This document shows, piece after piece, positions 1-64,000 of a stretch of 64,000 bases of DNA (position 1 is its first letter; each line of letters begins with the position of its first letter). This stretch comes from a candidate division WOR-3 bacterium. Lineage in GTDB: Bacteria > SDB-A. The position numbers and the translations under genes are program-made. The stretch is from assembly GCA_016926475.1 (NCBI GenBank), contig JAFGON010000073.1, forward strand, positions 19,909-83,908, given 5' to 3'. The notes under the pieces were generated by a model that did no database searches, was not told the origin of the DNA, and worked only from the letters and a program-made list of their open reading frames with translations.

Positions 1-1366
1 TTCCTTCGATTTTCTTTGAGACAGGCATGTCGAGGATCTCGATGGAAATTTCCGGAAAGTCCTGTCCGAAAGGGCCGAAACGAGACAGTGTGGCCAGGAC
101 ATCATCGGTTATTTGATCTTTTTTAGCAGAAAAATCTATTCGGATTTTTCTGCGGAACAGTCCCCCCAAACCTGATTTTTCAAGAGCCTTGAAAAATTCG
201 CCCACTTTCGAGCTCTCGATTTTTGCTCCGCAGGCTTTTTTGTGACCTCCAAAAGAGCTGAACAAGTTCTGTCGCTCTTCCAAAACCGACAGTACATCTC
301 CATAAATCGTCCTTCCTTCAACTGTCTCAAAAGAATTTTCATCCAGAGCTCCGACGACGAAAGCCGGTTTGGTTTCAGAAAGGGTCAGCTTCGAGGCTAT
401 GGATCCGAGTATACCCCTGGGTGCATCTTTATCTCTAAAAACCACGAAATGTCCGATATTTTTTTTCATCGACTCCGCCTTCGAAAGAGCTGTTTCCCGC
501 GCCTCAATCCATTTTCGGGATCTTTTCACCATGGACTCGGCGCTGGTGGTATCTGGACTGTCGGTTAAAAAGTTGAAAGAAAGAGATGATCCTTCTACTG
601 ACATATCCGATGATATTGGAGATATGATAATCCTCTTAATCTCTTCGGTGGTCTCGGGAACAGAGGATTCCTGAAACGAACACAAGAGGTCAATAGCCTG
701 AAATCTGAATTTGTCAAGTGCTTCAATTCCTCTTTTCACGATTGTTCTGTTTTCTCCAACCAGTGGAACCCTGTCGCTGATAGTCCCGAGAGAAGCGAGC
801 AGCCATAAATAAGGATCCTGTGAAAATTCAAGGGCAAATTTCAAAGCAAGACCGCTTCCGGAGAGATCATCGAAAAGATAATCGCTGTCATGCCTGTGAC
901 AATTCACTATTATTCTGTCTCCAAGATAAGATGCGGGGATTTGGTGATGGTCGGTGACAACGAGCTTGACCCCTTCATCGGACAGATAAGATGCTGCGAC
1001 AGTATCCCTGCTGCAGCAATCTACGGTAATTACCAGATCCGTTTTGTTTTTCTGTATTTCTCTCTTCAAAGATTCGAGGTTCATTCCGATCCCTTCGGCT
1101 TTTCTGTCCGGTATATATGCCCTGACCTTAGCCGCTGATGAAGATAGAGCAAGGTATAAAAGAGAAGCGGCTGAAATACCGTCGCAATCCTGATCCCCCC
1201 ATATAAGTATCTGACCTTTGTTTTCCATGGTCTGCCTGATCACTTTCAAGGCTTTTTCAAATTGAGGAATGCCCGGGGAATCAAGCCAGATATCTTCCGT
1301 GAGAAAATTTTCTGTCAGATTCCTTTTAGAAATCACCTTTTCGATGAACTTCTCAGCTGAAGGCAT
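1..1366 (-). CDS. recJ: Single-stranded-DNA exonuclease RecJ (3' part cut by window edge)
   Basis: DHH/DHHA1-family 5'-3' exonuclease acting on single-stranded DNA in recombination and mismatch repair. About 455 codons are open to the left edge. Visible signatures are the aspartate cluster GDQDCDG near residues 57-63, the DHH triad near 139-141, the DHHA1 signature FGGHKKACG, and the late RecJ signature RFGPFGQDFP. The ATG at 1366 lies inside the end of scpA, giving a 34-nt overlap that implies translational coupling; no better start is seen. The C-terminus lies outside the window. The family call is firm; the exact start is less so. Confidence 0.9.
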   Translation of the reverse strand, partial: MPSAEKFIEKVISKRNLTENFLTEDIWLDSPGIPQFEKALKVIRQTMENKGQILIWGDQDCDGISAASLLYLALSSSAAKVRAYIPDRKAEGIGMNLESLKREIQKNKTDLVITVDCCSRDTVAASYLSDEGVKLVVTDHHQIPASYLGDRIIVNCHRHDSDYLFDDLSGSGLALKFALEFSQDPYLWLLASLGTISDRVPLVGENRTIVKRGIEALDKFRFQAIDLLCSFQESSVPETTEEIKRIIISPISSDMSVEGSSLSFNFLTDSPDTTSAESMVKRSRKWIEARETALSKAESMKKNIGHFVVFRDKDAPRGILGSIASKLTLSETKPAFVVGALDENSFETVEGRTIYGDVLSVLEERQNLFSSFGGHKKACGAKIESSKVGEFFKALEKSGLGGLFRRKIRIDFSAKKDQITDDVLATLSRFGPFGQDFPEISIEILDMPVSKKIEG

Positions 1367-2052
1367 ATCTTCCCGTTAATTTTCCCCTGAGAAACCGAAA
1401 GAAAAGAATTTTTCGCGAGTTCGAGGACAGCCATAAAGCTGGCTATAATCCAGGGTTTGTCTTTTCTGTTGTCGAGAATTTCAGGAAATGGCACCTCTCT
1501 TGAAGGGTTTTCGAGCATGATATCTGTTATCCTGTCGATTCTATCTTCAAGAGGGATTTGATCTATTATGTATTTAAGAGACTTAATTTTTCTATACCTT
1601 TGTGTTAGTTCTCTCGCCGCGTTGATTAAAAATATCACATCCATGAATTTCTCTTTATCCTCTATCGCCGGTCTTGCGGCAGGTCTTATCTGAATGTGTC
1701 TCAATCCTTCATTTTCCATAGCTTTAAGTCTGCTCGCCGAGTCTCTGAAAAGCTGGTAGATAAGAAGCCTTTGAGTCAGTTCTTCTTTAGAAAGATCAGG
1801 CTCGGAAATTTCTTCGCTTCGAGGTGAAGGCAACAAAGCTCTGGCTTTCATCCTCATCAATGTCGAAGCCATGTCGAGAAAATCGACCGCGATTTCCATG
1901 TCGAACTCTCTCATCACGTTTATATAAGCTAAGTACTCGTCTGTGATGTGAGAAATAGGTATGTCGTATATATCGAGCCGATCCCTTCTGATAAGGTATA
2001 ACAAAAGTTCGAGAGGCCCTTCAAAAATTTCTAATTTTACAGAAAATCCCAT
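1333..2052 (-). CDS. scpA: Segregation and condensation protein A
   Basis: ScpA is the kleisin subunit that bridges SMC heads and works with ScpB in chromosome condensation and segregation. The 239-residue length is normal. The N-terminus carries the family signature FEGPLELLLYLIRRDRLDI, followed by the conserved middle segment FLDMASTLMRMKARALLP. A winged-helix-like C-terminal region is present. Its 3' end overlaps the recJ start by 34 nt. No scpB is seen next to it, which is unusual since scpA and scpB often sit together. Confident by signature. Confidence 0.93.
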   Translation of the reverse strand: MGFSVKLEIFEGPLELLLYLIRRDRLDIYDIPISHITDEYLAYINVMREFDMEIAVDFLDMASTLMRMKARALLPSPRSEEISEPDLSKEELTQRLLIYQLFRDSASRLKAMENEGLRHIQIRPAARPAIEDKEKFMDVIFLINAARELTQRYRKIKSLKYIIDQIPLEDRIDRITDIMLENPSREVPFPEILDNRKDKPWIIASFMAVLELAKNSFLSVSQGKINGKICLQLRSSSKR

Positions 2053-2089
2053 TACCCTTTAAAACCAAACATGTGTGAAATCTAAAATA

Positions 2090-4240
2090 TCACGAAAAGA
2101 TTCTTTCGGGATAACATTTATCGCAAACCGGGCACCACCAATGCCTGCAAGGTTCGCATTTAACGAGTTTTTCGCCGCAATCCGGGCAAGTTTTGGATGT
2201 CGATTTATCAATATCAGGTTCTTTGGCATAGATAGGTTGAACGTATTCAGAGCAGTTTTCACACCAGTATTTGTTATACTTACTTACATAAGTTGTATTG
2301 CCGCCGCATTTAGGGCAGAGAACGGCGTTTTCTTCATTTTTTGAAAGAGGCTTTTCTTCGACAATCGGTTTGGAAGGTGGAACTACTTCAATTTTCTCAA
2401 GCCCGAAATCGAGCGGCATGTATTTTTCACAGTTGTCGCACCAGTATCTTTGATATTGCTCAATAAACCTGACTTTTTTACCGCAAAACGCGCATTTCAA
2501 GCCTTCATCTTCCGTGGATACTTGCTCAACAGCCGCTTCTAAAATTTCTTCATCCTCCTCTTGAGGACTGACTATTTCTATCTCTTTGATGTTTATTGCC
2601 TCTTCAGGGGCAGTGTCTTGTTTTTTTCCAAAGCCAACCGGCATATACTCTCCACAGGTGTCACACCAATACCTGTCATATTGTTCGATGTATCTTGTAT
2701 TTTTATTGCATTTAGGACAGATAAGTGCCACACCCTCTGATTCACCGGCTCCGACCACAGAAATCTGCTCGGCTTCATCGAGGTTCTCGACTTCTTCATT
2801 TTCAAATTCTAGGTCGAGATCGGCTGTCTCAGACCTTTTAAAATCCTCAACTCGCTGGCTTACATCCAATGCTTCCGAAGTCGCTTCTTGTTCGGAGGTA
2901 AGATTCTCACTCTCCGGCATTGGAGCCACGGTTTCCTCCTCGAGAGGAACCGAAAGTTGCTCTTCTGTCAGGGAAATAGTGCCCAGATCAACAGCCTTTT
3001 CCTTGGATTGGATAATTTCATCGGAAACTGCCGAAGCAGTCTCTTCCTCTCGTGAAACATCTGTCTTATCGGGTTCATCGCCAACGGTGACAGGAGAACC
3101 CTTGAATCCGACCGGCATATACTCTCCGCAGTTGTCGCACCAAAACCTGTCATATTGAGCAATATACCTCACTTCTTCTTTGCATTTGGGACACCTGAGA
3201 ACAAGTTGCTCTTCAACGTCCGTATCATCTTCTGAGGGCGCGACAACAGTTTTTACAAAATCCTGCGTTAAATCTTTTTGAACATAGGAAACCTGTTGAT
3301 CCAAATCCTGGACAACAGTCGCTGTCTCCTCTTCTACGGGTTCTTGGGCATCAATGGTATCTTCCACTCTGCCAGTTTCGATAACTTCGGCTTCCTCAAC
3401 CTGATCGAAAGCCAGTTTCACAGGTTCATCGGAGGTCGGTTTTTCAATACTCTCGGGGATTATCTCTATCTTGTGTTCCAGTATTTCAGCTTTCTTTTCA
3501 GTCGAGATTTCCGATTCTAAACCAACATATTCCAGGCATTTATCGCACCAATAGCGGCCGTATTCTTCTATCCTTCTCAAAGGAGCTCCGCACTTCGGAC
3601 AGTTCTTTTCCGACACTTCCGCTTTTTCTTCAGCAATTTCCTTTGAAACCGACGGGTATGATTCTTCCTTTTCAGAAGCATATTCAAGGCAGACATCGCA
3701 CCACCATTTTTTATACTCGTCTATGTATCGTAAAGGGGATTTGCAAACAGGGCATGTTCTTTCTTCTGGTTTGTCAGAGGGAGTTTCTTTTAATTGCACT
3801 GATTCTGGAACCGAGACGTTTTCTTCCTCCATTTCCGAATCTGTATCACTGGAGCTTTCTACAGGTTTCCCAAAGTTGACCGGCATGAATTCTGCACACA
3901 TATCACACCAGTATCTGTCGTATTCTTCGAAATATTGAAGTTCATAATTGCATACAGGACATTTAAGCTTGTGTTCAGTTTCCAGCGGGACAGTTATTTC
4001 TTCAACAGGGCTCTCTTCAACAGCTGTTTCTGATATCTCTTCTATGATTTCAGACTCGGCTTCCTTGCCGAATTCCGGTTCCATATATTTTGCGCAGGTA
4101 TCGCACCAATACCTATCGTAGGGTTCAATATATCGCAGAAAACTGCCGCAATCCGGGCACTTTAGAGCTTGATCCACTTTAACTGAATCCGAACTTTTGA
4201 GGTCTTTATCATTGAAAGGTATATCGGAATCATCGAACAT
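2090..4240 (-). CDS. Protein with nine tandem zinc-ribbon modules
   Basis: Unrecognised 716-residue protein made of nine copies of a 35-40 residue CPxC...YWCDxC module. A typical copy reads CPDC, about 10 residues, YDRYWCDTC, then YMP-FG. The copies are joined by long acidic linkers rich in Glu, Ser, Thr and Val. Each module has four Cys spaced as in a zinc ribbon, so up to nine zinc ions may be bound. The last copy is diverged (CPDC...WWCPVC). There is no signal peptide or membrane segment, so it is probably cytosolic. GGAGG sits just before the ATG, and divergent promoters are shared with dapH. Function unknown; a scaffold for protein or nucleic acid binding is only a guess. Confidence 0.85.
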   Translation of the reverse strand: MFDDSDIPFNDKDLKSSDSVKVDQALKCPDCGSFLRYIEPYDRYWCDTCAKYMEPEFGKEAESEIIEEISETAVEESPVEEITVPLETEHKLKCPVCNYELQYFEEYDRYWCDMCAEFMPVNFGKPVESSSDTDSEMEEENVSVPESVQLKETPSDKPEERTCPVCKSPLRYIDEYKKWWCDVCLEYASEKEESYPSVSKEIAEEKAEVSEKNCPKCGAPLRRIEEYGRYWCDKCLEYVGLESEISTEKKAEILEHKIEIIPESIEKPTSDEPVKLAFDQVEEAEVIETGRVEDTIDAQEPVEEETATVVQDLDQQVSYVQKDLTQDFVKTVVAPSEDDTDVEEQLVLRCPKCKEEVRYIAQYDRFWCDNCGEYMPVGFKGSPVTVGDEPDKTDVSREEETASAVSDEIIQSKEKAVDLGTISLTEEQLSVPLEEETVAPMPESENLTSEQEATSEALDVSQRVEDFKRSETADLDLEFENEEVENLDEAEQISVVGAGESEGVALICPKCNKNTRYIEQYDRYWCDTCGEYMPVGFGKKQDTAPEEAINIKEIEIVSPQEEDEEILEAAVEQVSTEDEGLKCAFCGKKVRFIEQYQRYWCDNCEKYMPLDFGLEKIEVVPPSKPIVEEKPLSKNEENAVLCPKCGGNTTYVSKYNKYWCENCSEYVQPIYAKEPDIDKSTSKTCPDCGEKLVKCEPCRHWWCPVCDKCYPERIFS

Positions 4241-4274
4241 CTATACCTCCGTCAAAATGACATAAACGTTTTAT

Positions 4275-4303
4275 TTGCATATTTTCGACTAATAATATAT
4301 ACT
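4275..4303 (+). promoter_or_regulatory. Sigma70-type promoter for dapH operon
   Basis: A -35 box TTGCAT (4275-4280) and a -10 box TATACT (4298-4303) are separated by 17 nt. The dapH ATG lies about 30 nt downstream of the -10 box. No clear Shine-Dalgarno sequence precedes that ATG. Confidence 0.45.
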
Positions 4304-4323
4304 GTCGTCAATTAAGTTGTCAA
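4294..4323 (-). promoter_or_regulatory. Sigma70-type promoter for the zinc-ribbon gene
   Basis: Reading the minus strand, a -35 box TTGACA (4323-4318) and a -10 box TATATT (4299-4294) are separated by 18 nt, upstream of the ATG at 4240. It overlaps the oppositely directed dapH promoter, so the two may compete for polymerase. Confidence 0.5.
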
Positions 4324-4333
4324 GAAAATAACC

Positions 4334-5032
4334 ATGAATACAGAAGAAATAATAAGATACATATCGGAAAATCCCAGAAAAACACCTGTTAAAGCCTATA
4401 TAAGAGGAAAGCCCAGAAATTTGGAAAACAGTAAAATCCGAATTTTCGGAGAAGGCAATTTTTGGATTGTCTTCGGGGACTACAAAGATGTATTATCGTT
4501 TCTGGAAGAGAACAAGGATTTCATAACCGATAGACATATCGAAATTTCCGCCCGAAATTCTGCAGTTCCAACCGCTGATATTTCAAAATTCAACGCAAGA
4601 ATAGAACCTGGCGCCATAATTCGAGAAATGACCCAAATTGGTGAAGGTGCTGTCATAATGATGGGAGCCGTGATAAACATCGGAGCAGTCATCGGTTCTA
4701 AGACAATGATAGACATGAATGCGGTGATAGGCGGCAGGGCTGTTGTTGGCGAAAAATGCCATATAGGAGCAGGCGCGGTAATAGCGGGTGTCATAGAACC
4801 TCCTTCCGCTAGACCTGTTGTAATTGGAAAAGGAGTTTTGGTTGGAGCCAACGCTGTTATACTGGAAGGCGTCGAGGTCGGCGAAGGTGCAGTTGTTGCC
4901 GCTGGAGCTGTCGTAATAGACGACATACCCGGAAATGAAGTTTGGGCGGGAGTTCCGGCAAAATTTATAAAAAAAACTGATTCTAAGACTTTGGAGAAAT
5001 CAAAAATCGTCGAAGCCCTGAGAAATCTCTGA
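4334..5032 (+). CDS. dapH: Tetrahydrodipicolinate N-acetyltransferase
   Basis: Acetylates tetrahydrodipicolinate using acetyl-CoA, committing the acetylated branch of the diaminopimelate/lysine pathway in the cytosol. The 232-residue length fits DapH. The N-terminal helix region contains PRKTPVKAYIRGKP, typical of DapH, and it is followed by a left-handed beta-helix of hexapeptide repeats (residues ~90-205). The C-terminal signature is PGNEVWAGVPAKFI. Its TGA overlaps the ATG of the aminotransferase (TGATG), so the two are translated together, which supports consecutive pathway steps. DapD (succinylating) is the main alternative, but the N-terminus favours DapH. Confidence 0.88.
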   Translation: MNTEEIIRYISENPRKTPVKAYIRGKPRNLENSKIRIFGEGNFWIVFGDYKDVLSFLEENKDFITDRHIEISARNSAVPTADISKFNARIEPGAIIREMTQIGEGAVIMMGAVINIGAVIGSKTMIDMNAVIGGRAVVGEKCHIGAGAVIAGVIEPPSARPVVIGKGVLVGANAVILEGVEVGEGAVVAAGAVVIDDIPGNEVWAGVPAKFIKKTDSKTLEKSKIVEALRNL

Positions 5033-6189
5033 TGCCATTCTTTTCATCTCTCTATAGACCTTTTGACTTTAAGGTGTCCTACGCCAGAGGAAATTACATT
5101 TACGACGAAAATGAAAATGCATACCTTGACGCTTTTTCGGGCATAGGAGTAAATATTTTCGGGCACAGAGACGAAGGCATCTTTAAAGCTATTACAACAA
5201 AATTAGAAAGGTTTGGACACATTTCAAACCTAATCAAAGACGAAGATGCCGAAAGGGCAGCCGAAGCTATTGGAAGAAGATTTGACGTTTCTTCAAAAGT
5301 GATATTCGCCAATTCAGGGACAGAAGCCGTCGAGGCTGCTCTGAAGATTTTAAAAAAAAACAACCCCCAGGGATTGATAGTATCTTTCACCGGCAGTTTT
5401 CACGGACGTTCGGCGGGTAGTCTTTCACTTACCGGAATTGAAAGCATGAAAAAACAATTTCAGCCCTTGTTACCGAACACAGTAACCCTGCCTTTCAACG
5501 AAGCCTCTGTCTTCTGTGAATTCTGCAAAAAAAACAAGGTCGCTGGAGTCTTCTTCGAAGCAATCCAGGGTTCAGGGGGAATTGTCCCCCTGAAAGACGA
5601 TCTATCCCATGAAATAACAATCGCGCAAAAAGATTACGGAATTGCCGTTGTGGCGGATGAAGTTCAAAGCGGACTCGGAAGGACCGGAAGTTTCTTCGCG
5701 TACGAAAACTTCGGCGTCAATCCCGACATTGTTATATTGGGGAAAGCTCTCGGTGGAGGTATTCCTCTCGCGGCAGTCATCGCCAAAAACCCTTTCGGCC
5801 AAGTTTTAAAACAGGGAGAGCACGGTTCGACTTTTGCCCCAAATCCCGCAGCCCTATCCGCTTGCCTGGAAATACTAAGCCGCTTGACCCCTGAACTGAT
5901 ACTCCGAAACAAAGCCAGGGGTGAATACTTTTTTAAATCCCTGAAGTCTTTTCTTCCCTTAACTTGTCAAGTAAGAGGCAGGGGTTTGATGATAGGCATA
6001 CAAACAGACAAAGACGCCAACTCCTTGAAAAAATTCTGTTTCAAGGAAAAAATACTCATCAACACGATAGGCGACAGGATAATAAGGCTTCTTCCTCCCT
6101 TCACGATAACCGAAAAGGAAATTGACCGAATATGCATGTGTCTGTCAAAAGCTGTCGAGCAGGCACCTTTTTTGATTCCTGGCAAATGA
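5032..6189 (+). CDS. Class III aminotransferase, probably N-acetyl-diaminopimelate/acetylornithine type
   Basis: PLP-dependent fold-type I class III aminotransferase of the ArgD family, 385 residues. Visible are the PLP phosphate region SGTEAVEAALK, the aspartate motif VADEVQSGLGRTG and the Schiff-base lysine in ILGKALGGGIP. ArgD-type enzymes often serve both arginine and lysine synthesis. Translational overlap with dapH indicates that the acetyl-DAP step is at least one role; no arg genes are nearby. In Gram-positive DapH pathways this step is usually done by a class I enzyme (PatA/DapX type), so a class III partner is a modest departure. The stop overlaps the next start as ATGA. Confidence 0.85.
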   Translation: MPFFSSLYRPFDFKVSYARGNYIYDENENAYLDAFSGIGVNIFGHRDEGIFKAITTKLERFGHISNLIKDEDAERAAEAIGRRFDVSSKVIFANSGTEAVEAALKILKKNNPQGLIVSFTGSFHGRSAGSLSLTGIESMKKQFQPLLPNTVTLPFNEASVFCEFCKKNKVAGVFFEAIQGSGGIVPLKDDLSHEITIAQKDYGIAVVADEVQSGLGRTGSFFAYENFGVNPDIVILGKALGGGIPLAAVIAKNPFGQVLKQGEHGSTFAPNPAALSACLEILSRLTPELILRNKARGEYFFKSLKSFLPLTCQVRGRGLMIGIQTDKDANSLKKFCFKEKILINTIGDRIIRLLPPFTITEKEIDRICMCLSKAVEQAPFLIPGK

Positions 6190-7493
6190 AAAAAAACTTC
6201 GATCCGAGAGAACTTGCTTTGTTCTTCTTGAAAGATTCCGCGCGTAGGAATCTCGGTTCGGACCTGTTTTTCAGCGAAGAGCTCTCTTCCCTGGGGAAAA
6301 AAGACCGCGCTTTTTGCTTCAACTTAGTCTTAACTACGGTGAGAAATTACATTTTTCTGGATCATGCTTTGTCGAAACACCTCAAAAAAATCTCAGATTT
6401 GCCCCAAGAAATCCTCTGGATTCTCAGATTAGGAGCATCCCAAATAATTTTCTTTTCTTCCGTTCCCGATTACGCAGCGGTGGATACATCTGTGGAACTC
6501 GCGAAGAAGGCAGAAAACAAAAAATTCGCCGGGCTCGTGAACGCGGTGATGCGTAAGACTGCCAAAGACGAAAACGTTTTACCCGAAGGAGAAGACCCGG
6601 CGTCTTTATCCCTGCGCCATTCAGTCCCTCTTTGGCTCATAGGAAAGTGGAACAGAGATTTCGGCGACATGAGAACATCAGGGATTCTCGAGTTCTTTTC
6701 CTCCAGGCAACCAATTTGCTTCAGCGTTATAGATCCCGCCCAAACTGAAAAGATCGTCTCGGAAGCGACAAAACAGGGTTTCAAAATCTCACCCGCGCAC
6801 TTTTCAAAAAAGTGTTTTTATTCTGATCGATCACTTATCTACAGCCGATTTTTCAAAGAAGGCTCCATAACAGTTCAAGATGAGAGTTCTGAACTCGTAG
6901 AAGAAGTCTTCGACTTTCCTCTTCTTGGAACGGTTTTCGATCTTTGCTGTGCACCCGGAGGGAAAACCGTATCAATTTCAACTGAAAGCTCTTATACATG
7001 CGCGTGCGACATCGAATTGGCTAAAATGAAAAGTGTCCTCGAAAATTCAAGAAGAATAGGCATTTCTGAAAAAATATCTCTTTGCGTCTCAGACGCGGTC
7101 CACCCCCCTTTCAGAGAAAATTCAGCAGACCTTGTCATAGCAGATGTGCCCTGTTCCGGGACAGGCACACTGCATAAAAACCCTGATATAAAATTAAAAC
7201 TAAAAAAAACCTCTTTCAGAAACATAGCTTCCTTGCAATTTAAAATACTCTCTAGCGCATCAAAACTTGTCAAACGCAAGGGTTTGCTCTTATACTCAAC
7301 ATGCTCTCTTGAAAAGGAAGAAAATCATGAGGTGGTACAAAGGTTTTTAAAAGATTCCTGTGAATTCAGCGTCGTAAGACCAAAAAAAGAATTTTCCGCG
7401 TTTTCCGACGAAAATGGATTTTGCATTTTCACTCCTGATATTCACGGAATCAGCGGTTCTTTTGCCGCTCTGATGAAAAGAGACTGCTTATAG
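6186..7493 (+). CDS. rsmB: 16S rRNA m5C967 methyltransferase RsmB
   Basis: SAM-dependent RNA cytosine-5 methyltransferase with an N-terminal NusB-like RNA-binding domain (residues ~1-130) and a C-terminal Rossmann methyltransferase domain. Catalytic motifs are the SAM loop DLCCAPGGKT, DVPCSGTGT with the first conserved Cys, and YSTCSLEKEEN with the catalytic Cys. The start is the ATG at 6186, which overlaps the upstream stop as ATGA; a further upstream ATG at 6132 would lie deep inside the aminotransferase and add a non-homologous tail. The length of 435 residues is normal for the family. Confidence 0.9.
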   Translation: MKKNFDPRELALFFLKDSARRNLGSDLFFSEELSSLGKKDRAFCFNLVLTTVRNYIFLDHALSKHLKKISDLPQEILWILRLGASQIIFFSSVPDYAAVDTSVELAKKAENKKFAGLVNAVMRKTAKDENVLPEGEDPASLSLRHSVPLWLIGKWNRDFGDMRTSGILEFFSSRQPICFSVIDPAQTEKIVSEATKQGFKISPAHFSKKCFYSDRSLIYSRFFKEGSITVQDESSELVEEVFDFPLLGTVFDLCCAPGGKTVSISTESSYTCACDIELAKMKSVLENSRRIGISEKISLCVSDAVHPPFRENSADLVIADVPCSGTGTLHKNPDIKLKLKKTSFRNIASLQFKILSSASKLVKRKGLLLYSTCSLEKEENHEVVQRFLKDSCEFSVVRPKKEFSAFSDENGFCIFTPDIHGISGSFAALMKRDCL

Positions 7494-7541
7494 TTGACTT
7501 TTAAAATACTGCCGCATTTACTTATAAAAAAGGAGAAAATT

Positions 7542-8942
7542 ATGAAAAATGAATACAAGGTATCGGATATTGGGCTTTCTTCTTGGGGTAGGATGGAAAT
7601 TGACCTTGCAGAAAGAGAAATGCCCGGACTCATGGATCTTAGAAAAAAATACGGCTCTTCAAAACCTCTCGCTGGAGCCAAGATCACCGGCTCTCTGCAC
7701 ATGACTATTCAGACCGCTGTCCTGATTGAAACTCTCACGGATCTCGGCGCCCAAGTCAGATGGTCGAGTTGCAATATCTTTTCCACCCAAGATCACGCCG
7801 CCGCGGCAATAGCTAAAAGAGGTATTCCTGTTTTCGCATGGAAAGGCGAGACACTTGAAGAGTATTGGAATTGCACCGAAAAAGCTTTGACTTTCCAGGA
7901 AAGCCAAGGGCCTGATCTTATAGTTGACGATGGAGGCGACGCCACCCTAATGGTTCATTTGGGTTACGCGGCCGAAGAAAACCCGTCGGTTCTCGAAGAA
8001 GAATCGCATTCCGAAGACGAAAAATTTCTGAAAGAACATCTCAAAATTACTCTCAGGGAAGACCCCGAAAAATGGCATAGATCAGCAAATTCGATAAAAG
8101 GCGTCTCCGAAGAAACCACTACAGGCGTTCAGAGACTCTACAAAATGAACAGAGATAAAAAACTTCTTTTTCCCGCTATGAACGTAAACGACTCGGTGAC
8201 AAAATCCAAATTCGACAACATTTACGGATGCAGGGAATCCTTGATTGACGGAATAAAAAGAGCTACGGGAATCATGATTGCAGGAAAAAACGCGGTTGTC
8301 TGCGGATACGGCGACGTAGGAAAAGGATCCGCTCAAGCCCTGAAAAACTATAAAGCGAAAGTGTCAATCACCGAAATTGATCCAATCTGTGCCCTTCAAG
8401 CCGCAATGGAAGGTTTTGAAGTAAAAACTCTCGAAAACACTCTCTCAGAAACCGACATTTTCGTCACTGCTACCGGAAATCGGGACGTAATAACCCTCGA
8501 ACATATGCTTGCGATGAAAGACCATGCAATTGTCTGCAACATAGGGCACTTTGACAACGAAATCCAAGTAAACAAACTGATGACCTATCCTGGTGTCAAA
8601 AGGACCACCGTTAAACCTCAAGTCGATATATTCACTTTCTCTGACGGGCATTCAATTATTCTTCTTGCGGAAGGCAGGTTGGTCAATTTGGGATGCGCAG
8701 CGGGTCACCCGTCTTTTGTTATGAGCACATCCTTTTCGAATCAGGTGCTCGCTCAAATAGAACTTTTTTCAAAAAAGCGCTCCATCGGAGTTTACGTACT
8801 GCCTAAAATTCTCGACGAGGAAGTGGCGACGCTTCACCTTGAAAATCTCGGAATATCATTGACTAAATTAACACCCGAACAGGCTCAATACATCGGAGTG
8901 CCGGAGCAAGGTCCTTTTAAAAACGAGAATTATCGTTACTGA
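7542..8942 (+). CDS. ahcY: Adenosylhomocysteinase
   Basis: Hydrolyses S-adenosylhomocysteine to adenosine and homocysteine, relieving product inhibition of SAM methyltransferases; cytosolic NAD-dependent tetramer. The 466-residue length fits. Visible are the substrate region [17 protein letters not shown], the catalytic lysine segment VTKSKFDN, the NAD-binding loop [11 protein letters not shown] and the C-terminal FKNENYRY. The ATG at 7542 has AAGGAG six nucleotides upstream; the in-frame extension to 7494 lacks a ribosome site. It follows rsmB by about 50 nt, and three SAM-dependent methyltransferases lie within 10 kb. Confidence 0.95.
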
Positions 8943-8971
8943 TTGGGTTTTGTATTCACGGTAAAGATGGT

Positions 8972-9958
8972 TTGAGAAACAAAAAGAAATTCCAACTGAT
9001 TTTTTGCCTGGCCTTTTTACTGGCCCTTTTGGTTGTAGCGGCATATATCTTTCAAAAAAGAACATTCAAGCTTTCTAAAAAACAAAACGGTATATGGCTC
9101 GCTCATCACTGGGTAGATGAGAAACCTGATCAATACAAAGTCGCGCGACTAGCGGATAATTTAAGAAAAACCGGAATAATTCATGTCTTCCAGCACGCTG
9201 GCCCTCTGGATTCATTGGGAAATATTTCTCCGTCAAAATACTGTTTTTCAAGAGAGTTTATTACAGAGCTAAAGAGAATCTATCCTGAACTTATTTCAGT
9301 TCAAGCATGGATAGGCCAGATAGAAAAAAGAGGCGGAGGGTCTCTTGATATCACTTCGGAACAAATCAGAAAAAACATCGCAAAAACCTGTGCGGAATTG
9401 GTGAAAGCCGGATTCGACGGTATACATGTCGATATAGAACCCATATACGAGGGAGATACTTGTTTTGTGATCCTTTTGGAAGAAATCAGAAAATCTTTGG
9501 GAGAAGAAGCTGTTTTGACCTGCGCCGTGCCTAAAATTTCTTTGGGAAAAATTTTTGGCGAGAGCTTAAAACTGCTTTTTTCCGTTAAAGGACTTTGGAG
9601 CGCGGAATATTTTCAAACGGTATCGAAAAACACCGACTTCACCGTAGTGATGCTCTACGACACGAGAATCAAAAATCCGCATTTATATTCTCTTTTTGTG
9701 TCCCTCGAAGTAACTAAAATCACGAGAGCGGCTGAGAATCCAGTAATGGTAGGAATTCCTAGTTATGAAGACGAAAAATCTACGTTCGACCCGGTTATTG
9801 AAAACGTTGAAGCCGCTTTGGAAGCTGTTTTTTCGGGACTAAAATACGGCGATAGAGAGAAATATATGGGTTTTTCAATTTACGCCGACTGGACGATGGA
9901 TGAACAAGAATGGAAAACCGTGCAAAGACATGTTGAATCGGAGAAACTCTATGAATGA
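8972..9958 (+). CDS. Membrane-anchored glycoside hydrolase family 18-like protein
   Basis: 328 residues beginning with a short cationic stretch and one hydrophobic segment (residues ~9-28), so it is anchored or secreted with the domain outside the membrane. The body resembles a TIM-barrel GH18 fold: the strand FDGIHVDIEP (around residue 150) corresponds to the DxxDxDxE catalytic strand, with the Glu as candidate acid. The substrate (chitin-like or peptidoglycan sugar) is unknown. A TTG at 8972 is the only usable start, because the nearby ATG at 8967 runs into a stop. Its end overlaps the next start by 8 nt. Annotation as hydrolase is moderate; loss of activity is possible. Confidence 0.6.
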   Translation: MRNKKKFQLIFCLAFLLALLVVAAYIFQKRTFKLSKKQNGIWLAHHWVDEKPDQYKVARLADNLRKTGIIHVFQHAGPLDSLGNISPSKYCFSREFITELKRIYPELISVQAWIGQIEKRGGGSLDITSEQIRKNIAKTCAELVKAGFDGIHVDIEPIYEGDTCFVILLEEIRKSLGEEAVLTCAVPKISLGKIFGESLKLLFSVKGLWSAEYFQTVSKNTDFTVVMLYDTRIKNPHLYSLFVSLEVTKITRAAENPVMVGIPSYEDEKSTFDPVIENVEAALEAVFSGLKYGDREKYMGFSIYADWTMDEQEWKTVQRHVESEKLYE

Positions 9959-10481
9959 ACTTACTGTCAAAAGAGGAGACGGCAGGCGCAAACAATACTT
10001 GAAAATCGAAGCATGCGTAATTCTTGACAATTTAAGGAGCGCGAGAAATGTCGGGGCAATTTTCAGAACTTGCGACGGAACCGGAATAAACGAGTTAATA
10101 CTCTGCGGGACAACTGCCATACCTCCGCATGATGGAATTACTATGACTGCCATGGGATCTGAAAAATTCGTCGACTGGTCATATTCCAGCTTCACCATTG
10201 AAGCCGTAAGAAAGAAAAAAGACGAAGGTAAACACATAGTCACACTGGAGACGACATCTTCGAGTAAATGCTTCTGGGATGCCGATTACCCGGATGGAAC
10301 AGTCCTGGTTATGGGAAATGAAGCTCTAGGAATTTCCGAAGAAATCGTCAATATTTCTGATGAGATAATCGAGATCCCCATGCTCGGTTATAAAAATTCC
10401 CTCAACGTGGCTTCCGCTTTCTCTGTTATTGCTTATGAAATACTGCGCAGGAGAAGAGCGCTTATAGGAATAGAGTCATAG
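9951..10481 (+). CDS. SpoU/TrmH-family RNA 2'-O-ribose methyltransferase
   Basis: SAM-dependent knotted (SPOUT) methyltransferase for tRNA or rRNA ribose. At 176 residues it is a minimal catalytic domain. Motif 1 is NLRSARNVGAIFRTCDG with the catalytic Arg; motif 2 is VLVMGNEALGIS; motif 3 is IPMLGYKNSLNVASAFSVI. The ATG at 9951 has GGAGAA upstream; the longer in-frame start at 9900 would lie within the preceding gene. The target nucleotide cannot be told from sequence (TrmH versus RlmB-like). Confidence 0.82.
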   Translation: MNELTVKRGDGRRKQYLKIEACVILDNLRSARNVGAIFRTCDGTGINELILCGTTAIPPHDGITMTAMGSEKFVDWSYSSFTIEAVRKKKDEGKHIVTLETTSSSKCFWDADYPDGTVLVMGNEALGISEEIVNISDEIIEIPMLGYKNSLNVASAFSVIAYEILRRRRALIGIES

Positions 10482-10489
10482 ACTCAGTC

Positions 10490-11929
10490 TTATCCTCCGG
10501 TATTATCAGAAAACGGTTTCACGAAAATCACCTTTTCTCTGTCGAGAACGACCAAGCCTTTAGGCGCTTTTCTCGGTTTTCTGACATACTTTCTCAAAGC
10601 GTATTGAACTGGCACAAGAGAAGAAAATCTCGCCAAAGAAAAACCCGCAGCTACTGCCGCTGCGAATTCAATATCCTCTTTCAAAGGTTCTTTTGCACCA
10701 TGCAAAAACAAAATTACATGAGAACCTTTAGAATCTTTAGCGTGAAAAAAAAGATCATCTCTTCGAGCTATTTTCATCGTAAGATAATCGGCACTTTCTG
10801 CGTTTTTTGAAACAGCGACTGTCTTCCCTGAAGGGGAAAGAAAAACTCTGTATTTTGAAAGTTCCCCTTCATCTTTCTTTTCATCACTTTTCGTGAATTC
10901 TCCTCTTTCAATTTTTTCTATCAATTCCTTTGTATCGCAGAGTTTTTTTTCGTATAAAGCTTTCTTTCTCAGGTTCTTCCTGTACAAGCTGAATAAATTT
11001 TCAATGATATTTCCCTTTTTCTTTCCGAGTACCGAAAGGTAAAAAGCTTCAAGGTTTTTATCCAGCGGTTTAATGGAGGAAAGTTCTTCATCACCCGCCG
11101 ATTTTATCTTCTCACCCAGAGCTAAAATATCCTGGGGATTTATCATGCACGAAAGAGATTTTAAAATGTCCCTTTCATTTTTCTTGAGCCTTTTCATTTC
11201 TTTTTCAAGGATTTGATTCTCGTTGTTATTCTGAGGAGATTCAGAGAGTTCTGAAATTATCTCTTCCGGATTCTTGGCCTCCGAGCCTGGTATCAAAATG
11301 CCGGGAACAGCGTAAAAATAATCTTCGACAGGGATCAACGCGATTTTTGAAGGGTTCGAGATTTTCGGATCCTTCAGTATTTCCATATATCTAGGATCAA
11401 TTTTTTTGAGCACTTTTGCCGATTCGAGCCACTGTGAAATATACCGAAGTCTCGGCTTTTCTTCTACAGGTAGGACGTATACATCACCAGAACCTAAGTT
11501 CCTCTTTTTTGAAAAGGATTTTCTGTAGTGCCTCACGATTTTGCCGTCTTCCTTTTTTGTCAGAAAAGCGTTCGGAAAACCCCCGAAAAACTCAAACCAA
11601 ATTCTCCAAGCCTTCTCTTCGCCAATTTCAGTAAGCCGTTTTATGTCCAGGAAGAGAATCCTGTCCGCTCCAATTTGACCTGCGCAGTCAATAGTGCCGT
11701 CTTTAATGGATTGAGCCCAACCGCTTGCCCTTTCCTTTTCGAGATTTTCTGATGCGTTGAAAAAAATCCAGCTGAACCTCGGATGAAGAAAGGCGTCTAT
11801 AGTTCCTTTTGTAGTAGATAAAGACAACCCGTGAGAAAAAAAATCGACGGATTTAACCGTTCCTCCGACAAAATTATCTAGAATTCTGGAAATCAGAAAA
11901 AAAGAATACCCGTCGCTTTTAATTTTCAT
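10490..11929 (-). CDS. rqcH: RqcH/NFACT family ribosome quality-control protein
   Basis: NFACT proteins bind stalled 50S-peptidyl-tRNA complexes and direct addition of C-terminal Ala tails. Seen here: an N-terminal NFACT-N region (residues ~1-220) with the paired Asp-Arg in GADRILFLD (near 89-90), a coiled-coil middle rich in Lys and Glu (~230-340), and the C-terminal NFACT-R signature LFFHAKDSKGSHVILFLHG. At 479 residues it is shorter than the Bacillus protein, mainly in the middle. It is the last gene of a minus operon directly after efp, a sensible pairing of two ribosome-stall rescue factors. Confidence 0.82.
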   Translation of the reverse strand: MKIKSDGYSFFLISRILDNFVGGTVKSVDFFSHGLSLSTTKGTIDAFLHPRFSWIFFNASENLEKERASGWAQSIKDGTIDCAGQIGADRILFLDIKRLTEIGEEKAWRIWFEFFGGFPNAFLTKKEDGKIVRHYRKSFSKKRNLGSGDVYVLPVEEKPRLRYISQWLESAKVLKKIDPRYMEILKDPKISNPSKIALIPVEDYFYAVPGILIPGSEAKNPEEIISELSESPQNNNENQILEKEMKRLKKNERDILKSLSCMINPQDILALGEKIKSAGDEELSSIKPLDKNLEAFYLSVLGKKKGNIIENLFSLYRKNLRKKALYEKKLCDTKELIEKIERGEFTKSDEKKDEGELSKYRVFLSPSGKTVAVSKNAESADYLTMKIARRDDLFFHAKDSKGSHVILFLHGAKEPLKEDIEFAAAVAAGFSLARFSSLVPVQYALRKYVRKPRKAPKGLVVLDREKVIFVKPFSDNTGG

Positions 11930-11953
11930 GCTTCAATCAATTGTCCGATGTGG

Positions 11954-12517
11954 TTATTTACTCATTCGCTCCATATACTCATCTGAGCGCGTGTCTATCC
12001 TGATCAAGTCGCCTGTGTTTATAAAAAGCGGAACGGTTATCTTCACTCCACCTTCGACAAGAGCGGGTTTTGATCCTGCCGTGGCAGTGTCACCTTTATA
12101 TCCCGGTTCAGTTTCCAAGACTTTTAACTCGACGAAGAACGGAATCTCTGTATCGACAATTTTACCCTCGGCGTAGAGAAGGTCGCATTCCATGTTTTCT
12201 TTGAGCCATTTGGCTTTTTCTCCCATCACTTTAATATCGACGGAAATCTGTTCGAAATTTTCCACGTCCATAAACCAATACGTCCCGTCGTCATGGTAGA
12301 GATATTGATATTTTCTTCGTTCAAGTCTGATTACGTCAAATTTGTCATTGTCTCTCATTGTCTCTTCGACGACTTGACCGGTTTCCAGGTTTTTCAGCCT
12401 CGCTCGGGCGAAAGCTCCTCCTTTTCCTGGTTTTACATGCTGAAAATCGACTATTTTTAAAATTTTACCATCGTATTTAATAGTGATATTTTTCCCTATA
12501 TCGGAAAGAGATGCCAT
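11954..12517 (-). CDS. efp: Elongation factor P
   Basis: EF-P enters the ribosomal E site and relieves stalling at polyproline stretches. 187 residues with the three-barrel EF-P layout. The modified-tip loop reads HVKPGKGGAF; the Lys near position 32 is the residue lysylated in Escherichia coli (K34). The C-terminal signature is FINTGDLIRIDTRSDEY. GGAGG lies five nucleotides before the ATG at 12517; the TTG just upstream is less likely. No modification enzyme (EpmA/EpmB) is in the window, so modification status is open. Confidence 0.95.
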   Translation of the reverse strand: MASLSDIGKNITIKYDGKILKIVDFQHVKPGKGGAFARARLKNLETGQVVEETMRDNDKFDVIRLERRKYQYLYHDDGTYWFMDVENFEQISVDIKVMGEKAKWLKENMECDLLYAEGKIVDTEIPFFVELKVLETEPGYKGDTATAGSKPALVEGGVKITVPLFINTGDLIRIDTRSDEYMERMSK

Positions 12518-12526
12518 CAAACCTCC

Positions 12527-13972
12527 CTATTCAATTTGATCCAACCATTTCTTAAAAGCCTCTAATCCTTCTTGATTGTAATTGAATTCTTGTCTTTCCT
12601 CCGCTTCAGAATCCTCCTTTTCACCCTTTTCTTCTTCCGGTACAAGAATAGCCATATGCCGCTCGATTTTCTTTAATTCTTCCAAAGTTTCTGAAGCTAC
12701 TTGGCTGAAAATCAGGCTTTCCGTGTCCTCTGTCGATTTTTCCGTTTCCAGTTCTACTTCTTCTTTTTCGTTTTCACTTATGTCAAAGAAATCTTGTTCC
12801 TTCGGCAACTGATCAATTTTTTCTTGTTCTGTCTCTTCGTAAGCTCTATCCCCTGAGTCAGAAACACTCTCGCCTGTTTCGGTATTTATAACGTTTTGCT
12901 CTTTGACGTCCTTTTCCTGAGTCTGAGAGATCAAATCCTGGACTCTTTTGACATCTTCTGATAATTCGGGATGATCGGGAAGTAGCTTTTCATAAATAGA
13001 AAGAGCCTTTTCATAATTCCGCTGTTTTTCGTATATACCCGCCATTGTCACGCTTTCAATTTCACCTTTATAGAGAGGAATCCCTTCTTGATTGTCCTTT
13101 ATCTCTTTCTCCTCAACCTCTTCAAAATTATCTTCAGGCTTGAATAAAGCTTCGTCCTCAACGGCGGTCTGACCCATGCGAATATCTTCTGTATCCTGAG
13201 GTTTTTCGTCTTTCTGTTTTGGTGTATCTGTTCTTACGTTTGCTTCCACCTCTTTTTCAATGCTGTCTTCAAGCTCTTTTTCGAGCATCTCGACTTCAAG
13301 GTCGAGTATTATTTCATCGTTGGGTTGATCCATAACAGAATCACCAGGGAGTCCCGTCCCTTGAATTTCTTCTTCTTCTTTGAAGATTTCTTCTATCTGC
13401 GCTGTTTTCTCTATAGGAAGCTCCAAATCGAGAGACAGGTCATCTCCGGTTTTTCCCGTCTCCTCCTCGATAAAAATCAATTCTTCTTCGGCTTTTTCAG
13501 GGTGTTGCTCTGAAGTCTCCATCTGATGTCGCATCTGATCGCGAACGTTTTTCTTTTGAATAATGTCTTCTATTTCAATCATAATTTGCTGTATGCTTGA
13601 ATCAAAAGGATTTAAGTCGAGTAGTCTTTTATAAGAATCAAGCGCTTTTTCGTATCTACCTGATTTATAAGCTCCCTTGGCGACTTTTTGAAGAGCGAGC
13701 AGGTTTTCTTTGTCCTTTTCCAATACCCTTATGTAAATATCTAACGCTTTATCCTCTTCGCCGTTTTTTTCGTAACATTTACCCAAAACCATGAGACCCG
13801 AGATATAGTCCTGATGCTTTTCAACCCCTTTTTCAGCGATTTTTATCGCCTGTTCGGTCATATCCTCCGATAGATAAGCATCGGCAAGTCTCGCGAAGAT
13901 AAGAGAATCGGGTTCTGCGTCGTATTTTTTCTGCAGTTTAGAAATTTCGGGGCTCGGTGATTTCGAAGCCAT
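12527..13972 (-). CDS. TPR protein with long acidic linker
   Basis: 481 residues. The N-terminal third (residues ~10-145) holds about four tetratricopeptide repeats, with motifs such as LGKCYEKNGEEDKALDIY and YKSGRYEKALDSYKRLLDLNP. A long Glu-rich, low-complexity region follows (~150-300), then one further TPR pair (AGIYEKQRNYEKALSIYEKLL) and another acidic tail. No signal peptide or membrane segment is seen. TPRs mediate protein-protein contacts; the partner is unknown. It is immediately upstream of efp and downstream of the DUF4837-like lipoprotein in one tightly packed operon. Confidence 0.75.
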   Translation of the reverse strand: MASKSPSPEISKLQKKYDAEPDSLIFARLADAYLSEDMTEQAIKIAEKGVEKHQDYISGLMVLGKCYEKNGEEDKALDIYIRVLEKDKENLLALQKVAKGAYKSGRYEKALDSYKRLLDLNPFDSSIQQIMIEIEDIIQKKNVRDQMRHQMETSEQHPEKAEEELIFIEEETGKTGDDLSLDLELPIEKTAQIEEIFKEEEEIQGTGLPGDSVMDQPNDEIILDLEVEMLEKELEDSIEKEVEANVRTDTPKQKDEKPQDTEDIRMGQTAVEDEALFKPEDNFEEVEEKEIKDNQEGIPLYKGEIESVTMAGIYEKQRNYEKALSIYEKLLPDHPELSEDVKRVQDLISQTQEKDVKEQNVINTETGESVSDSGDRAYEETEQEKIDQLPKEQDFFDISENEKEEVELETEKSTEDTESLIFSQVASETLEELKKIERHMAILVPEEEKGEKEDSEAEERQEFNYNQEGLEAFKKWLDQIE

Positions 13973-13980
13973 CTAGCCTC

Positions 13981-14976
13981 CTAAGATATCGTTTTAAAAG
14001 TTTTAGCTATAAGCCTTAACTCCTCGAGGTAAAATGATTTCTTGTTCCCCGGGGCAAAAAGATGTACATCTATTACAAATATTCTTCCCTTTTCTGATAA
14101 AATCCAAGACTTGAAAGGACCTCCAATGCTCTTTCGGCTGTTCTGCCATAAACCTGAATAGAAACAGCCGATATCGTCCTCTCCGTAACTTTCAACAACG
14201 CATGAATCGCCTTCGAAAAAAGCTTCCGAGATATTATCTCTGAACAGCTTGAAAGTTTCCGCATCAGGAATTTCGCCCGAAGAGTCTTCAAACCAGAAAA
14301 AAGACACATAACGGCTTACTGCGTTGTCTGTGCCGCTACGCATGTGCTGAACGGATATCAAATGCCCCTTCTCGACAGATCCTTGAGAATCAGCAACGAC
14401 ATAATAATAGGGCATCATGACGTCAAAACCGAATTGTGCTCTCGTAGCCAGTGAAAGATTTTCTTGGTATCCTCCAGCGTAAATCATGTATTCAATTCTT
14501 TCCGAAGAAGCTCTGTAGAAGGATTGGAATATTTCTTCACCGTTTTCTTCGACCAATCCGGCGACACTCGAAGTATCGGATTTTAAAACAATTATCAGCT
14601 GAGGCGATGCCCACACGTCTTGAAAAGATTCCAATTCAGTTGTGGGCTGTATTTTTTCACGAAACAAATTCCACATTTCTTCTCTGTTTTCCGGGGTGAC
14701 AATAAACAAAATGTTGTGCCTGCGCCAATAATCGGTTTTCTCTTCCCAGAATAAATCGGGACTCACCCATTCTATGTCGAAAACATGCTCGAAAGAAGGG
14801 TAGTAACGAGTGTCCCAGAGGACTTCCTTGACCTCGTTTTGGCATAATTCCCACGTTGTGCTGTCGGTGACTACCTGAACAATGTCTCTGGGGCCAAAAG
14901 CGTGAGGTCTATAGTTTCCGCTGCAGGAAAATAAAAAACCGCCCAAAACCACCGGAAACAAACAGATTTTTTTCAT
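13981..14976 (-). CDS. DUF4837-like lipoprotein
   Basis: 331 residues with a lipoprotein signal: charged MKK, a hydrophobic core, and the lipobox LFSC with Cys near residue 18, so it is lipid-anchored outside the cytoplasmic membrane. The mature start contains FGPRDIVQVVTDSTTWE, resembling the DUF4837 family known mainly from Bacteroidota; this family call is by eye and moderate. Function unknown. Its ATG overlaps the stop of the C25 peptidase as ATGA, so the two are co-translated, suggesting a shared envelope role. Confidence 0.65.
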   Translation of the reverse strand: MKKICLFPVVLGGFLFSCSGNYRPHAFGPRDIVQVVTDSTTWELCQNEVKEVLWDTRYYPSFEHVFDIEWVSPDLFWEEKTDYWRRHNILFIVTPENREEMWNLFREKIQPTTELESFQDVWASPQLIIVLKSDTSSVAGLVEENGEEIFQSFYRASSERIEYMIYAGGYQENLSLATRAQFGFDVMMPYYYVVADSQGSVEKGHLISVQHMRSGTDNAVSRYVSFFWFEDSSGEIPDAETFKLFRDNISEAFFEGDSCVVESYGEDDIGCFYSGLWQNSRKSIGGPFKSWILSEKGRIFVIDVHLFAPGNKKSFYLEELRLIAKTFKTIS

Positions 14977-15641
14977 TTTACGTAAACCAGTCTTTCAACG
15001 CGGGTGCCTGAGGATGAAACAACCGCAAAAACATAAACCCCTGAAGGTTGAGATGTCATATCAACGGTAAAACTATCTGAAAAATACGACGAGCGCAACA
15101 TTCTGCCGGAGACATCGAATATTTTCAGTTGGGAAAAACCAGAGGATTGTACGTGCGCCCAATTTTTTTGAAGGCTTATTTGAATTACGTCCGTTCCGAC
15201 AAGCGCTACCGGTAAATCTTCTTCGACTTCAGACGTCGTCCCGACAAAACAAAGCGAAGGGTCTCCGAAGTAAGTGCGGTCGAGAAGAGTATAAAGATTT
15301 CTGTCGTAACCCCCGTAATAATTTATATCCCAAAAAGGTATCAGCTTATTTTTTGAAGCATAGAAAGCAGGGCCTATTTGGTTTATTGAGCTGTCGAAAA
15401 CAGCTTCTGCAAACCAGACATTCATATACTCGCTCGGTCCCATGGCCGGAAGAATACCTTCCCAACCGTAGCTCGTGTTAAAATCGCTTATTATTCCCCC
15501 TCCCCCCTGTTTGTTGAGCAGTGATACTGCCGCGCAGCTGCCTTCATGATAAGCTCCGGTCATGCAGGCAATTGAAGTATGAACCGCGAGTTTACCCGCG
15601 TTTGTCATGTTCGGTATATCATTGTTGTGGAGCATTCTCAC
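14973..15641 (-). CDS. C25-like peptidase, C-terminal part with type A sorting tail (after in-frame TGA)
   Basis: Continues the upstream C25 peptidase in the same reading frame after a TGA at 15692-15690. The readable frame extends back to 15689 and opens with AGHGNRYGVYWYNSN, the catalytic-His strand, then HTSIACMTGAY with the candidate catalytic Cys. The coordinates given begin at the first ATG after the stop. A beta-sandwich module and a C-terminal tail (LKIFDVSGRMLRS, ending YVFAVV...RLVYVK) match the type A sorting domain of type IX secretion substrates. As a separate protein it would lack the catalytic His, so it is either the rest of one readthrough product or a broken gene. Stop overlaps the DUF4837-like start. 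Confidence 0.7.
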   Translation of the reverse strand: MRMLHNNDIPNMTNAGKLAVHTSIACMTGAYHEGSCAAVSLLNKQGGGGIISDFNTSYGWEGILPAMGPSEYMNVWFAEAVFDSSINQIGPAFYASKNKLIPFWDINYYGGYDRNLYTLLDRTYFGDPSLCFVGTTSEVEEDLPVALVGTDVIQISLQKNWAHVQSSGFSQLKIFDVSGRMLRSSYFSDSFTVDMTSQPSGVYVFAVVSSSGTRVERLVYVK

Positions 15642-15689
15642 ATTATTTGAATTGTACCAATAGACGCCGTATCGATTTCCATGGCCCGC

Positions 15690-17000
15690 TCATTGCGTCC
15701 ATGCGACTCCCTCGTTTACCGAGTCAATAGCTCCCTCGGGGGAGTTGCCGTACAGAGTTTCATACATTTTGACATGGTGCCAATTCGATGGGAGATGGTC
15801 TGCTATTGATTCGCAGACGGCTTCTCCCGTAATTGTGTAATACTGATTTTCGAAAAGAACCGCTCCCGCCAAAAGACTTCTTGTCCTCCATTGACCCTGA
15901 GGCGGGTCCGTCTCGTATTGGCAGATTTTTTCGACATTGACACTGAGCTGCGAAATCGAAGAGACTACAAGTCTTCCGACGAAAACATCTGCGTACAAAT
16001 CGAGACTGTCATCTGGCTGTCCGTACCTGTTGTCAGAATTGAAATTCCAATCTCCGTCAAGATCGGCGAAATAGAGGTCAACCGGAGCGCTGTCGTCATA
16101 ATATACTCCGTTTGTATCTCTGCAGTTTAAAAATATTTCTCGGGGCTGAAGAAGGTTTTTATCGCCTACTAGCAAGACGAATGTTATTCCATCGGTTTGA
16201 TGCCTTTGAATAATGTAATTCCTGATTTTTTCAGGAAGATCAGAACCGCTAACCGAAGACGAAATCATCTCCTTTGACGCTGTGTCGCAGACAAGACCCC
16301 TGCTCGACTTGTGGCTGACAAGAGAATCAATAGCAGCTGTCGCCAAGTAGCTTGAGGGCGCTATGATGAGGTAATCGAAATTGCCATCACGGACTGAAGG
16401 TGACCATTGATGAAGCATTTCCGGATTGCACACAATCCCGCTAATTATCTTTTTGTGTATTTCAAAAGCGAGAGGAGTCAGATTTTGAGTCGCGGAGGTT
16501 CTGTCGTATTCGACCGTGATGGTCACATTTTCGTGCATCGTCAATTCGCCTGTCTGGGGATACCAGCTGTATGGAACAAGTAAAACACTGAGAATTTTAA
16601 AACCAGCCTGGTTGCCAAAATGGCTATTCTGGAGAATACTTGCGGGATACTTTTCAAAACCGTCGTAAACCGACGGGTCTGTTCTCATGAAAACCTCTTG
16701 TCTCATCCCGAGAGGAGCCTGAACCAGGGCTGGCAGAGGCAAGGGCACATAACCTACGAAGCATGGATCTGATCCTTCTGTTTTGATGCTTTTGAGTTCG
16801 GCGTCGTAGGGAAGGAGAATCTGCAAACGTTTTGCAGGCAAGACAGGGAGAAAAGCTCTTCCAAAATAGTCCAGGTCTAGTGCTGAAATCAAAGTGTATT
16901 CACCATAGCCAGTCAGTGAAGTGTTGTCCGCGTCCAAATTTACCCTAACGGAATAGCTAAATGTTTGGATTATACAGAACAATGACAAAAAAAAGCCCAT
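15690..17000 (-). CDS. C25 (gingipain-type) peptidase, N-terminal part ending at in-frame TGA
   Basis: 436 residues before the stop. A signal peptide (residues ~1-17), then a propeptide-like beta domain, then the C25 catalytic alpha/beta domain (DYLIIAPSSYLATAA near residue 205; VLLVGDKNLLQPRE; YADVFVGRL). The frame stops at TGA immediately before the AGHG catalytic-His motif and resumes without a shift, so the full-length gene would be about 676 codons (17000 to 14973). AAGGAG lies 7 nt before the ATG. Cys-protease secretion by a T9SS-like route is inferred from the C-terminal tail. First gene of the minus operon that ends with rqcH. Confidence 0.72.
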   Translation of the reverse strand: MGFFLSLFCIIQTFSYSVRVNLDADNTSLTGYGEYTLISALDLDYFGRAFLPVLPAKRLQILLPYDAELKSIKTEGSDPCFVGYVPLPLPALVQAPLGMRQEVFMRTDPSVYDGFEKYPASILQNSHFGNQAGFKILSVLLVPYSWYPQTGELTMHENVTITVEYDRTSATQNLTPLAFEIHKKIISGIVCNPEMLHQWSPSVRDGNFDYLIIAPSSYLATAAIDSLVSHKSSRGLVCDTASKEMISSSVSGSDLPEKIRNYIIQRHQTDGITFVLLVGDKNLLQPREIFLNCRDTNGVYYDDSAPVDLYFADLDGDWNFNSDNRYGQPDDSLDLYADVFVGRLVVSSISQLSVNVEKICQYETDPPQGQWRTRSLLAGAVLFENQYYTITGEAVCESIADHLPSNWHHVKMYETLYGNSPEGAIDSVNEGVAWTQ

Positions 17001-17139
17001 GGTTTACTCCTTATCATTAGAGTATGAAAACACACTAAATCCTTAAGTTATTGCAACGTAAAGTATAGCATGTTTTAATTATATTTGAATATACTATAAG
17101 TTTTGGTTTGTGAATATACAAAACTTCGCGGAGAAAAAT

Positions 17140-17682
17140 ATGTTTGATTTGAAAGCTTTTCTAACGCCTTACCCTAAAAAAGGGGACAGACTGCTTGAGA
17201 TAAACCCATGCTCGAAGAGGATCAAACTTTTTACCGACATGGGTTTTTCCGTCACGGGTTTGGACATGAATTTAGACAACCTTCAACTTTGTCAAAAATT
17301 GTCTCCCCGCGCTTTAATGAAATACGGCAGTCTTCTATTTTCGCCTTTCGGCAACCATGAGAAGTTCGACGTAATCGTATTTTTCGGAGTTCTTTCGGGA
17401 ATGATGTATGACGAATCTAAATCTTTCATCTACTCAGTGAGCTCGACATTGAAGGAAAAGGGGTTGGCTGTTTTTACTTTACCGAAAATCGGCTTTCATC
17501 CGCCTTGGTGGGAAGAAGGAGAATTAATAAACTACGGCCGGTTGGCTTGTACACCGCCTTACACTGGGGAAGTATTTTGCGATTACGACATGGAAACAAT
17601 CAGAAAGTTCATGCTCGATTTTACAGACATCAATTTTCAAGAGGTCGGAAATCTTATAATCGCGAAAGCAGTGAAATTCTGA
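17140..17682 (+). CDS. Small class I SAM-dependent methyltransferase-like protein
   Basis: 180 residues with a Rossmann-like order: a motif I region GDRLLEINPCSKR (normally GxGxG, here diverged), motif II VTGLDMNLDNL and a motif IV region KFDVIVFFGVL. This resembles a methyltransferase-11/25 type domain. The weak glycine motif leaves activity in doubt. The ATG at 17140 has GGAG spaced 8 nt upstream and is preferred over the GTG at 17110. Its TGA overlaps the presumed ligA start, so it probably drives ligA translation. Substrate unknown. Confidence 0.65.
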   Translation: MFDLKAFLTPYPKKGDRLLEINPCSKRIKLFTDMGFSVTGLDMNLDNLQLCQKLSPRALMKYGSLLFSPFGNHEKFDVIVFFGVLSGMMYDESKSFIYSVSSTLKEKGLAVFTLPKIGFHPPWWEEGELINYGRLACTPPYTGEVFCDYDMETIRKFMLDFTDINFQEVGNLIIAKAVKF

Positions 17683-19670
17683 AAGACGTCCTCGCCGAAA
17701 TTGAAAGTCTTAGAGATACTATAAGGAAAAGGGATTACGAATACTACGTATTAGACAGCCCCACCATAACGGACGAGGCTTACGACAGGCTGTTTTCCAA
17801 GCTTAAAAAACTTGAAGAAGAAAACCCCGAATTCAAGACTCCTGATTCACCGACTCAGAGGGTCGGGGAAAAACCGTCCGGAAAATTTAACCAGGTCAAG
17901 CATAAAATTCCCATGCTCTCACTCGACAACACTTATACTTTCGAAGAAATTGAGGATTTCGACAAGAGAATAAAAGAGGCTTTATCCTCAAGATCGATAC
18001 AATACGTAGTCGAGCCGAAAATTGACGGAGTCGCTGTTTCTGTAATTTACAAAAATGGAGTCTATAAAGCCGGAATCACGAGAGGAGACGGAAATGAAGG
18101 CGACGATATCACCGCCAACATAAAGACCATCAAATCCCTGCCTCTCAAACTGATCTCTTCTGCCGATTTCCCGCAAATCCTCGAAATTAGAGGCGAAGTC
18201 TACATGAGAACCGAAATTCTCCTAAAACTCAACAGAGAAAGAGAAGAAAGCGGACAAGAGCTTTTCGCCAACACGAGAAACGCCGCAGCGGGTTCTTTGA
18301 AAAACCTCGATCCTTCAGTCGTCTCTTCGCGCGAGCTCGACATCCTTTTTCACACTGTCGTGGGAGATAGCTGGGAAAAACATTCGGAAGCTGTCGCTAG
18401 GCTGCACGATTTCGGACTGCCAGTATTTTTCCCGTCGAAGGTTTTGAATGGAGTGGATGAAATTATTGAAGAGTGCAAATCATGGGAGAAAAAACGCGAT
18501 GATCTACGTTTCGGAGTCGATGGCTTGGTTGTAAAAGTTGACGACATAAACCTCAGACGAATTCTCGGACAGACAATGCGATCCCCAAGGTGGGCTATAG
18601 CCTATAAATTTCCAACTGAAAGGGCTAAGACGAAGATCAACAAAATAGTCGTTCAAGTTGGAAGGACAGGTTTTTTGACCCCTGTGGCTCTCATGGTTCC
18701 TGTGAGATTAAAAGGGACCGTCATATCGCGCGCTTCACTATACAACGCCGACGAAATCGAGAGACTCGGAGTGAGAGTCGGAGACGAGGTTCTGATTGAA
18801 AAGGGGGGGGAAATTATCCCGAAAGTCGTGGAAGTGTTGAGCCATGAAGACAGATCAAAACCTTTTAAAATGCCCAAAAACTGTCCAGTCTGCGGAAGTG
18901 AAGTAGTCCACTACGAAGGGGAAACCGCATACAGGTGCATTTCCCCAGCCTGCCCGGCTCAGCTCAAAGCCAAAATTCTGCACTTTGTCTCAAGAGGAGC
19001 TATGGACATTGAGGGCATCGGAGAAAAATTTGCCGAAAAACTCGTTGAAAAAAGCCTTGTCCTGGATCCGGCTGACCTTTATTTCCTTAAAAAAGACGAC
19101 ATTTCGAATATCGAAAGGATGGGAGAAAAGTCGACGGATAACATAATTCAATCGATTATAAAGAGTAAATCTGCTCCTTTTCACAAAGTAATCACCGCAA
19201 TAGGAATACCCAACGTCGGAGTGAAAACGGCGAAGAATCTCGCCTTGCATTTTTCCTCAATCAGAGATTTGTCCAATGTTTCAACTGAAAAATTGGTTGA
19301 AATTCCTGACATAGGACCTATAGTCTCAAAAGCGATTGTCGATTTTTTCAAACTCAATACAACCAAAAAAATGATCGACAAACTCGAATTAGCCAATGTG
19401 AAATTGAAATCTGAAGGACAAATTTCTTCGGGCGGCATTCTCGGAGACAAAACATTCGTAATAACCGGCACATTGTCAAACCCTCGCGAATACATTAAAG
19501 AAATCATTGAAAATTCCGGAGGTAAAGTCACATCTTCGCTGAGTCTGAAAACAGATTATCTATTATGCGGTGAATACCCGGGATCCAAACTAAAAAAAGC
19601 TAAGGAACTCGGTGTCAAAATAATCGGAGAAAAGGAATTTTTGGAACTTCTCAAAAGCCAGCCCTCGTGA
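17679..19670 (+). CDS. ligA: NAD-dependent DNA ligase LigA
   Basis: Seals nicks in DNA during replication and repair using NAD+. From the presumed CTG start it has 663 residues. Domains in order: Ia (YYVLDSPTITDEAYD), adenylation with the nucleophile Lys in VEPKIDG (near residue 114), an OB fold, a four-Cys zinc finger (CPVCGSE...CISPACPAQ), helix-hairpin-helix repeats and a C-terminal BRCT domain. No ATG, GTG or TTG in frame sits at the conserved N-terminus; the CTG at 17679 overlaps the upstream stop as CTGA and would place domain Ia exactly. ATT at 17676 is the alternative. Longer starts upstream encode non-homologous sequence inside the previous gene. Confidence 0.92.
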   Translation: MKDVLAEIESLRDTIRKRDYEYYVLDSPTITDEAYDRLFSKLKKLEEENPEFKTPDSPTQRVGEKPSGKFNQVKHKIPMLSLDNTYTFEEIEDFDKRIKEALSSRSIQYVVEPKIDGVAVSVIYKNGVYKAGITRGDGNEGDDITANIKTIKSLPLKLISSADFPQILEIRGEVYMRTEILLKLNREREESGQELFANTRNAAAGSLKNLDPSVVSSRELDILFHTVVGDSWEKHSEAVARLHDFGLPVFFPSKVLNGVDEIIEECKSWEKKRDDLRFGVDGLVVKVDDINLRRILGQTMRSPRWAIAYKFPTERAKTKINKIVVQVGRTGFLTPVALMVPVRLKGTVISRASLYNADEIERLGVRVGDEVLIEKGGEIIPKVVEVLSHEDRSKPFKMPKNCPVCGSEVVHYEGETAYRCISPACPAQLKAKILHFVSRGAMDIEGIGEKFAEKLVEKSLVLDPADLYFLKKDDISNIERMGEKSTDNIIQSIIKSKSAPFHKVITAIGIPNVGVKTAKNLALHFSSIRDLSNVSTEKLVEIPDIGPIVSKAIVDFFKLNTTKKMIDKLELANVKLKSEGQISSGGILGDKTFVITGTLSNPREYIKEIIENSGGKVTSSLSLKTDYLLCGEYPGSKLKKAKELGVKIIGEKEFLELLKSQPS

Positions 19671-19681
19671 AATAAACACAG

Positions 19682-20146
19682 TTACTGCATCAGTTTCGCG
19701 GGAACGCCTGCCACAACGGAATTTTCGGGGACGTCTTTGGTAACTACAGCTCCGGCTCCTATTACGGAGTTTGCGCCGATAGTGACTCCGCACAGGATCG
19801 TCGCCCCACTGCCCACCGAAACACCCTTGCGTACGTATGTCCGGACACAAGACCAGTCATCCTCGGTTTTCAACGATCCGTCGTCGTTGACGGCTTTCGG
19901 ATACTTGTCGTTGATGAAAGTCACTCCGTGACCTATGAAGCAGCAATCCTCAATTACAACACCTTCACATATAAAAGTGTGGCTGGATATTTTGCAGTTT
20001 TTACCCACCTTTGCATTTTTCTGTATTTCGACGAAAGCGCCAATTTTTGTTCCGTCTCCAATATCACATCCGTAAAGATTGACGAAATTGAATATTTTGA
20101 CGTCTTTTCCAAGTTTTACATCTTCTGAAATCACACAGTAATTCAT
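19682..20146 (-). CDS. Hexapeptide-repeat acetyltransferase (sugar O/N-acetyltransferase type)
   Basis: 154 residues built almost wholly of a left-handed beta-helix (hexapeptide turns such as IGDGTKIGAFVEI and VSVGSGATILCGVTIGANSVIG), ending in ENSVVAGVPAKLM. Resembles WbbJ/WlbB-like enzymes that acetylate amino sugars of surface polysaccharides using acetyl-CoA. The ATG overlaps the stop of the upstream formyltransferase (ATGA), so both may act on one nucleotide sugar. Substrate not determinable. Confidence 0.75.
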   Translation of the reverse strand: MNYCVISEDVKLGKDVKIFNFVNLYGCDIGDGTKIGAFVEIQKNAKVGKNCKISSHTFICEGVVIEDCCFIGHGVTFINDKYPKAVNDDGSLKTEDDWSCVRTYVRKGVSVGSGATILCGVTIGANSVIGAGAVVTKDVPENSVVAGVPAKLMQ

Positions 20147-20796
20147 TTAGAATCTCCTTTGCCCAGAGAGATTTCTCTCGTGAAATCGCTTCTTTCTTCC
20201 AAAAAGCGTCTGTCATAAGCGCTGTGATAACCTGCTTTTCCCCCGTCTTGAACTACAGGTTCGATTAAATCAATTTTTTCTATCGTGTGAAGAAACAAAA
20301 TCCAGGCATAATCAAGAGTCCTTCTGTACACGTCCCTGACTTCTTCAATTCGAGGAAATATCTTGAATTTAACCATGGATATAATAGGTCCGGTGTCAAT
20401 TCCCTCGTCTACCAAATGTATTGTGGCACCGTGAAATTCTTCTTCGTTTTTCAGCGCCCAATTGATAGGATTCAGACCTCTGTATTCCGGAAGCAGACCG
20501 GGATGAATGTTTATCATCTTTTCAAATCTTTCGAGAAAATCCTTCTTGAAAATCCTGTCGTAAAAAATCGAAACACCCAAATCACACTTGCCCTGGAAAT
20601 CGACATCACTGTATTCACCCGATTCAACAAGGGATATGCCGCTTAAGCGGCAGAATTCGGATAGAGATTCCGTCCATTCTGGTTCCGGAATCACGGGCAC
20701 GACGCACAAAAGGTCATATAAAGAGTTTTTCCTGAAATAATCCGCGATTTTCAGAGAGAGTGAACCCTTACCGAAAAGTATTACTCTTTTTTTCAT
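20143..20796 (-). CDS. Formyltransferase-fold protein, possibly sugar N-formyltransferase
   Basis: 217 residues with the formyltransferase core: the Asn-His pair in INIHPGLLPEYRG and the Asp in VDEGIDTGPII match the Asn-His-Asp catalytic triad of methionyl-tRNA and GAR formyltransferases. It lacks the C-terminal OB domain of Fmt and is too short for it. Pairing with an acetyltransferase suggests modification of an amino sugar rather than tRNA. The start overlaps the 3' end of the giant cyclase gene by 29 nt. Purine-type PurN is the main alternative. Confidence 0.7.
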   Translation of the reverse strand: MKKRVILFGKGSLSLKIADYFRKNSLYDLLCVVPVIPEPEWTESLSEFCRLSGISLVESGEYSDVDFQGKCDLGVSIFYDRIFKKDFLERFEKMINIHPGLLPEYRGLNPINWALKNEEEFHGATIHLVDEGIDTGPIISMVKFKIFPRIEEVRDVYRRTLDYAWILFLHTIEKIDLIEPVVQDGGKAGYHSAYDRRFLEERSDFTREISLGKGDSK

Positions 20797-23700
20797 TTTT
20801 CAGTTGTTCAATACTGCTGATTATCGTTTTTTTCAACCTCTCATCCCTATGCTTCTCTGAGGATTTAAGTGATTTTTTAAAACTTGCAATAGCTTCGGCT
20901 TTCCCACCTTTAACCCTGTAAGCTTCGCCGATGTTGAATAGAATAACTGTTTCTTCAGCTGAATTCGAAGCCAAAGCGATAGACAGAGCTTCTTTGTAAA
21001 AAGAAAGCGCTTTCTCCAAATCGCTTTCAAAAAGAGCCCCCATGGTCGTAAGTGTCCGCATTAGACCTAACTTTGCTTCGGTTTTCCTGTAAAGGTCTAT
21101 CGATTCAGAGAGCAAAGCCTCTGCTTTCTCCTTTTCTCCTATCTTCATCTGTATAGACCCCATGTTGTGAAGCGAGGAAGCTTGACCCGAAAGGTCTCCT
21201 ATTTTCTTTTTTATGCCATAGGATTTTTTGAAAGAAGACAGAGATTTTTTTACAAGACCTCTGTTGAGGTAGTTTATTCCGAGATTGTTGTAAACACCGG
21301 CTTGAAGTCTTTTGTTTTTCCTGAATTCTTTGATATTTTCGCATTTGATCAAACATTTTTCGGAATTTTCATAATCCCCAACTAGATTGAAGACTGCGGA
21401 CATGTTCATCAATATTTTAATCTGCCCCAAAGCCAATGAATTTTTTGTCGCTATTTCAAGGGCTTCTTCGTATTTTTCGAGAGCTTCATTTAATTTGTTT
21501 TGATTTCTGAGAATCAGGCCTTGAAGGTTTTCCATGTCGAGAAAAGTTTCTGTCGAGGATTTTTTGTTTATGATACCTGCGCTCCTCTTTAGAGTTTTCT
21601 CCGCTTTCAAGATATCGCCCATAGCCAATTCCACTCCAGCCTTGTTGACGAGAATTATTGAAACCAGTTCCGAATTTTTGACCTTTTTGGCTGAGGCAAG
21701 TGCATTTTTAAGAGCTTTCAAAGCATGCGATTTTTCACCTTTCATTTCGAGTATCTTGGATAATTGAAGAGTCGTATGGGAGTACTGCTCTTCGTTCGAT
21801 TTTTTTCTGTGAAACACCGCGATCTCCGAAAAAATCTTTTTTGCCTCCTCAAGGGCGTATTTCTCGACGAGGTTTTCAGCGTGCACTTTAGCCCAATAAA
21901 GCCATTTATCCGTCAAACCGCACCTTTTAGCCTGCTCGTATATTCTCGCCGTTTCCGTTTCACGGTTCGCTTCCATTGCGGCAAGAGCTTTCCTGTGAAG
22001 CTCTTTGCGTTCTGATGGCATCAAGAGGTTGTAAGCAGCTTCTTGAAGCAGATTATGTGAAAAAGACAGGTAGTTGCCACCTTTTTCAACGAAGACATTT
22101 TTATCAATAGCTTCAATCAAATATTGATCTAAATCCTGACTTTTCAACCCATCGAGTTTTTCGAGTATTCTTTTAAAAAAAGCATACCCCAGGACAGATG
22201 CTGTTTTTACTGTTTCTTTCGTGTAATTCTCGAGAGAGTCTATTCGCGAAGTCAAAACGCCGTAGATGGTCCTCGGGAGTTTTGTCTGTGGGATTTCCTT
22301 CTCTTTTACGTTTTCTTTCAATGAAATTGCAAGCTGTTCCGCGAAAAAAGGATTGCCCTGGGATTTTTGTATTAACGTTTTTGCAATCTCGGATTTTCCA
22401 TACAAGCCATAGTGCCCGATTATCGTCTCAATAATTTTTTTATTAAGCGATTTTAGGTCTATCTCCGCGTATTTGTTTTTGCATATCAAGTCCTTGACCC
22501 AATCAACTTTTCTCGAAACGAGAATTATGCCGATTTTCATGTCTTTTTTAGCGCGGATGATTTTCTCGATGAATTTTCTCGACAATTCGTCTATAAACTG
22601 AAAATCATCGACAACCACTACGGCTTTTTTACCGGAAGATTTTTCTTCTATCAATCTTGTAAGGCAATAGATCTGTATCTGAAGCCTCCCAGCTTCATCG
22701 GTCTGTTCGTATAAGCTGTTGGAAATTTTATATCCGCACATCGAAGCTATGAAGCTCGAATAAGGATTCAAATCTAAAAAATTTCCCTGAAGCTTGTTTT
22801 GTATGTCTTTGATTAAGCTCTTTCTTTTATCATCGGTGATCCCCATGAACTCTTTAAGCCAAGGTTTAAAAGGATTCCAGGGTTCGCTAACAGTGCCATC
22901 GCATTTAAGTCTCGTGACATCATATCCAGCATCAAGGCTTTTCAAAAATTCTTCTACGAGTCTTGTCTTTCCGATACCTACTTCTCCGGTAATGAAAATC
23001 GGATTTTTCCCGTCTTTTCCCAAAACCGTTTCCAGTGATTTTGAAAGCTCGGATATGTCTTTTTTTCTTCCGGTAAACGGAGTGTGGTACCTTTGGTTCG
23101 AGAGCTTTTTCAATTCTCTTAGTGAAAACAACTTTTGAGGTCCTTTTTTCCCCTTCAGTGACTCAGTTTTCTTCAAGTCAAAAACAGCTATGTCAGTTGA
23201 GAAATTAACTAAATTAACAGACACAAGAACTTCTCCCTTGTCCGCGGTTGACATTATTCGAGCGGCTGTATTGACAGAGTCTCCAATCACCGTCCATTCG
23301 TTCCTGAAAACACAGCCTGTCAAACCAGCGTAAGCGAGCCCGTAATCGACTCCGATTTTGGCTTCAGGAAATTTCGATATCATCTCGATGCAAAATTTTA
23401 GGGAAAGCAGGTCGGCGTTCTCACGGGCTTTTGGAGCGCCGAAAACAACAAGGGCAGTAAGACCTTTGTCGTTGTACTCAATTTTGTTGAAATAGCCCCA
23501 ATATTTTTTTGATAGTTCAAAACAGACTTTTGAAGCTATGTCGATTGACTTGTGTGAAGAGTCTTCTCCAAACTTCACAAAAACCGTCACAATCATCCTG
23601 ATTTCGGATCTGAGAGAAGCAGCGAATATTTCCTCGGGGAAAAAATGTTTTTGAACTGTTTCAAGTTGTGTTCCATGATCTTCAAAAGTCAACATCTTTT

Positions 23701-24196
23701 GCGAATTTGAGCAATTTCCGATGGAGGGATTTTCGGCGGCAAAAGCTTTTCTCACCGCTTCACCGGAAAAATAATAAAATGATCTTTCAGCGTTTCCTGT
23801 TATCCCCCATTTTATTTCACCGTTAGAAAAACCGTATTTGAGAGTGAGCCCTCTGGCCGGACCGTTTTGAAATATCTTAGGCATTTTCTCAACAGTTTTA
23901 CAAACAGACCTTCCTTTGTCCCCCGGAAATATTGCGAGAAAAGCATCTCCCGCGAATCCTGATACAAACCCGCCGTTTTCATACACAGCTCTCAGGGGCA
24001 TGTCGAAAGCCGAGAATAATATACGGGAAATTTTTTCTGCTCCGGTGTCGGCCTTCTTGAAAAGGTTTTCAGTTTTACAAGTGAATCCGGAAACATCTAC
24101 GAAAAGAGCCGAACCCCTGAATGATCCTTTTTTTTCATTCCGAACCTTTTTTCTAAAAATAAAATCCGGTATAAATGCGAGTATTTTTTCTTCCAT
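20768..24196 (-). CDS. Soluble-adenylyl-cyclase-like protein: two class III cyclase domains, NTPase, TPRs
   Basis: 1142 residues, cytosolic. C1 domain (~28-155) supplies the two metal Asp residues (VDVSGFT, D34; AGDAFLAIF, D84). C2 (~198-330) supplies the substrate Lys in NDKG (K244), Thr302 in WTVIG and the transition-state Asn309 and Arg313 in VNTAARIM. The DKGxxxxxVFGxP and TVIGxxVNxAARxM pattern is that of animal soluble adenylyl cyclase. A STAND/AAA-type NTPase follows (Walker A GEVGIGKT, 404-411; Walker B VVVVDDFQ), then about ten TPRs. Predicted to make cAMP from one composite site, gated by NTPase and TPR contacts. No strong ribosome site is seen. Activity is inferred from residues. 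Confidence 0.85.
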   Translation of the reverse strand: MEEKILAFIPDFIFRKKVRNEKKGSFRGSALFVDVSGFTCKTENLFKKADTGAEKISRILFSAFDMPLRAVYENGGFVSGFAGDAFLAIFPGDKGRSVCKTVEKMPKIFQNGPARGLTLKYGFSNGEIKWGITGNAERSFYYFSGEAVRKAFAAENPSIGNCSNSQKMLTFEDHGTQLETVQKHFFPEEIFAASLRSEIRMIVTVFVKFGEDSSHKSIDIASKVCFELSKKYWGYFNKIEYNDKGLTALVVFGAPKARENADLLSLKFCIEMISKFPEAKIGVDYGLAYAGLTGCVFRNEWTVIGDSVNTAARIMSTADKGEVLVSVNLVNFSTDIAVFDLKKTESLKGKKGPQKLFSLRELKKLSNQRYHTPFTGRKKDISELSKSLETVLGKDGKNPIFITGEVGIGKTRLVEEFLKSLDAGYDVTRLKCDGTVSEPWNPFKPWLKEFMGITDDKRKSLIKDIQNKLQGNFLDLNPYSSFIASMCGYKISNSLYEQTDEAGRLQIQIYCLTRLIEEKSSGKKAVVVVDDFQFIDELSRKFIEKIIRAKKDMKIGIILVSRKVDWVKDLICKNKYAEIDLKSLNKKIIETIIGHYGLYGKSEIAKTLIQKSQGNPFFAEQLAISLKENVKEKEIPQTKLPRTIYGVLTSRIDSLENYTKETVKTASVLGYAFFKRILEKLDGLKSQDLDQYLIEAIDKNVFVEKGGNYLSFSHNLLQEAAYNLLMPSERKELHRKALAAMEANRETETARIYEQAKRCGLTDKWLYWAKVHAENLVEKYALEEAKKIFSEIAVFHRKKSNEEQYSHTTLQLSKILEMKGEKSHALKALKNALASAKKVKNSELVSIILVNKAGVELAMGDILKAEKTLKRSAGIINKKSSTETFLDMENLQGLILRNQNKLNEALEKYEEALEIATKNSLALGQIKILMNMSAVFNLVGDYENSEKCLIKCENIKEFRKNKRLQAGVYNNLGINYLNRGLVKKSLSSFKKSYGIKKKIGDLSGQASSLHNMGSIQMKIGEKEKAEALLSESIDLYRKTEAKLGLMRTLTTMGALFESDLEKALSFYKEALSIALASNSAEETVILFNIGEAYRVKGGKAEAIASFKKSLKSSEKHRDERLKKTIISSIEQLKNEKKSNTFR

Positions 24197-24265
24197 AGGT
24201 AAAATGTATGATATAATATTTGCGGTTCATCGAGCAAACGATAAGATTTTATATCGGAGGTGAAT

Positions 24266-25129
24266 ATGAAGAAATATTGGGTCGTTTTTTTGGCAGCCAT
24301 TTTAATCTCATGCTCCAGCAACTCTCCCGAAGACCCAGGTTCACTCGATTTAAACGCCATCACCAATCTCATTAACGACGAATACGCCAACCTTCTTGGA
24401 GACCCTTCCCATTACGGTTCCGAAGACACCGTCTCAGGAAACAACAAAAGAGGCGATATACAACCTCTGTTTTGGTACAGGGACATACCCACTGAATTTG
24501 AAAAAGACTTGGACATCAGCATAGACAACGATACTGCCGACGTATCCTTTATATACAATCAATCGGGAGAACTAAAAATCTTTTTTGCAGAAAGCCTCGG
24601 CGTTGATTCTGTCGTTAAGGTATATTCAGACAATGTAATTCGCATCGCGAGGTTTATTAGAGTCGGCGGCGCGAACGATCCAAACCGTGGCTGGAAACTC
24701 AGGGGTATATCAATGCCCGTGATAAACTCTCAAAACACAGAAATAATGATAGACAGCGTTGTCATAGCTCTGCCAGACACTACTTATCACTTAACCCGTC
24801 ACTACTTCGAAAGCCTTAATCAGATTTCTGACAGTTTTTACGAGCTCGTGAGAATAAGGCTGAACGACACCTTCACAACGACTGTATTTACGAGAGGAAA
24901 TCAAGCATCGTTGTTTCTCCACATCACCTGGCCCGGCATGAAACATAGAGTGGCGCTGGGCGAAATTCAAACAGGAATCCACTCAAGAAATATAGCGCTC
25001 AGAGACACGAGCATGACTGAGATCGTCCATTTCACTTTCGACGCTTTTGACAGAAGAACCCTTTTCACTGACGACTGGCAGTATTATTCAAAGGGATTTT
25101 CTCTACCAGTGAAAATAATCAATCAATAA
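24266..25129 (+). CDS. Lipoprotein of unknown function
   Basis: 287 residues with a lipoprotein signal: MKKYW, a hydrophobic core and the lipobox ISCS with Cys near residue 16. The remainder is rich in beta strands with acidic patches; no family is recognised. GGAGG lies five nucleotides before the ATG at 24266, so this start is preferred over the GTG at 24260. It is divergent from the giant cyclase gene across a gap of about 70 nt that holds a TATAAT at about 24212. Role unknown. Confidence 0.65.
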   Translation: MKKYWVVFLAAILISCSSNSPEDPGSLDLNAITNLINDEYANLLGDPSHYGSEDTVSGNNKRGDIQPLFWYRDIPTEFEKDLDISIDNDTADVSFIYNQSGELKIFFAESLGVDSVVKVYSDNVIRIARFIRVGGANDPNRGWKLRGISMPVINSQNTEIMIDSVVIALPDTTYHLTRHYFESLNQISDSFYELVRIRLNDTFTTTVFTRGNQASLFLHITWPGMKHRVALGEIQTGIHSRNIALRDTSMTEIVHFTFDAFDRRTLFTDDWQYYSKGFSLPVKIINQ

Positions 25130-25389
25130 AAAAGCCGTGTCGGTTGGGTTTTATCCTCTTTTGATTTCAATATCGTGAAATCTAAAGTTGGTTTATAAGT
25201 ACCATGAAAAAAAACAGTCCCGTGAAAAGTGTTATTTCTAAGCGTCAAAAGTTTTAAGTAATATTCATAGTGTTTTATCGGATATCTGATCCATTATTTG
25301 TATCCAGTTTTCGAATTTCTGAGATGATTGACATGAAAGCAAATGTACCGGAAATAACTTCGGGCGGAGATTCAGCTCTGTTCTCGATG

Positions 25390-26022
25390 TCATTCCCATT
25401 TCATATCGAGAATAAAAATTTTTGACATCAACCCTGATATTTCTTTAACAGAGTGCTCTTTGAAACAAAATTTCTCCCTGCAGAGTTCAACGACTTCTTC
25501 CGTTACAAGGACTTCTCCCGAGAAAGCAACCTCTTCTCCTAATTTACTTGACTTGTTGACAGCCGATCCATAGACGTCATAATCGCCTATTTTGAGTATT
25601 TTTCCCCAGCTTATCCCGACGCACAAAAGAATCTTTTCTTCACCGGTTTTTGCCCTGTTGTATTCTTTCAGATGCTCCTGCATCGCAAGTGAACATGACA
25701 CCGCCTTTTCGACATTTCTGAATATCACGAGCATGCTGTCACCTTCCATTTTAATCAAAATGCCGTCAAACTCTTCAATAATAGGCACGAGAATCCTTTC
25801 GGATTCATAAATTGTCTGCAGAAAATGAATTATTCCAAACTTCTCCACTTTTCTCGAAAAACCGGTAAGGTCGGTGAACATTACCGCCCATTGTTCACCG
25901 AAAAGGTCCCAAATTTTTTCGTCAATCTTTTCCTTGTCTGCGCCAACTTCCAACCTTTTGGACAACAGTTTTGAAAGTCTCTCTTCTGAAGAAGAAAACC
26001 TTATGTTTCTCGAATAAATCAT
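25390..26022 (-). CDS. Single-domain class III nucleotide cyclase with Arg-to-Lys change
   Basis: 210 residues, one class III cyclase domain after a short N-terminal helix, no membrane segment. Metal Asp residues are in FTDLTGFS (D51) and KMEGDSMLVIF (D95), with substrate Lys91. The substrate Asp149 in YDVYG and the Asn156 are present, but the usual transition-state Arg is Lys160 (VNKSSK). A homodimer would carry two sites; the Lys may reduce or alter activity. GGGGAGG precedes the ATG. It sits alone, divergent from the TPR membrane protein. Confidence 0.82.
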   Translation of the reverse strand: MIYSRNIRFSSSEERLSKLLSKRLEVGADKEKIDEKIWDLFGEQWAVMFTDLTGFSRKVEKFGIIHFLQTIYESERILVPIIEEFDGILIKMEGDSMLVIFRNVEKAVSCSLAMQEHLKEYNRAKTGEEKILLCVGISWGKILKIGDYDVYGSAVNKSSKLGEEVAFSGEVLVTEEVVELCREKFCFKEHSVKEISGLMSKIFILDMKWE

Positions 26023-26118
26023 AAAGACCTCCCCGCTCGATTCTATGATATGTCAAAAATCAATAACATCTGGTAAAATACCTTTTTAAGGATACGACAA
26101 ACAGACCTCGGAGTGAAT

Positions 26119-28302
26119 ATGCGATTTAAACCAGTGAAAAAAGAAACTTTTGCGCTATTTTCTCTTGCGGGAATTTTCACTCTCGTAGGCGTTTTGTATT
26201 TGCTTCAAATCTCAAAAAAACCATTTTTCGGTTATTACCTCGGCGATTCGATGTATTTCGACAAATACGCCCGGGCGATCGCTCAAGGAGACATTTTCGG
26301 AAATGAAGTCTTTCACAAAGCTCCTTTTTATCAGTATTTTTTAGGTCTCATCTACGCAGTCTTCGACTGGACTCCTTTCATGCCGAGACTTATACAGATT
26401 TTTTTAAATTCGATATCTTCGATATTCGTTTTTTTCATCGCGAAAAATATTTTCGGTAAAAAAACCGCCTGGACATCTTTTTTCTTCGTCTCATTGAACG
26501 GAGTGCTGATTTACTTTTCAGGCGAAATACTCATGCCGACTCTACTGACTTTTCTAATCCTATTTTCTATTTATCTTTTTCTCCGAACTCATAGATCCGG
26601 ATCTTCGGTTTTATACTTTTTTACAGGTTTTGCTTTCGGCCTCGCATCTATAACGAGGCCCAACTTTCTAGCCGCGGCGACGGTTCTAATAGCCGTTTCT
26701 GTGATACGGGGCAAGAAGACTCTTATCAAAAAAAACCTGCTCTTGATCTTCGGGTTGATAATTCCGATAATTCCAGTCACTCTCAGTAATTTCTTTGCGG
26801 GTAAAGATTTCGTTCCTATATCCTCCCAGGGCGGAGTTATTTTTTACATCGGCAACAACAGACTTTCAGACGGAATGACCGCGGTTATACCCGGAGCCGG
26901 AGACGATTGGGACGAAATAGCCCTAGCCGAAAGAGAGACCGGAAGAACAATGAAACCTTTCGAAGCCTCAGGTTTTTGGTCTAATAAAACATTCAAGGAA
27001 ATTGGAGAAAATCCGGTATTTTTCATAGTTCTGATTTTAAAAAAAACCGCGTATTTTTTTTACGGTTTCGAAATTCCCAACAACAAAAACATATACCTCG
27101 CTACCCGGGGAACATTTCTGTCATTTTTTGTAAAAAAGATCCCCCTGCCCATGGGTTGGAGCCTTTTTATACCTTCAGGAATACTGCTTCCTCTTGGATT
27201 GTCCGGAATGATAGTTTCCCTCCGGAACCGTAAAGCGCTGCCTCTTGTTCTCACTGTTTTATCTTATGCAGTTTCGATAATCGTATTTTTCGTCTTCAGC
27301 AGACTAAGGGCTCCTCTTTTGCCGCTGTTTTCTATTTTCGCCGCTTTCTTCACCGTTAAAATTTATCAAGAGCTGAAGAATAAGAGGTTTTTAGCCTTTT
27401 CGTTGCCCCTTTTTTTGATACTTTTCCTGTTTTCAAACTACGAATGGATAAAATCCGACTTTTCATCGCAGGCAATGCACCACTTCAACTTGGGTTTGAA
27501 ACACCTCAACAAATCCGACCTCGGAAAAGCCTCCCTTGAATTTCAAACCTGCCTGAGGTTGAACCCCGTCTACCCCAGAGCTAATTTGAACTTGGGGTTG
27601 ATCTCCCAAAGATGCGGAGACCTCAACTCGGCTAAATACTTTTACGAGCGCGAAAAATCCCTCCATCCTGAAGAGTTCAGGGTTTACAACAATTTAGCGG
27701 TCGTGAATTCTCTCGAAGGTCAAGATTCCCTAGCCATTGAAAATTGGAAAAGGGCTATACGGATCAACCCTCGATACACACAAGCGCGCATAAATCTCGC
27801 CATAAAGTATGAATACTTCGGATTTCAAGATTCGGCGATTATACAATACAACCAAATTCTCGAATACGACAGAAAATCAATATCTGCCCTGTTGGGCAGG
27901 GCGAGAATCCATCACGCTAGCGGCAGATTACAGGAATCAGCGAACGACTATGAAAATGCGATAGCAATCGACGCGGGTAATTACGAGGGCTATTTCAATT
28001 ATTCACTTTTGCTGTCACAAAACAACAATTACGATTCCGCACTGACTCTTCTCATGAAATCCACCCAATTAAATCCTGATTTTGCTCCCGCATACAACAA
28101 TATCGGACTGTGTTTTTACTACAAAGGAGATTTTGAAAACGCTTTATACTATCTAAAAAAAGCAGTTTCTCTCGACTATGAGTCAATCCAGAGCCACCTC
28201 GCCCTCGCGCTTGTATATGAAGCTATTGGTCAAACTGAAAAAGCTGTTTCAGAGAGAAGAATCGCCTCATCTCTTTCGGAAGAGATTAAACAAGACCTTT
28301 AA
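26119..28302 (+). CDS. Polytopic membrane glycosyltransferase-like protein with C-terminal TPRs
   Basis: 727 residues. The N-terminal two-thirds has about ten to twelve hydrophobic segments with loop features of the GT-C (PMT/ArnT-like) superfamily: an early GDSMYFDKYARAIAQGDIFG loop with acidic residues after the first membrane span, and KAPFYQYFLGLIY. Such enzymes transfer sugars from lipid carriers on the outer face of the membrane. The C-terminal third (~455-725) holds around seven TPRs. The ATG at 26119 has GGAG five nucleotides upstream; the in-frame GTG at 26113 overlaps that site and is rejected. Glycosyltransferase activity is inferred. Confidence 0.7.
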   Translation: MRFKPVKKETFALFSLAGIFTLVGVLYLLQISKKPFFGYYLGDSMYFDKYARAIAQGDIFGNEVFHKAPFYQYFLGLIYAVFDWTPFMPRLIQIFLNSISSIFVFFIAKNIFGKKTAWTSFFFVSLNGVLIYFSGEILMPTLLTFLILFSIYLFLRTHRSGSSVLYFFTGFAFGLASITRPNFLAAATVLIAVSVIRGKKTLIKKNLLLIFGLIIPIIPVTLSNFFAGKDFVPISSQGGVIFYIGNNRLSDGMTAVIPGAGDDWDEIALAERETGRTMKPFEASGFWSNKTFKEIGENPVFFIVLILKKTAYFFYGFEIPNNKNIYLATRGTFLSFFVKKIPLPMGWSLFIPSGILLPLGLSGMIVSLRNRKALPLVLTVLSYAVSIIVFFVFSRLRAPLLPLFSIFAAFFTVKIYQELKNKRFLAFSLPLFLILFLFSNYEWIKSDFSSQAMHHFNLGLKHLNKSDLGKASLEFQTCLRLNPVYPRANLNLGLISQRCGDLNSAKYFYEREKSLHPEEFRVYNNLAVVNSLEGQDSLAIENWKRAIRINPRYTQARINLAIKYEYFGFQDSAIIQYNQILEYDRKSISALLGRARIHHASGRLQESANDYENAIAIDAGNYEGYFNYSLLLSQNNNYDSALTLLMKSTQLNPDFAPAYNNIGLCFYYKGDFENALYYLKKAVSLDYESIQSHLALALVYEAIGQTEKAVSERRIASSLSEEIKQDL

Positions 28303-28407
28303 TTTGATGTTTTTTAAAGTCCAATTGACCTAAATTGTTTTTTGAAGTATTATAGGGTTCATCGGTCCCTAAAGAATCGCGCAAAATATCAAAACTTTCA
28401 AGGAGGA

Positions 28408-29364
28408 ATGTTGAAGAGAATTCTCGTAACTGGTTCTGCAGGACAAATCGGCTCTGAATTGACTATGTATCTCAGAGGTAGATACGGTTCTGAAGGTATC
28501 GTCGCTGGAATACACAGAACTCAACCCTCTGAAAAAATAATTCAATCCGGTCCGGTCGAAAAAGTTGACTGCAGAGATTATAAAGCTCTCACTGAAATCG
28601 TTGAAAAGCACAAAATAGAAGTCATATACCATCTCGCGGCGATTCTCTCAGCGACAGGGGAACAAAATCCTCAGCTCGCGTGGGATATCAACATGAATGG
28701 ACTATACAATGTCTTGGAAATAGCCAGAGAAAAAAAATGCGCTGTATTCGTTCCCAGTTCAATAGCCGCTTTCGGGCCTGAGACCCCGAAAGACAAGACC
28801 CCTCAGGACACTATTCAGAGAGTTTCCACTATGTACGGAGTGACCAAAGTCGCCGGAGAACTCCTGAGCGACTACTATTTTAATAGATTTGGAGTCGACA
28901 CGAGAGGGTTGAGATACCCCGGCATAATTTCCTATGAAACCCCTCCCGGAGGGGGTACGACGGACTACGCCGTTGAGATTTTCTACGAAGCTATAAAGAA
29001 GGGAAAATACGGCTGTTTTCTCAAATCCGACACAATGCTCGACATGATGTACATGCCCGACTGCCTTAAGTCTACAGTTGAATTGATGGAAGCCGACCCT
29101 TCAAAACTAAAACACAGAAATGCTTTCAATGTCACTGCCTTCAGCTGCACTCCGGAACTCCTCGCTGAAGAGATTAAAAAACATATACCGGAATTTTCCA
29201 TATATTACGAAATCGACGAAGTTAAACAGTCGATAGCCAACTCTTGGCCAAACAGTTTAGACGACAGCGCGGCGAGGGATGAATGGGGTTGGAAACCTGA
29301 TTACACGCTTTCAGCGATGACAAAAGATATGCTGGAAAAACTCTCAAAAAAGATCAACGGATGA
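28408..29364 (+). CDS. tdh: L-threonine 3-dehydrogenase, short-chain (epimerase-like) type
   Basis: Oxidises L-threonine to 2-amino-3-ketobutyrate with NAD+. About 318 residues of extended short-chain dehydrogenase fold: nucleotide loop GSAGQIG, active site MYGVTKVAGE (Tyr and Lys) and the family-specific loop TPPGGGTTDYAVEIFYEA found in the non-zinc threonine dehydrogenases of Bacteroidota and eukaryotes. Followed after 13 nt by kbl, the enzyme for the next step. AGGAGG ends one nucleotide before the ATG at 28408 and four before a TTG at 28411, so the TTG may be the true start; the upstream start at 28342 is rejected. Confidence 0.88.
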   Translation: MLKRILVTGSAGQIGSELTMYLRGRYGSEGIVAGIHRTQPSEKIIQSGPVEKVDCRDYKALTEIVEKHKIEVIYHLAAILSATGEQNPQLAWDINMNGLYNVLEIAREKKCAVFVPSSIAAFGPETPKDKTPQDTIQRVSTMYGVTKVAGELLSDYYFNRFGVDTRGLRYPGIISYETPPGGGTTDYAVEIFYEAIKKGKYGCFLKSDTMLDMMYMPDCLKSTVELMEADPSKLKHRNAFNVTAFSCTPELLAEEIKKHIPEFSIYYEIDEVKQSIANSWPNSLDDSAARDEWGWKPDYTLSAMTKDMLEKLSKKING

Positions 29365-29377
29365 CAGGAGGTCAGTT

Positions 29378-30610
29378 ATGCCGGTAAATAAACTTGAAAA
29401 TGTCCTCGCTTCCTCTTTAGCGGACCTGAAGAAAAAAGGTACCGCGAAAGGAAAAGAATTCATCATAGAAAAAATCATCAAGCCACAGGGGGAAAAGGGT
29501 CCTCGGTATTTTCTGAAAGGTTTTGAGGAAAAAGAATACATCAAGATGAATTCGAATTCATACCTCGGTATGTCTTTGAGACCGGAAGTCGTTGAAGCCG
29601 AAGAAAAAGCTGTCAGTGAATACGGAGTAGGACCAGGCGCTGTCAGATTTATCAGCGGAACACATAAACCGCACAGAGATTTGGAAAAAATGCTCGCCAA
29701 GTTTCATGGAAGAGAAGACGCGATGATATTCAGCGCCGCTTATGTAACTGTACTGAGCACAATATCTGCTCTTGCTTCACCTGAAACAGTAATAATAAGC
29801 GACGAATTGAACCATAACTGCATAATTAATGCGGTCAAACTTTCAAGACCGAAAGCCAAGACCATATACAAACACAACGACGTATCCGATCTGGAGGAAA
29901 AAATCAAGAGTTTTGTCGGCAAAGCTTCCCGGATACTGATAATAACCGACGGCATCTTCAGCATGAGAGGCGACTACGCGCCTCTGGACAAGATCACGCA
30001 AATCATAAAAAAATACGATTCCAATTTCGACGAAAACATAATTTTAATAGTTGACGATTCCCATGGAGTGGGCGCTTTTGGCAAAACAGGAAGAGGGACA
30101 GAAGAATACACGAATTCCGGAAAGATCGATATTTTAATTGGAACTCTAGGCAAAGCCTTCGGCGTAAATGGCGGTTACGTCACCGCGGATGAGACGATAA
30201 TCAACTTTTTAAGGGAATCTTCACCCATGTATATCTATTCCAACCCGATCACTACTTCCGAAGCCGCGTCGGTTATAAAAGTTTTGGAGATTATAAACAG
30301 CGAAAAAGGCGCAGAAATATTAGAACACCTGAGAAGCATGACGAAAAAATTCGAAAAAGGCCTTCTGGATCTCGGTTTTGAAATTATCGTCAGCGACCAT
30401 CCAATCGTTCCTGTTCTCGTAAGAAACACCGAAAAAACGGCTGATCTCGTCAAATTCCTTGTGGAAAACGGAGTTCTGGCGACAGGACTTAATTACCCGG
30501 TTGTCCCGAAAGGAGACGAAACGATTAGGTTTCAAGTAAACGCTGATCACACTCCTCACGACATTGATTGCGTAATTGAAGTTCTGAAAAAATACAAAGA
30601 AAAAAAATAA
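29378..30610 (+). CDS. kbl: 2-amino-3-ketobutyrate CoA ligase (glycine C-acetyltransferase)
   Basis: PLP-dependent alpha-oxoamine synthase that cleaves 2-amino-3-ketobutyrate with CoA to glycine and acetyl-CoA. 410 residues. Visible are GTHKPHRDLE, the Asp-His pair VDDSHGVGAFG and the Schiff-base Lys in GTLGKAFG. AGGAGG sits before the ATG. The family also holds 8-amino-7-oxononanoate synthase (BioF); adjacency to tdh decides for Kbl. The N-terminal ~50 residues extend beyond the usual Kbl start. A terminator follows directly. Confidence 0.88.
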   Translation: MPVNKLENVLASSLADLKKKGTAKGKEFIIEKIIKPQGEKGPRYFLKGFEEKEYIKMNSNSYLGMSLRPEVVEAEEKAVSEYGVGPGAVRFISGTHKPHRDLEKMLAKFHGREDAMIFSAAYVTVLSTISALASPETVIISDELNHNCIINAVKLSRPKAKTIYKHNDVSDLEEKIKSFVGKASRILIITDGIFSMRGDYAPLDKITQIIKKYDSNFDENIILIVDDSHGVGAFGKTGRGTEEYTNSGKIDILIGTLGKAFGVNGGYVTADETIINFLRESSPMYIYSNPITTSEAASVIKVLEIINSEKGAEILEHLRSMTKKFEKGLLDLGFEIIVSDHPIVPVLVRNTEKTADLVKFLVENGVLATGLNYPVVPKGDETIRFQVNADHTPHDIDCVIEVLKKYKEKK

Positions 30611-30612
30611 AG

Positions 30613-30640
30613 AAGGGGATTTCTCCCTTTTAATTTTTTT
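30613..30640 (+). terminator. Rho-independent terminator after kbl
   Basis: Stem AAGGG/CCCTT with a short loop, followed by a T-rich tract, three nucleotides after the kbl stop. It ends the tdh-kbl unit. Confidence 0.6.
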
Positions 30641-30728
30641 TTAACAAGTTCACGGATTAGGAGAGAGGACCTCTCCTCTAGTATAATTAACAAGCTTTCG
30701 GATTAGGGGAGATTCTCTCCCCTCTAAT
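30641..30728. repeat. Two tandem hairpin repeats between convergent operons
   Basis: Two related units start at 30641 and 30687 (46-nt period). Each begins TTAACAAG, then a variable tetranucleotide, CGGATTAGG, and a hairpin. The first stem is AGGAGAG/CTCTCCT (30659-30677); the second is AGGGGAGA/TCTCCCCT (30705-30723), extended outward by GATTAG/CTAATC with a 2-nt bulge. The second hairpin runs into the stop codon of the minus-strand 5S-like gene and can terminate in that direction. Confidence 0.6.
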
Positions 30729-32211
30729 CTTCGTATGCATCGTAGGTGTAATGGCCTACTTCGGTCACTCCTACTTCGTAATCCTCCCCGTCTACGCTAA
30801 TGACAAACTTTCTTGAAGGATGGTTTTGAGGGATAAAAATGTCTCTTGCGTCTTTTTCCTGTTTGTCTTTCTGTTTCATTGGATCTTTTCTAAATTCAAA
30901 GAAATCCCTCGCGGGTTGAGGGAAAAGAGCGTATGACAATATATCTTCTTCATCTTGGGTTAAATCTTTTATTTCATCCTTCATCTTATCCCATTCTTTG
31001 CCGATAGTGTCTGCTGGTCTTCCGATAATGACTTTTTCGTCGCCAATTGCGAGTTTCATTATTTTTTTGTCGATTGGAGCAGGCGTTCTGCCGTACAAGC
31101 CTTTGCAGAGATCTTTGACCTCTTTTATCACGACTTTGTACCTCTCACCCAGAAGAACGTTCATAGCCGCCTGGGTTCCTACAATCTGACTCGTCGGAGT
31201 GACCAGTGGAACCCATCCGAGCTCTTCTCTCACTTTTGGAATCTCCTTGAGTACATCTTCAAACTTATCCATAGCATCCTGTTTTTCAAGTTGGCTGACG
31301 AGGTTCGAAAACATGCCTCCCGGAACCTGGTATATGAGAGCTCTCACGTCGACTCTCTCCGCGAGATCAATCCAGTAATTTGAATACTTTTCTCTTATGG
31401 AATTGAAAAAAGATATCAGTTCAGGAAAGTATTTGTCTTTTATACTCGTGGGATTGTCCGTCTCTCTGAGCGCTTCGACGATACTTTCAGTTGTAGGCTG
31501 CGAAGTTCCTTGCGAGAGAGGGGATATTGCAGTGTCGAGATGATCCACTCCGGCTTGAGCCGCGGCGTAATAACTTATCGGGGCAAGACCGGCGCTGCAA
31601 TGGCTGTGAAGACAAACCGGGAGTTTTATCTCTTTTTTCATCTTTGAGACAAGATTGAAAGCGGCGACCGGAGATATCAAACCCGCCATGTCTTTTATTG
31701 TTATGATATCAACTCCCAGGTCTTTTAGTTTTTTCCCGACATCAACAAAAGTATCAAGAGTGTGAACGGGACTTATGGTGTAATTTACCGCTCCTTGAAC
31801 TATCGCCCCGCATTTTTTAGCCGTTTCTATGGACTTTTCCATGTTTCTGACGTCGTTTAAAGCGTCGAATATCCTGAAGACATCTATACCGAGGTCGAAC
31901 GCTTTCTTCACGAACCTTTCGAGAATATCATCACCGTAATGCCTGTATCCCACGAGGTTCTGACCTCTCAAAAGCATTTGAAGGTGGGTTTTTTTCACTC
32001 TTTTTTTAAATTCTCTTATTCTGTCCCATGGGCTCTGCTTTAGGTATCTAAGAGCTGTGTCAAAAGTTGCCCCTCCCCACATTTCAAAAGACCAATAACC
32101 CATTTGATCCATTTTTTCGAGAATTGGAATCATATCCTCAGTTCTGAAACGAGTCGCCATCAAAGACTGATGAGCGTCCCTGAATACAGTCTCAGTTATT
32201 TTAACCGACAT
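30724..32211 (-). CDS. Biotin-dependent carboxyltransferase, 5S/OadA/PycB type
   Basis: 495-residue carboxyltransferase that moves CO2 between carboxybiotin and pyruvate/oxaloacetate. N-terminal TIM barrel of the PYC_OADA family: TETVFRDAHQSLMATRFRTE (metal Asp), FRIFDALND and the carbamylatable Lys in ITIKDMAGL. No biotin domain is fused. Together with the separate biotin carrier and the 12S-like subunit upstream, this matches the 5S subunit of propionibacterial transcarboxylase better than oxaloacetate decarboxylase, for which no OadB membrane subunit is seen. GGAG lies five nucleotides before the ATG at 32211. Confidence 0.85.
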   Translation of the reverse strand: MSVKITETVFRDAHQSLMATRFRTEDMIPILEKMDQMGYWSFEMWGGATFDTALRYLKQSPWDRIREFKKRVKKTHLQMLLRGQNLVGYRHYGDDILERFVKKAFDLGIDVFRIFDALNDVRNMEKSIETAKKCGAIVQGAVNYTISPVHTLDTFVDVGKKLKDLGVDIITIKDMAGLISPVAAFNLVSKMKKEIKLPVCLHSHCSAGLAPISYYAAAQAGVDHLDTAISPLSQGTSQPTTESIVEALRETDNPTSIKDKYFPELISFFNSIREKYSNYWIDLAERVDVRALIYQVPGGMFSNLVSQLEKQDAMDKFEDVLKEIPKVREELGWVPLVTPTSQIVGTQAAMNVLLGERYKVVIKEVKDLCKGLYGRTPAPIDKKIMKLAIGDEKVIIGRPADTIGKEWDKMKDEIKDLTQDEEDILSYALFPQPARDFFEFRKDPMKQKDKQEKDARDIFIPQNHPSRKFVISVDGEDYEVGVTEVGHYTYDAYED

Positions 32212-32213
32212 TT

Positions 32214-32621
32214 TCACTCCAGTCCGATCAAAGGTTCACCCGCTGTCACGCTCTGTCCTTTTGAACAAAATATTTCTGACACTTTCCCGTCAGCGGTGGC
32301 GTTGATAGCCGTTTCCATTTTCATCGCCTCAAGTTTTAAAAGAAGATCTCCTGTTTTCACATCGTCGCCTATTTTGACGTCTATTGACAGCACGGTTCCC
32401 GACATCGGCGCGGTCACTTCTTTTCCACCGCTAACACCCGCACTTTTTGTTTTTTGTCCGGCATCTTTTAACACGATTTCTCTCGGTGCGATCTGTGAAG
32501 GAGGAGGGATGTAAGGTTTGTTGACCTGTCCCGCCATTCTCAATATTTCCGGAGAAGTAATTTCCTCGACTTCAACTTCATATTTTTTCCCTTTGAATTT
32601 TATTTCGTATTTTCTCTTCAT
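32214..32621 (-). CDS. Biotin carboxyl carrier protein (1.3S-like)
   Basis: 135-residue carrier whose C-terminal ~75 residues form a biotinyl/lipoyl domain with the biotinylated Lys in EAMKMET; a Pro/Ala-rich linker precedes it. Carries carboxybiotin between the 12S-like and 5S-like subunits in the cytosol. The ATG at 32621 overlaps the stop of the 64-residue upstream gene (ATGA); the longer in-frame start at 32687 would lie inside that gene and add non-homologous residues. Confidence 0.88.
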   Translation of the reverse strand: MKRKYEIKFKGKKYEVEVEEITSPEILRMAGQVNKPYIPPPSQIAPREIVLKDAGQKTKSAGVSGGKEVTAPMSGTVLSIDVKIGDDVKTGDLLLKLEAMKMETAINATADGKVSEIFCSKGQSVTAGEPLIGLE

Positions 32622-32812
32622 TTCTTCCACCCTCTCTTGAATGAAGATTTCTGGTTCATTACAATTTGACGCCGCGTTATTCCCCAAAGGTTTATGTCGC
32701 TCGTGTGAACAGGTTTAATGGAGAGAATTTTGCAACCAACCCTTTCGTTTTTAAAATACTCGGAAAGTGCGGCAAAAATCAAAACTATTTTTTCTTCCGT
32801 CAATTCACTCAT
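32618..32812 (-). CDS. Small (64-residue) protein of the biotin carboxylase/transcarboxylase cluster
   Basis: Starts MSELTEEKIVLIFAAL; an amphipathic N-terminal helix, a central basic strand region and a C-terminal segment NLWGITRRQIVMNQK. The W-x-x-x-x-R-Q pattern with a following basic tail recalls small soluble proteins encoded between carboxyltransferase and biotin carrier genes in other genomes. There is no membrane segment, which separates it from OadG/MmdD gamma subunits. GAGGAG lies before the ATG and the stop overlaps the biotin carrier start, so it is a genuine, co-translated gene. An assembly or epsilon-like role is inferred. Confidence 0.75.
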   Translation of the reverse strand: MSELTEEKIVLIFAALSEYFKNERVGCKILSIKPVHTSDINLWGITRRQIVMNQKSSFKRGWKK

Positions 32813-32822
32813 TTTATCTCCT

Positions 32823-34376
32823 CTAAAGGGGCATATTGTCATGCTTTTTGGCCGGCAGAGAATCTTGTTTGGTCACGAGAATCGAAAGCGCACTTGCCAA
32901 CCTCATCCTGGTTTCCTCTGGAAGTATTACCATATCGACCAATCCCCTCTTGGCAGCTTCATAAGGGTTGGTGGTAGTGTTCGTGTACTCGTCTATCAGT
33001 TCTTTTCTCTTTTTAACAGGGTCCGCAGTGGCTTGAATCGCTTTGTTGAATATGATGTCAACTGCGCCATCGGCTCCCATCACCGCAATTTCAGCTTGAG
33101 GCCAAGCCATGACGAAATCAGCTCCGAGGTCTTTGTTGCACATCGCAACAGAAGCGCCTCCATATGATTTTCTCAGGGTTATGTTAATTTTAGGAACCGT
33201 CGCCTCGGAATAAGCGTAAAGGAGTTTGGCTCCATGCCTGATTATACCGCCAAATTCCTGTGTTTTACCGGGTAGAAAACCCGGAGTGTCGACAAAAGTG
33301 ACGATTGGAATGTTGAAAGCATCGCAAAATCTTATGAACCTCGCTGCTTTATCCGAAGAATTTATGTCGAGACAACCCGCCAGTACTTTGGGCTGATTGG
33401 CGACAATACCGATCGAAATGCCGGCTATCCTGGCAAAACCTATCACCATATTCTGAGCGTAAAGGGGTTGAACTTCAAAAAAATCTCCGTCATCGATTAT
33501 TTTTTTTATCACTTCAATGACGTCGTAGGATTGTTTGCCTTCGGTGGGGACGATATACCTCAGATCCATATCCATCCTGTTGATGTCGTCGCCTGAGTTG
33601 AAATAAGGCGGATCGTCAATGTTGTTGGAAGGTATGTAGGATATGAGCTTTTTAACCATTTCAAAACATTCTTCCTCGTTCTGAGCGATAAAATGACCGT
33701 TTCCGCTGATGGCGTTGTGAGTATACGCTCCTCCTAATTCTTCCGAAGATACATCTTCCGCCGTAACGGCTTTTATGACTTTGGGTCCGGTTATATACAT
33801 GTTGCTTACGCTGTCGACGAGAAAGACAAAGTCTGTCAGAGCCGGGCTGTAAACAGCTCCTCCGGCGCAAGGGCCAAGAATTACGCTTATCTGGGGAATT
33901 ACACCCGAGCTTCTGGAATTCCTGTAAAATATCTGCCCGTATCCATGTAGTGAATCCACTCCTTCCTGAATCCTCGCCCCGCCAGAATCATTTATTCCTA
34001 TTAGGGGAGCTCCCGTTTTAAGAGCCAGATCCTGAATCTTGGCGATTTTCAAAGCATGCATCTCTCCTAAGGCACCACCGAAAACCGTAAAATCCTGGGA
34101 AAAAACGTAAACGAGTCTCCCGTTTATGAAACCATAACCTGTGACAACTCCTTCTCCGGGAAGTTCTTTATCTCTCATTCCGAATTGCTCCGCTCTGTGG
34201 TGAACGAGCATGTCGGTTTCAATAAATGAACCTTTATCGAGGAGTAAAGAAATTCTCTCTCTCGCTGTTTTTTTGTTTTTAGCATGCTGCTTGACGGCTC
34301 TTTGCTCATCCAAATCGAGAACAATTTCTTTTCTGTCCACAAGCTCTTGAATGAGTTCGTTTATATTTTTCTTCAC
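32823..34376 (-). CDS. Acyl-CoA carboxyltransferase, propionyl/methylmalonyl-CoA type (12S-like)
   Basis: 517 residues with two crotonase-like halves. CoA and biotin-binding signatures include KKTARERISLLLDKGSF, GINDSGGARIQEGVDSLHGY, LGPCAGGAVYSPALTDF and FVDTPGFLPG with the second oxyanion region. These match PccB, MmdA and transcarboxylase 12S. With the biotin carrier and 5S-like partner downstream it most likely exchanges CO2 between methylmalonyl-CoA and carrier biotin. No biotin carboxylase gene is present. It follows gyrA by 11 nt. Confidence 0.87.
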   Translation of the reverse strand: MKKNINELIQELVDRKEIVLDLDEQRAVKQHAKNKKTARERISLLLDKGSFIETDMLVHHRAEQFGMRDKELPGEGVVTGYGFINGRLVYVFSQDFTVFGGALGEMHALKIAKIQDLALKTGAPLIGINDSGGARIQEGVDSLHGYGQIFYRNSRSSGVIPQISVILGPCAGGAVYSPALTDFVFLVDSVSNMYITGPKVIKAVTAEDVSSEELGGAYTHNAISGNGHFIAQNEEECFEMVKKLISYIPSNNIDDPPYFNSGDDINRMDMDLRYIVPTEGKQSYDVIEVIKKIIDDGDFFEVQPLYAQNMVIGFARIAGISIGIVANQPKVLAGCLDINSSDKAARFIRFCDAFNIPIVTFVDTPGFLPGKTQEFGGIIRHGAKLLYAYSEATVPKINITLRKSYGGASVAMCNKDLGADFVMAWPQAEIAVMGADGAVDIIFNKAIQATADPVKKRKELIDEYTNTTTNPYEAAKRGLVDMVILPEETRMRLASALSILVTKQDSLPAKKHDNMPL

Positions 34377-34387
34377 TCTACCCCCTT

Positions 34388-38766
<4,379 letters not shown>

Positions 38767-38769
38767 TTA

Positions 38770-39114
38770 TTAATTAAATCGAGCTTTCGGGTCGGTAAAT
38801 TTGATCTTTGAAATTTTTTTATTCTGAGGCAGTTTTTTGTTCAATTTTGTCATGATCTCTTCTTTGAGGAATTCCAGCTGCTGTCTCCATACTGGATTTT
38901 CAACCTCGACGGTCAGAACTCCTCCTTTTGTGAATAGCGGTTTTGTATGAAGGTTGATTGGCGGTCCGATGGTTTCGCTCCAAAGAACTCCGGCGACGCC
39001 CTCTTCGGATTTATCGAAAATATTGCCCAATACATCAGCGATTATATCATTTACCCACAGAGTTTTTCTATACCGGTTTTTATCGGTTTTTGACAATTTT
39101 TTTTGCATTTCCAT
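38770..39114 (-). CDS. dciA: DUF721 protein, DciA-like
   Basis: 114 residues of the DUF721 family. The C-terminal part holds LWSETIGPPINLHTKPLF, LTVEVENPVWRQQLEFLKEE and LNKKLPQNKKISKIKF, the typical KH-like core. DciA proteins assist loading of the replicative helicase in bacteria lacking DnaC/DnaI. Position between recF and gyrB is the classic genomic setting. It overlaps the 3' end of recF by 35 nt. Family call is good; the helicase role is by family. Confidence 0.8.
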   Translation of the reverse strand: MEMQKKLSKTDKNRYRKTLWVNDIIADVLGNIFDKSEEGVAGVLWSETIGPPINLHTKPLFTKGGVLTVEVENPVWRQQLEFLKEEIMTKLNKKLPQNKKISKIKFTDPKARFN

Positions 39115-40168
39115 CGCTTATTTCAAAATAAGAGCTGACTTTATCTTCGGTTATAACTTCTCTGTCTGCCGATGCCAGAACAACCTGCGGATAAGAAGAT
39201 ATTTTTTCTTCCAGTTTAGTCACTGTATTTTTGTCGAGTTCAATAAAAGCCTCATCAATCATTATTACGGGGTATTCCCCCGCAAAAAATTTAAATATGT
39301 CGACTTCAGCTAATCTGAATAAAAACGACAAAAGCCTCTGTTGTCCTCTTGAAGAAAACTTCGACGCGTCTAGTCCGTTGAGAAAAAACACGAAATCGTC
39401 TCTGTGAGGTCCCTGTGTTGTGGTTATCAAATTCAGGTCTTTGTTTAAGTTCAATGCCAATTTTTCCGAAATTTCACCGTTTTTTATAGACGGATAATAC
39501 TTCAAATCAACACTTTCAAAAGAAAACTTCATCTGTTCGAGAAGTTTCAATATATTCTCTTTCAGGCTTTCAATGATTTTGCCTCTTTCGCTGATTATGT
39601 ATTCTCCGTACAAAGCGAGCATCTTGTCCCATGAAGTTATTTCAGCTTCCTGGCTTTCCTTGTTCCTGATTCTTTCAAGAAGAGCGTTTCTCTGCCTTAG
39701 GGTCTTGTTGTACCATCTTAAGGATTTGAGGTACTCGCCGTCGACAGAAGACAGCAGTATGTCAAGTGCTCTTCTCCTCTGTGCCGAACCTTGGGATACA
39801 ACGTCAGCATCTTCAGGGGAGAACGGAATCACTGCGAGTTCTCCTATCAAATCAGATTTTTTGTCCAGCTGAGTCCCATTTTTCTTGAACTCCTTTTTTC
39901 TACCTGAATATTTGACGCTGAGAGATATCTCCTCGCCTTTTTTTTCAAAAACAACCGAAATTGAAAAACCCGTTGAAGAAAACCTCACGAGATCGTCTTC
40001 AAAAGCGTTTCGAAAGGATTTTCCATAAGAAATGCAATGTAGTGATTCGAGCAAGTTGGTCTTTCCACTGCCGTTGTCACCGTAAAAAAAATTGATCCCT
40101 CTTTCCAAATCTAAATCAGCGTTTTCGAAATTTCTGAAATTTTTCAGATGGAGCCGCTTTATAAGCAA
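39080..40168 (-). CDS. recF: DNA replication and repair protein RecF
   Basis: 362-residue SMC-like ATPase that helps load RecA at gaps. Walker A is GDNGSGKTNLLES near the N-terminus; the ABC signature region is SSRGQQRLLSFLFRLAE; the D-box/Walker B is VIMIDEAFIELD. The N-terminus LIKRLHLKNFRNF is a RecF hallmark and forces the start to TTG at 40168, seven nucleotides after AGAGGA and just after the upstream stop. Confidence 0.94.
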   Translation of the reverse strand: MLIKRLHLKNFRNFENADLDLERGINFFYGDNGSGKTNLLESLHCISYGKSFRNAFEDDLVRFSSTGFSISVVFEKKGEEISLSVKYSGRKKEFKKNGTQLDKKSDLIGELAVIPFSPEDADVVSQGSAQRRRALDILLSSVDGEYLKSLRWYNKTLRQRNALLERIRNKESQEAEITSWDKMLALYGEYIISERGKIIESLKENILKLLEQMKFSFESVDLKYYPSIKNGEISEKLALNLNKDLNLITTTQGPHRDDFVFFLNGLDASKFSSRGQQRLLSFLFRLAEVDIFKFFAGEYPVIMIDEAFIELDKNTVTKLEEKISSYPQVVLASADREVITEDKVSSYFEISDGNAKKIVKNR

Positions 40169-40171
40169 ATA

Positions 40172-40558
40172 TCATTCCTCTTGGAGGAGATAGACAGGAA
40201 CGAATATTTCAATACTGTCGATATCTGATTTCGGAAAATTCCAATCAGCCACGGCCAACCTTATCATTGACTGTAGAGAAGAGTCTGTTATCGTGCAATC
40301 TTCAAGGTTTACGGATTGAACTTTTCCATCTTTCATCACGTAAAAATGCAGGGTGAAACTTCCGTTTAGATCAGAGTTGGAGTAAAGCCTGCTCTTGTAC
40401 AGTTTAGCAATTGTGTCTTTTTGCAAATCAAAATAGTATTCAAGTGATTCTGGAGCTCTGTTGCCTACAAGACCGCTCTCCCATCTTATTTCGGGAGTTT
40501 TGGGGCCACAAGAAAAAAACAAGGGAATCAATAAAAGTTGTATATAGACGTATTTCAA
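40172..40558 (-). CDS. Lipoprotein with AgmX/PglI-like (TonB-like) C-terminal domain
   Basis: 128 residues from a TTG at 40558, which has AAGGAGG upstream and lies just downstream of a good promoter; the ATG at 40606 coincides with the -35 box and is rejected. A lipoprotein signal ends at the lipobox FFSC (Cys near 17). The C-terminal half has GSFTLHFYVMKDGKVQSVNL and ADWNFPKSD, the pattern of the AgmX/PglI or TonB-like energy transduction C-terminal fold. Role unknown. First gene of the recF-gyrase run. Confidence 0.65.
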   Translation of the reverse strand: MKYVYIQLLLIPLFFSCGPKTPEIRWESGLVGNRAPESLEYYFDLQKDTIAKLYKSRLYSNSDLNGSFTLHFYVMKDGKVQSVNLEDCTITDSSLQSMIRLAVADWNFPKSDIDSIEIFVPVYLLQEE

Positions 40559-40577
40559 ACCACACCTCCTTGCGCTT

Positions 40578-40606
40578 ATTATATTATAACTGCTCTTAAA
40601 CATCAA
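40578..40606 (-). promoter_or_regulatory. Sigma70-type promoter for the lipoprotein-recF-dciA-gyrBA run
   Basis: On the minus strand, -35 TTGATG (40606-40601) and -10 TATAAT (40583-40578) are spaced by 17 nt. Transcription would start about 12 nt before the TTG start at 40558, giving a very short leader that carries AAGGAGG. Confidence 0.6.
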
Positions 40607-40732
40607 GGAAAACCGGACTGGTCAAAACGGTTAATGTCAAAAATTGTATTATAAACGGGTTTGGTCCACTTATCAAGAAAAAACCATGGTACGTTTTTTA
40701 CAAATCACCCCCCCGATTTTAAGAGTTTTCAC

Positions 40733-40761
40733 TTGAAAAATGTATGGTTAAGTTATAGAAT
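40733..40761 (+). promoter_or_regulatory. Sigma70-type promoter for the beta-propeller/SPOR gene
   Basis: -35 TTGAAA (40733-40738), 17-nt spacer, -10 TAGAAT (40756-40761). The ATG at 40781 follows with AAGGGG upstream. Divergent from the recF-gyrase promoter. Confidence 0.55.
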
Positions 40762-40780
40762 AAAGAAAAAAAGGGGTTAT

Positions 40781-42076
40781 ATGCATTTAATAACGCTAAT
40801 TCCAATATTTGTTTTATCGTGGGCTCCCGCGGGAAATTTTACTGGAGGTCAACTTTCACCCGCTGGTTTTCAGGTAGCTCTCCTCCAGAATGGTGAAATC
40901 GGGATTCTCGAAATTTCGACAGGTGCTTGGAAAACTCTGCCTGTTCCTGGTCCGGTTACACAGCCCTTGGCATGGTCCCGCGATTCAAAATTTATAGCTG
41001 TGGCAATCGAAACTGAGGGTGCATACGCTTTTGCGGTTTTGAATGTTGAGGATGGCAGTTCATTTACTTCGCAAAAATCTGGCATGATAAGATCAATCAG
41101 TTGGGACGCCACCGGAGAATATATAGCCGTAAGCTCACAAAACAATTCTGCTTCTGTTCCATGCACCACTTATGTATATCAATTCATACCAGTTGAAAAC
41201 AAATTTGCACCCATACTTATATTTCCGGCCAGAGACCCGTATTTTCTGTCAGACGGCAACATTGCCTGCCTTGCCGGCAACCATCTTCCGCCAGTTAGAG
41301 CCGGCAACAGGAAACCGTATTCATTTACCAAGGGGTATGTCTTCATCTTGACGTTAGAAGGCAATTTAACCGCTAAAATAGAGTTGTTTGACGACCCTTG
41401 CATTTGGCAACTAAACATAGAAGGAGAGTGTGTTTACTCTGCCGGCAACAAAATTTATTACGCTCAAATATCATCTTCGGGCAAGACATCCGAGATCCTC
41501 TTGTCTCTCCAAAACGCTCTGATAAGCAGCAATTTGATGTCTTCGTTGATGATAAACCTCGGAAACGGTTATGTTTATTCACTCTGGGAAATAGGTTCTA
41601 CGAAGATGCTCAGCGCGTATAACCCTTTCGACCCTTCGTATGAAAAAATAATCCTCACCGGTCTAAATTCAATTTCAACGGTATTTGAAAATCCCAACGT
41701 ATGCGTTCTATCGGGAGACGCAAAAAAGGGCATATACGACTACCAGGGTAATTTCATACTTTCGTTCTCGGGTGAACCGACATTTTCAGCCGAAAATATA
41801 GGGGACGATCTTTCAGAAAGTTACTCTTTGTCAATTCAATGCTCAGATTTACCCGACCTTTTCGCGACAATTGAGACTTTGGATAAAAGTACTATAAGCT
41901 TTTTGCCGACTGTTTCTACACCCGCGTACCAGATCAGAGTAACCAGGTTTATCTCAGCAGGGCAGAGCATGTACAAGATTCATCTTGGTTCGTTCAACGA
42001 TTCCGCCGAAGCTGAATCTCACGTACAAGAAATTCAGCAGTTGACGGGTAAAACAGTTGCAGTTGAAAACGAATAA
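40781..42076 (+). CDS. Secreted beta-propeller-like protein with C-terminal SPOR domain
   Basis: 431 residues. A signal peptide (residues ~1-18), then a repeated beta-rich region with WD40/YncE-like blades (LAWSRDSKFIAVAIETEG and ISWDATGEYIAVSSQNN are typical). The last ~50 residues (MYKIHLGSFNDSAEAESHV) form a SPOR domain, known to bind denuded peptidoglycan glycan at division sites. It therefore likely sits in the periplasm. The ATG at 40781 is chosen because the signal peptide begins there; the upstream in-frame extension is non-hydrophobic and precedes the promoter. Confidence 0.68.
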   Translation: MHLITLIPIFVLSWAPAGNFTGGQLSPAGFQVALLQNGEIGILEISTGAWKTLPVPGPVTQPLAWSRDSKFIAVAIETEGAYAFAVLNVEDGSSFTSQKSGMIRSISWDATGEYIAVSSQNNSASVPCTTYVYQFIPVENKFAPILIFPARDPYFLSDGNIACLAGNHLPPVRAGNRKPYSFTKGYVFILTLEGNLTAKIELFDDPCIWQLNIEGECVYSAGNKIYYAQISSSGKTSEILLSLQNALISSNLMSSLMINLGNGYVYSLWEIGSTKMLSAYNPFDPSYEKIILTGLNSISTVFENPNVCVLSGDAKKGIYDYQGNFILSFSGEPTFSAENIGDDLSESYSLSIQCSDLPDLFATIETLDKSTISFLPTVSTPAYQIRVTRFISAGQSMYKIHLGSFNDSAEAESHVQEIQQLTGKTVAVENE

Positions 42077-42121
42077 TACCGCATCAGAAATACAACGGGC
42101 AAAAAAAAGACGAGGTTTTAA

Positions 42122-42427
42122 TTGCCAAAAAAAGTTTTTTTTTCTCTTTTAGTTCCCGGTTTGGGTCAGATACTTTGCAAGCGTTACGCCTATGGAATTT
42201 TTCTTTTTCTCGCTTTGACCATTACACCTTTTGTCGCTTCTCTCACGGCTGGTTCTCCCGATAACTTATACCTATTCAGTTTTCTTAACCCATTTCTTCT
42301 GCTCTCTGACAGCCTGATAAAAAATGACTGGACATGGGGCTTTGCAGTTCTTATAATTACAATTTTTTCAGTTCTGTTTTTTTCAATATTTGAAACCATC
42401 AAGTGGTGTAAAAAAAACACCCGTTAG
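42122..42427 (+). CDS. Small membrane protein overlapping tRNA-Glu
   Basis: 101 residues from a TTG with GAGG six nucleotides upstream. The N-terminus PKKVFFSLLVPGLGQILCKR has the PGxGQ motif seen in small TM2/DUF5683-like membrane proteins, followed by two or three hydrophobic segments and a basic tail KWCKKNTR. Function unknown. The last three codons and the stop TAG lie inside tRNA-Glu on the same strand, so RNase P cleavage of a joint transcript would remove the stop codon. Confidence 0.6.
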   Translation: MPKKVFFSLLVPGLGQILCKRYAYGIFLFLALTITPFVASLTAGSPDNLYLFSFLNPFLLLSDSLIKNDWTWGFAVLIITIFSVLFFSIFETIKWCKKNTR

Positions 42428-42491
42428 TGTAACTGGTTAACACATCGGCCTTTCAAGCCGAAGAGTACGGGTTCAAGTCCCGTACGGGTGA
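42418..42491 (+). tRNA. tRNA-Glu (anticodon UUC)
   Basis: Full cloverleaf: acceptor stem CACCCGT/ACGGGTG (7 bp), D arm GTGT...ACAC, anticodon stem TCGGC/GCCGA with loop CTTTCAA (anticodon TTC), five-nt variable loop, T stem ACGGG/CCCGT with TTCAAGT, discriminator A. CCA is not encoded. Its first 10 nt are also the end of the preceding coding sequence. Confidence 0.95.
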
Positions 42492-42496
42492 AAAAA

Positions 42497-42524
42497 AGGG
42501 CGGATGAATTTTTGCATCCGCCCT
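42497..42524 (+). terminator. Strong hairpin after tRNA-Glu
   Basis: Perfect 10-bp stem AGGGCGGATG/CATCCGCCCT with an 8-nt loop, starting 5 nt after the tRNA and preceded by an A-run. No T-run follows, so it may act as a processing or weak termination signal. It ends 10 nt before the next ATG, which has no ribosome binding site. Confidence 0.55.
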
Positions 42525-42534
42525 ATTCGTAACT

Positions 42535-44106
42535 ATGAGAATATTTATATTTTTATTTCTGACAGCAAGCCAATATGTTCCTCAAGAAGGAAAGATCAAA
42601 GCCGTATGGCTTCCAGGAGATTTTTTACACGAAGTTCATGAATCTTCGGATTTTTTCAATACCTCCGAAAACCTAAACACAGTGATATTGCAAGTGGTGA
42701 AAAACGGAAAAGCTTATTATCCATCAACTGTTATACCCACTCATGAGAATATGGATTACGACCATCTCGACCTCGCTATCGCAGAATTTAAAGCCAGAGG
42801 ATTCAAGGTCTACCTCTGGATGAACACGCTTTTAGCTTATTCCGGTTACACTTTACCGGACGATCCAGGTCATGTCCTTGATTTACACCCTGAATGGTCT
42901 GTCCTCGACCTTGCAAACTTCAGGACCAACAACGCTTTAATCCCTCTGGACTCACTTCTTGAAGAGGGTTATGAAGGCATATATCTAGATCCGTCAAATC
43001 CTCAGGTGGTATCTTTTGCCGTCTCCATCGCAAGAGAGCTCGTATCCAACTACAACGCAGACGGAATAATATTCGATTTCGTAAGATATCCTTCCGAGGA
43101 TTTCCCCGCTAATTTTTTTGTAACATCCGCTGAAATGGATATCCAAGATTTGTTTGAATCTTCACCTCAAGAACCGAGTGTTCTATTAAACCAATGGCAA
43201 GCATACAGGTATGTATCTGGTAATTCATCAAGAATCGAGAATATCGACTCGATAATTTTCTCCCTTGTCAAAACCGTAAAGAATCTTAAACCGGACATGG
43301 TCACCGCCGCGACTTCATTTCCCGATGTCAACCAAACTTCTTTATCTTTAGGTCAAAATTGGCTTCACTGGAATACCGATTTCATATTTCTTTTCGTAGA
43401 CTCTTTTTCAAACGACACGGTTTTTCTTTTCGAAGGAAAAAACGTCGTACTCGTCTCAAAATCGTTTATTTCAGGTGCTGAAGAAAGAACTTCCGGAACA
43501 GTCCGCCTTCTTCCCGGTACACAATATTCTGAAGTGTCAGATCTCTCAAACATTTTGCAGGTAGATTTCATCACCTCTTCAACTTGTCATGAAAGCCCAG
43601 AATTCAACCTTCCGTTTCCAATTGAAATCGATGAAAATTGCCTCTCGGCATTTCGCAGGATAGACGAAAAATACTACTCAATTTTAGATTCACTCAACTC
43701 TGCCGAAATTAGTTTCAAAGAGAACCTTTTATTCACCGCTATTTTCAGAGAAGACGCCGACATTTTCCAGATAAAAGAAGCGTTTCGTTTTCTTCAAAAC
43801 GGAGCGAATCCTGAAGAAGTCTGTTACATGTTCAACTCAGGTCAATCACCCTTCTTAAACTGTCCCGACAATAAAGTGGTCTGCCTCAGCGATACAAATC
43901 CTCCTTTTTTCTTCCCTGGAGATGAAAAAAGCCACATCACACCCGACGGAAGAATCGGATTTTTCGCGCACTCGGTAGAACTATCCGATGAAACAAAATT
44001 TTTTTGGGAACTTGATAAAGAAGAGAAAAGAAAAGTTATTTTCTGGTCTCTGTTGCGTGAAATCGAAAACAACCGGGAATTTGACAATTCAACTCAACGG
44101 GAATAA
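42535..44106 (+). CDS. GHL10/DUF187-like glycosyl hydrolase-like protein
   Basis: 523 residues; signal peptide (residues ~1-17), then a TIM-barrel region typical of the GHL10 (YngK-like) family: IKAVWLPGDF at the start, GFKVYLWMNTLLAYSG, GIYLDPSNPQVVSFAV and ADGIIFDFVRYPSEDF. Members act on or bind cell wall or exopolysaccharide. The C-terminal third has no recognised domain. The ATG at 42535 lacks a Shine-Dalgarno site and follows a stable hairpin. The stop is 8 nt before the PASTA gene. Confidence 0.75.
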   Translation: MRIFIFLFLTASQYVPQEGKIKAVWLPGDFLHEVHESSDFFNTSENLNTVILQVVKNGKAYYPSTVIPTHENMDYDHLDLAIAEFKARGFKVYLWMNTLLAYSGYTLPDDPGHVLDLHPEWSVLDLANFRTNNALIPLDSLLEEGYEGIYLDPSNPQVVSFAVSIARELVSNYNADGIIFDFVRYPSEDFPANFFVTSAEMDIQDLFESSPQEPSVLLNQWQAYRYVSGNSSRIENIDSIIFSLVKTVKNLKPDMVTAATSFPDVNQTSLSLGQNWLHWNTDFIFLFVDSFSNDTVFLFEGKNVVLVSKSFISGAEERTSGTVRLLPGTQYSEVSDLSNILQVDFITSSTCHESPEFNLPFPIEIDENCLSAFRRIDEKYYSILDSLNSAEISFKENLLFTAIFREDADIFQIKEAFRFLQNGANPEEVCYMFNSGQSPFLNCPDNKVVCLSDTNPPFFFPGDEKSHITPDGRIGFFAHSVELSDETKFFWELDKEEKRKVIFWSLLREIENNREFDNSTQRE

Positions 44107-44114
44107 AATCAATC

Positions 44115-45170
44115 ATGCCCGTAAATAAAAGCGCAGTAGGTTCACAGACGATTTTTAATTTTATTTTATCAATCATCGCCGGATCGCTTGTATCTGCGTT
44201 AGTCATGTTCGTGGTTTCCAAAATTTCCTTGTTCTCTCTTTTTAAACTATCCGGAATCAACCCCTCCGACCTGAAAAAGTTTTTTATATTTCTGGCTTTG
44301 AGTTATTTTTTAATTTTTCTTCTTTCTCTTATCTGGTCTTTGATACTATCAAAATTCGCCGTAAAAATCACATACGGAAAATCAAAGAAAGACCGATTCC
44401 TGAAATTTTTCTTTCTGTCTTTTTTAACGGTTTTCTCGGTTACTTCCGGGCTTTCTTCAGGTTTTGTTTTTACCGATAACTTTATTGAACTTTCAGGTCT
44501 CAACCCTGAAAAAAAACAAATACCAGACCTTTACGGGTTGAATTTCGAATCCGCGTCAAGCCTTCTTTACGAAAACGGTCTTGACTCGATACCTCCCTCA
44601 AACATACACTTTACCTCTTTTAACGATCAAATTCCTGACAGTGTAATTATACGCCAGGACCCCCCGGCAGGAACTTATATATCCAATCCATCTCAAATTG
44701 AAATATGGATAAACATCCATTACGAAGAAACAGATGCTCCCCAAGATTCTTTCATAGTCGCTCCTCACCTTGTAGGCTTGCCCCTTGAAAGAGCTTTACA
44801 GATAATATCGTCAAAAAATCTTTCTTTCGAGGTTGAATCGGTTTTTTGCGATACTGTTCAAGAGGGTTGGATAATAGGCACTTTACCTGAAGGCGGATCA
44901 CAGATTGTCCCCGGAGAAATGGTTAATATTTACGTATCTCTTGGAATGGAAATCATAATCGTCCCCTCTGTCGTACAAATGACCTTCAACGAAGCCGAAT
45001 TGAAATTGAGAGAGTCAGATCTAACCATATACTTGGAGGGAGAAACCGCGGATCCGTCTCCCCCGAAAACAGTTCTGTCTCAAAATCCGGCGGCTGGAGA
45101 TACTTCAATAAAAGGCGATACCGTCAGAGTCTTCGTTTCATCGGGCATACCCGACACCATGCAGTTTTAA
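44115..45170 (+). CDS. Membrane-anchored protein with three PASTA domains
   Basis: 351 residues. The N-terminal ~130 residues contain three or four hydrophobic segments; three PASTA repeats follow (IPDLYGLNFESASSLLYENG, APHLVGLPLERALQII and VPSVVQMTFNEAELKLRES, each with a following QDPPAG or NPAAG-type turn). PASTA domains bind muropeptides or lipid II, so the domain faces outside the membrane. No kinase or transpeptidase domain is fused, which is unusual as PASTA is best known from PknB kinases and PBPs. Follows the GHL10-like gene closely. Confidence 0.78.
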   Translation: MPVNKSAVGSQTIFNFILSIIAGSLVSALVMFVVSKISLFSLFKLSGINPSDLKKFFIFLALSYFLIFLLSLIWSLILSKFAVKITYGKSKKDRFLKFFFLSFLTVFSVTSGLSSGFVFTDNFIELSGLNPEKKQIPDLYGLNFESASSLLYENGLDSIPPSNIHFTSFNDQIPDSVIIRQDPPAGTYISNPSQIEIWINIHYEETDAPQDSFIVAPHLVGLPLERALQIISSKNLSFEVESVFCDTVQEGWIIGTLPEGGSQIVPGEMVNIYVSLGMEIIIVPSVVQMTFNEAELKLRESDLTIYLEGETADPSPPKTVLSQNPAAGDTSIKGDTVRVFVSSGIPDTMQF

Positions 45171-45280
45171 TCGAGCGTTGCTGTCTTTTTTTGAGACATC
45201 TGAGAATAGGCCTCTCCGAATAACACTTTCTGACAAGTAAGTTTATCTTAAACTTCTCACTCATTCACCTCATAGGCCAC

Positions 45281-45309
45281 TTGACAAAATTAAATTTCCA
45301 AACAATTTT
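45281..45309 (+). promoter_or_regulatory. Possible promoter for the hsp20 cluster
   Basis: A perfect -35 TTGACA (45281-45286) with a weak -10 (AATTTT, 17-nt spacer) about 50 nt before the first hsp20 start. No CIRCE-type inverted repeat is seen. Confidence 0.3.
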
Positions 45310-45334
45310 ATTTTCGGAAAACAAAGGAGGCAAA

Positions 45335-45751
45335 ATGATATACAATTTTATTCCAGTCGATCCGTACGAAGACATAAAACGGCTGAGAACAGGTATCAAA
45401 GCCGCCCTTGAGGAATATTACGCGGGTTACCCTCCATGCGTGATATACGAAGAAAACGATAAAGCTTCCATCAGATTCTTTGCTCCCGGAATGAGTTCGA
45501 TGGAAATAACTGCCACCCCTGAATCTCTGACAGTTACCCTTGAAAGAAAAAAAGATGAAGTTTCACAAAAACTGAAGGAAGAAAGAGTTTTCGGCGTATT
45601 CAAGAGAACCGTCAATTTCCCTTTCAAGGTGGATACTGAAAAATACGACGCAGTTTACGGAAATGGAATTTTGACCGTGACCTTTGAGAGGGCAGAAGCC
45701 GATAAACCCAAAAAAATAAAAATAGGAGGATATGATGATAATAGACGATAA
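45335..45751 (+). CDS. Small heat shock protein, Hsp20 family (first of three)
   Basis: 138 residues with a divergent alpha-crystallin domain: SIRFFAPGMSSMEITATPES and YGNGILTVTFER (the end-strand motif). The N-terminal arm (YNFIPVDPYEDIKRL) is short. ATP-independent holdase. ATG at 45335 has AAAGGAGG upstream; the in-frame start at 45281 overlaps the -35 box. Its stop lies inside the next gene, so the three hsp20 genes are co-transcribed. Confidence 0.8.
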   Translation: MIYNFIPVDPYEDIKRLRTGIKAALEEYYAGYPPCVIYEENDKASIRFFAPGMSSMEITATPESLTVTLERKKDEVSQKLKEERVFGVFKRTVNFPFKVDTEKYDAVYGNGILTVTFERAEADKPKKIKIGGYDDNRR

Positions 45752-46106
45752 GCAGAAAAGCAAACCCACCAATACTAGAATCTGTAAACCAGCAACTGAC
45801 ATTGTTTCATGCGAAGATGGAATTAAGATATTCATTGATTTACCGGGTGCAGACGAAAACAGCACTGATATATCGGTCGAAAACAACATTCTAACAGTAA
45901 AAGCGGCTTACATTGATTCTTTTCCGCAGTCATTCAAAACGCTCCACAGGGAATTCGAAGAATGCGATTATCAAAGGGAGTTCACTCTTCCCAAAAATGT
46001 TTCAAGCGACAAAATCAGCGCTTCACTCAACGATGGCGTTTTGGAAATGTTCCTTCCTTTTTCAGAAGAAGTTAAGCCTAAAAAAATCGAAATAAAGAAA
46101 AAATAA
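45735..46106 (+). CDS. Small heat shock protein, Hsp20 family (second)
   Basis: 123 residues, alpha-crystallin domain with IKIFIDLPGADENSTDISVE and SLNDGVLEMFLPF. AGGAGG is five nucleotides before the ATG at 45735, favouring it over the adjacent ATG at 45732. Overlaps the first hsp20 by 17 nt. The core motif is intact; the N-terminal arm is reduced. Confidence 0.8.
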   Translation: MIIDDKQKSKPTNTRICKPATDIVSCEDGIKIFIDLPGADENSTDISVENNILTVKAAYIDSFPQSFKTLHREFEECDYQREFTLPKNVSSDKISASLNDGVLEMFLPFSEEVKPKKIEIKKK

Positions 46107-46118
46107 AAGGAGGTCACC

Positions 46119-46607
46119 ATGGCTCTTAAAAATTTGATTCCATGGCAGAGAGAAATTCAAAAGAACGAAAACGAAACCTCTCTGATTTCCTTTCAGAGAG
46201 AGATGAACAGGCTTTTCGACGATTTCTTTTCGGGATTCGAAAGCTTTCCTTCAATGAGGTCACAAGATTTTTTCCCGACCATCAACCTTAAAGAAGACAA
46301 TGCTAATTTCACTGTCACCGCGGAACTGCCTGGAATGGACGAGAAAGACATTGAAATAACTATCAGCGAAAACACCCTGCAAATCAGTGGGGAGAAAAAA
46401 GACGAAACACAGTCCGAAAAAGCAAACTATCATTACATCGAGAGGAAATCCGGCTATTTCAAAAGAGTGATCGGTCTTCCGGCTGATGTTCAGTCGGACA
46501 GAGCTGAAGCATTTTTCAAAAACGGAGTCTTAGAGATAAAACTGCCTAAATCGGAAAAACCTGAAAACATCAAAAAAATCGCGATTAAAAAAGGTGACAC
46601 TAAATAA
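46119..46607 (+). CDS. Small heat shock protein, Hsp20 family (third, canonical)
   Basis: 162 residues, the most canonical of the three: NLKEDNANFTVTAELPGMD, YHYIERKSGYFKRVIGLP, FFKNGVLEIKLPK and a C-terminal KKIAIKKG in place of the usual IxI anchor region. GGAGG precedes the ATG. Followed after 24 nt by a strong terminator. Confidence 0.88.
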   Translation: MALKNLIPWQREIQKNENETSLISFQREMNRLFDDFFSGFESFPSMRSQDFFPTINLKEDNANFTVTAELPGMDEKDIEITISENTLQISGEKKDETQSEKANYHYIERKSGYFKRVIGLPADVQSDRAEAFFKNGVLEIKLPKSEKPENIKKIAIKKGDTK

Positions 46608-46631
46608 CCCGGTTCGAGAAAGCCATATCCC

Positions 46632-46660
46632 ACCCTGCGAGATCGTCTCGCAGGGTTTAC
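46632..46660 (+). terminator. Rho-independent terminator after the hsp20 cluster
   Basis: Perfect 11-bp stem ACCCTGCGAGA/TCTCGCAGGGT with a 3-nt loop (TCG), followed by TTTAC and a T-rich stretch. Confidence 0.75.
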
Positions 46661-46691
46661 ATTTGTTAAAAATATCTGGTATCATCCAAAG

Positions 46692-47813
46692 GTGATTTTA
46701 ACTCTATTATTTTTTATCATAACCGGTTCAACCGTTCTTTTCGACATGTCTCATGGCCAGACCAATTATTCCTCTTACGACTTCATTGTCGATGAAAATG
46801 CTCCTATTCCGACTCCTTATCCTCCGGCAGGCCCCAATTCTTGGAATGGTCAGCTCTCTACATGGGCTTATGAACTCTACCTACAGGGACACCAGATAAG
46901 AATAAACGCTGATTATGTAACTTCTTCGACTTTTACAGGCGTGGACCTGTTCATAATTCCCGAACCCCAAGACACGTTCTTCGTCCATGAAATGGACGCG
47001 ATTGAAAATTTCGTATTAACCGGAGGAAGCGTTCTCATAATTGCAGACCACAACAGTTCCGACAGAAACGGCAACGGCTGGGATTCACCGAGCATATTCG
47101 ACGGCTACACTCAACCTCATATAACCACTCCGCCGGGAAACGACCCCGAGAGATTCATCAAACCGAGATTCGGCATGCATCTTCATGTCAAAGACGAAGA
47201 CAACAACAGCATCACAGGCTCATGGACCAATGTGTCGAATTCTCCTGATGATCCCATAATACACGGACCCCATGGAAGAGTGGACACATTTACATACCAC
47301 GTGGGAAACGTATTTTCTGTTTTCCCCGGAGTGAATCCATCTCTCGACTCACTCACTGGAAGAATATGGAAAAATGGTTCTCCCCAGGACACGACTTTGG
47401 TAATCGTCGTGACTTGCAGAGCTGGAGATGGAAAAGTAGGAGGCGTCGGCGATTCTTCTCCCTGCTGCGACGAAAGCGGACCTACGTCTCATCCAAACAA
47501 CTGGACAGAGCATGACAACAGAATACTTTTTCTCAACCTTTCTTGCTGGCTTCTTGAAAGCAACACTTTCGTCGAAGAACATCCTGCGCGAGACCATGCT
47601 TTGTATGTCCAAAACGGCGTCATTTTCAAGACATGGCTTTCAACTGAATTTTTGAATTTGCACGATATCACAGGTAGAATCGTCGCTGTCGTTCACCCTT
47701 CAAACACAGATCAAAACTTAACGATCTACCAGCTTCCCGCGAGCTTAAAACCTTCCGTATATTTCGCTTCTTCACCGGATATGGGAACTTACAAAATCAG
47801 TTTTTTACGGTAG
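46692..47813 (+). CDS. Secreted protein with GATase-like domain
   Basis: 373 residues from GTG at 46692. Signal peptide (residues ~1-16). The body resembles the GATase1/DUF4350-like fold: TVLFDMSHGQTNYSSYDFI, VDLFIIPEPQDTFFVHEMD and GGSVLIIADHNSSDR suggest a nucleotide or sugar-binding domain without an obvious catalytic Cys. The C-terminal ~70 residues (HDITGRIVAVVHPSNTD) have a type A sorting-tail look. Function unknown. Confidence 0.6.
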   Translation: MILTLLFFIITGSTVLFDMSHGQTNYSSYDFIVDENAPIPTPYPPAGPNSWNGQLSTWAYELYLQGHQIRINADYVTSSTFTGVDLFIIPEPQDTFFVHEMDAIENFVLTGGSVLIIADHNSSDRNGNGWDSPSIFDGYTQPHITTPPGNDPERFIKPRFGMHLHVKDEDNNSITGSWTNVSNSPDDPIIHGPHGRVDTFTYHVGNVFSVFPGVNPSLDSLTGRIWKNGSPQDTTLVIVVTCRAGDGKVGGVGDSSPCCDESGPTSHPNNWTEHDNRILFLNLSCWLLESNTFVEEHPARDHALYVQNGVIFKTWLSTEFLNLHDITGRIVAVVHPSNTDQNLTIYQLPASLKPSVYFASSPDMGTYKISFLR

Positions 47814-47919
47814 GTCATTACCCGAAAATTTTTTCGTTGAAAAAATACAAAATCAGTGCTAAATATAGATAAGAAAATGATATAATATATATTTATACAA
47901 AGGCAGAAAGGAGGCCATC

Positions 47920-48948
47920 GTGAAAAAGTGGCATTTTTTCCTTTTATTAGGGTTGATTCCGTTATGCTCATTTGCCGACAATTTTGGAATTCACACTCAA
48001 CCCAGGTATCATATAGTGTCTCCGGGAGATTGTCTTTGGAACATATCCCATCATTACTTGGGCAATCCTTATAGATGGCCTGAAATTTGGGAAGTCAACA
48101 AGCCACAGATCAGAGATCCCCATTGGATATATCCAGGTCAGAAATTTTTGATTCCAGCCATTGAAGATATTTTCACTTCTTCGGAGCTTTTTGAAACACC
48201 TCCGCCTATCGAAGTTGTTCTGATAGATGTACCCCAACCTGTGGTCGCTTACGAGATGTCTTTTAGATGCGGATATATTTCAAAACAGCCACATCAATTC
48301 ACCATGCACATCGTCGATTACTACGACAGAGAAGTACCGCAGTTGAGCAAAGGATTTCAAGTTTACATCGACGGCGGACAAAACGACGGAATATACGAAG
48401 GACAGTTCCTTTTGGTAGAACGGGAAATGAATTCTGTCAGCGACCCCGCTACGGGAAGAGACTTCGGAAAACTTATATACCCGATAGGAATATTAAGGGT
48501 TTTGGAATCTGACGACGATATCAGCCGTTGCCTAATACAAGACATCTATGAAATTGAATTGGAAATTGGAGACGGCGTTTCGGTTTTCGAAGCTCCTGTC
48601 CTTCCGACAGAGAGCCAAATGCAGCTCACCGACGTCGATCTGACAGGTCAAATCGCCGAGGTCTTTAACTATGTCGGAATAGTCAAAGATGTTTCTTTCG
48701 TCTATCTAAACATCGGATCCGACAGAGGCGTCAACATCGGCGACGTGTTTGAAATCCTCATTCCTTCGGAAGAAATCTCAAATCCCACTACCGGCGCGAA
48801 AGTTATCATTCCAGAGAGACCTTCAGGATATCTGCAAATTTTAAACGTTCAAAATGAAACATCTTCCGGTTACATTTTCGGGATTAACAGTCTTGCTGAA
48901 ATTCAAAAAGGCGATAAAGTAAAACTCGTCGTCAGAGCCGGTATTTAA
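47920..48948 (+). CDS. LysM-domain secreted protein
   Basis: 342 residues from GTG with AAGGAGG upstream; signal peptide (residues ~1-20, ending SFA-D). A LysM domain follows (YHIVSPGDCLWNISHHYLGN...YPGQKFLIP, ~30-80), which binds peptidoglycan N-acetylglucosamine. Two beta-rich regions with the repeated pattern of a PilZ/OB-like element (DGGQNDGIYEGQFLLV and IGSDRGVNIGDVFEI) occupy the rest. A TATAAT lies about 40 nt upstream at 47881. Role unknown, possibly envelope anchoring. Confidence 0.7.
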   Translation: MKKWHFFLLLGLIPLCSFADNFGIHTQPRYHIVSPGDCLWNISHHYLGNPYRWPEIWEVNKPQIRDPHWIYPGQKFLIPAIEDIFTSSELFETPPPIEVVLIDVPQPVVAYEMSFRCGYISKQPHQFTMHIVDYYDREVPQLSKGFQVYIDGGQNDGIYEGQFLLVEREMNSVSDPATGRDFGKLIYPIGILRVLESDDDISRCLIQDIYEIELEIGDGVSVFEAPVLPTESQMQLTDVDLTGQIAEVFNYVGIVKDVSFVYLNIGSDRGVNIGDVFEILIPSEEISNPTTGAKVIIPERPSGYLQILNVQNETSSGYIFGINSLAEIQKGDKVKLVVRAGI

Positions 48949-48972
48949 ATAATTATTAAATCAGGGGAATTG

Positions 48973-49446
48973 ATGACCGAAGAAAAAAAAATTGATCTGC
49001 TGAGAAAAGTCGCCCTTTTCAGAGGTTTGAACCGTGAAGAGATTATTGAGCTTTTAAAGAGGGCAAAACTTAAAATTTTTTCACAGGGCGAGACGATTTT
49101 CAACGAAGGCGAAAAAGGCGATTCAATGTTTGTCATTATTAAAGGGAGAGTGAGGATTTCCACTATAATTCCGGGAGTGGGCGAAGAAGCCCTCGCTATT
49201 TACGGACCTGGCGAAATAATTGGGGAAATGGCTCTCGTTGAAGCTTCCAAAAGATCAGCTACTGTTACAGCAGAAGAGGAGACCGAGACAATCGGTTTCA
49301 AAAGAGAAAAACTCATCGAGTTCATGCAGGAATACCCAGGCGCCGGAATAAATATACTGTGGGTTCTCGTGAGAACTTTAGCTGAAAGATTGAGAGCCAC
49401 AAACGAGCGGCTCAAACCAATTTTCGCTCTCGCGAAGACATTTTGA
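48973..49446 (+). CDS. Stand-alone cyclic nucleotide-binding domain protein
   Basis: 157 residues holding one CNB domain: IFSQGETIFNEGEKGDSMFV, the phosphate-binding cassette GEIIGEMALVEASKRSATV (Glu and Arg that contact cAMP/cGMP are present), and a C-terminal helix. No helix-turn-helix DNA-binding domain is attached, so it is not a CRP-type regulator; partner-mediated signalling is inferred. The window also encodes three class III cyclases, making cAMP a plausible ligand. The ATG at 48973 is preferred to the TTG at 48970. Confidence 0.85.
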   Translation: MTEEKKIDLLRKVALFRGLNREEIIELLKRAKLKIFSQGETIFNEGEKGDSMFVIIKGRVRISTIIPGVGEEALAIYGPGEIIGEMALVEASKRSATVTAEEETETIGFKREKLIEFMQEYPGAGINILWVLVRTLAERLRATNERLKPIFALAKTF

Positions 49447-50279
49447 GAGGTAAGTTCAAACTTCAAGACTTCAAAAAGCGCAAATCCGAAAACAGGAAGA
49501 TTTGCGCACTTACGGCTTATGATTTCTGTATGGCTCACTGGCTCGGGCAGACTGATATTGATTTCATTTTAGTTGGAGATTCCGCGGGAATGGTCGTCTT
49601 CGGCGACGAAAACACGCTTTCCGTGACCGTTGACGATATCGTAAAATTTTCGTCCGCCGTCAGAAAGGGGTCCCCTGAAAGTTTTATCATAGCCGACATG
49701 CCCTTTCTTTCCTACCAGCTATCAAGCGAAAGAGCAGTTGAAAACGCCGGCAGGCTTATTGTTGAAGGCCGGGCTGACGCTGTTAAAATCGAAGGAGGAT
49801 CGGGAGTATTTGACAAAATTGAAGCCATATTGAAAGCCGGTATTGCGGTCCAGGGTCATCTCGGTTTGACGCCCCAGTCGGTTTCGAGATTTGGCGGGTA
49901 CAGAGTTCAAGGGCGAAGCGAAAAAGACGCAAAGATAATTCTCGAAGACGCTAAAAAGCTCGAAGATCTCGGAGTCTTCAGCATAGTCCTCGAATTCATT
50001 CCCTACGAACTCGCCGAAATAGTAACCAAGTCTCTGAAAATACCTACCGTAGGGATTGGAAGCGGTTCCGCCTGCGACGGACAGATACTCGTGACGAACG
50101 ATATCTTAGGCTTGACCCCTTCAGGCGGACCCAAGTTTGCCAGAAAATATGCCGATTCAGCCCAGACTATAATCCACGCCGTTTCTAATTTCATAAAAGA
50201 TGTTAACTCAGGAAGCTACCCTTCAGAAAAAGAAACAGTTCGGACCGATCAGGAAAAATCAGACGGGACAAAAAAATGA
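49443..50279 (+). CDS. panB: 3-methyl-2-oxobutanoate hydroxymethyltransferase
   Basis: First committed enzyme of pantothenate synthesis; transfers the hydroxymethyl group from methylene-THF to ketoisovalerate. 278 residues with ALTAYDFCMAHWL, FILVGDSAGMVVFG (metal Asp), VKIEGG and QGHLGLTPQSV. The TTG start at 49443 overlaps the end of the cNMP-binding gene. No panC or panD is nearby. Its stop overlaps the pilB start as ATGA. Confidence 0.93.
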   Translation: MRGKFKLQDFKKRKSENRKICALTAYDFCMAHWLGQTDIDFILVGDSAGMVVFGDENTLSVTVDDIVKFSSAVRKGSPESFIIADMPFLSYQLSSERAVENAGRLIVEGRADAVKIEGGSGVFDKIEAILKAGIAVQGHLGLTPQSVSRFGGYRVQGRSEKDAKIILEDAKKLEDLGVFSIVLEFIPYELAEIVTKSLKIPTVGIGSGSACDGQILVTNDILGLTPSGGPKFARKYADSAQTIIHAVSNFIKDVNSGSYPSEKETVRTDQEKSDGTKK

Positions 50280-52033
50280 ATGTAGATTTTCTCTCCCTTT
50301 CCGAAAAGGAGATGGCTGAAAAACTTGTTCAAAAATTGCTCGAAAAAAATTTGATCAAAAAAGAAAACCTCGAGAAGATACAAAGGCATTCAATAATATC
50401 TTCACAGAATATCTTGGCGGCTTTAGTCCAGACAAAAACAGTATCTGAAGAAAGCGTTTTCGAGAATTTCGCCGAACTTATTGGATTACCTTTCATCCAT
50501 ATAGACCCTCTTTCACTCGACCTCGAAATAGTCACCGGAGCGATACCCCAGAAATATTCCAAGCACAACAAAATCGTCCCCCTCTCCCGCGAAGGTGATA
50601 AATTGACGGTGGCTTTCAGCGATCCATCTGTTTTAAAGCTGAAAGACGAAATAGAAAACCAACTTCACACGAATTTGAAATTCGTTTTAGCCAAACCCTC
50701 GGATATAGAAAAAGTCATTGAGGGTTTTTTCTCTTTTCATTCGGCTTTAAAAGCCGCGGAATCGCTTTTGCGATCCGGCACTCTCGAATCTAAAAATATT
50801 TTCAACAAGGAATACTTGAGCCAAACCGAAACAGAAGTCCAACCCAACATCAAACCCATAGTCACCGCAGTCGACAATCTTTTTTCATACGCATTCGAAC
50901 AGAGAGCTTCAGATATTCATATAGAACCTAAGAGAAACCTCTCGCTCGTGAGAATGCGAATCGACGGAATTCTTCACGACGTTCATGTTATCCCGAACAT
51001 AGTTCATTCAGCTATTGTCTCCCGCATCAAGATTCTTTCAGGTCTTGACATTTCACAAAAAAGAATACCCCAGGACGGAAGGATAAAGAAAAAATACAAG
51101 GAAAACGAACTTGAAATTAGAATCTCGACTATACCAACCGTGTTTGGAGAGAAGGTTGTCATGAGAATATTCGACCCGGATGTCTTGCTTCAAAACATAG
51201 ACGACCTCGGATTTTTCGAAGACGACATGCTTCTCGTCAGGGAGTTTTTAGGTCACAACGAGGGAATACTCCTGTTGACAGGACCCACGGGAAGCGGAAA
51301 GACGACGAGTCTTTATTCCCTTTTAAAAGAGCTTTCCAGACCAGAAGTAAACATCGTCACAATAGAAGACCCCGTAGAACTCGTTTATGAAGATTTCAAC
51401 CAGATACCCGTGGACAATAAATCCGGCATAGGTTTTGCCAACGCCTTGAGAAATGTTCTAAGACAGGACCCCGATATCATAATGGTCGGCGAGATCAGGG
51501 ATACCGAGACAGCCGAATACGCCATACAAGCAGCTCTCACAGGTCATCTCGTTTTTTCGACTCTCCACACAATAGACGCGCCTTCTGCCATATCGAGAAT
51601 GATTAATCTCGGAATACCGAAATTCTTGTTATCGAGCACACTGATAGGAGTTATTGCTCAGAGGCTCATAAGAAAAAATTGTCCGTATTGTTCGGAGGAT
51701 TTTTCTCTTCCTCCCGAAGCTACGCAAGCTCTTGAGATTGCCACCGATTCTCTCTCTCAAGCCAACTTGAAAATCGGAAAGGGCTGCGTTCAGTGCAGAG
51801 GAACCGGTTTTCTGTACCGAACAGGCATATTTGAAATACTCAAGGTTACACCCGAAATAAGAAAACTTATTGTCAGGGGAGAGAGCCTCAACTCGATTAG
51901 AGGCGAAGCAAAAAGAAACGGCATGAGAAACCTGCGCGAAGCCGCCACGGCGAAAATGCTGTTGGGAGAGACCTCTTACAAAGAGGTCTTCAGGGTTACC
52001 GGTTCTTCGCACTACCTGGTCGAAGATTACTGA
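50276..52033 (+). CDS. pilB: Type IV pilus/type II secretion assembly ATPase (PilB/GspE)
   Basis: 585-residue hexameric ATPase that powers pilus extension or type II secretion. N-terminal GspE_N (residues ~10-150), then the catalytic core: Walker A GPTGSGKTTSLYSLL, Asp box IEDPVE, Walker B DPDIIMVGEIRDTETAEY and His box TGHLVFSTLHT. A zinc-binding CPYC...CVQC motif sits near residue 465. The gene stands alone without pilC or pilin genes, so PilB versus GspE cannot be settled. Its end overlaps the opposite-strand cyclase gene. Confidence 0.93.
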   Translation: MNVDFLSLSEKEMAEKLVQKLLEKNLIKKENLEKIQRHSIISSQNILAALVQTKTVSEESVFENFAELIGLPFIHIDPLSLDLEIVTGAIPQKYSKHNKIVPLSREGDKLTVAFSDPSVLKLKDEIENQLHTNLKFVLAKPSDIEKVIEGFFSFHSALKAAESLLRSGTLESKNIFNKEYLSQTETEVQPNIKPIVTAVDNLFSYAFEQRASDIHIEPKRNLSLVRMRIDGILHDVHVIPNIVHSAIVSRIKILSGLDISQKRIPQDGRIKKKYKENELEIRISTIPTVFGEKVVMRIFDPDVLLQNIDDLGFFEDDMLLVREFLGHNEGILLLTGPTGSGKTTSLYSLLKELSRPEVNIVTIEDPVELVYEDFNQIPVDNKSGIGFANALRNVLRQDPDIIMVGEIRDTETAEYAIQAALTGHLVFSTLHTIDAPSAISRMINLGIPKFLLSSTLIGVIAQRLIRKNCPYCSEDFSLPPEATQALEIATDSLSQANLKIGKGCVQCRGTGFLYRTGIFEILKVTPEIRKLIVRGESLNSIRGEAKRNGMRNLREAATAKMLLGETSYKEVFRVTGSSHYLVEDY

Positions 52034-55000
52034 ACTTTTTTAAATTCTCCACGGCTTTTTCTTTAACTTCAGGGATCTTCAACTCATCTGCCAGCGCTAG
52101 AATTTCATACGCTTTTTTATCCGGAAACGAATTTTTTCCCATCAGCAGGTATAGCTCTAATTGAGATGATAGCAAAATCAGGAGCAAATATTTTAATTTC
52201 AATTTTCTGATAATATTTTCGGCTTCTACCGAATACTTTTCTGCTTCTTTATACTTTGACTGTTTCATGTACAAGTCTGCTAAATTGCCGAGAACTATCC
52301 CCCTGCCTTTGATGTCTCCAATTTTCTCTTTAATAGCAAGAGCTTCAGAGAAATATTTAACGGCGTTTTTGTAAGATTTTGTGTTTATCATCAAAATTCC
52401 CAAATTTGCCAAAACCCTTGAAACATCGAGCATTTCTCCGAATTTTCTGTTCAAGTTCAGGCTCATCTTCAAATATCTTTTAGACTTTCTGTAATCTGGA
52501 ATGTTCAGATACAGAAGCCCCAGGTTCAGGTATATTTTAGCCACTAAATTCTGTAAACGTCTCTTTTTGTAAACAGCAAGACATTCGCTTAAATATTTCA
52601 ATGACTTATTGTATTTTTTCTTTTCAAAAAGAAGATAGGCTATGTTGAATTTTATGCGCGACACAATTATTTCATTTTCCTTGTATTTAGCCACGACATT
52701 AAGCCCCTCCGTGTAATAATACATTGCTTTATCGTACTCTCCCTTGTCCGAAAACACGTTGGCGAGATTCGATAAGACTTGGGACATAAAAATCGGATTG
52801 GATTTAACTGCTTTGTTTTTTAAAGCTTTTTGCAAATACAAAACTGCTTTGGTGTAATCGTTTTTATGATAATAGTTTGTGCCGGTATAAAAGTCGTAAT
52901 TTAATTTCTTAAATTTGTCATTTTTCAGCAGATTCATTTTGACCGCAATTTCAAGCGTATCCTGAGACCTGTCGAATTGACTTAACACCGTGTAATAATT
53001 CGAAAGAACAAAAATCGAGTCGGATAATATAGATTCGATCTCGCGTTTTCTTTTTCTGTCAAATCTACATTTTTTATGCTCTCTTTTAAGATTACGCACA
53101 ACGCCCAAAAGAATGGTTTTTGACTTTTTAATGTCTCCGCGATTTTTTGCCATTTCAGATATTTTTAAATCTACTCGGTAGTGACTGAGTTGGTTTCGTT
53201 TTTTTCTCATGCATTCTTTTGATTTTTCATACATTTCCAGCGCTTTTTCGTAGAGGTATCTTTCTTTCGCGTAATCTCCAGCTTTTTCAGACCATTCAGC
53301 GCTCCTGTTCCAATTACCGGCACCCATGAAATGATGGGCAATTGTCTCGAAGCAAGACTTTTTATGGCCTCTTTCTTCAGCAAATATTCTCGCTATTTTT
53401 TCATGTCTTCGTTTTTTATCCGTTTCGAGCATTATTCCGTTTAAAGTTCTTGAAACCACATCGCTTTTCATTTTTAGAAAGTGTTTTTCCTTTCGGATGA
53501 AAAAACCTTTTCTTAATAGTTCATCAACTGAATTTTCGAATTCTGATCTCTTTGTTTCTTGCACAAGAGATATTATTTTTTCATCTATACGGTCAATAAA
53601 AAGTGAACAGGTCAAAACCAAATCTTTTGAACTGCTGCTTAACTCGTCGGCTTTTGCTACTATTACATCCTTGATGTTCACCGGAAGGGATTTTGCATCA
53701 GTTCTCAGAAAAGCAGTACTGCTTCGGGTGCTGATCCAATTGTTTTTTAAAAGATAATCGCAATAAGTCGATATAAAAAATGGATTCCCGTTTGTCGCTT
53801 TATAGATAAAATCCAACAGAGATTTTGAAGAATTTACTTTCAAGACAGAGTTAATGAGGTTTGAAGTCTCTTTTTTGTTTAAATTTCTCACCGTGATTAC
53901 GGTCGCTTTCTGCTCTATCGAACTCAAACACTTTCTCTCCGACAAGTTGCCTGAATGCCTTGAAATGAGTATCATCAAAATCTTTAAGTTTTCTGAATAC
54001 TCAATAACTTCCGACAGTATTCTGCATGAAAGCTCGTCGATGTTGTGAGCATTTTCAATTATTAAGATATTTTTCCCCGAAAGACTAATGCCTCTCAACA
54101 CAGCTTTCAAAGACCGAACCGCCCGTGAAATCAATGTTTTATAATCCATGTCTGCAGTTAATACTTTGTGCGTACTTGTCAAAAACATGAAATAATTCAC
54201 GTCACGTTTTACTTCTTTTAATTCTTTGAAAATTTTTGTATTTTCAGAGTTTTTTGTCTTTCTTAAAATGTCTTTATACTTTTTTTCAAATGATTTCCCG
54301 TTGCTTGATTCCTGTGAAAACAAATTATTGAAAAGCTTTGTGACAACGGAAAAATCTATTGCTTCCGACTTTTCTAATTCGACAAAGACCGGATCTTTTA
54401 TTTTCCTTGTCTCCAAAACTTTCTTTACTAACGTAGATTTCCCCGATCCTTCCTCTCCGTTCATGCAAAGGATCTGAAATTCGCCTTTTTGATAGAAACT
54501 TCCGATTTTTGTGGTCAGTTTACGGACAAGTTCCTTCATCCCTATGAATTCATAGGTTTTTAAAATTTCAGGTTTTTTTGAGTTTTTCAAAGACCAAAAT
54601 TTCACTTTTCCGTTGATGCCTTTGAAATTTTCTTCTCCGACAAAATCGAAAACATACTCTCTTCTGCTGAAATCGCACAATTCCTGGTCCACTAAAATTT
54701 CACACTCACCAGCCCTTTCCATAAGTCTCGCGGCGAGGTTTATTTTTTCACCCACGATTACATATTCGGTTTTTTTTTGGTTTCCTATCAGCCCTGTGAA
54801 AGACTGTCCCAGGGTCATACCTGTTTTAAAAGAACCTTTCTTTGAAATGCTCAAGGCAAAATCGCACGCCCTTTGAAAAGACCCTTCTTTTCTGATTGGA
54901 GCTCCGAAAACTGAAACGCTTATAAAACCTTTGTCTCCTCTGCTGAATCTAGTATAACAATCGAATTTATCTGTGATTTCCGAAATTTTTTTCACAAATT

Positions 55001-55745
55001 CAATAACTGAATATTCCCCGGAATTCTGAATGAATACTGCAACAACGTCTCTGAATTCGTTTTCAAGATTCTTCTTTCTGAGGACGCGGGAAGAGAATGT
55101 TTCATCGTAAAAATCGTTTTTATTTTTTACCAATGATTTTACAATCACATTTTTTTCATACCCCTGTTTGTTTCTGTGATTTTTCATATGTTCTTTAAAA
55201 AATGCCTCGAGATTTAATTTGCCGGGGATTGAGTTAGAACCGGTTTTTATGGCTTTTAAAACCGCGTCTCCAGAGCAAAAAAAAGCGTTTTGGAATTTGT
55301 TTCTCGCTATAATCCAGTCGATTTTGCCATAGGAAAATCCTGCTCTGGCTGAAATATTAGCGCAAACTTTCTTCAAAAATACAGGTTTAATATTTTTTGT
55401 TTTTACAAAAGCCTTTTCAATGTCTACAAAGGCTTTCTCGATATCGCAAAATTCGGCTGGGAATATCGATATAAAGGAGTCGCCTTCAATGCAGGAAACA
55501 AAACCTCTGTTGCGGTAAGTCGAATTGAAAAAAGGCGAATAAAACCTGTCGAGTAAATAACTCAACCTCTCCGCTCCTATGCTCCCCATAGCCATAAGGT
55601 GTTGCGTTATTCTCGTGAAACCGGCTATGTCGGCATAAAATACTGCTCCCTCAAAACTTCCTGCGTATTCCTTATTTTTCAAGCGGTCTGAAACAAATCC
55701 GGGGATTAAAGCGAAAACACCATTGGGTAAATTTTCATTTTTCAC
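51996..55745 (-). CDS. Second soluble-adenylyl-cyclase-like protein: two cyclase domains, NTPase, TPRs
   Basis: 1249 residues, cytosolic; same layout as the gene at 20768-24196. C1 has both metal Asp residues (YADIAGFT, D39; IEGDSFISIF, D89). C2 has Lys272 in GDKG and Asn336/Arg340 in INLAARLM, but the Thr of the usual TVIG is Val329. A tandem DIEKAFV duplication sits at ~101-114. NTPase: Walker A GEEGSGKS; the Walker B acid region reads IIENAHN. About ten TPRs follow, then a helical tail. Overlaps pilB tail to tail by 38 nt. Confidence 0.83.
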   Translation of the reverse strand: MKNENLPNGVFALIPGFVSDRLKNKEYAGSFEGAVFYADIAGFTRITQHLMAMGSIGAERLSYLLDRFYSPFFNSTYRNRGFVSCIEGDSFISIFPAEFCDIEKAFVDIEKAFVKTKNIKPVFLKKVCANISARAGFSYGKIDWIIARNKFQNAFFCSGDAVLKAIKTGSNSIPGKLNLEAFFKEHMKNHRNKQGYEKNVIVKSLVKNKNDFYDETFSSRVLRKKNLENEFRDVVAVFIQNSGEYSVIEFVKKISEITDKFDCYTRFSRGDKGFISVSVFGAPIRKEGSFQRACDFALSISKKGSFKTGMTLGQSFTGLIGNQKKTEYVIVGEKINLAARLMERAGECEILVDQELCDFSRREYVFDFVGEENFKGINGKVKFWSLKNSKKPEILKTYEFIGMKELVRKLTTKIGSFYQKGEFQILCMNGEEGSGKSTLVKKVLETRKIKDPVFVELEKSEAIDFSVVTKLFNNLFSQESSNGKSFEKKYKDILRKTKNSENTKIFKELKEVKRDVNYFMFLTSTHKVLTADMDYKTLISRAVRSLKAVLRGISLSGKNILIIENAHNIDELSCRILSEVIEYSENLKILMILISRHSGNLSERKCLSSIEQKATVITVRNLNKKETSNLINSVLKVNSSKSLLDFIYKATNGNPFFISTYCDYLLKNNWISTRSSTAFLRTDAKSLPVNIKDVIVAKADELSSSSKDLVLTCSLFIDRIDEKIISLVQETKRSEFENSVDELLRKGFFIRKEKHFLKMKSDVVSRTLNGIMLETDKKRRHEKIARIFAEERGHKKSCFETIAHHFMGAGNWNRSAEWSEKAGDYAKERYLYEKALEMYEKSKECMRKKRNQLSHYRVDLKISEMAKNRGDIKKSKTILLGVVRNLKREHKKCRFDRKRKREIESILSDSIFVLSNYYTVLSQFDRSQDTLEIAVKMNLLKNDKFKKLNYDFYTGTNYYHKNDYTKAVLYLQKALKNKAVKSNPIFMSQVLSNLANVFSDKGEYDKAMYYYTEGLNVVAKYKENEIIVSRIKFNIAYLLFEKKKYNKSLKYLSECLAVYKKRRLQNLVAKIYLNLGLLYLNIPDYRKSKRYLKMSLNLNRKFGEMLDVSRVLANLGILMINTKSYKNAVKYFSEALAIKEKIGDIKGRGIVLGNLADLYMKQSKYKEAEKYSVEAENIIRKLKLKYLLLILLSSQLELYLLMGKNSFPDKKAYEILALADELKIPEVKEKAVENLKKFSNLRPGSAKNR

Positions 55746-56354
55746 CCTTGAATTCTAACCTCGTTCTGACATAATTTCATTATTTTATTGAAAATAGGGA
55801 TCAAAATGAAATTCAGGGCATTAAGTTAAGAATAGAGATTCCTGATTTTGGAAAGATGAACAGAAAAACCCTTCTCAGATTTATACAACGATTTTTTTAC
55901 CTGTAAACAATCCGGAAAAACGCTTTATCAAGCTTATTGTTGTGTTGGGACGTCGAAGTCAAAATTAGGGTTGCTAAAACACTCGTGGAGTTTATTTTCG
56001 ATTCATCCAAACAAAACACCAACCTCCCGTCAAATTCTTTTGAAACATATCTTCCAACCGAACCAGACGAATAATGACCCGATAATGGAAATCAACACCG
56101 ATCGAAAATTTTCTGCAGGGGAGAAGCGAAAAAGGAAATCGCTCCAAAAAACTGAAGAAATTCAAGGTATCGAAACAGTTGAAAATAACTTCAAAGCGAA
56201 ATAGTGATAGCCCTCAGGCGACAGCCATCAGAATTATTGCTATAAAACCGGTAAAAAATCTTGTCGCTATTTCATGGTTAAAAAGTTGTGACTTGTCTGT
56301 CCAAATATGACAAGTTTTCGAAAAAAATCTTTTTTCCAATTTATGATACTTTTG
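55746..56354. other. Intergenic region without a supported gene
   Basis: Roughly 600 nt between the divergent second cyclase gene and the sorting-tail protein. One 77-codon open frame at 55971-56204 (Lys-rich, no ribosome site, no family) is not supported. An inverted repeat is present near the right end. The cyclase promoter must lie near the left end but no convincing pair of boxes was seen. Confidence 0.5.
56291..56315. promoter_or_regulatory. Inverted repeat upstream of secreted protein gene
   Basis: ACTTGTC and GACAAGT are perfect inverted copies separated by 11 nt, ending 40 nt before the -35 box of the promoter at 56355. A possible operator; the binding protein is unknown. Confidence 0.3.
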
Positions 56355-56382
56355 ATGACATTTTCGCTATTTCTCTTATAAT
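56355..56382 (+). promoter_or_regulatory. Sigma70-type promoter for secreted protein
   Basis: -35 ATGACA (56355-56360), 16-nt spacer, perfect -10 TATAAT (56377-56382). The GTG at 56410 with AGGAGG follows at a suitable distance. Confidence 0.55.
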
Positions 56383-56409
56383 ATGCTTACACAAGCCAAA
56401 GGAGGAACA

Positions 56410-57522
56410 GTGAAAGTTAAACTGACGTTTTTTTTGGTTTTGGTTTTTTCTTCCCAATTCTCTTTTTCTCAGACGATAATAGACCACAATTGCATGAGTG
56501 TTGACGAAATCCCAACTTACTGGATTTCTTATGTCAAAAACAACGCCAAATGGCATTACGCCCACACTTCTCACGGCAGTCAGCTGACGACGGGCTTAGA
56601 AGAGCTTGAAATTATAAATGCGGTTTACGCCGTCGATATAGGATGGTGCGCGCTTCCGAATTCACCGGGAGACTTCTGCATCCACGACGGACAGAGGTAT
56701 GACGATTACGTAACGCCTGAAATGTATTGGCAAACGACAGACGGAATGAATGAAACGCGAGCTGTATTAAACGGCAATTCATCTTTGAATTTTTCCGGAT
56801 GGGCATGGTGTTGTCAATGCGACCACTACACTGCCGATTCTGTGCAGACATACCTTGACTCAATGAACAGGCTTGAACAACAATACCCCAATGTAACGTT
56901 CATATACATGACCGGAAACGCTCAATCGACGGGAGACGACGGGTACAACAGGCATATGAGAAACAACCAGATCAGGCAGTATTGCCAGAACAACGGAAAA
57001 ATCCTTTTTGATTTCGCTGATATGGATTGTTGGTGGTACAACGACACCACAGAACTGTGGGAACAAAACACTTACTATCACAACAGCCAGTACATACCGG
57101 CCGAACATCCGGCTTACTACGGCGACTACAACGGTTCTCACACGGGATACGAAAATTGCCTTCACAAGGGAATGGCTGTCTGGTATATGTTCGCGCTCCT
57201 TTCCGGGTGGACTACAGGAGTCGAAGAAATCCCCGGAGAAAACTCTTTGATCTATGAATTGAAAGTGTACCCGAACCCTTTCTCCTCCTTCGTAGACATA
57301 TCTTTCATAACCTCAAAAAGTGGCTGGGTAGAGGTTTGTATTTCAGATGTGTCCGGTAGAAAAATCATAAATCTTCTGAGAGGCAATCTCGAGGAGGGCA
57401 GCTACTCGGTTACTTGGTCGGGTGATGATTTTTCAGGAAAAAACCTTCCATCGGGTATTTATATATACAAAATTACCGGGGGGGATGCTCTGGTCGCTTC
57501 CGGTATATTGAAAAAATTTTAA
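56410..57522 (+). CDS. Secreted protein with type A sorting tail
   Basis: 370 residues from GTG with AGGAGG upstream. Signal peptide (residues ~1-20, FSFSQT cleavage region). The middle is rich in Trp, Tyr and Cys (GWAWCCQCDHYTADSV, DFADMDCWWYNDTTELW) with an SGNH-hydrolase-like feel (HTSHGSQLTTG) but no firm family. The C-terminal ~80 residues (YPNPFSSFVDISFI, CISDVSGRKI, LPSGIYIYKITGG) are a clear type A/FlgD-like sorting domain, suggesting export by a T9SS-like route. No sortase gene is in the window. Confidence 0.72.
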   Translation: MKVKLTFFLVLVFSSQFSFSQTIIDHNCMSVDEIPTYWISYVKNNAKWHYAHTSHGSQLTTGLEELEIINAVYAVDIGWCALPNSPGDFCIHDGQRYDDYVTPEMYWQTTDGMNETRAVLNGNSSLNFSGWAWCCQCDHYTADSVQTYLDSMNRLEQQYPNVTFIYMTGNAQSTGDDGYNRHMRNNQIRQYCQNNGKILFDFADMDCWWYNDTTELWEQNTYYHNSQYIPAEHPAYYGDYNGSHTGYENCLHKGMAVWYMFALLSGWTTGVEEIPGENSLIYELKVYPNPFSSFVDISFITSKSGWVEVCISDVSGRKIINLLRGNLEEGSYSVTWSGDDFSGKNLPSGIYIYKITGGDALVASGILKKF

Positions 57523-57618
57523 CAAAAGAGGATCCCCATACCGGTAACTATATTTTTCCGGTAACGTAACTGACATAAATATTTCTGATCAACTTCATTA
57601 GAATCATTTACAGGAGTA

Positions 57619-57650
57619 AAAACAAAGTGGTATCTACGCTTTGTTTTTTT
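57619..57650 (+). terminator. Rho-independent terminator
   Basis: Stem AAAACAAAG/CTTTGTTTT with an 11-nt loop, followed directly by Ts. About 95 nt after the secreted protein stop; fits as its terminator. Confidence 0.7.
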
Positions 57651-57691
57651 CCGCAATGAATGTTACAACAGAGTCCCTAATTCCCGTGTAA

Positions 57692-58569
57692 CTCTGCAGG
57701 ATCTGTTTTTCTTTCGATGATCCGAGAATCGACGAATATCCTCTTTATGACTGGCAGGCCAGTGACTCTCTTATTAGATCGACTTTAAGCTCTCACGGTG
57801 TTCAGGCGGTGCTCTTTGTATGCGGAATGCGGGTAGATACAGTCCAAGGGCGGGAATTACTCGAGAATTGGGACTCTGATGGCCGCTTGATAGCCAATCA
57901 TACTTACTTCCATTTTTATTATAATTCTTCACGAATCACTCCAGAAACCTTTATTCAGGATATTGTCAGGGGCGATTCCGTAATAATTAACTACGGGAAC
58001 TACACAAAACTGTTCAGGTTTTTTTATCTCAAACAGGGTAACACGAAAGAAAAGATCGACGCAGTTCAGGTTTCTTTAGACAGCACCGTTTACTGGATCG
58101 GTCATGTATTGATTGACAATTCAGACTGGTACATCGACAAAAAACTTGAAGAATAACTCTAAGAAAACGCTGAAACGGATCTTTCGGCGTTCAGGGATTT
58201 CTATATATCCCACTTTAATGAAAGAGCTTTTTTTACGATCATTTAGCATTCGATTTGACCGGAAGAAGAATACCCCACGTGATTCTGCTTCACCACAACC
58301 TCACTTCAGCTCTTTTTCTCGACGATCTGATTCAGAATTTTCTATCCGAAGATTGGGAGATTGTTCCGCCGATGAAAGCTTATCAGGATAGTGTTTATTC
58401 AAAAAGGCCCGATATAGTTCCCGTGGGTGAAAGCATTGTCTGGGCTTTGGCGAAAGAGACAGGTCGTTACGAAGAAAGATTGAGGTACCCCGGTGAAGAC
58501 GGTGCATACAAAAGGACAATATGGATTCACTCGGACTTTGACGCACCACCTGCGGGTTCGGTTTTATGA
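57692..58569 (+). pseudogene. Decayed polysaccharide deacetylase
   Basis: Remnant of a NodB-fold polysaccharide deacetylase. The frame from 57692 reads ICFSFDDPRIDEYPLYDW (metal Asp motif), HGVQAVLFVCG and LIANHTYFHFYY (metal His motif), but has no start codon. Two in-frame TAA stops follow GDKKLEE-type sequence near 58154-58162; the frame then continues through DLSAFRDFYISHFNER until a one-base loss in a T-run (58231-58238). It resumes in another frame with IPHVILLHHNLTSALFLDDL and AYQDSVYSKRPDIVP to 58569. Loss of start, stops and a frameshift show it is broken. The short open frames inside are not separate genes. Confidence 0.8.
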
Positions 58570-58605
58570 AGCATTAAAGTGGCCCATGAATATCCGGTCT
58601 CCGTC

Positions 58606-60390
58606 TCATTCCAAAACCGCTTTTATCCTTCTCACTCCTGATGAAGACGATTGTTCTTTTACGATTCTAAACTTACCGATTTCACCTGTATTCTGTACGT
58701 GAGGACCTCCGCAGACCTCTTTGGAAAAATCTCCGATTGTGTAGACCTTGACTTTCTCCGAGTATTTATCGCTGAAAAGCGCTATCGCTCCAAGTGATTT
58801 GGCTTCTTCAAGGCTCATCATTTCTTGAATGATGGGGAAATTTTTTTCTATAACTCCATTTACTATATCTTCGACTTTATTGATCTCTTCCTCTGTCATT
58901 GGTTTCGGGTGTGAAAAATCGAATCTCAACCTTTCCGGAGTTATGTTCGATCCCTTTTGTGCCACGTGATCCCCCAGCACAATTCTAAGAGCTTGATGGA
59001 GAAGATGCGTGGCGGTGTGAAGTTTTTTTGTCTGTTCACTCGCGTCAGCCAATCCTCCCTTGAACCTCACTTCACTGCCTGATCTGGATAAATTTTGGTG
59101 CTTTTTATATGCTGTTTGAAATCCTTCCAAATCCACTTCAAGCCCTTTTTCGCTTGCCAGCTCTTCTGTCATCTCTAGCGGAAAACCGTAAGTATCGTAT
59201 AGTCTGAAAGCTATTCTGCCGGGGATTATTTTATTTTCGCTTTTTTCAATGTTCGGAATTATTCTCGAAAATTCAGCCATGCCCCTGTTCAGACAGTGCC
59301 CGAATTTTTGTTCTTCTTCGGTTATCTCTTCGACTATGAATTTCTTTCTTTCTGAAAGTTCAGGGTAAACCGGGTTTGTCTCAATTATTCCGTCGGCGAG
59401 GATTTCACCGATTCCGCTCTCGATTCCGATCGAAATCGCGTATCTCATGGCTCGTCTTATCAACCTCCTTACAATGTAACCTTGGTCGAGATTTGAAGGT
59501 TTAACTCCTAGATCATCGCCTATTATGAAAAATACAGACCTTATGTGGTCTGTTATGATCCTCATGGCTTTAGTGTCTTGTTCGTTCAAACCGTATTTTT
59601 TCCCGCTCGCTTTTTCAAGATCTAATATCAGCCCTTGGTATTTTTCTGTTTCGTAGACCGTGGAAAAACCGTTCAAAACCGCCGCGGTTCTTTCAAGCCC
59701 CATGCCAGTATCCACGTTTTTTACTTTAAGTGTCTCGTAGGAGTTTTCTGCCGTTTTGTTGTATTGCATGAACACGTCGTTCCATATTTCAAGGTATTTT
59801 CCGCAGGGGCAACCGGGCGAACATTTCTGGGAACATGGGGGTTTCAGAGTGTCATAGAACATTTCGGTGTCCGGTCCGCACGGTCCGGTTTTACCTGCGG
59901 GTCCCCACCAGTTGTCTTTTTTCGGCAAAAAGAATATGTGGTTTTCTTTGACACCGCAACTCTTCCAGATCTTCGCCGTTTCTTCGTCTCTCTCTGATAC
60001 TTCGTCGCCCTCAAAAACCGTAAAATACAGCCTGTCGCTGTCCAGAGAAAGCCAGTTGTTCGAAGTAAGAAATTCCCAGCTCATTTTCACGGCTTCTTCC
60101 TTGAAATAGTCTCCAAGAGACCAATTGCCGAGCATTTCAAAGAATGTCAGATGCTGTCCGTCTCCGACCTCATCGATATCGCCTGTCCGGATACATTTTT
60201 GCCAATTGCACAACCTTTTCCCCGAAGGGTGTTTTTCTCCCACGAGATAGGGCACCAAAGGGTGCATTCCGGCGGTTGTGAAAAGGACTGTAGGGTCGTT
60301 TTCGGGAATAAGAGAAGCTCCAGCTATGTGAGAGTGACCGTTGATTTTAAAATAATCGATATAAGCTTTTCTCAGGTCTTCGATTTTCAT
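58606..60390 (-). CDS. alaS: Alanyl-tRNA synthetase, short form without C-Ala domain
   Basis: Charges tRNA-Ala. 594 residues: catalytic class II core (motif 1-2 region FTTAGMHPLVPYL, CIRTGDIDEVG, and motif 3 region YIVRRLIRRAMRY), tRNA-recognition helices, then an editing domain with HTATHLLHQAL and the zinc-binding Cys-His in CGGPH. The usual C-terminal dimerisation C-Ala domain (~870-residue full length) is missing; the reading frame ends naturally at SSSGVRRIKAVLE. The start overlaps the caspase gene stop (ATGA). Whether it is the sole AlaRS cannot be told here. Confidence 0.9.
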   Translation of the reverse strand: MKIEDLRKAYIDYFKINGHSHIAGASLIPENDPTVLFTTAGMHPLVPYLVGEKHPSGKRLCNWQKCIRTGDIDEVGDGQHLTFFEMLGNWSLGDYFKEEAVKMSWEFLTSNNWLSLDSDRLYFTVFEGDEVSERDEETAKIWKSCGVKENHIFFLPKKDNWWGPAGKTGPCGPDTEMFYDTLKPPCSQKCSPGCPCGKYLEIWNDVFMQYNKTAENSYETLKVKNVDTGMGLERTAAVLNGFSTVYETEKYQGLILDLEKASGKKYGLNEQDTKAMRIITDHIRSVFFIIGDDLGVKPSNLDQGYIVRRLIRRAMRYAISIGIESGIGEILADGIIETNPVYPELSERKKFIVEEITEEEQKFGHCLNRGMAEFSRIIPNIEKSENKIIPGRIAFRLYDTYGFPLEMTEELASEKGLEVDLEGFQTAYKKHQNLSRSGSEVRFKGGLADASEQTKKLHTATHLLHQALRIVLGDHVAQKGSNITPERLRFDFSHPKPMTEEEINKVEDIVNGVIEKNFPIIQEMMSLEEAKSLGAIALFSDKYSEKVKVYTIGDFSKEVCGGPHVQNTGEIGKFRIVKEQSSSSGVRRIKAVLE

Positions 60391-62783
60391 CTTTTTTCTT
60401 TTCCTCCGCTTTCAATAGAATCCGCGTTTGGATTTACCCTGAAAATCCTTTTATCAGGCTCAAAACTCACTCCAAGTTCAGGGTCCATAGGCCTGTTTTC
60501 ACCGGTAAGGTTTATTCCGCAGTTTGGACAAGTCCTCGGAACTGATCCCGAAAATTCCCAGAGACATTCCGGGCAAATATGCTTGGATCTATCCCTTACA
60601 AAATCGACAATTTCATTTGATGTAAGCCAAAAGTCGCTGTTCCTGTCAGCTTCTCCCCTGAAAGCTCTCAACAGGATCGGAGTCAAAACCCTTTCTCCCA
60701 CCTCTCTGTCTTCTTCTGAAGCGGTTATTACGAGTCTCTTTCCTCTGCTCGTCATGTCTTCGACGAAACCTCCGGAATGACAAGCGTCGAGGAAGATGTA
60801 GCTTTCTAGATATTCAGGTATCGCCGCGTTTAACTCGTCGTCGAAAATATCGCCACCATCATCGTCGGCACTGTAGGGACAAATACTCTCGTCAAAACCG
60901 TCTTCTTCAAGAGTTCCGCTTGAGAACCGCTTTCTGTCACCGTGTCCGCTAAAAAAGAATACAAATTTATCTCCTGGCATACCTGCGCTGGCAATATTGG
61001 AAATGGCGGTTATAATATTATTTTTCGTTGCGTTTTCATCGGCTAGAAAAATTGTGTTTTCAGCTTTTATAATGCCGTTTTTCACCAGTAGGTCGTAAAA
61101 TTCCAAAGCATCCTGTGTCGCCCTGTTCAGGGAAGCTTCGCCGGGATAACCGCTTATTCCAACTATAACAGCCCACGTTTTTCCCTGGCCATCTCGTGTC
61201 TGTACAAAATTATCCTCTATCAGTCTTGAACTTATATCATACCTGCACCGGTCCCCTCTGCCGTATGAATAAACTTCCGCCAAATAATATTCGCCTGGGT
61301 TGACCCCAAAAAGAACTGTCTCGTCGGAAGCCATATCGGTTGGATTTTCAGACCCTTCGGACCTTCTGTAAAAACGCCTGCCACTGACGAAAAGGTCGAC
61401 GTCTCTGTCCCTTGAACTTTCTCCTCTTACTGTCACTGCGGCAGTTCCATTCTCTTCAAAACTCAAACTGTATAGTTTTACTCCTTCAAAAGGGGGTCTT
61501 ACCGTCCCCGTCGATTGCTCTCCTGTTTTTATCTGTTCTATCGTGTCGAGATCAACATAGCCAAAAGAAATATCTATATCGGATTCCCTCTCGTACAGCA
61601 TGGGCATCACGAACACCGTGTCTCTCCGGTCAAGCCATATTGCAGCTATTTCAGATGGGTTCAGCGTGTTGAACTTAAGTTCTGTCTCTCCATATCCGTC
61701 AAACAGAATCATGTCGACGTCTCTTTTTTCAAAGGACATTGTCTTGAAATAATAAAATCCTTCCTCGGTAGTTGTGACACCGAAAATATAAGGATTGTCA
61801 GGCTGGATTCTTTTTGTGAAATCTGAAGATAAAACAGACATGAAAGACGTGACTTCTTCGGCTTTGAGGGAATACGAAACCTGAGAGTTTTCCAAATTAT
61901 AAGCTTTTACTTCGATGAAAACTTCTTCGACGTCAGGCGGCAGCAGAATCATTTCTCTTGAAGAGTAACTCGCAGATTTATGGGTTCGCTCTCCAAATTC
62001 AACATACAAATCCAGATCCACGTCATCGTCGCTCGAATTAGCGTTCAAATAGATTACCACAGGCTTTGCACCCGAAGAATTGAACAGGAAAGAATTTTGA
62101 GTCAGATCTTCTCTCAGTCTTCCGGTGAATGTCCGGCCGGTCTGAAGCTCCCTCAAATCCCCTTTTCTTGAGGCGAAAAGAGTGTAATCAACAGTTTTGC
62201 TTATGTCGTTTAAATAGACAATCGCCGTGACTGAATCTCCGGCGAAAATATCTGTTCTCACCGTTTCTTTGTTTCCGTCTGAAACTCCTCCGGTTAAAAA
62301 TTCGTCATCGCTTGTGTAAAGTTTTATGTCGATGTCTCCTCCCCTGTCGTCCGAGGATAAAGAGAATTCGTATATGCCCGAAACTTCGGGCGTGAAATTA
62401 AACACTTCGGAAGGCTGTGAAGGTTCAAGCCTTCCAGTTCTCGGCACAGCTGACAGACGCCTGTAATCTTCAGCGGTTTGAACTCTCACGCTAGCTGAAT
62501 TCACGGAAGCACCGGAAAATTTCACTGTAAACCAGTAGTTGAAAAACGTGTTGACAACAGCTTTTCCATCCGTACTTTTCGCCAAAATGTTCCCTTCATC
62601 ATCGTAAACCACAAAAGAAACCCAGGGGTTCACTGATATCTCCAGATCTACGTACCTGTCCTCGAATACCAAAAAAGAAGACCTGCCCCCTGAAAACCTG
62701 ATGTCGAATGCTGTGTCAGCTGAAACTATTAAATCAGGGGCTTTTGAAATCAACAAAAAAGACAACCAAAACACGCCGATCAT
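60387..62783 (-). CDS. Secreted caspase-family (C14) protease with C-terminal zinc ribbon
   Basis: 798 residues. Signal peptide (MIGVFWLSFLLI), then several PPC-like beta-sandwich repeats (SGIYEFSLSSDDRGGDID; EGFYYFKTMSFEKRDVDM; NPGEYYLAEVYSYGRGD) up to about residue 530. The caspase p20 core begins at TWAVIVGISGYPG with catalytic His in FFSGHG (about 614) and Cys in FLDACHSGG (about 668). A CPEC...CPNC zinc ribbon (about 737-755) follows. AAGGAG is before the ATG at 62783, which overlaps the xseA stop. Export of a metacaspase-like enzyme suggests an extracellular or periplasmic role. Confidence 0.85.
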   Translation of the reverse strand: MIGVFWLSFLLISKAPDLIVSADTAFDIRFSGGRSSFLVFEDRYVDLEISVNPWVSFVVYDDEGNILAKSTDGKAVVNTFFNYWFTVKFSGASVNSASVRVQTAEDYRRLSAVPRTGRLEPSQPSEVFNFTPEVSGIYEFSLSSDDRGGDIDIKLYTSDDEFLTGGVSDGNKETVRTDIFAGDSVTAIVYLNDISKTVDYTLFASRKGDLRELQTGRTFTGRLREDLTQNSFLFNSSGAKPVVIYLNANSSDDDVDLDLYVEFGERTHKSASYSSREMILLPPDVEEVFIEVKAYNLENSQVSYSLKAEEVTSFMSVLSSDFTKRIQPDNPYIFGVTTTEEGFYYFKTMSFEKRDVDMILFDGYGETELKFNTLNPSEIAAIWLDRRDTVFVMPMLYERESDIDISFGYVDLDTIEQIKTGEQSTGTVRPPFEGVKLYSLSFEENGTAAVTVRGESSRDRDVDLFVSGRRFYRRSEGSENPTDMASDETVLFGVNPGEYYLAEVYSYGRGDRCRYDISSRLIEDNFVQTRDGQGKTWAVIVGISGYPGEASLNRATQDALEFYDLLVKNGIIKAENTIFLADENATKNNIITAISNIASAGMPGDKFVFFFSGHGDRKRFSSGTLEEDGFDESICPYSADDDGGDIFDDELNAAIPEYLESYIFLDACHSGGFVEDMTSRGKRLVITASEEDREVGERVLTPILLRAFRGEADRNSDFWLTSNEIVDFVRDRSKHICPECLWEFSGSVPRTCPNCGINLTGENRPMDPELGVSFEPDKRIFRVNPNADSIESGGKEKR

Positions 62784-64000
62784 AACTTCTCCTTTTCGGC
62801 TTTCATCTGCCATGTTCTGTCGGTGAATTTAATATCGTATGATTTGTCTTCTACTACCAATCTGCCATTTGGCACAAGTTTTCCCTGAGAATCGAAAACT
62901 ATCGCGTAACCCTTTTTAAGGGAAACATAAGGAGAAAGAGCTGTCAATTTTTTTTCTTCTATGTTTAGCTTTTCGGAATTTAGAGAAACAAAACTTTTCA
63001 TCCTTTTTTCCAACTCAGCAGATTTTAAACGAAACAGTTCTTTCTTTGATTCTACTAATCTGACGAGGGTGTTAGGGTTTATTCTATGATTGTAGTTTTC
63101 CAGAGCTAACTTTTTACCCTGGTATATCGAAAACACGGCTTTGACGAGGCTGTCTTTTTTATACTCCGACAAACCGATCAACTCATTCAATTTCCCTTTA
63201 ACTGAATTTAAAGAATAGGATCCACGAAACGAAGCAAGCATAACTTTGAAGTATTTGGTTTTATCTTTTGTTCTGGTCACAAGCGCTCTTTTCATGGAAT
63301 CAATCTCCGTCAGAAGATCTCTTCTGTCCGGAAAAATCAGTTCTGCTGCCGCTGAAGGGGTTGGAGCGTAAAGGTCTGATACAAAGTCGGATATGCTTCT
63401 GTCTGTCTCATGTCCCACAGCGGAAACGACCGGAATCGGCGAATCTGCGATAGCCCTGGCGAGTTTTTCATCGTTGAACGGAGCCAGGTCTTCAGCCGAG
63501 CCTCCACCGCGCGCGATGACTATTACTTGGACTCTTGTTTTCCAAAACCTTTTCAAAGCATGGACGAGTTCTGATGGAGCTTCGGCGCCCTGCACGGAAG
63601 AAGGTGACAGTGTTATCCTCGAAACGGGAAACCTTCTCTTGTAGACATTGATAAAGTCCTTCAAAACAGCTCCTGTCGGCGAAGTCACCAAGCCGACTTC
63701 TTCAGGGTAAAGGGGAAGTTTTTTCTTTCTCGATTCGTCGAAAAGCCCCTCTTTTTGCAGTTTCTCTTTGAGCATTAAAAACTTCAGGTAAAGGTCGCCT
63801 CTTCCCGAAGGATAAGCAGTATCTATGACAAAAATATACCTGCCGGTTTTTTCCCATAGAGATAACCTCCCCTGGCATATCCATTCTTCTCCCAGGTTCG
63901 GGGTAATGGTCAAATTTTTCAGGCTGCCCCTGTATATCACGGCATCTATTGACGCGAATTCGTCTTTCAACGTCGTGTAAAAATGGCCGCTTGAATGAAG
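62780..64000 (-). CDS. xseA: Exodeoxyribonuclease VII large subunit (5' end cut by window edge)
   Basis: Catalytic subunit of the ssDNA exonuclease that degrades single-stranded ends with XseB. The frame is open to position 64000 and begins within the OB-fold N-terminus (SSGHFYTTLKDE, then IDAVIYRG). The catalytic core has SPTGAVLKDFINVYKRRFP, IARGGGSAEDLAPFNDEKLA, SAVGHETDRSISDFVSD and APTPSAAAELIFPD. A coiled-coil C-terminal region ends in KKGYAIVFDSQGK. No xseB follows; the caspase gene overlaps its stop instead. The true start is outside the window. Confidence 0.93.
   Translation of the reverse strand, partial: LHSSGHFYTTLKDEFASIDAVIYRGSLKNLTITPNLGEEWICQGRLSLWEKTGRYIFVIDTAYPSGRGDLYLKFLMLKEKLQKEGLFDESRKKKLPLYPEEVGLVTSPTGAVLKDFINVYKRRFPVSRITLSPSSVQGAEAPSELVHALKRFWKTRVQVIVIARGGGSAEDLAPFNDEKLARAIADSPIPVVSAVGHETDRSISDFVSDLYAPTPSAAAELIFPDRRDLLTEIDSMKRALVTRTKDKTKYFKVMLASFRGSYSLNSVKGKLNELIGLSEYKKDSLVKAVFSIYQGKKLALENYNHRINPNTLVRLVESKKELFRLKSAELEKRMKSFVSLNSEKLNIEEKKLTALSPYVSLKKGYAIVFDSQGKLVPNGRLVVEDKSYDIKFTDRTWQMKAEKEKL

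Follow-up and report, generated by a model that had tools for sequence, protein, structure and literature searches.

A conserved, undescribed bacterial protein of nine predicted zinc ribbons is encoded next to scpA and resembles tandem-ribbon proteins of archaea

Zinc ribbons contact nucleic acids in RPB9/TFIIS, archaeal RPA, PriA, and eS31. The described families closest to the protein analyzed here are Zn_ribbon_6 (PF07191), which we take to be a double zinc ribbon found in small two-ribbon proteins such as E. coli YfgJ, and the ribbon of eS31/S27a (PF01599). In a 64,000-nucleotide stretch of the genome of a candidate division WOR-3 bacterium, hereafter the window, an open reading frame on the minus strand encodes nine ribbons in 716 residues, in contrast to the small two-ribbon proteins of PF07191. 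Its modules resemble the ribbon of eS31/S27a in cysteine spacing and in the Y-D-R-x-Y-C motif, although the latter is a single ribosomal ribbon rather than an array. The features of the array gene are given below; ribbons 1 to 8 were assigned from their cysteine pattern and from folded islands in a structural model, and ribbon 9 from its cysteine pattern and comparison with orthologues.

4294 to 4323, minus strand: promoter-like TTGACA-18-TATATT (11/12, the best of the region; consensus match only)
4246 to 4250, minus strand: GGAGG ribosome-binding site ahead of the array ATG, read from the sequence
2090 to 4240, minus strand: open reading frame of the nine-ribbon protein, 716 residues, ATG start, pI 4.3, 39 cysteines; orthologues found
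4094 to 4159, minus strand: zinc ribbon 1, residues 28-49, CPDC..WCDTC
3896 to 3961, minus strand: zinc ribbon 2, residues 94-115
3689 to 3754, minus strand: zinc ribbon 3, residues 163-184
3536 to 3601, minus strand: zinc ribbon 4, residues 214-235
3128 to 3193, minus strand: zinc ribbon 5, residues 350-371
2654 to 2719, minus strand: zinc ribbon 6, residues 508-529 (pLDDT 86 when modelled alone)
2429 to 2494, minus strand: zinc ribbon 7, residues 583-604
2252 to 2317, minus strand: zinc ribbon 8, residues 642-663
2114 to 2188, minus strand: ribbon 9, divergent, seven cysteines, residues 685-709

The protein contains exactly nine C-x2-C-x14-C-x2-C modules, starting at residues 28, 94, 163, 214, 350, 508, 583, 642, and 685. 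An earlier note on this DNA had described a single cytosolic protein in which nine near-identical Cys4 modules, joined by acidic linkers, form a regular repeat. The single reading frame and its nine modules were confirmed by residue shuffles (n = 2000), none of which produced more than one module motif, and by an independent orthologue, 49% identical, that retains every module. The linkers are indeed acidic (30% D/E, 8% K/R, net charge of -94), and the protein appears to be soluble since a 19-residue hydropathy scan peaked at 0.98 and revealed neither a transmembrane segment nor a hydrophobic signal. The nine modules together are near neutral (-1), with net charges between -3 and +2 for single modules. 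This charge shifts along the chain, from -3 to -1 in the N-terminal modules to +1 to +2 in the C-terminal ones. Near-identity of the modules did not hold, as pairs within the protein share 21 to 67% identity (mean of 41%) and ribbon 9 has seven cysteines, a different core, and no Y-D-R-Y-W motif, features that are kept in all orthologues. The repeat is not regular either, since linkers of 7 to 122 residues space the modules unevenly. Cysteine accounts for 5% of the residues (39 in 716), comprising the 36 ribbon cysteines and 3 extra cysteines in module 9. No nucleotide tandem repeat was detected in the array gene, as expected of old repeats.

Four genomes of the searched set belong to the phylum of the window (G000, which is the window's own, to G003), and a profile search found the array gene in all of them, in single copy. 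The orthologues of G001 and G002 have nine modules, those of G001 being split 4+5 across two contig ends. The orthologue of G003, which belongs to a sister genus, has ten modules and occupies the same locus. The G003 record (LKUE01000226.1) is labelled Desulfuromonas sp. SDB and groups in the phylum and family of the window; this public name looks wrong. The unusual E-rich composition might suggest that the array gene is a spurious open reading frame or an assembly artefact. The same frame and all cysteines are kept in orthologues of three independent assemblies, and a ribosome-binding site and an operon are present, which contradicts this extremely improbable explanation. We conclude that the nine-ribbon protein is genuine, conserved, and undescribed.

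The best match of each module was the module at the same position for 9/9 modules in all three congeneric species pairs. This one-to-one orthology indicates that the modules are not interchangeable and that the nine-module array is older than the split of these species, contrary to the recent duplication that had been proposed. Between genera, only some of the modules pair, the last one (ribbon 9) most clearly. Judging from these pairings, the modules are old, diverged paralogues in an array that predates the genus and that has been at least partly rebuilt between genera. The module tree is based on 36 columns and most of its deep forks are unresolved; no order of duplications is claimed. Among the three congeneric proteins, the module cysteines were invariant (39/39), as were 65% of the other module residues but only 19% of the linker residues. 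Thus, selection acts beyond the metal ligands, on the rest of the module. One linker stretch, located before module 6 (window positions 2720 to 2830), differs from the variable linkers in being conserved in the genus (DLDL..E.E.V..LD..E..SVV.AGE); it is possibly a short binding motif.

The array gene appears to head a conserved, presumed operon. The neighbors present in the window are the following, scpA having been identified by a profile and all the other neighbors by sequence motifs.

1333 to 2052, minus strand: scpA (condensin kleisin), following the array gene in the presumed operon (PF02616, E = 3.9e-27)
1 to 1366, minus strand: DHH-family (RecJ-like) phosphoesterase, extending past the window
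4334 to 5032, plus strand: dapD-like acyltransferase, divergent neighbor kept in all four genomes, read from the sequence

Beyond the window, the DHH gene is followed by sigma-70, purE, and tsaC-like genes. The order array-scpA-DHH-sigma70-purE-tsaC is complete in G000, G001, and G003, that is, in three genomes of two genera, and the scpA, DHH, and dapD part of the locus was seen in G002. None of the 26 scpA loci examined in other phyla had an array beside it, and the linkage was seen in one family-level group only. ScpB is encoded elsewhere in G000 and G003, which ruled out the array as a replacement for ScpB; the search for ScpB in G001 and G002 found none.

These data bear on the possibility that the protein is a zinc reservoir, its nine or more sites buffering cellular zinc without any partner. 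The invariance of the 36 ribbon cysteines and of the 3 extra cysteines of module 9 would suit this role, as would the high acidic content. However, metallothionein-like stores are small, dominated by cysteine, and constrained at cysteine only, whereas the nine-ribbon protein is long and poor in cysteine, with conservation of its modules well beyond the ligands. A buffer would require neither this non-cysteine conservation nor the identity that modules keep by position, and the conserved operon contained no recognizable gene for zinc uptake or zinc regulation. A zinc reservoir is therefore quite unlikely.

Taken singly, none of the modules was observed to score above a curated Pfam cut-off. The whole protein scored 56.9 bits against PF07191 (cut-off of 25 bits), and the module pairs 3+4 and 8+9 scored 26.5 and 26.6 bits, about 1.5 bits above the cut-off; pair 8+9 of an orthologue gave no match, and single modules fell below the cut-off. 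The whole protein thus passes PF07191 and a few other ribbon models through the summing of many modules. Ribosomal_S27 (PF01599) remained below its cut-off (12.8 versus 22.3 bits). NCBIfam gave no match above cut-off, and PHROGs gave weak matches only, to families mostly of unknown function. No well-described family having the same repeat number and a known function was found, and searches of open-access literature did not turn up any account of comparable zinc-ribbon arrays.

In the AlphaFold2 model of the whole protein, nine islands (pLDDT of about 75 to 88) are separated by linkers with values below 50. One module modelled alone, from 34 aligned modules, reached a pLDDT of 86 and formed a ribbon-like hairpin (12-16/21-24). 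The cysteine pattern and the model together display the two CxxC knuckles and beta hairpins of a C4 zinc ribbon fold. Comparison of one module with solved structures returned no significant fold match (none with E < 0.1, Z at most 3.8), the weak neighbors being archaeal RPA (best E of 0.18) and RPB9-type and PriA ribbons. Sequence matches to solved structures were at chance level or limited to the knuckles. The fold matches were too weak for a family assignment from structure, and they point, weakly, to zinc ribbons in general rather than to one family.

The same neighbors raise the main rival to the scaffold that we propose below, namely that the ribbons contact DNA or RNA, perhaps acting on the chromosome alongside ScpA or in transcription alongside the sigma factor. 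RPA, RPB9-type, and PriA ribbons all belong to nucleic-acid machinery, eS31 is the nearest sequence look-alike of the full motif (E of 0.02), and the operon is shared with scpA and a sigma factor gene. However, every fold match is below significance and ribbons of all functions look alike. In addition, the charges of the modules and the strongly acidic linkers are unlike those of typical nucleic-acid binders. We consider a nucleic-acid binder to be a rather unlikely explanation.

A profile built from 17 modules of this phylum was used for genome searches. Among 386 bacterial genomes, arrays were found in this phylum only. A few other bacterial lineages have a single module, in particular in DnaA-like AAA+ proteins (L019:2-1687 of Caldiserica; L024 to L027 of the bacterial families f72 and f185, among them L024:134-1993, L026:698-2821, and L027:58-2292), in which the same module is flanked by the DnaA ATPase domain and by a distinct domain at the C-terminus, and does not form an array. 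Matches to Bac_DnaA ranged from E = 1e-45 to 1e-73 where searched. In Caldiserica, response-regulator genes follow the DnaA-like gene. These proteins may represent a branch of DnaA devoted to signalling. A match in G013 corresponded to the zinc fingers of topoisomerase I and was dropped. A viral, phage, or plasmid origin of the array was rejected, as no relatives were found in those collections.

In archaea, the class containing 'Euryarchaeota archaeon EA_22' gave module matches, many of them in tandem, in 103 of the 200 genomes searched, with E values down to 4e-14 per genome. A broader draw around EA_22 gave matches in 164 of 400 genomes. This class is probably Thermoplasmata, to judge from the record name of the archaeon. 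The unfamiliarity that the earlier note had attributed to the architecture therefore stands for bacteria and does not extend to prokaryotes as a whole. The archaeal proteins share with the bacterial array several C-x2-C-x14-C-x2-C modules per chain, the Y.[RK][YW][YW]C motif, and linkers that are often acidic or Pro/Glu-rich. They have fewer modules, 2 to 7 in the proteins retrieved (a maximum of six by profile and seven by pattern), and the bacterial arrays are the longest zinc-ribbon arrays seen in this analysis. The main archaeal type has a 2+4 layout, a SAP domain (PF02037), and two C-terminal transmembrane helices, which the nine-ribbon protein lacks (no match to SAP). Examples of this membrane-anchored family, which is common in the sampled class and for which no description was found in the literature, are L097:1031-2737, L101:1107-3197, and L018:2577-4988, with a SAP or SAP-like segment. 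Soluble archaeal arrays with acidic linkers also exist (L092, L105, and L078). One of them (L092:594-2519) combines a helical, weakly HEPN-like N-terminal half with six nearly identical ribbons spaced by about 49 residues; unlike the nine-ribbon array, it looks like a more recent expansion. On sequence grounds, the nine-ribbon architecture has common, undescribed archaeal counterparts.

The frequency of module matches in the archaeal class and the existence of soluble arrays would be compatible with an archaeal-type protein gained by gene transfer and doing the job of the archaeal arrays, as a membrane-linked or soluble adaptor. However, the bacterial arrays are devoid of the SAP and transmembrane parts of the main archaeal type, and bacterial modules tend to resemble each other more than archaeal ones. 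With 36 columns, no tree can settle this origin, which is by itself silent on function. Acquisition by transfer appears unlikely.

The most likely role of the nine-ribbon protein, which we put forward tentatively, is that of a cytosolic, vertically inherited scaffold of the beads-on-a-string type, multivalent through its ribbons. Each of the nine C4 ribbons would fold around one zinc ion, and the long, acidic, disordered linkers would separate the ribbons and reduce non-specific contacts. Protein partners, rather than nucleic acids, would dock onto the ribbons, each of which has a sequence specific to its position, so that a single chain could gather several partner molecules. A multivalent binding surface, as the earlier note had suggested, can reasonably be inferred from the conserved non-cysteine residues of the modules and from the disordered linkers. 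The scaffold is further supported by the number of modules and their one-to-one positional orthology, the contrast between neutral modules and acidic linkers, the single gene copy, the operon, the promoter-like and ribosome-binding sites, and the predicted islands. Against it, zinc ribbons also bind nucleic acids and the linkage to scpA is found in one family-level group only. Partners could be the co-operonic chromosome or transcription machinery (ScpA or the sigma factor), candidates named by guilt by association only. In a bolder version, which is distinctly improbable, a phylum-specific hub would use its nine position-specific ribbons to tether several copies or kinds of chromosome or transcription factors (ScpA/SMC and the sigma factor). 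Together with an archaeal counterpart family built from this module, it would form a class of multivalent hubs so far undescribed in prokaryotes.

The nine-ribbon protein is one variant of a common, though undescribed, archaeal architecture. Its ribbon module, which taken singly is captured by no curated model, is common to a little-known bacterial phylum and to half of the genomes sampled in an archaeal class, and it has been repeatedly assembled into arrays of 2 to 10. If these arrays are not docking hubs, they nevertheless reveal a widespread family without a known function. If they are, prokaryotes would possess an analogue of the multivalent adaptors of eukaryotes, and the operon supplies concrete first candidate partners.
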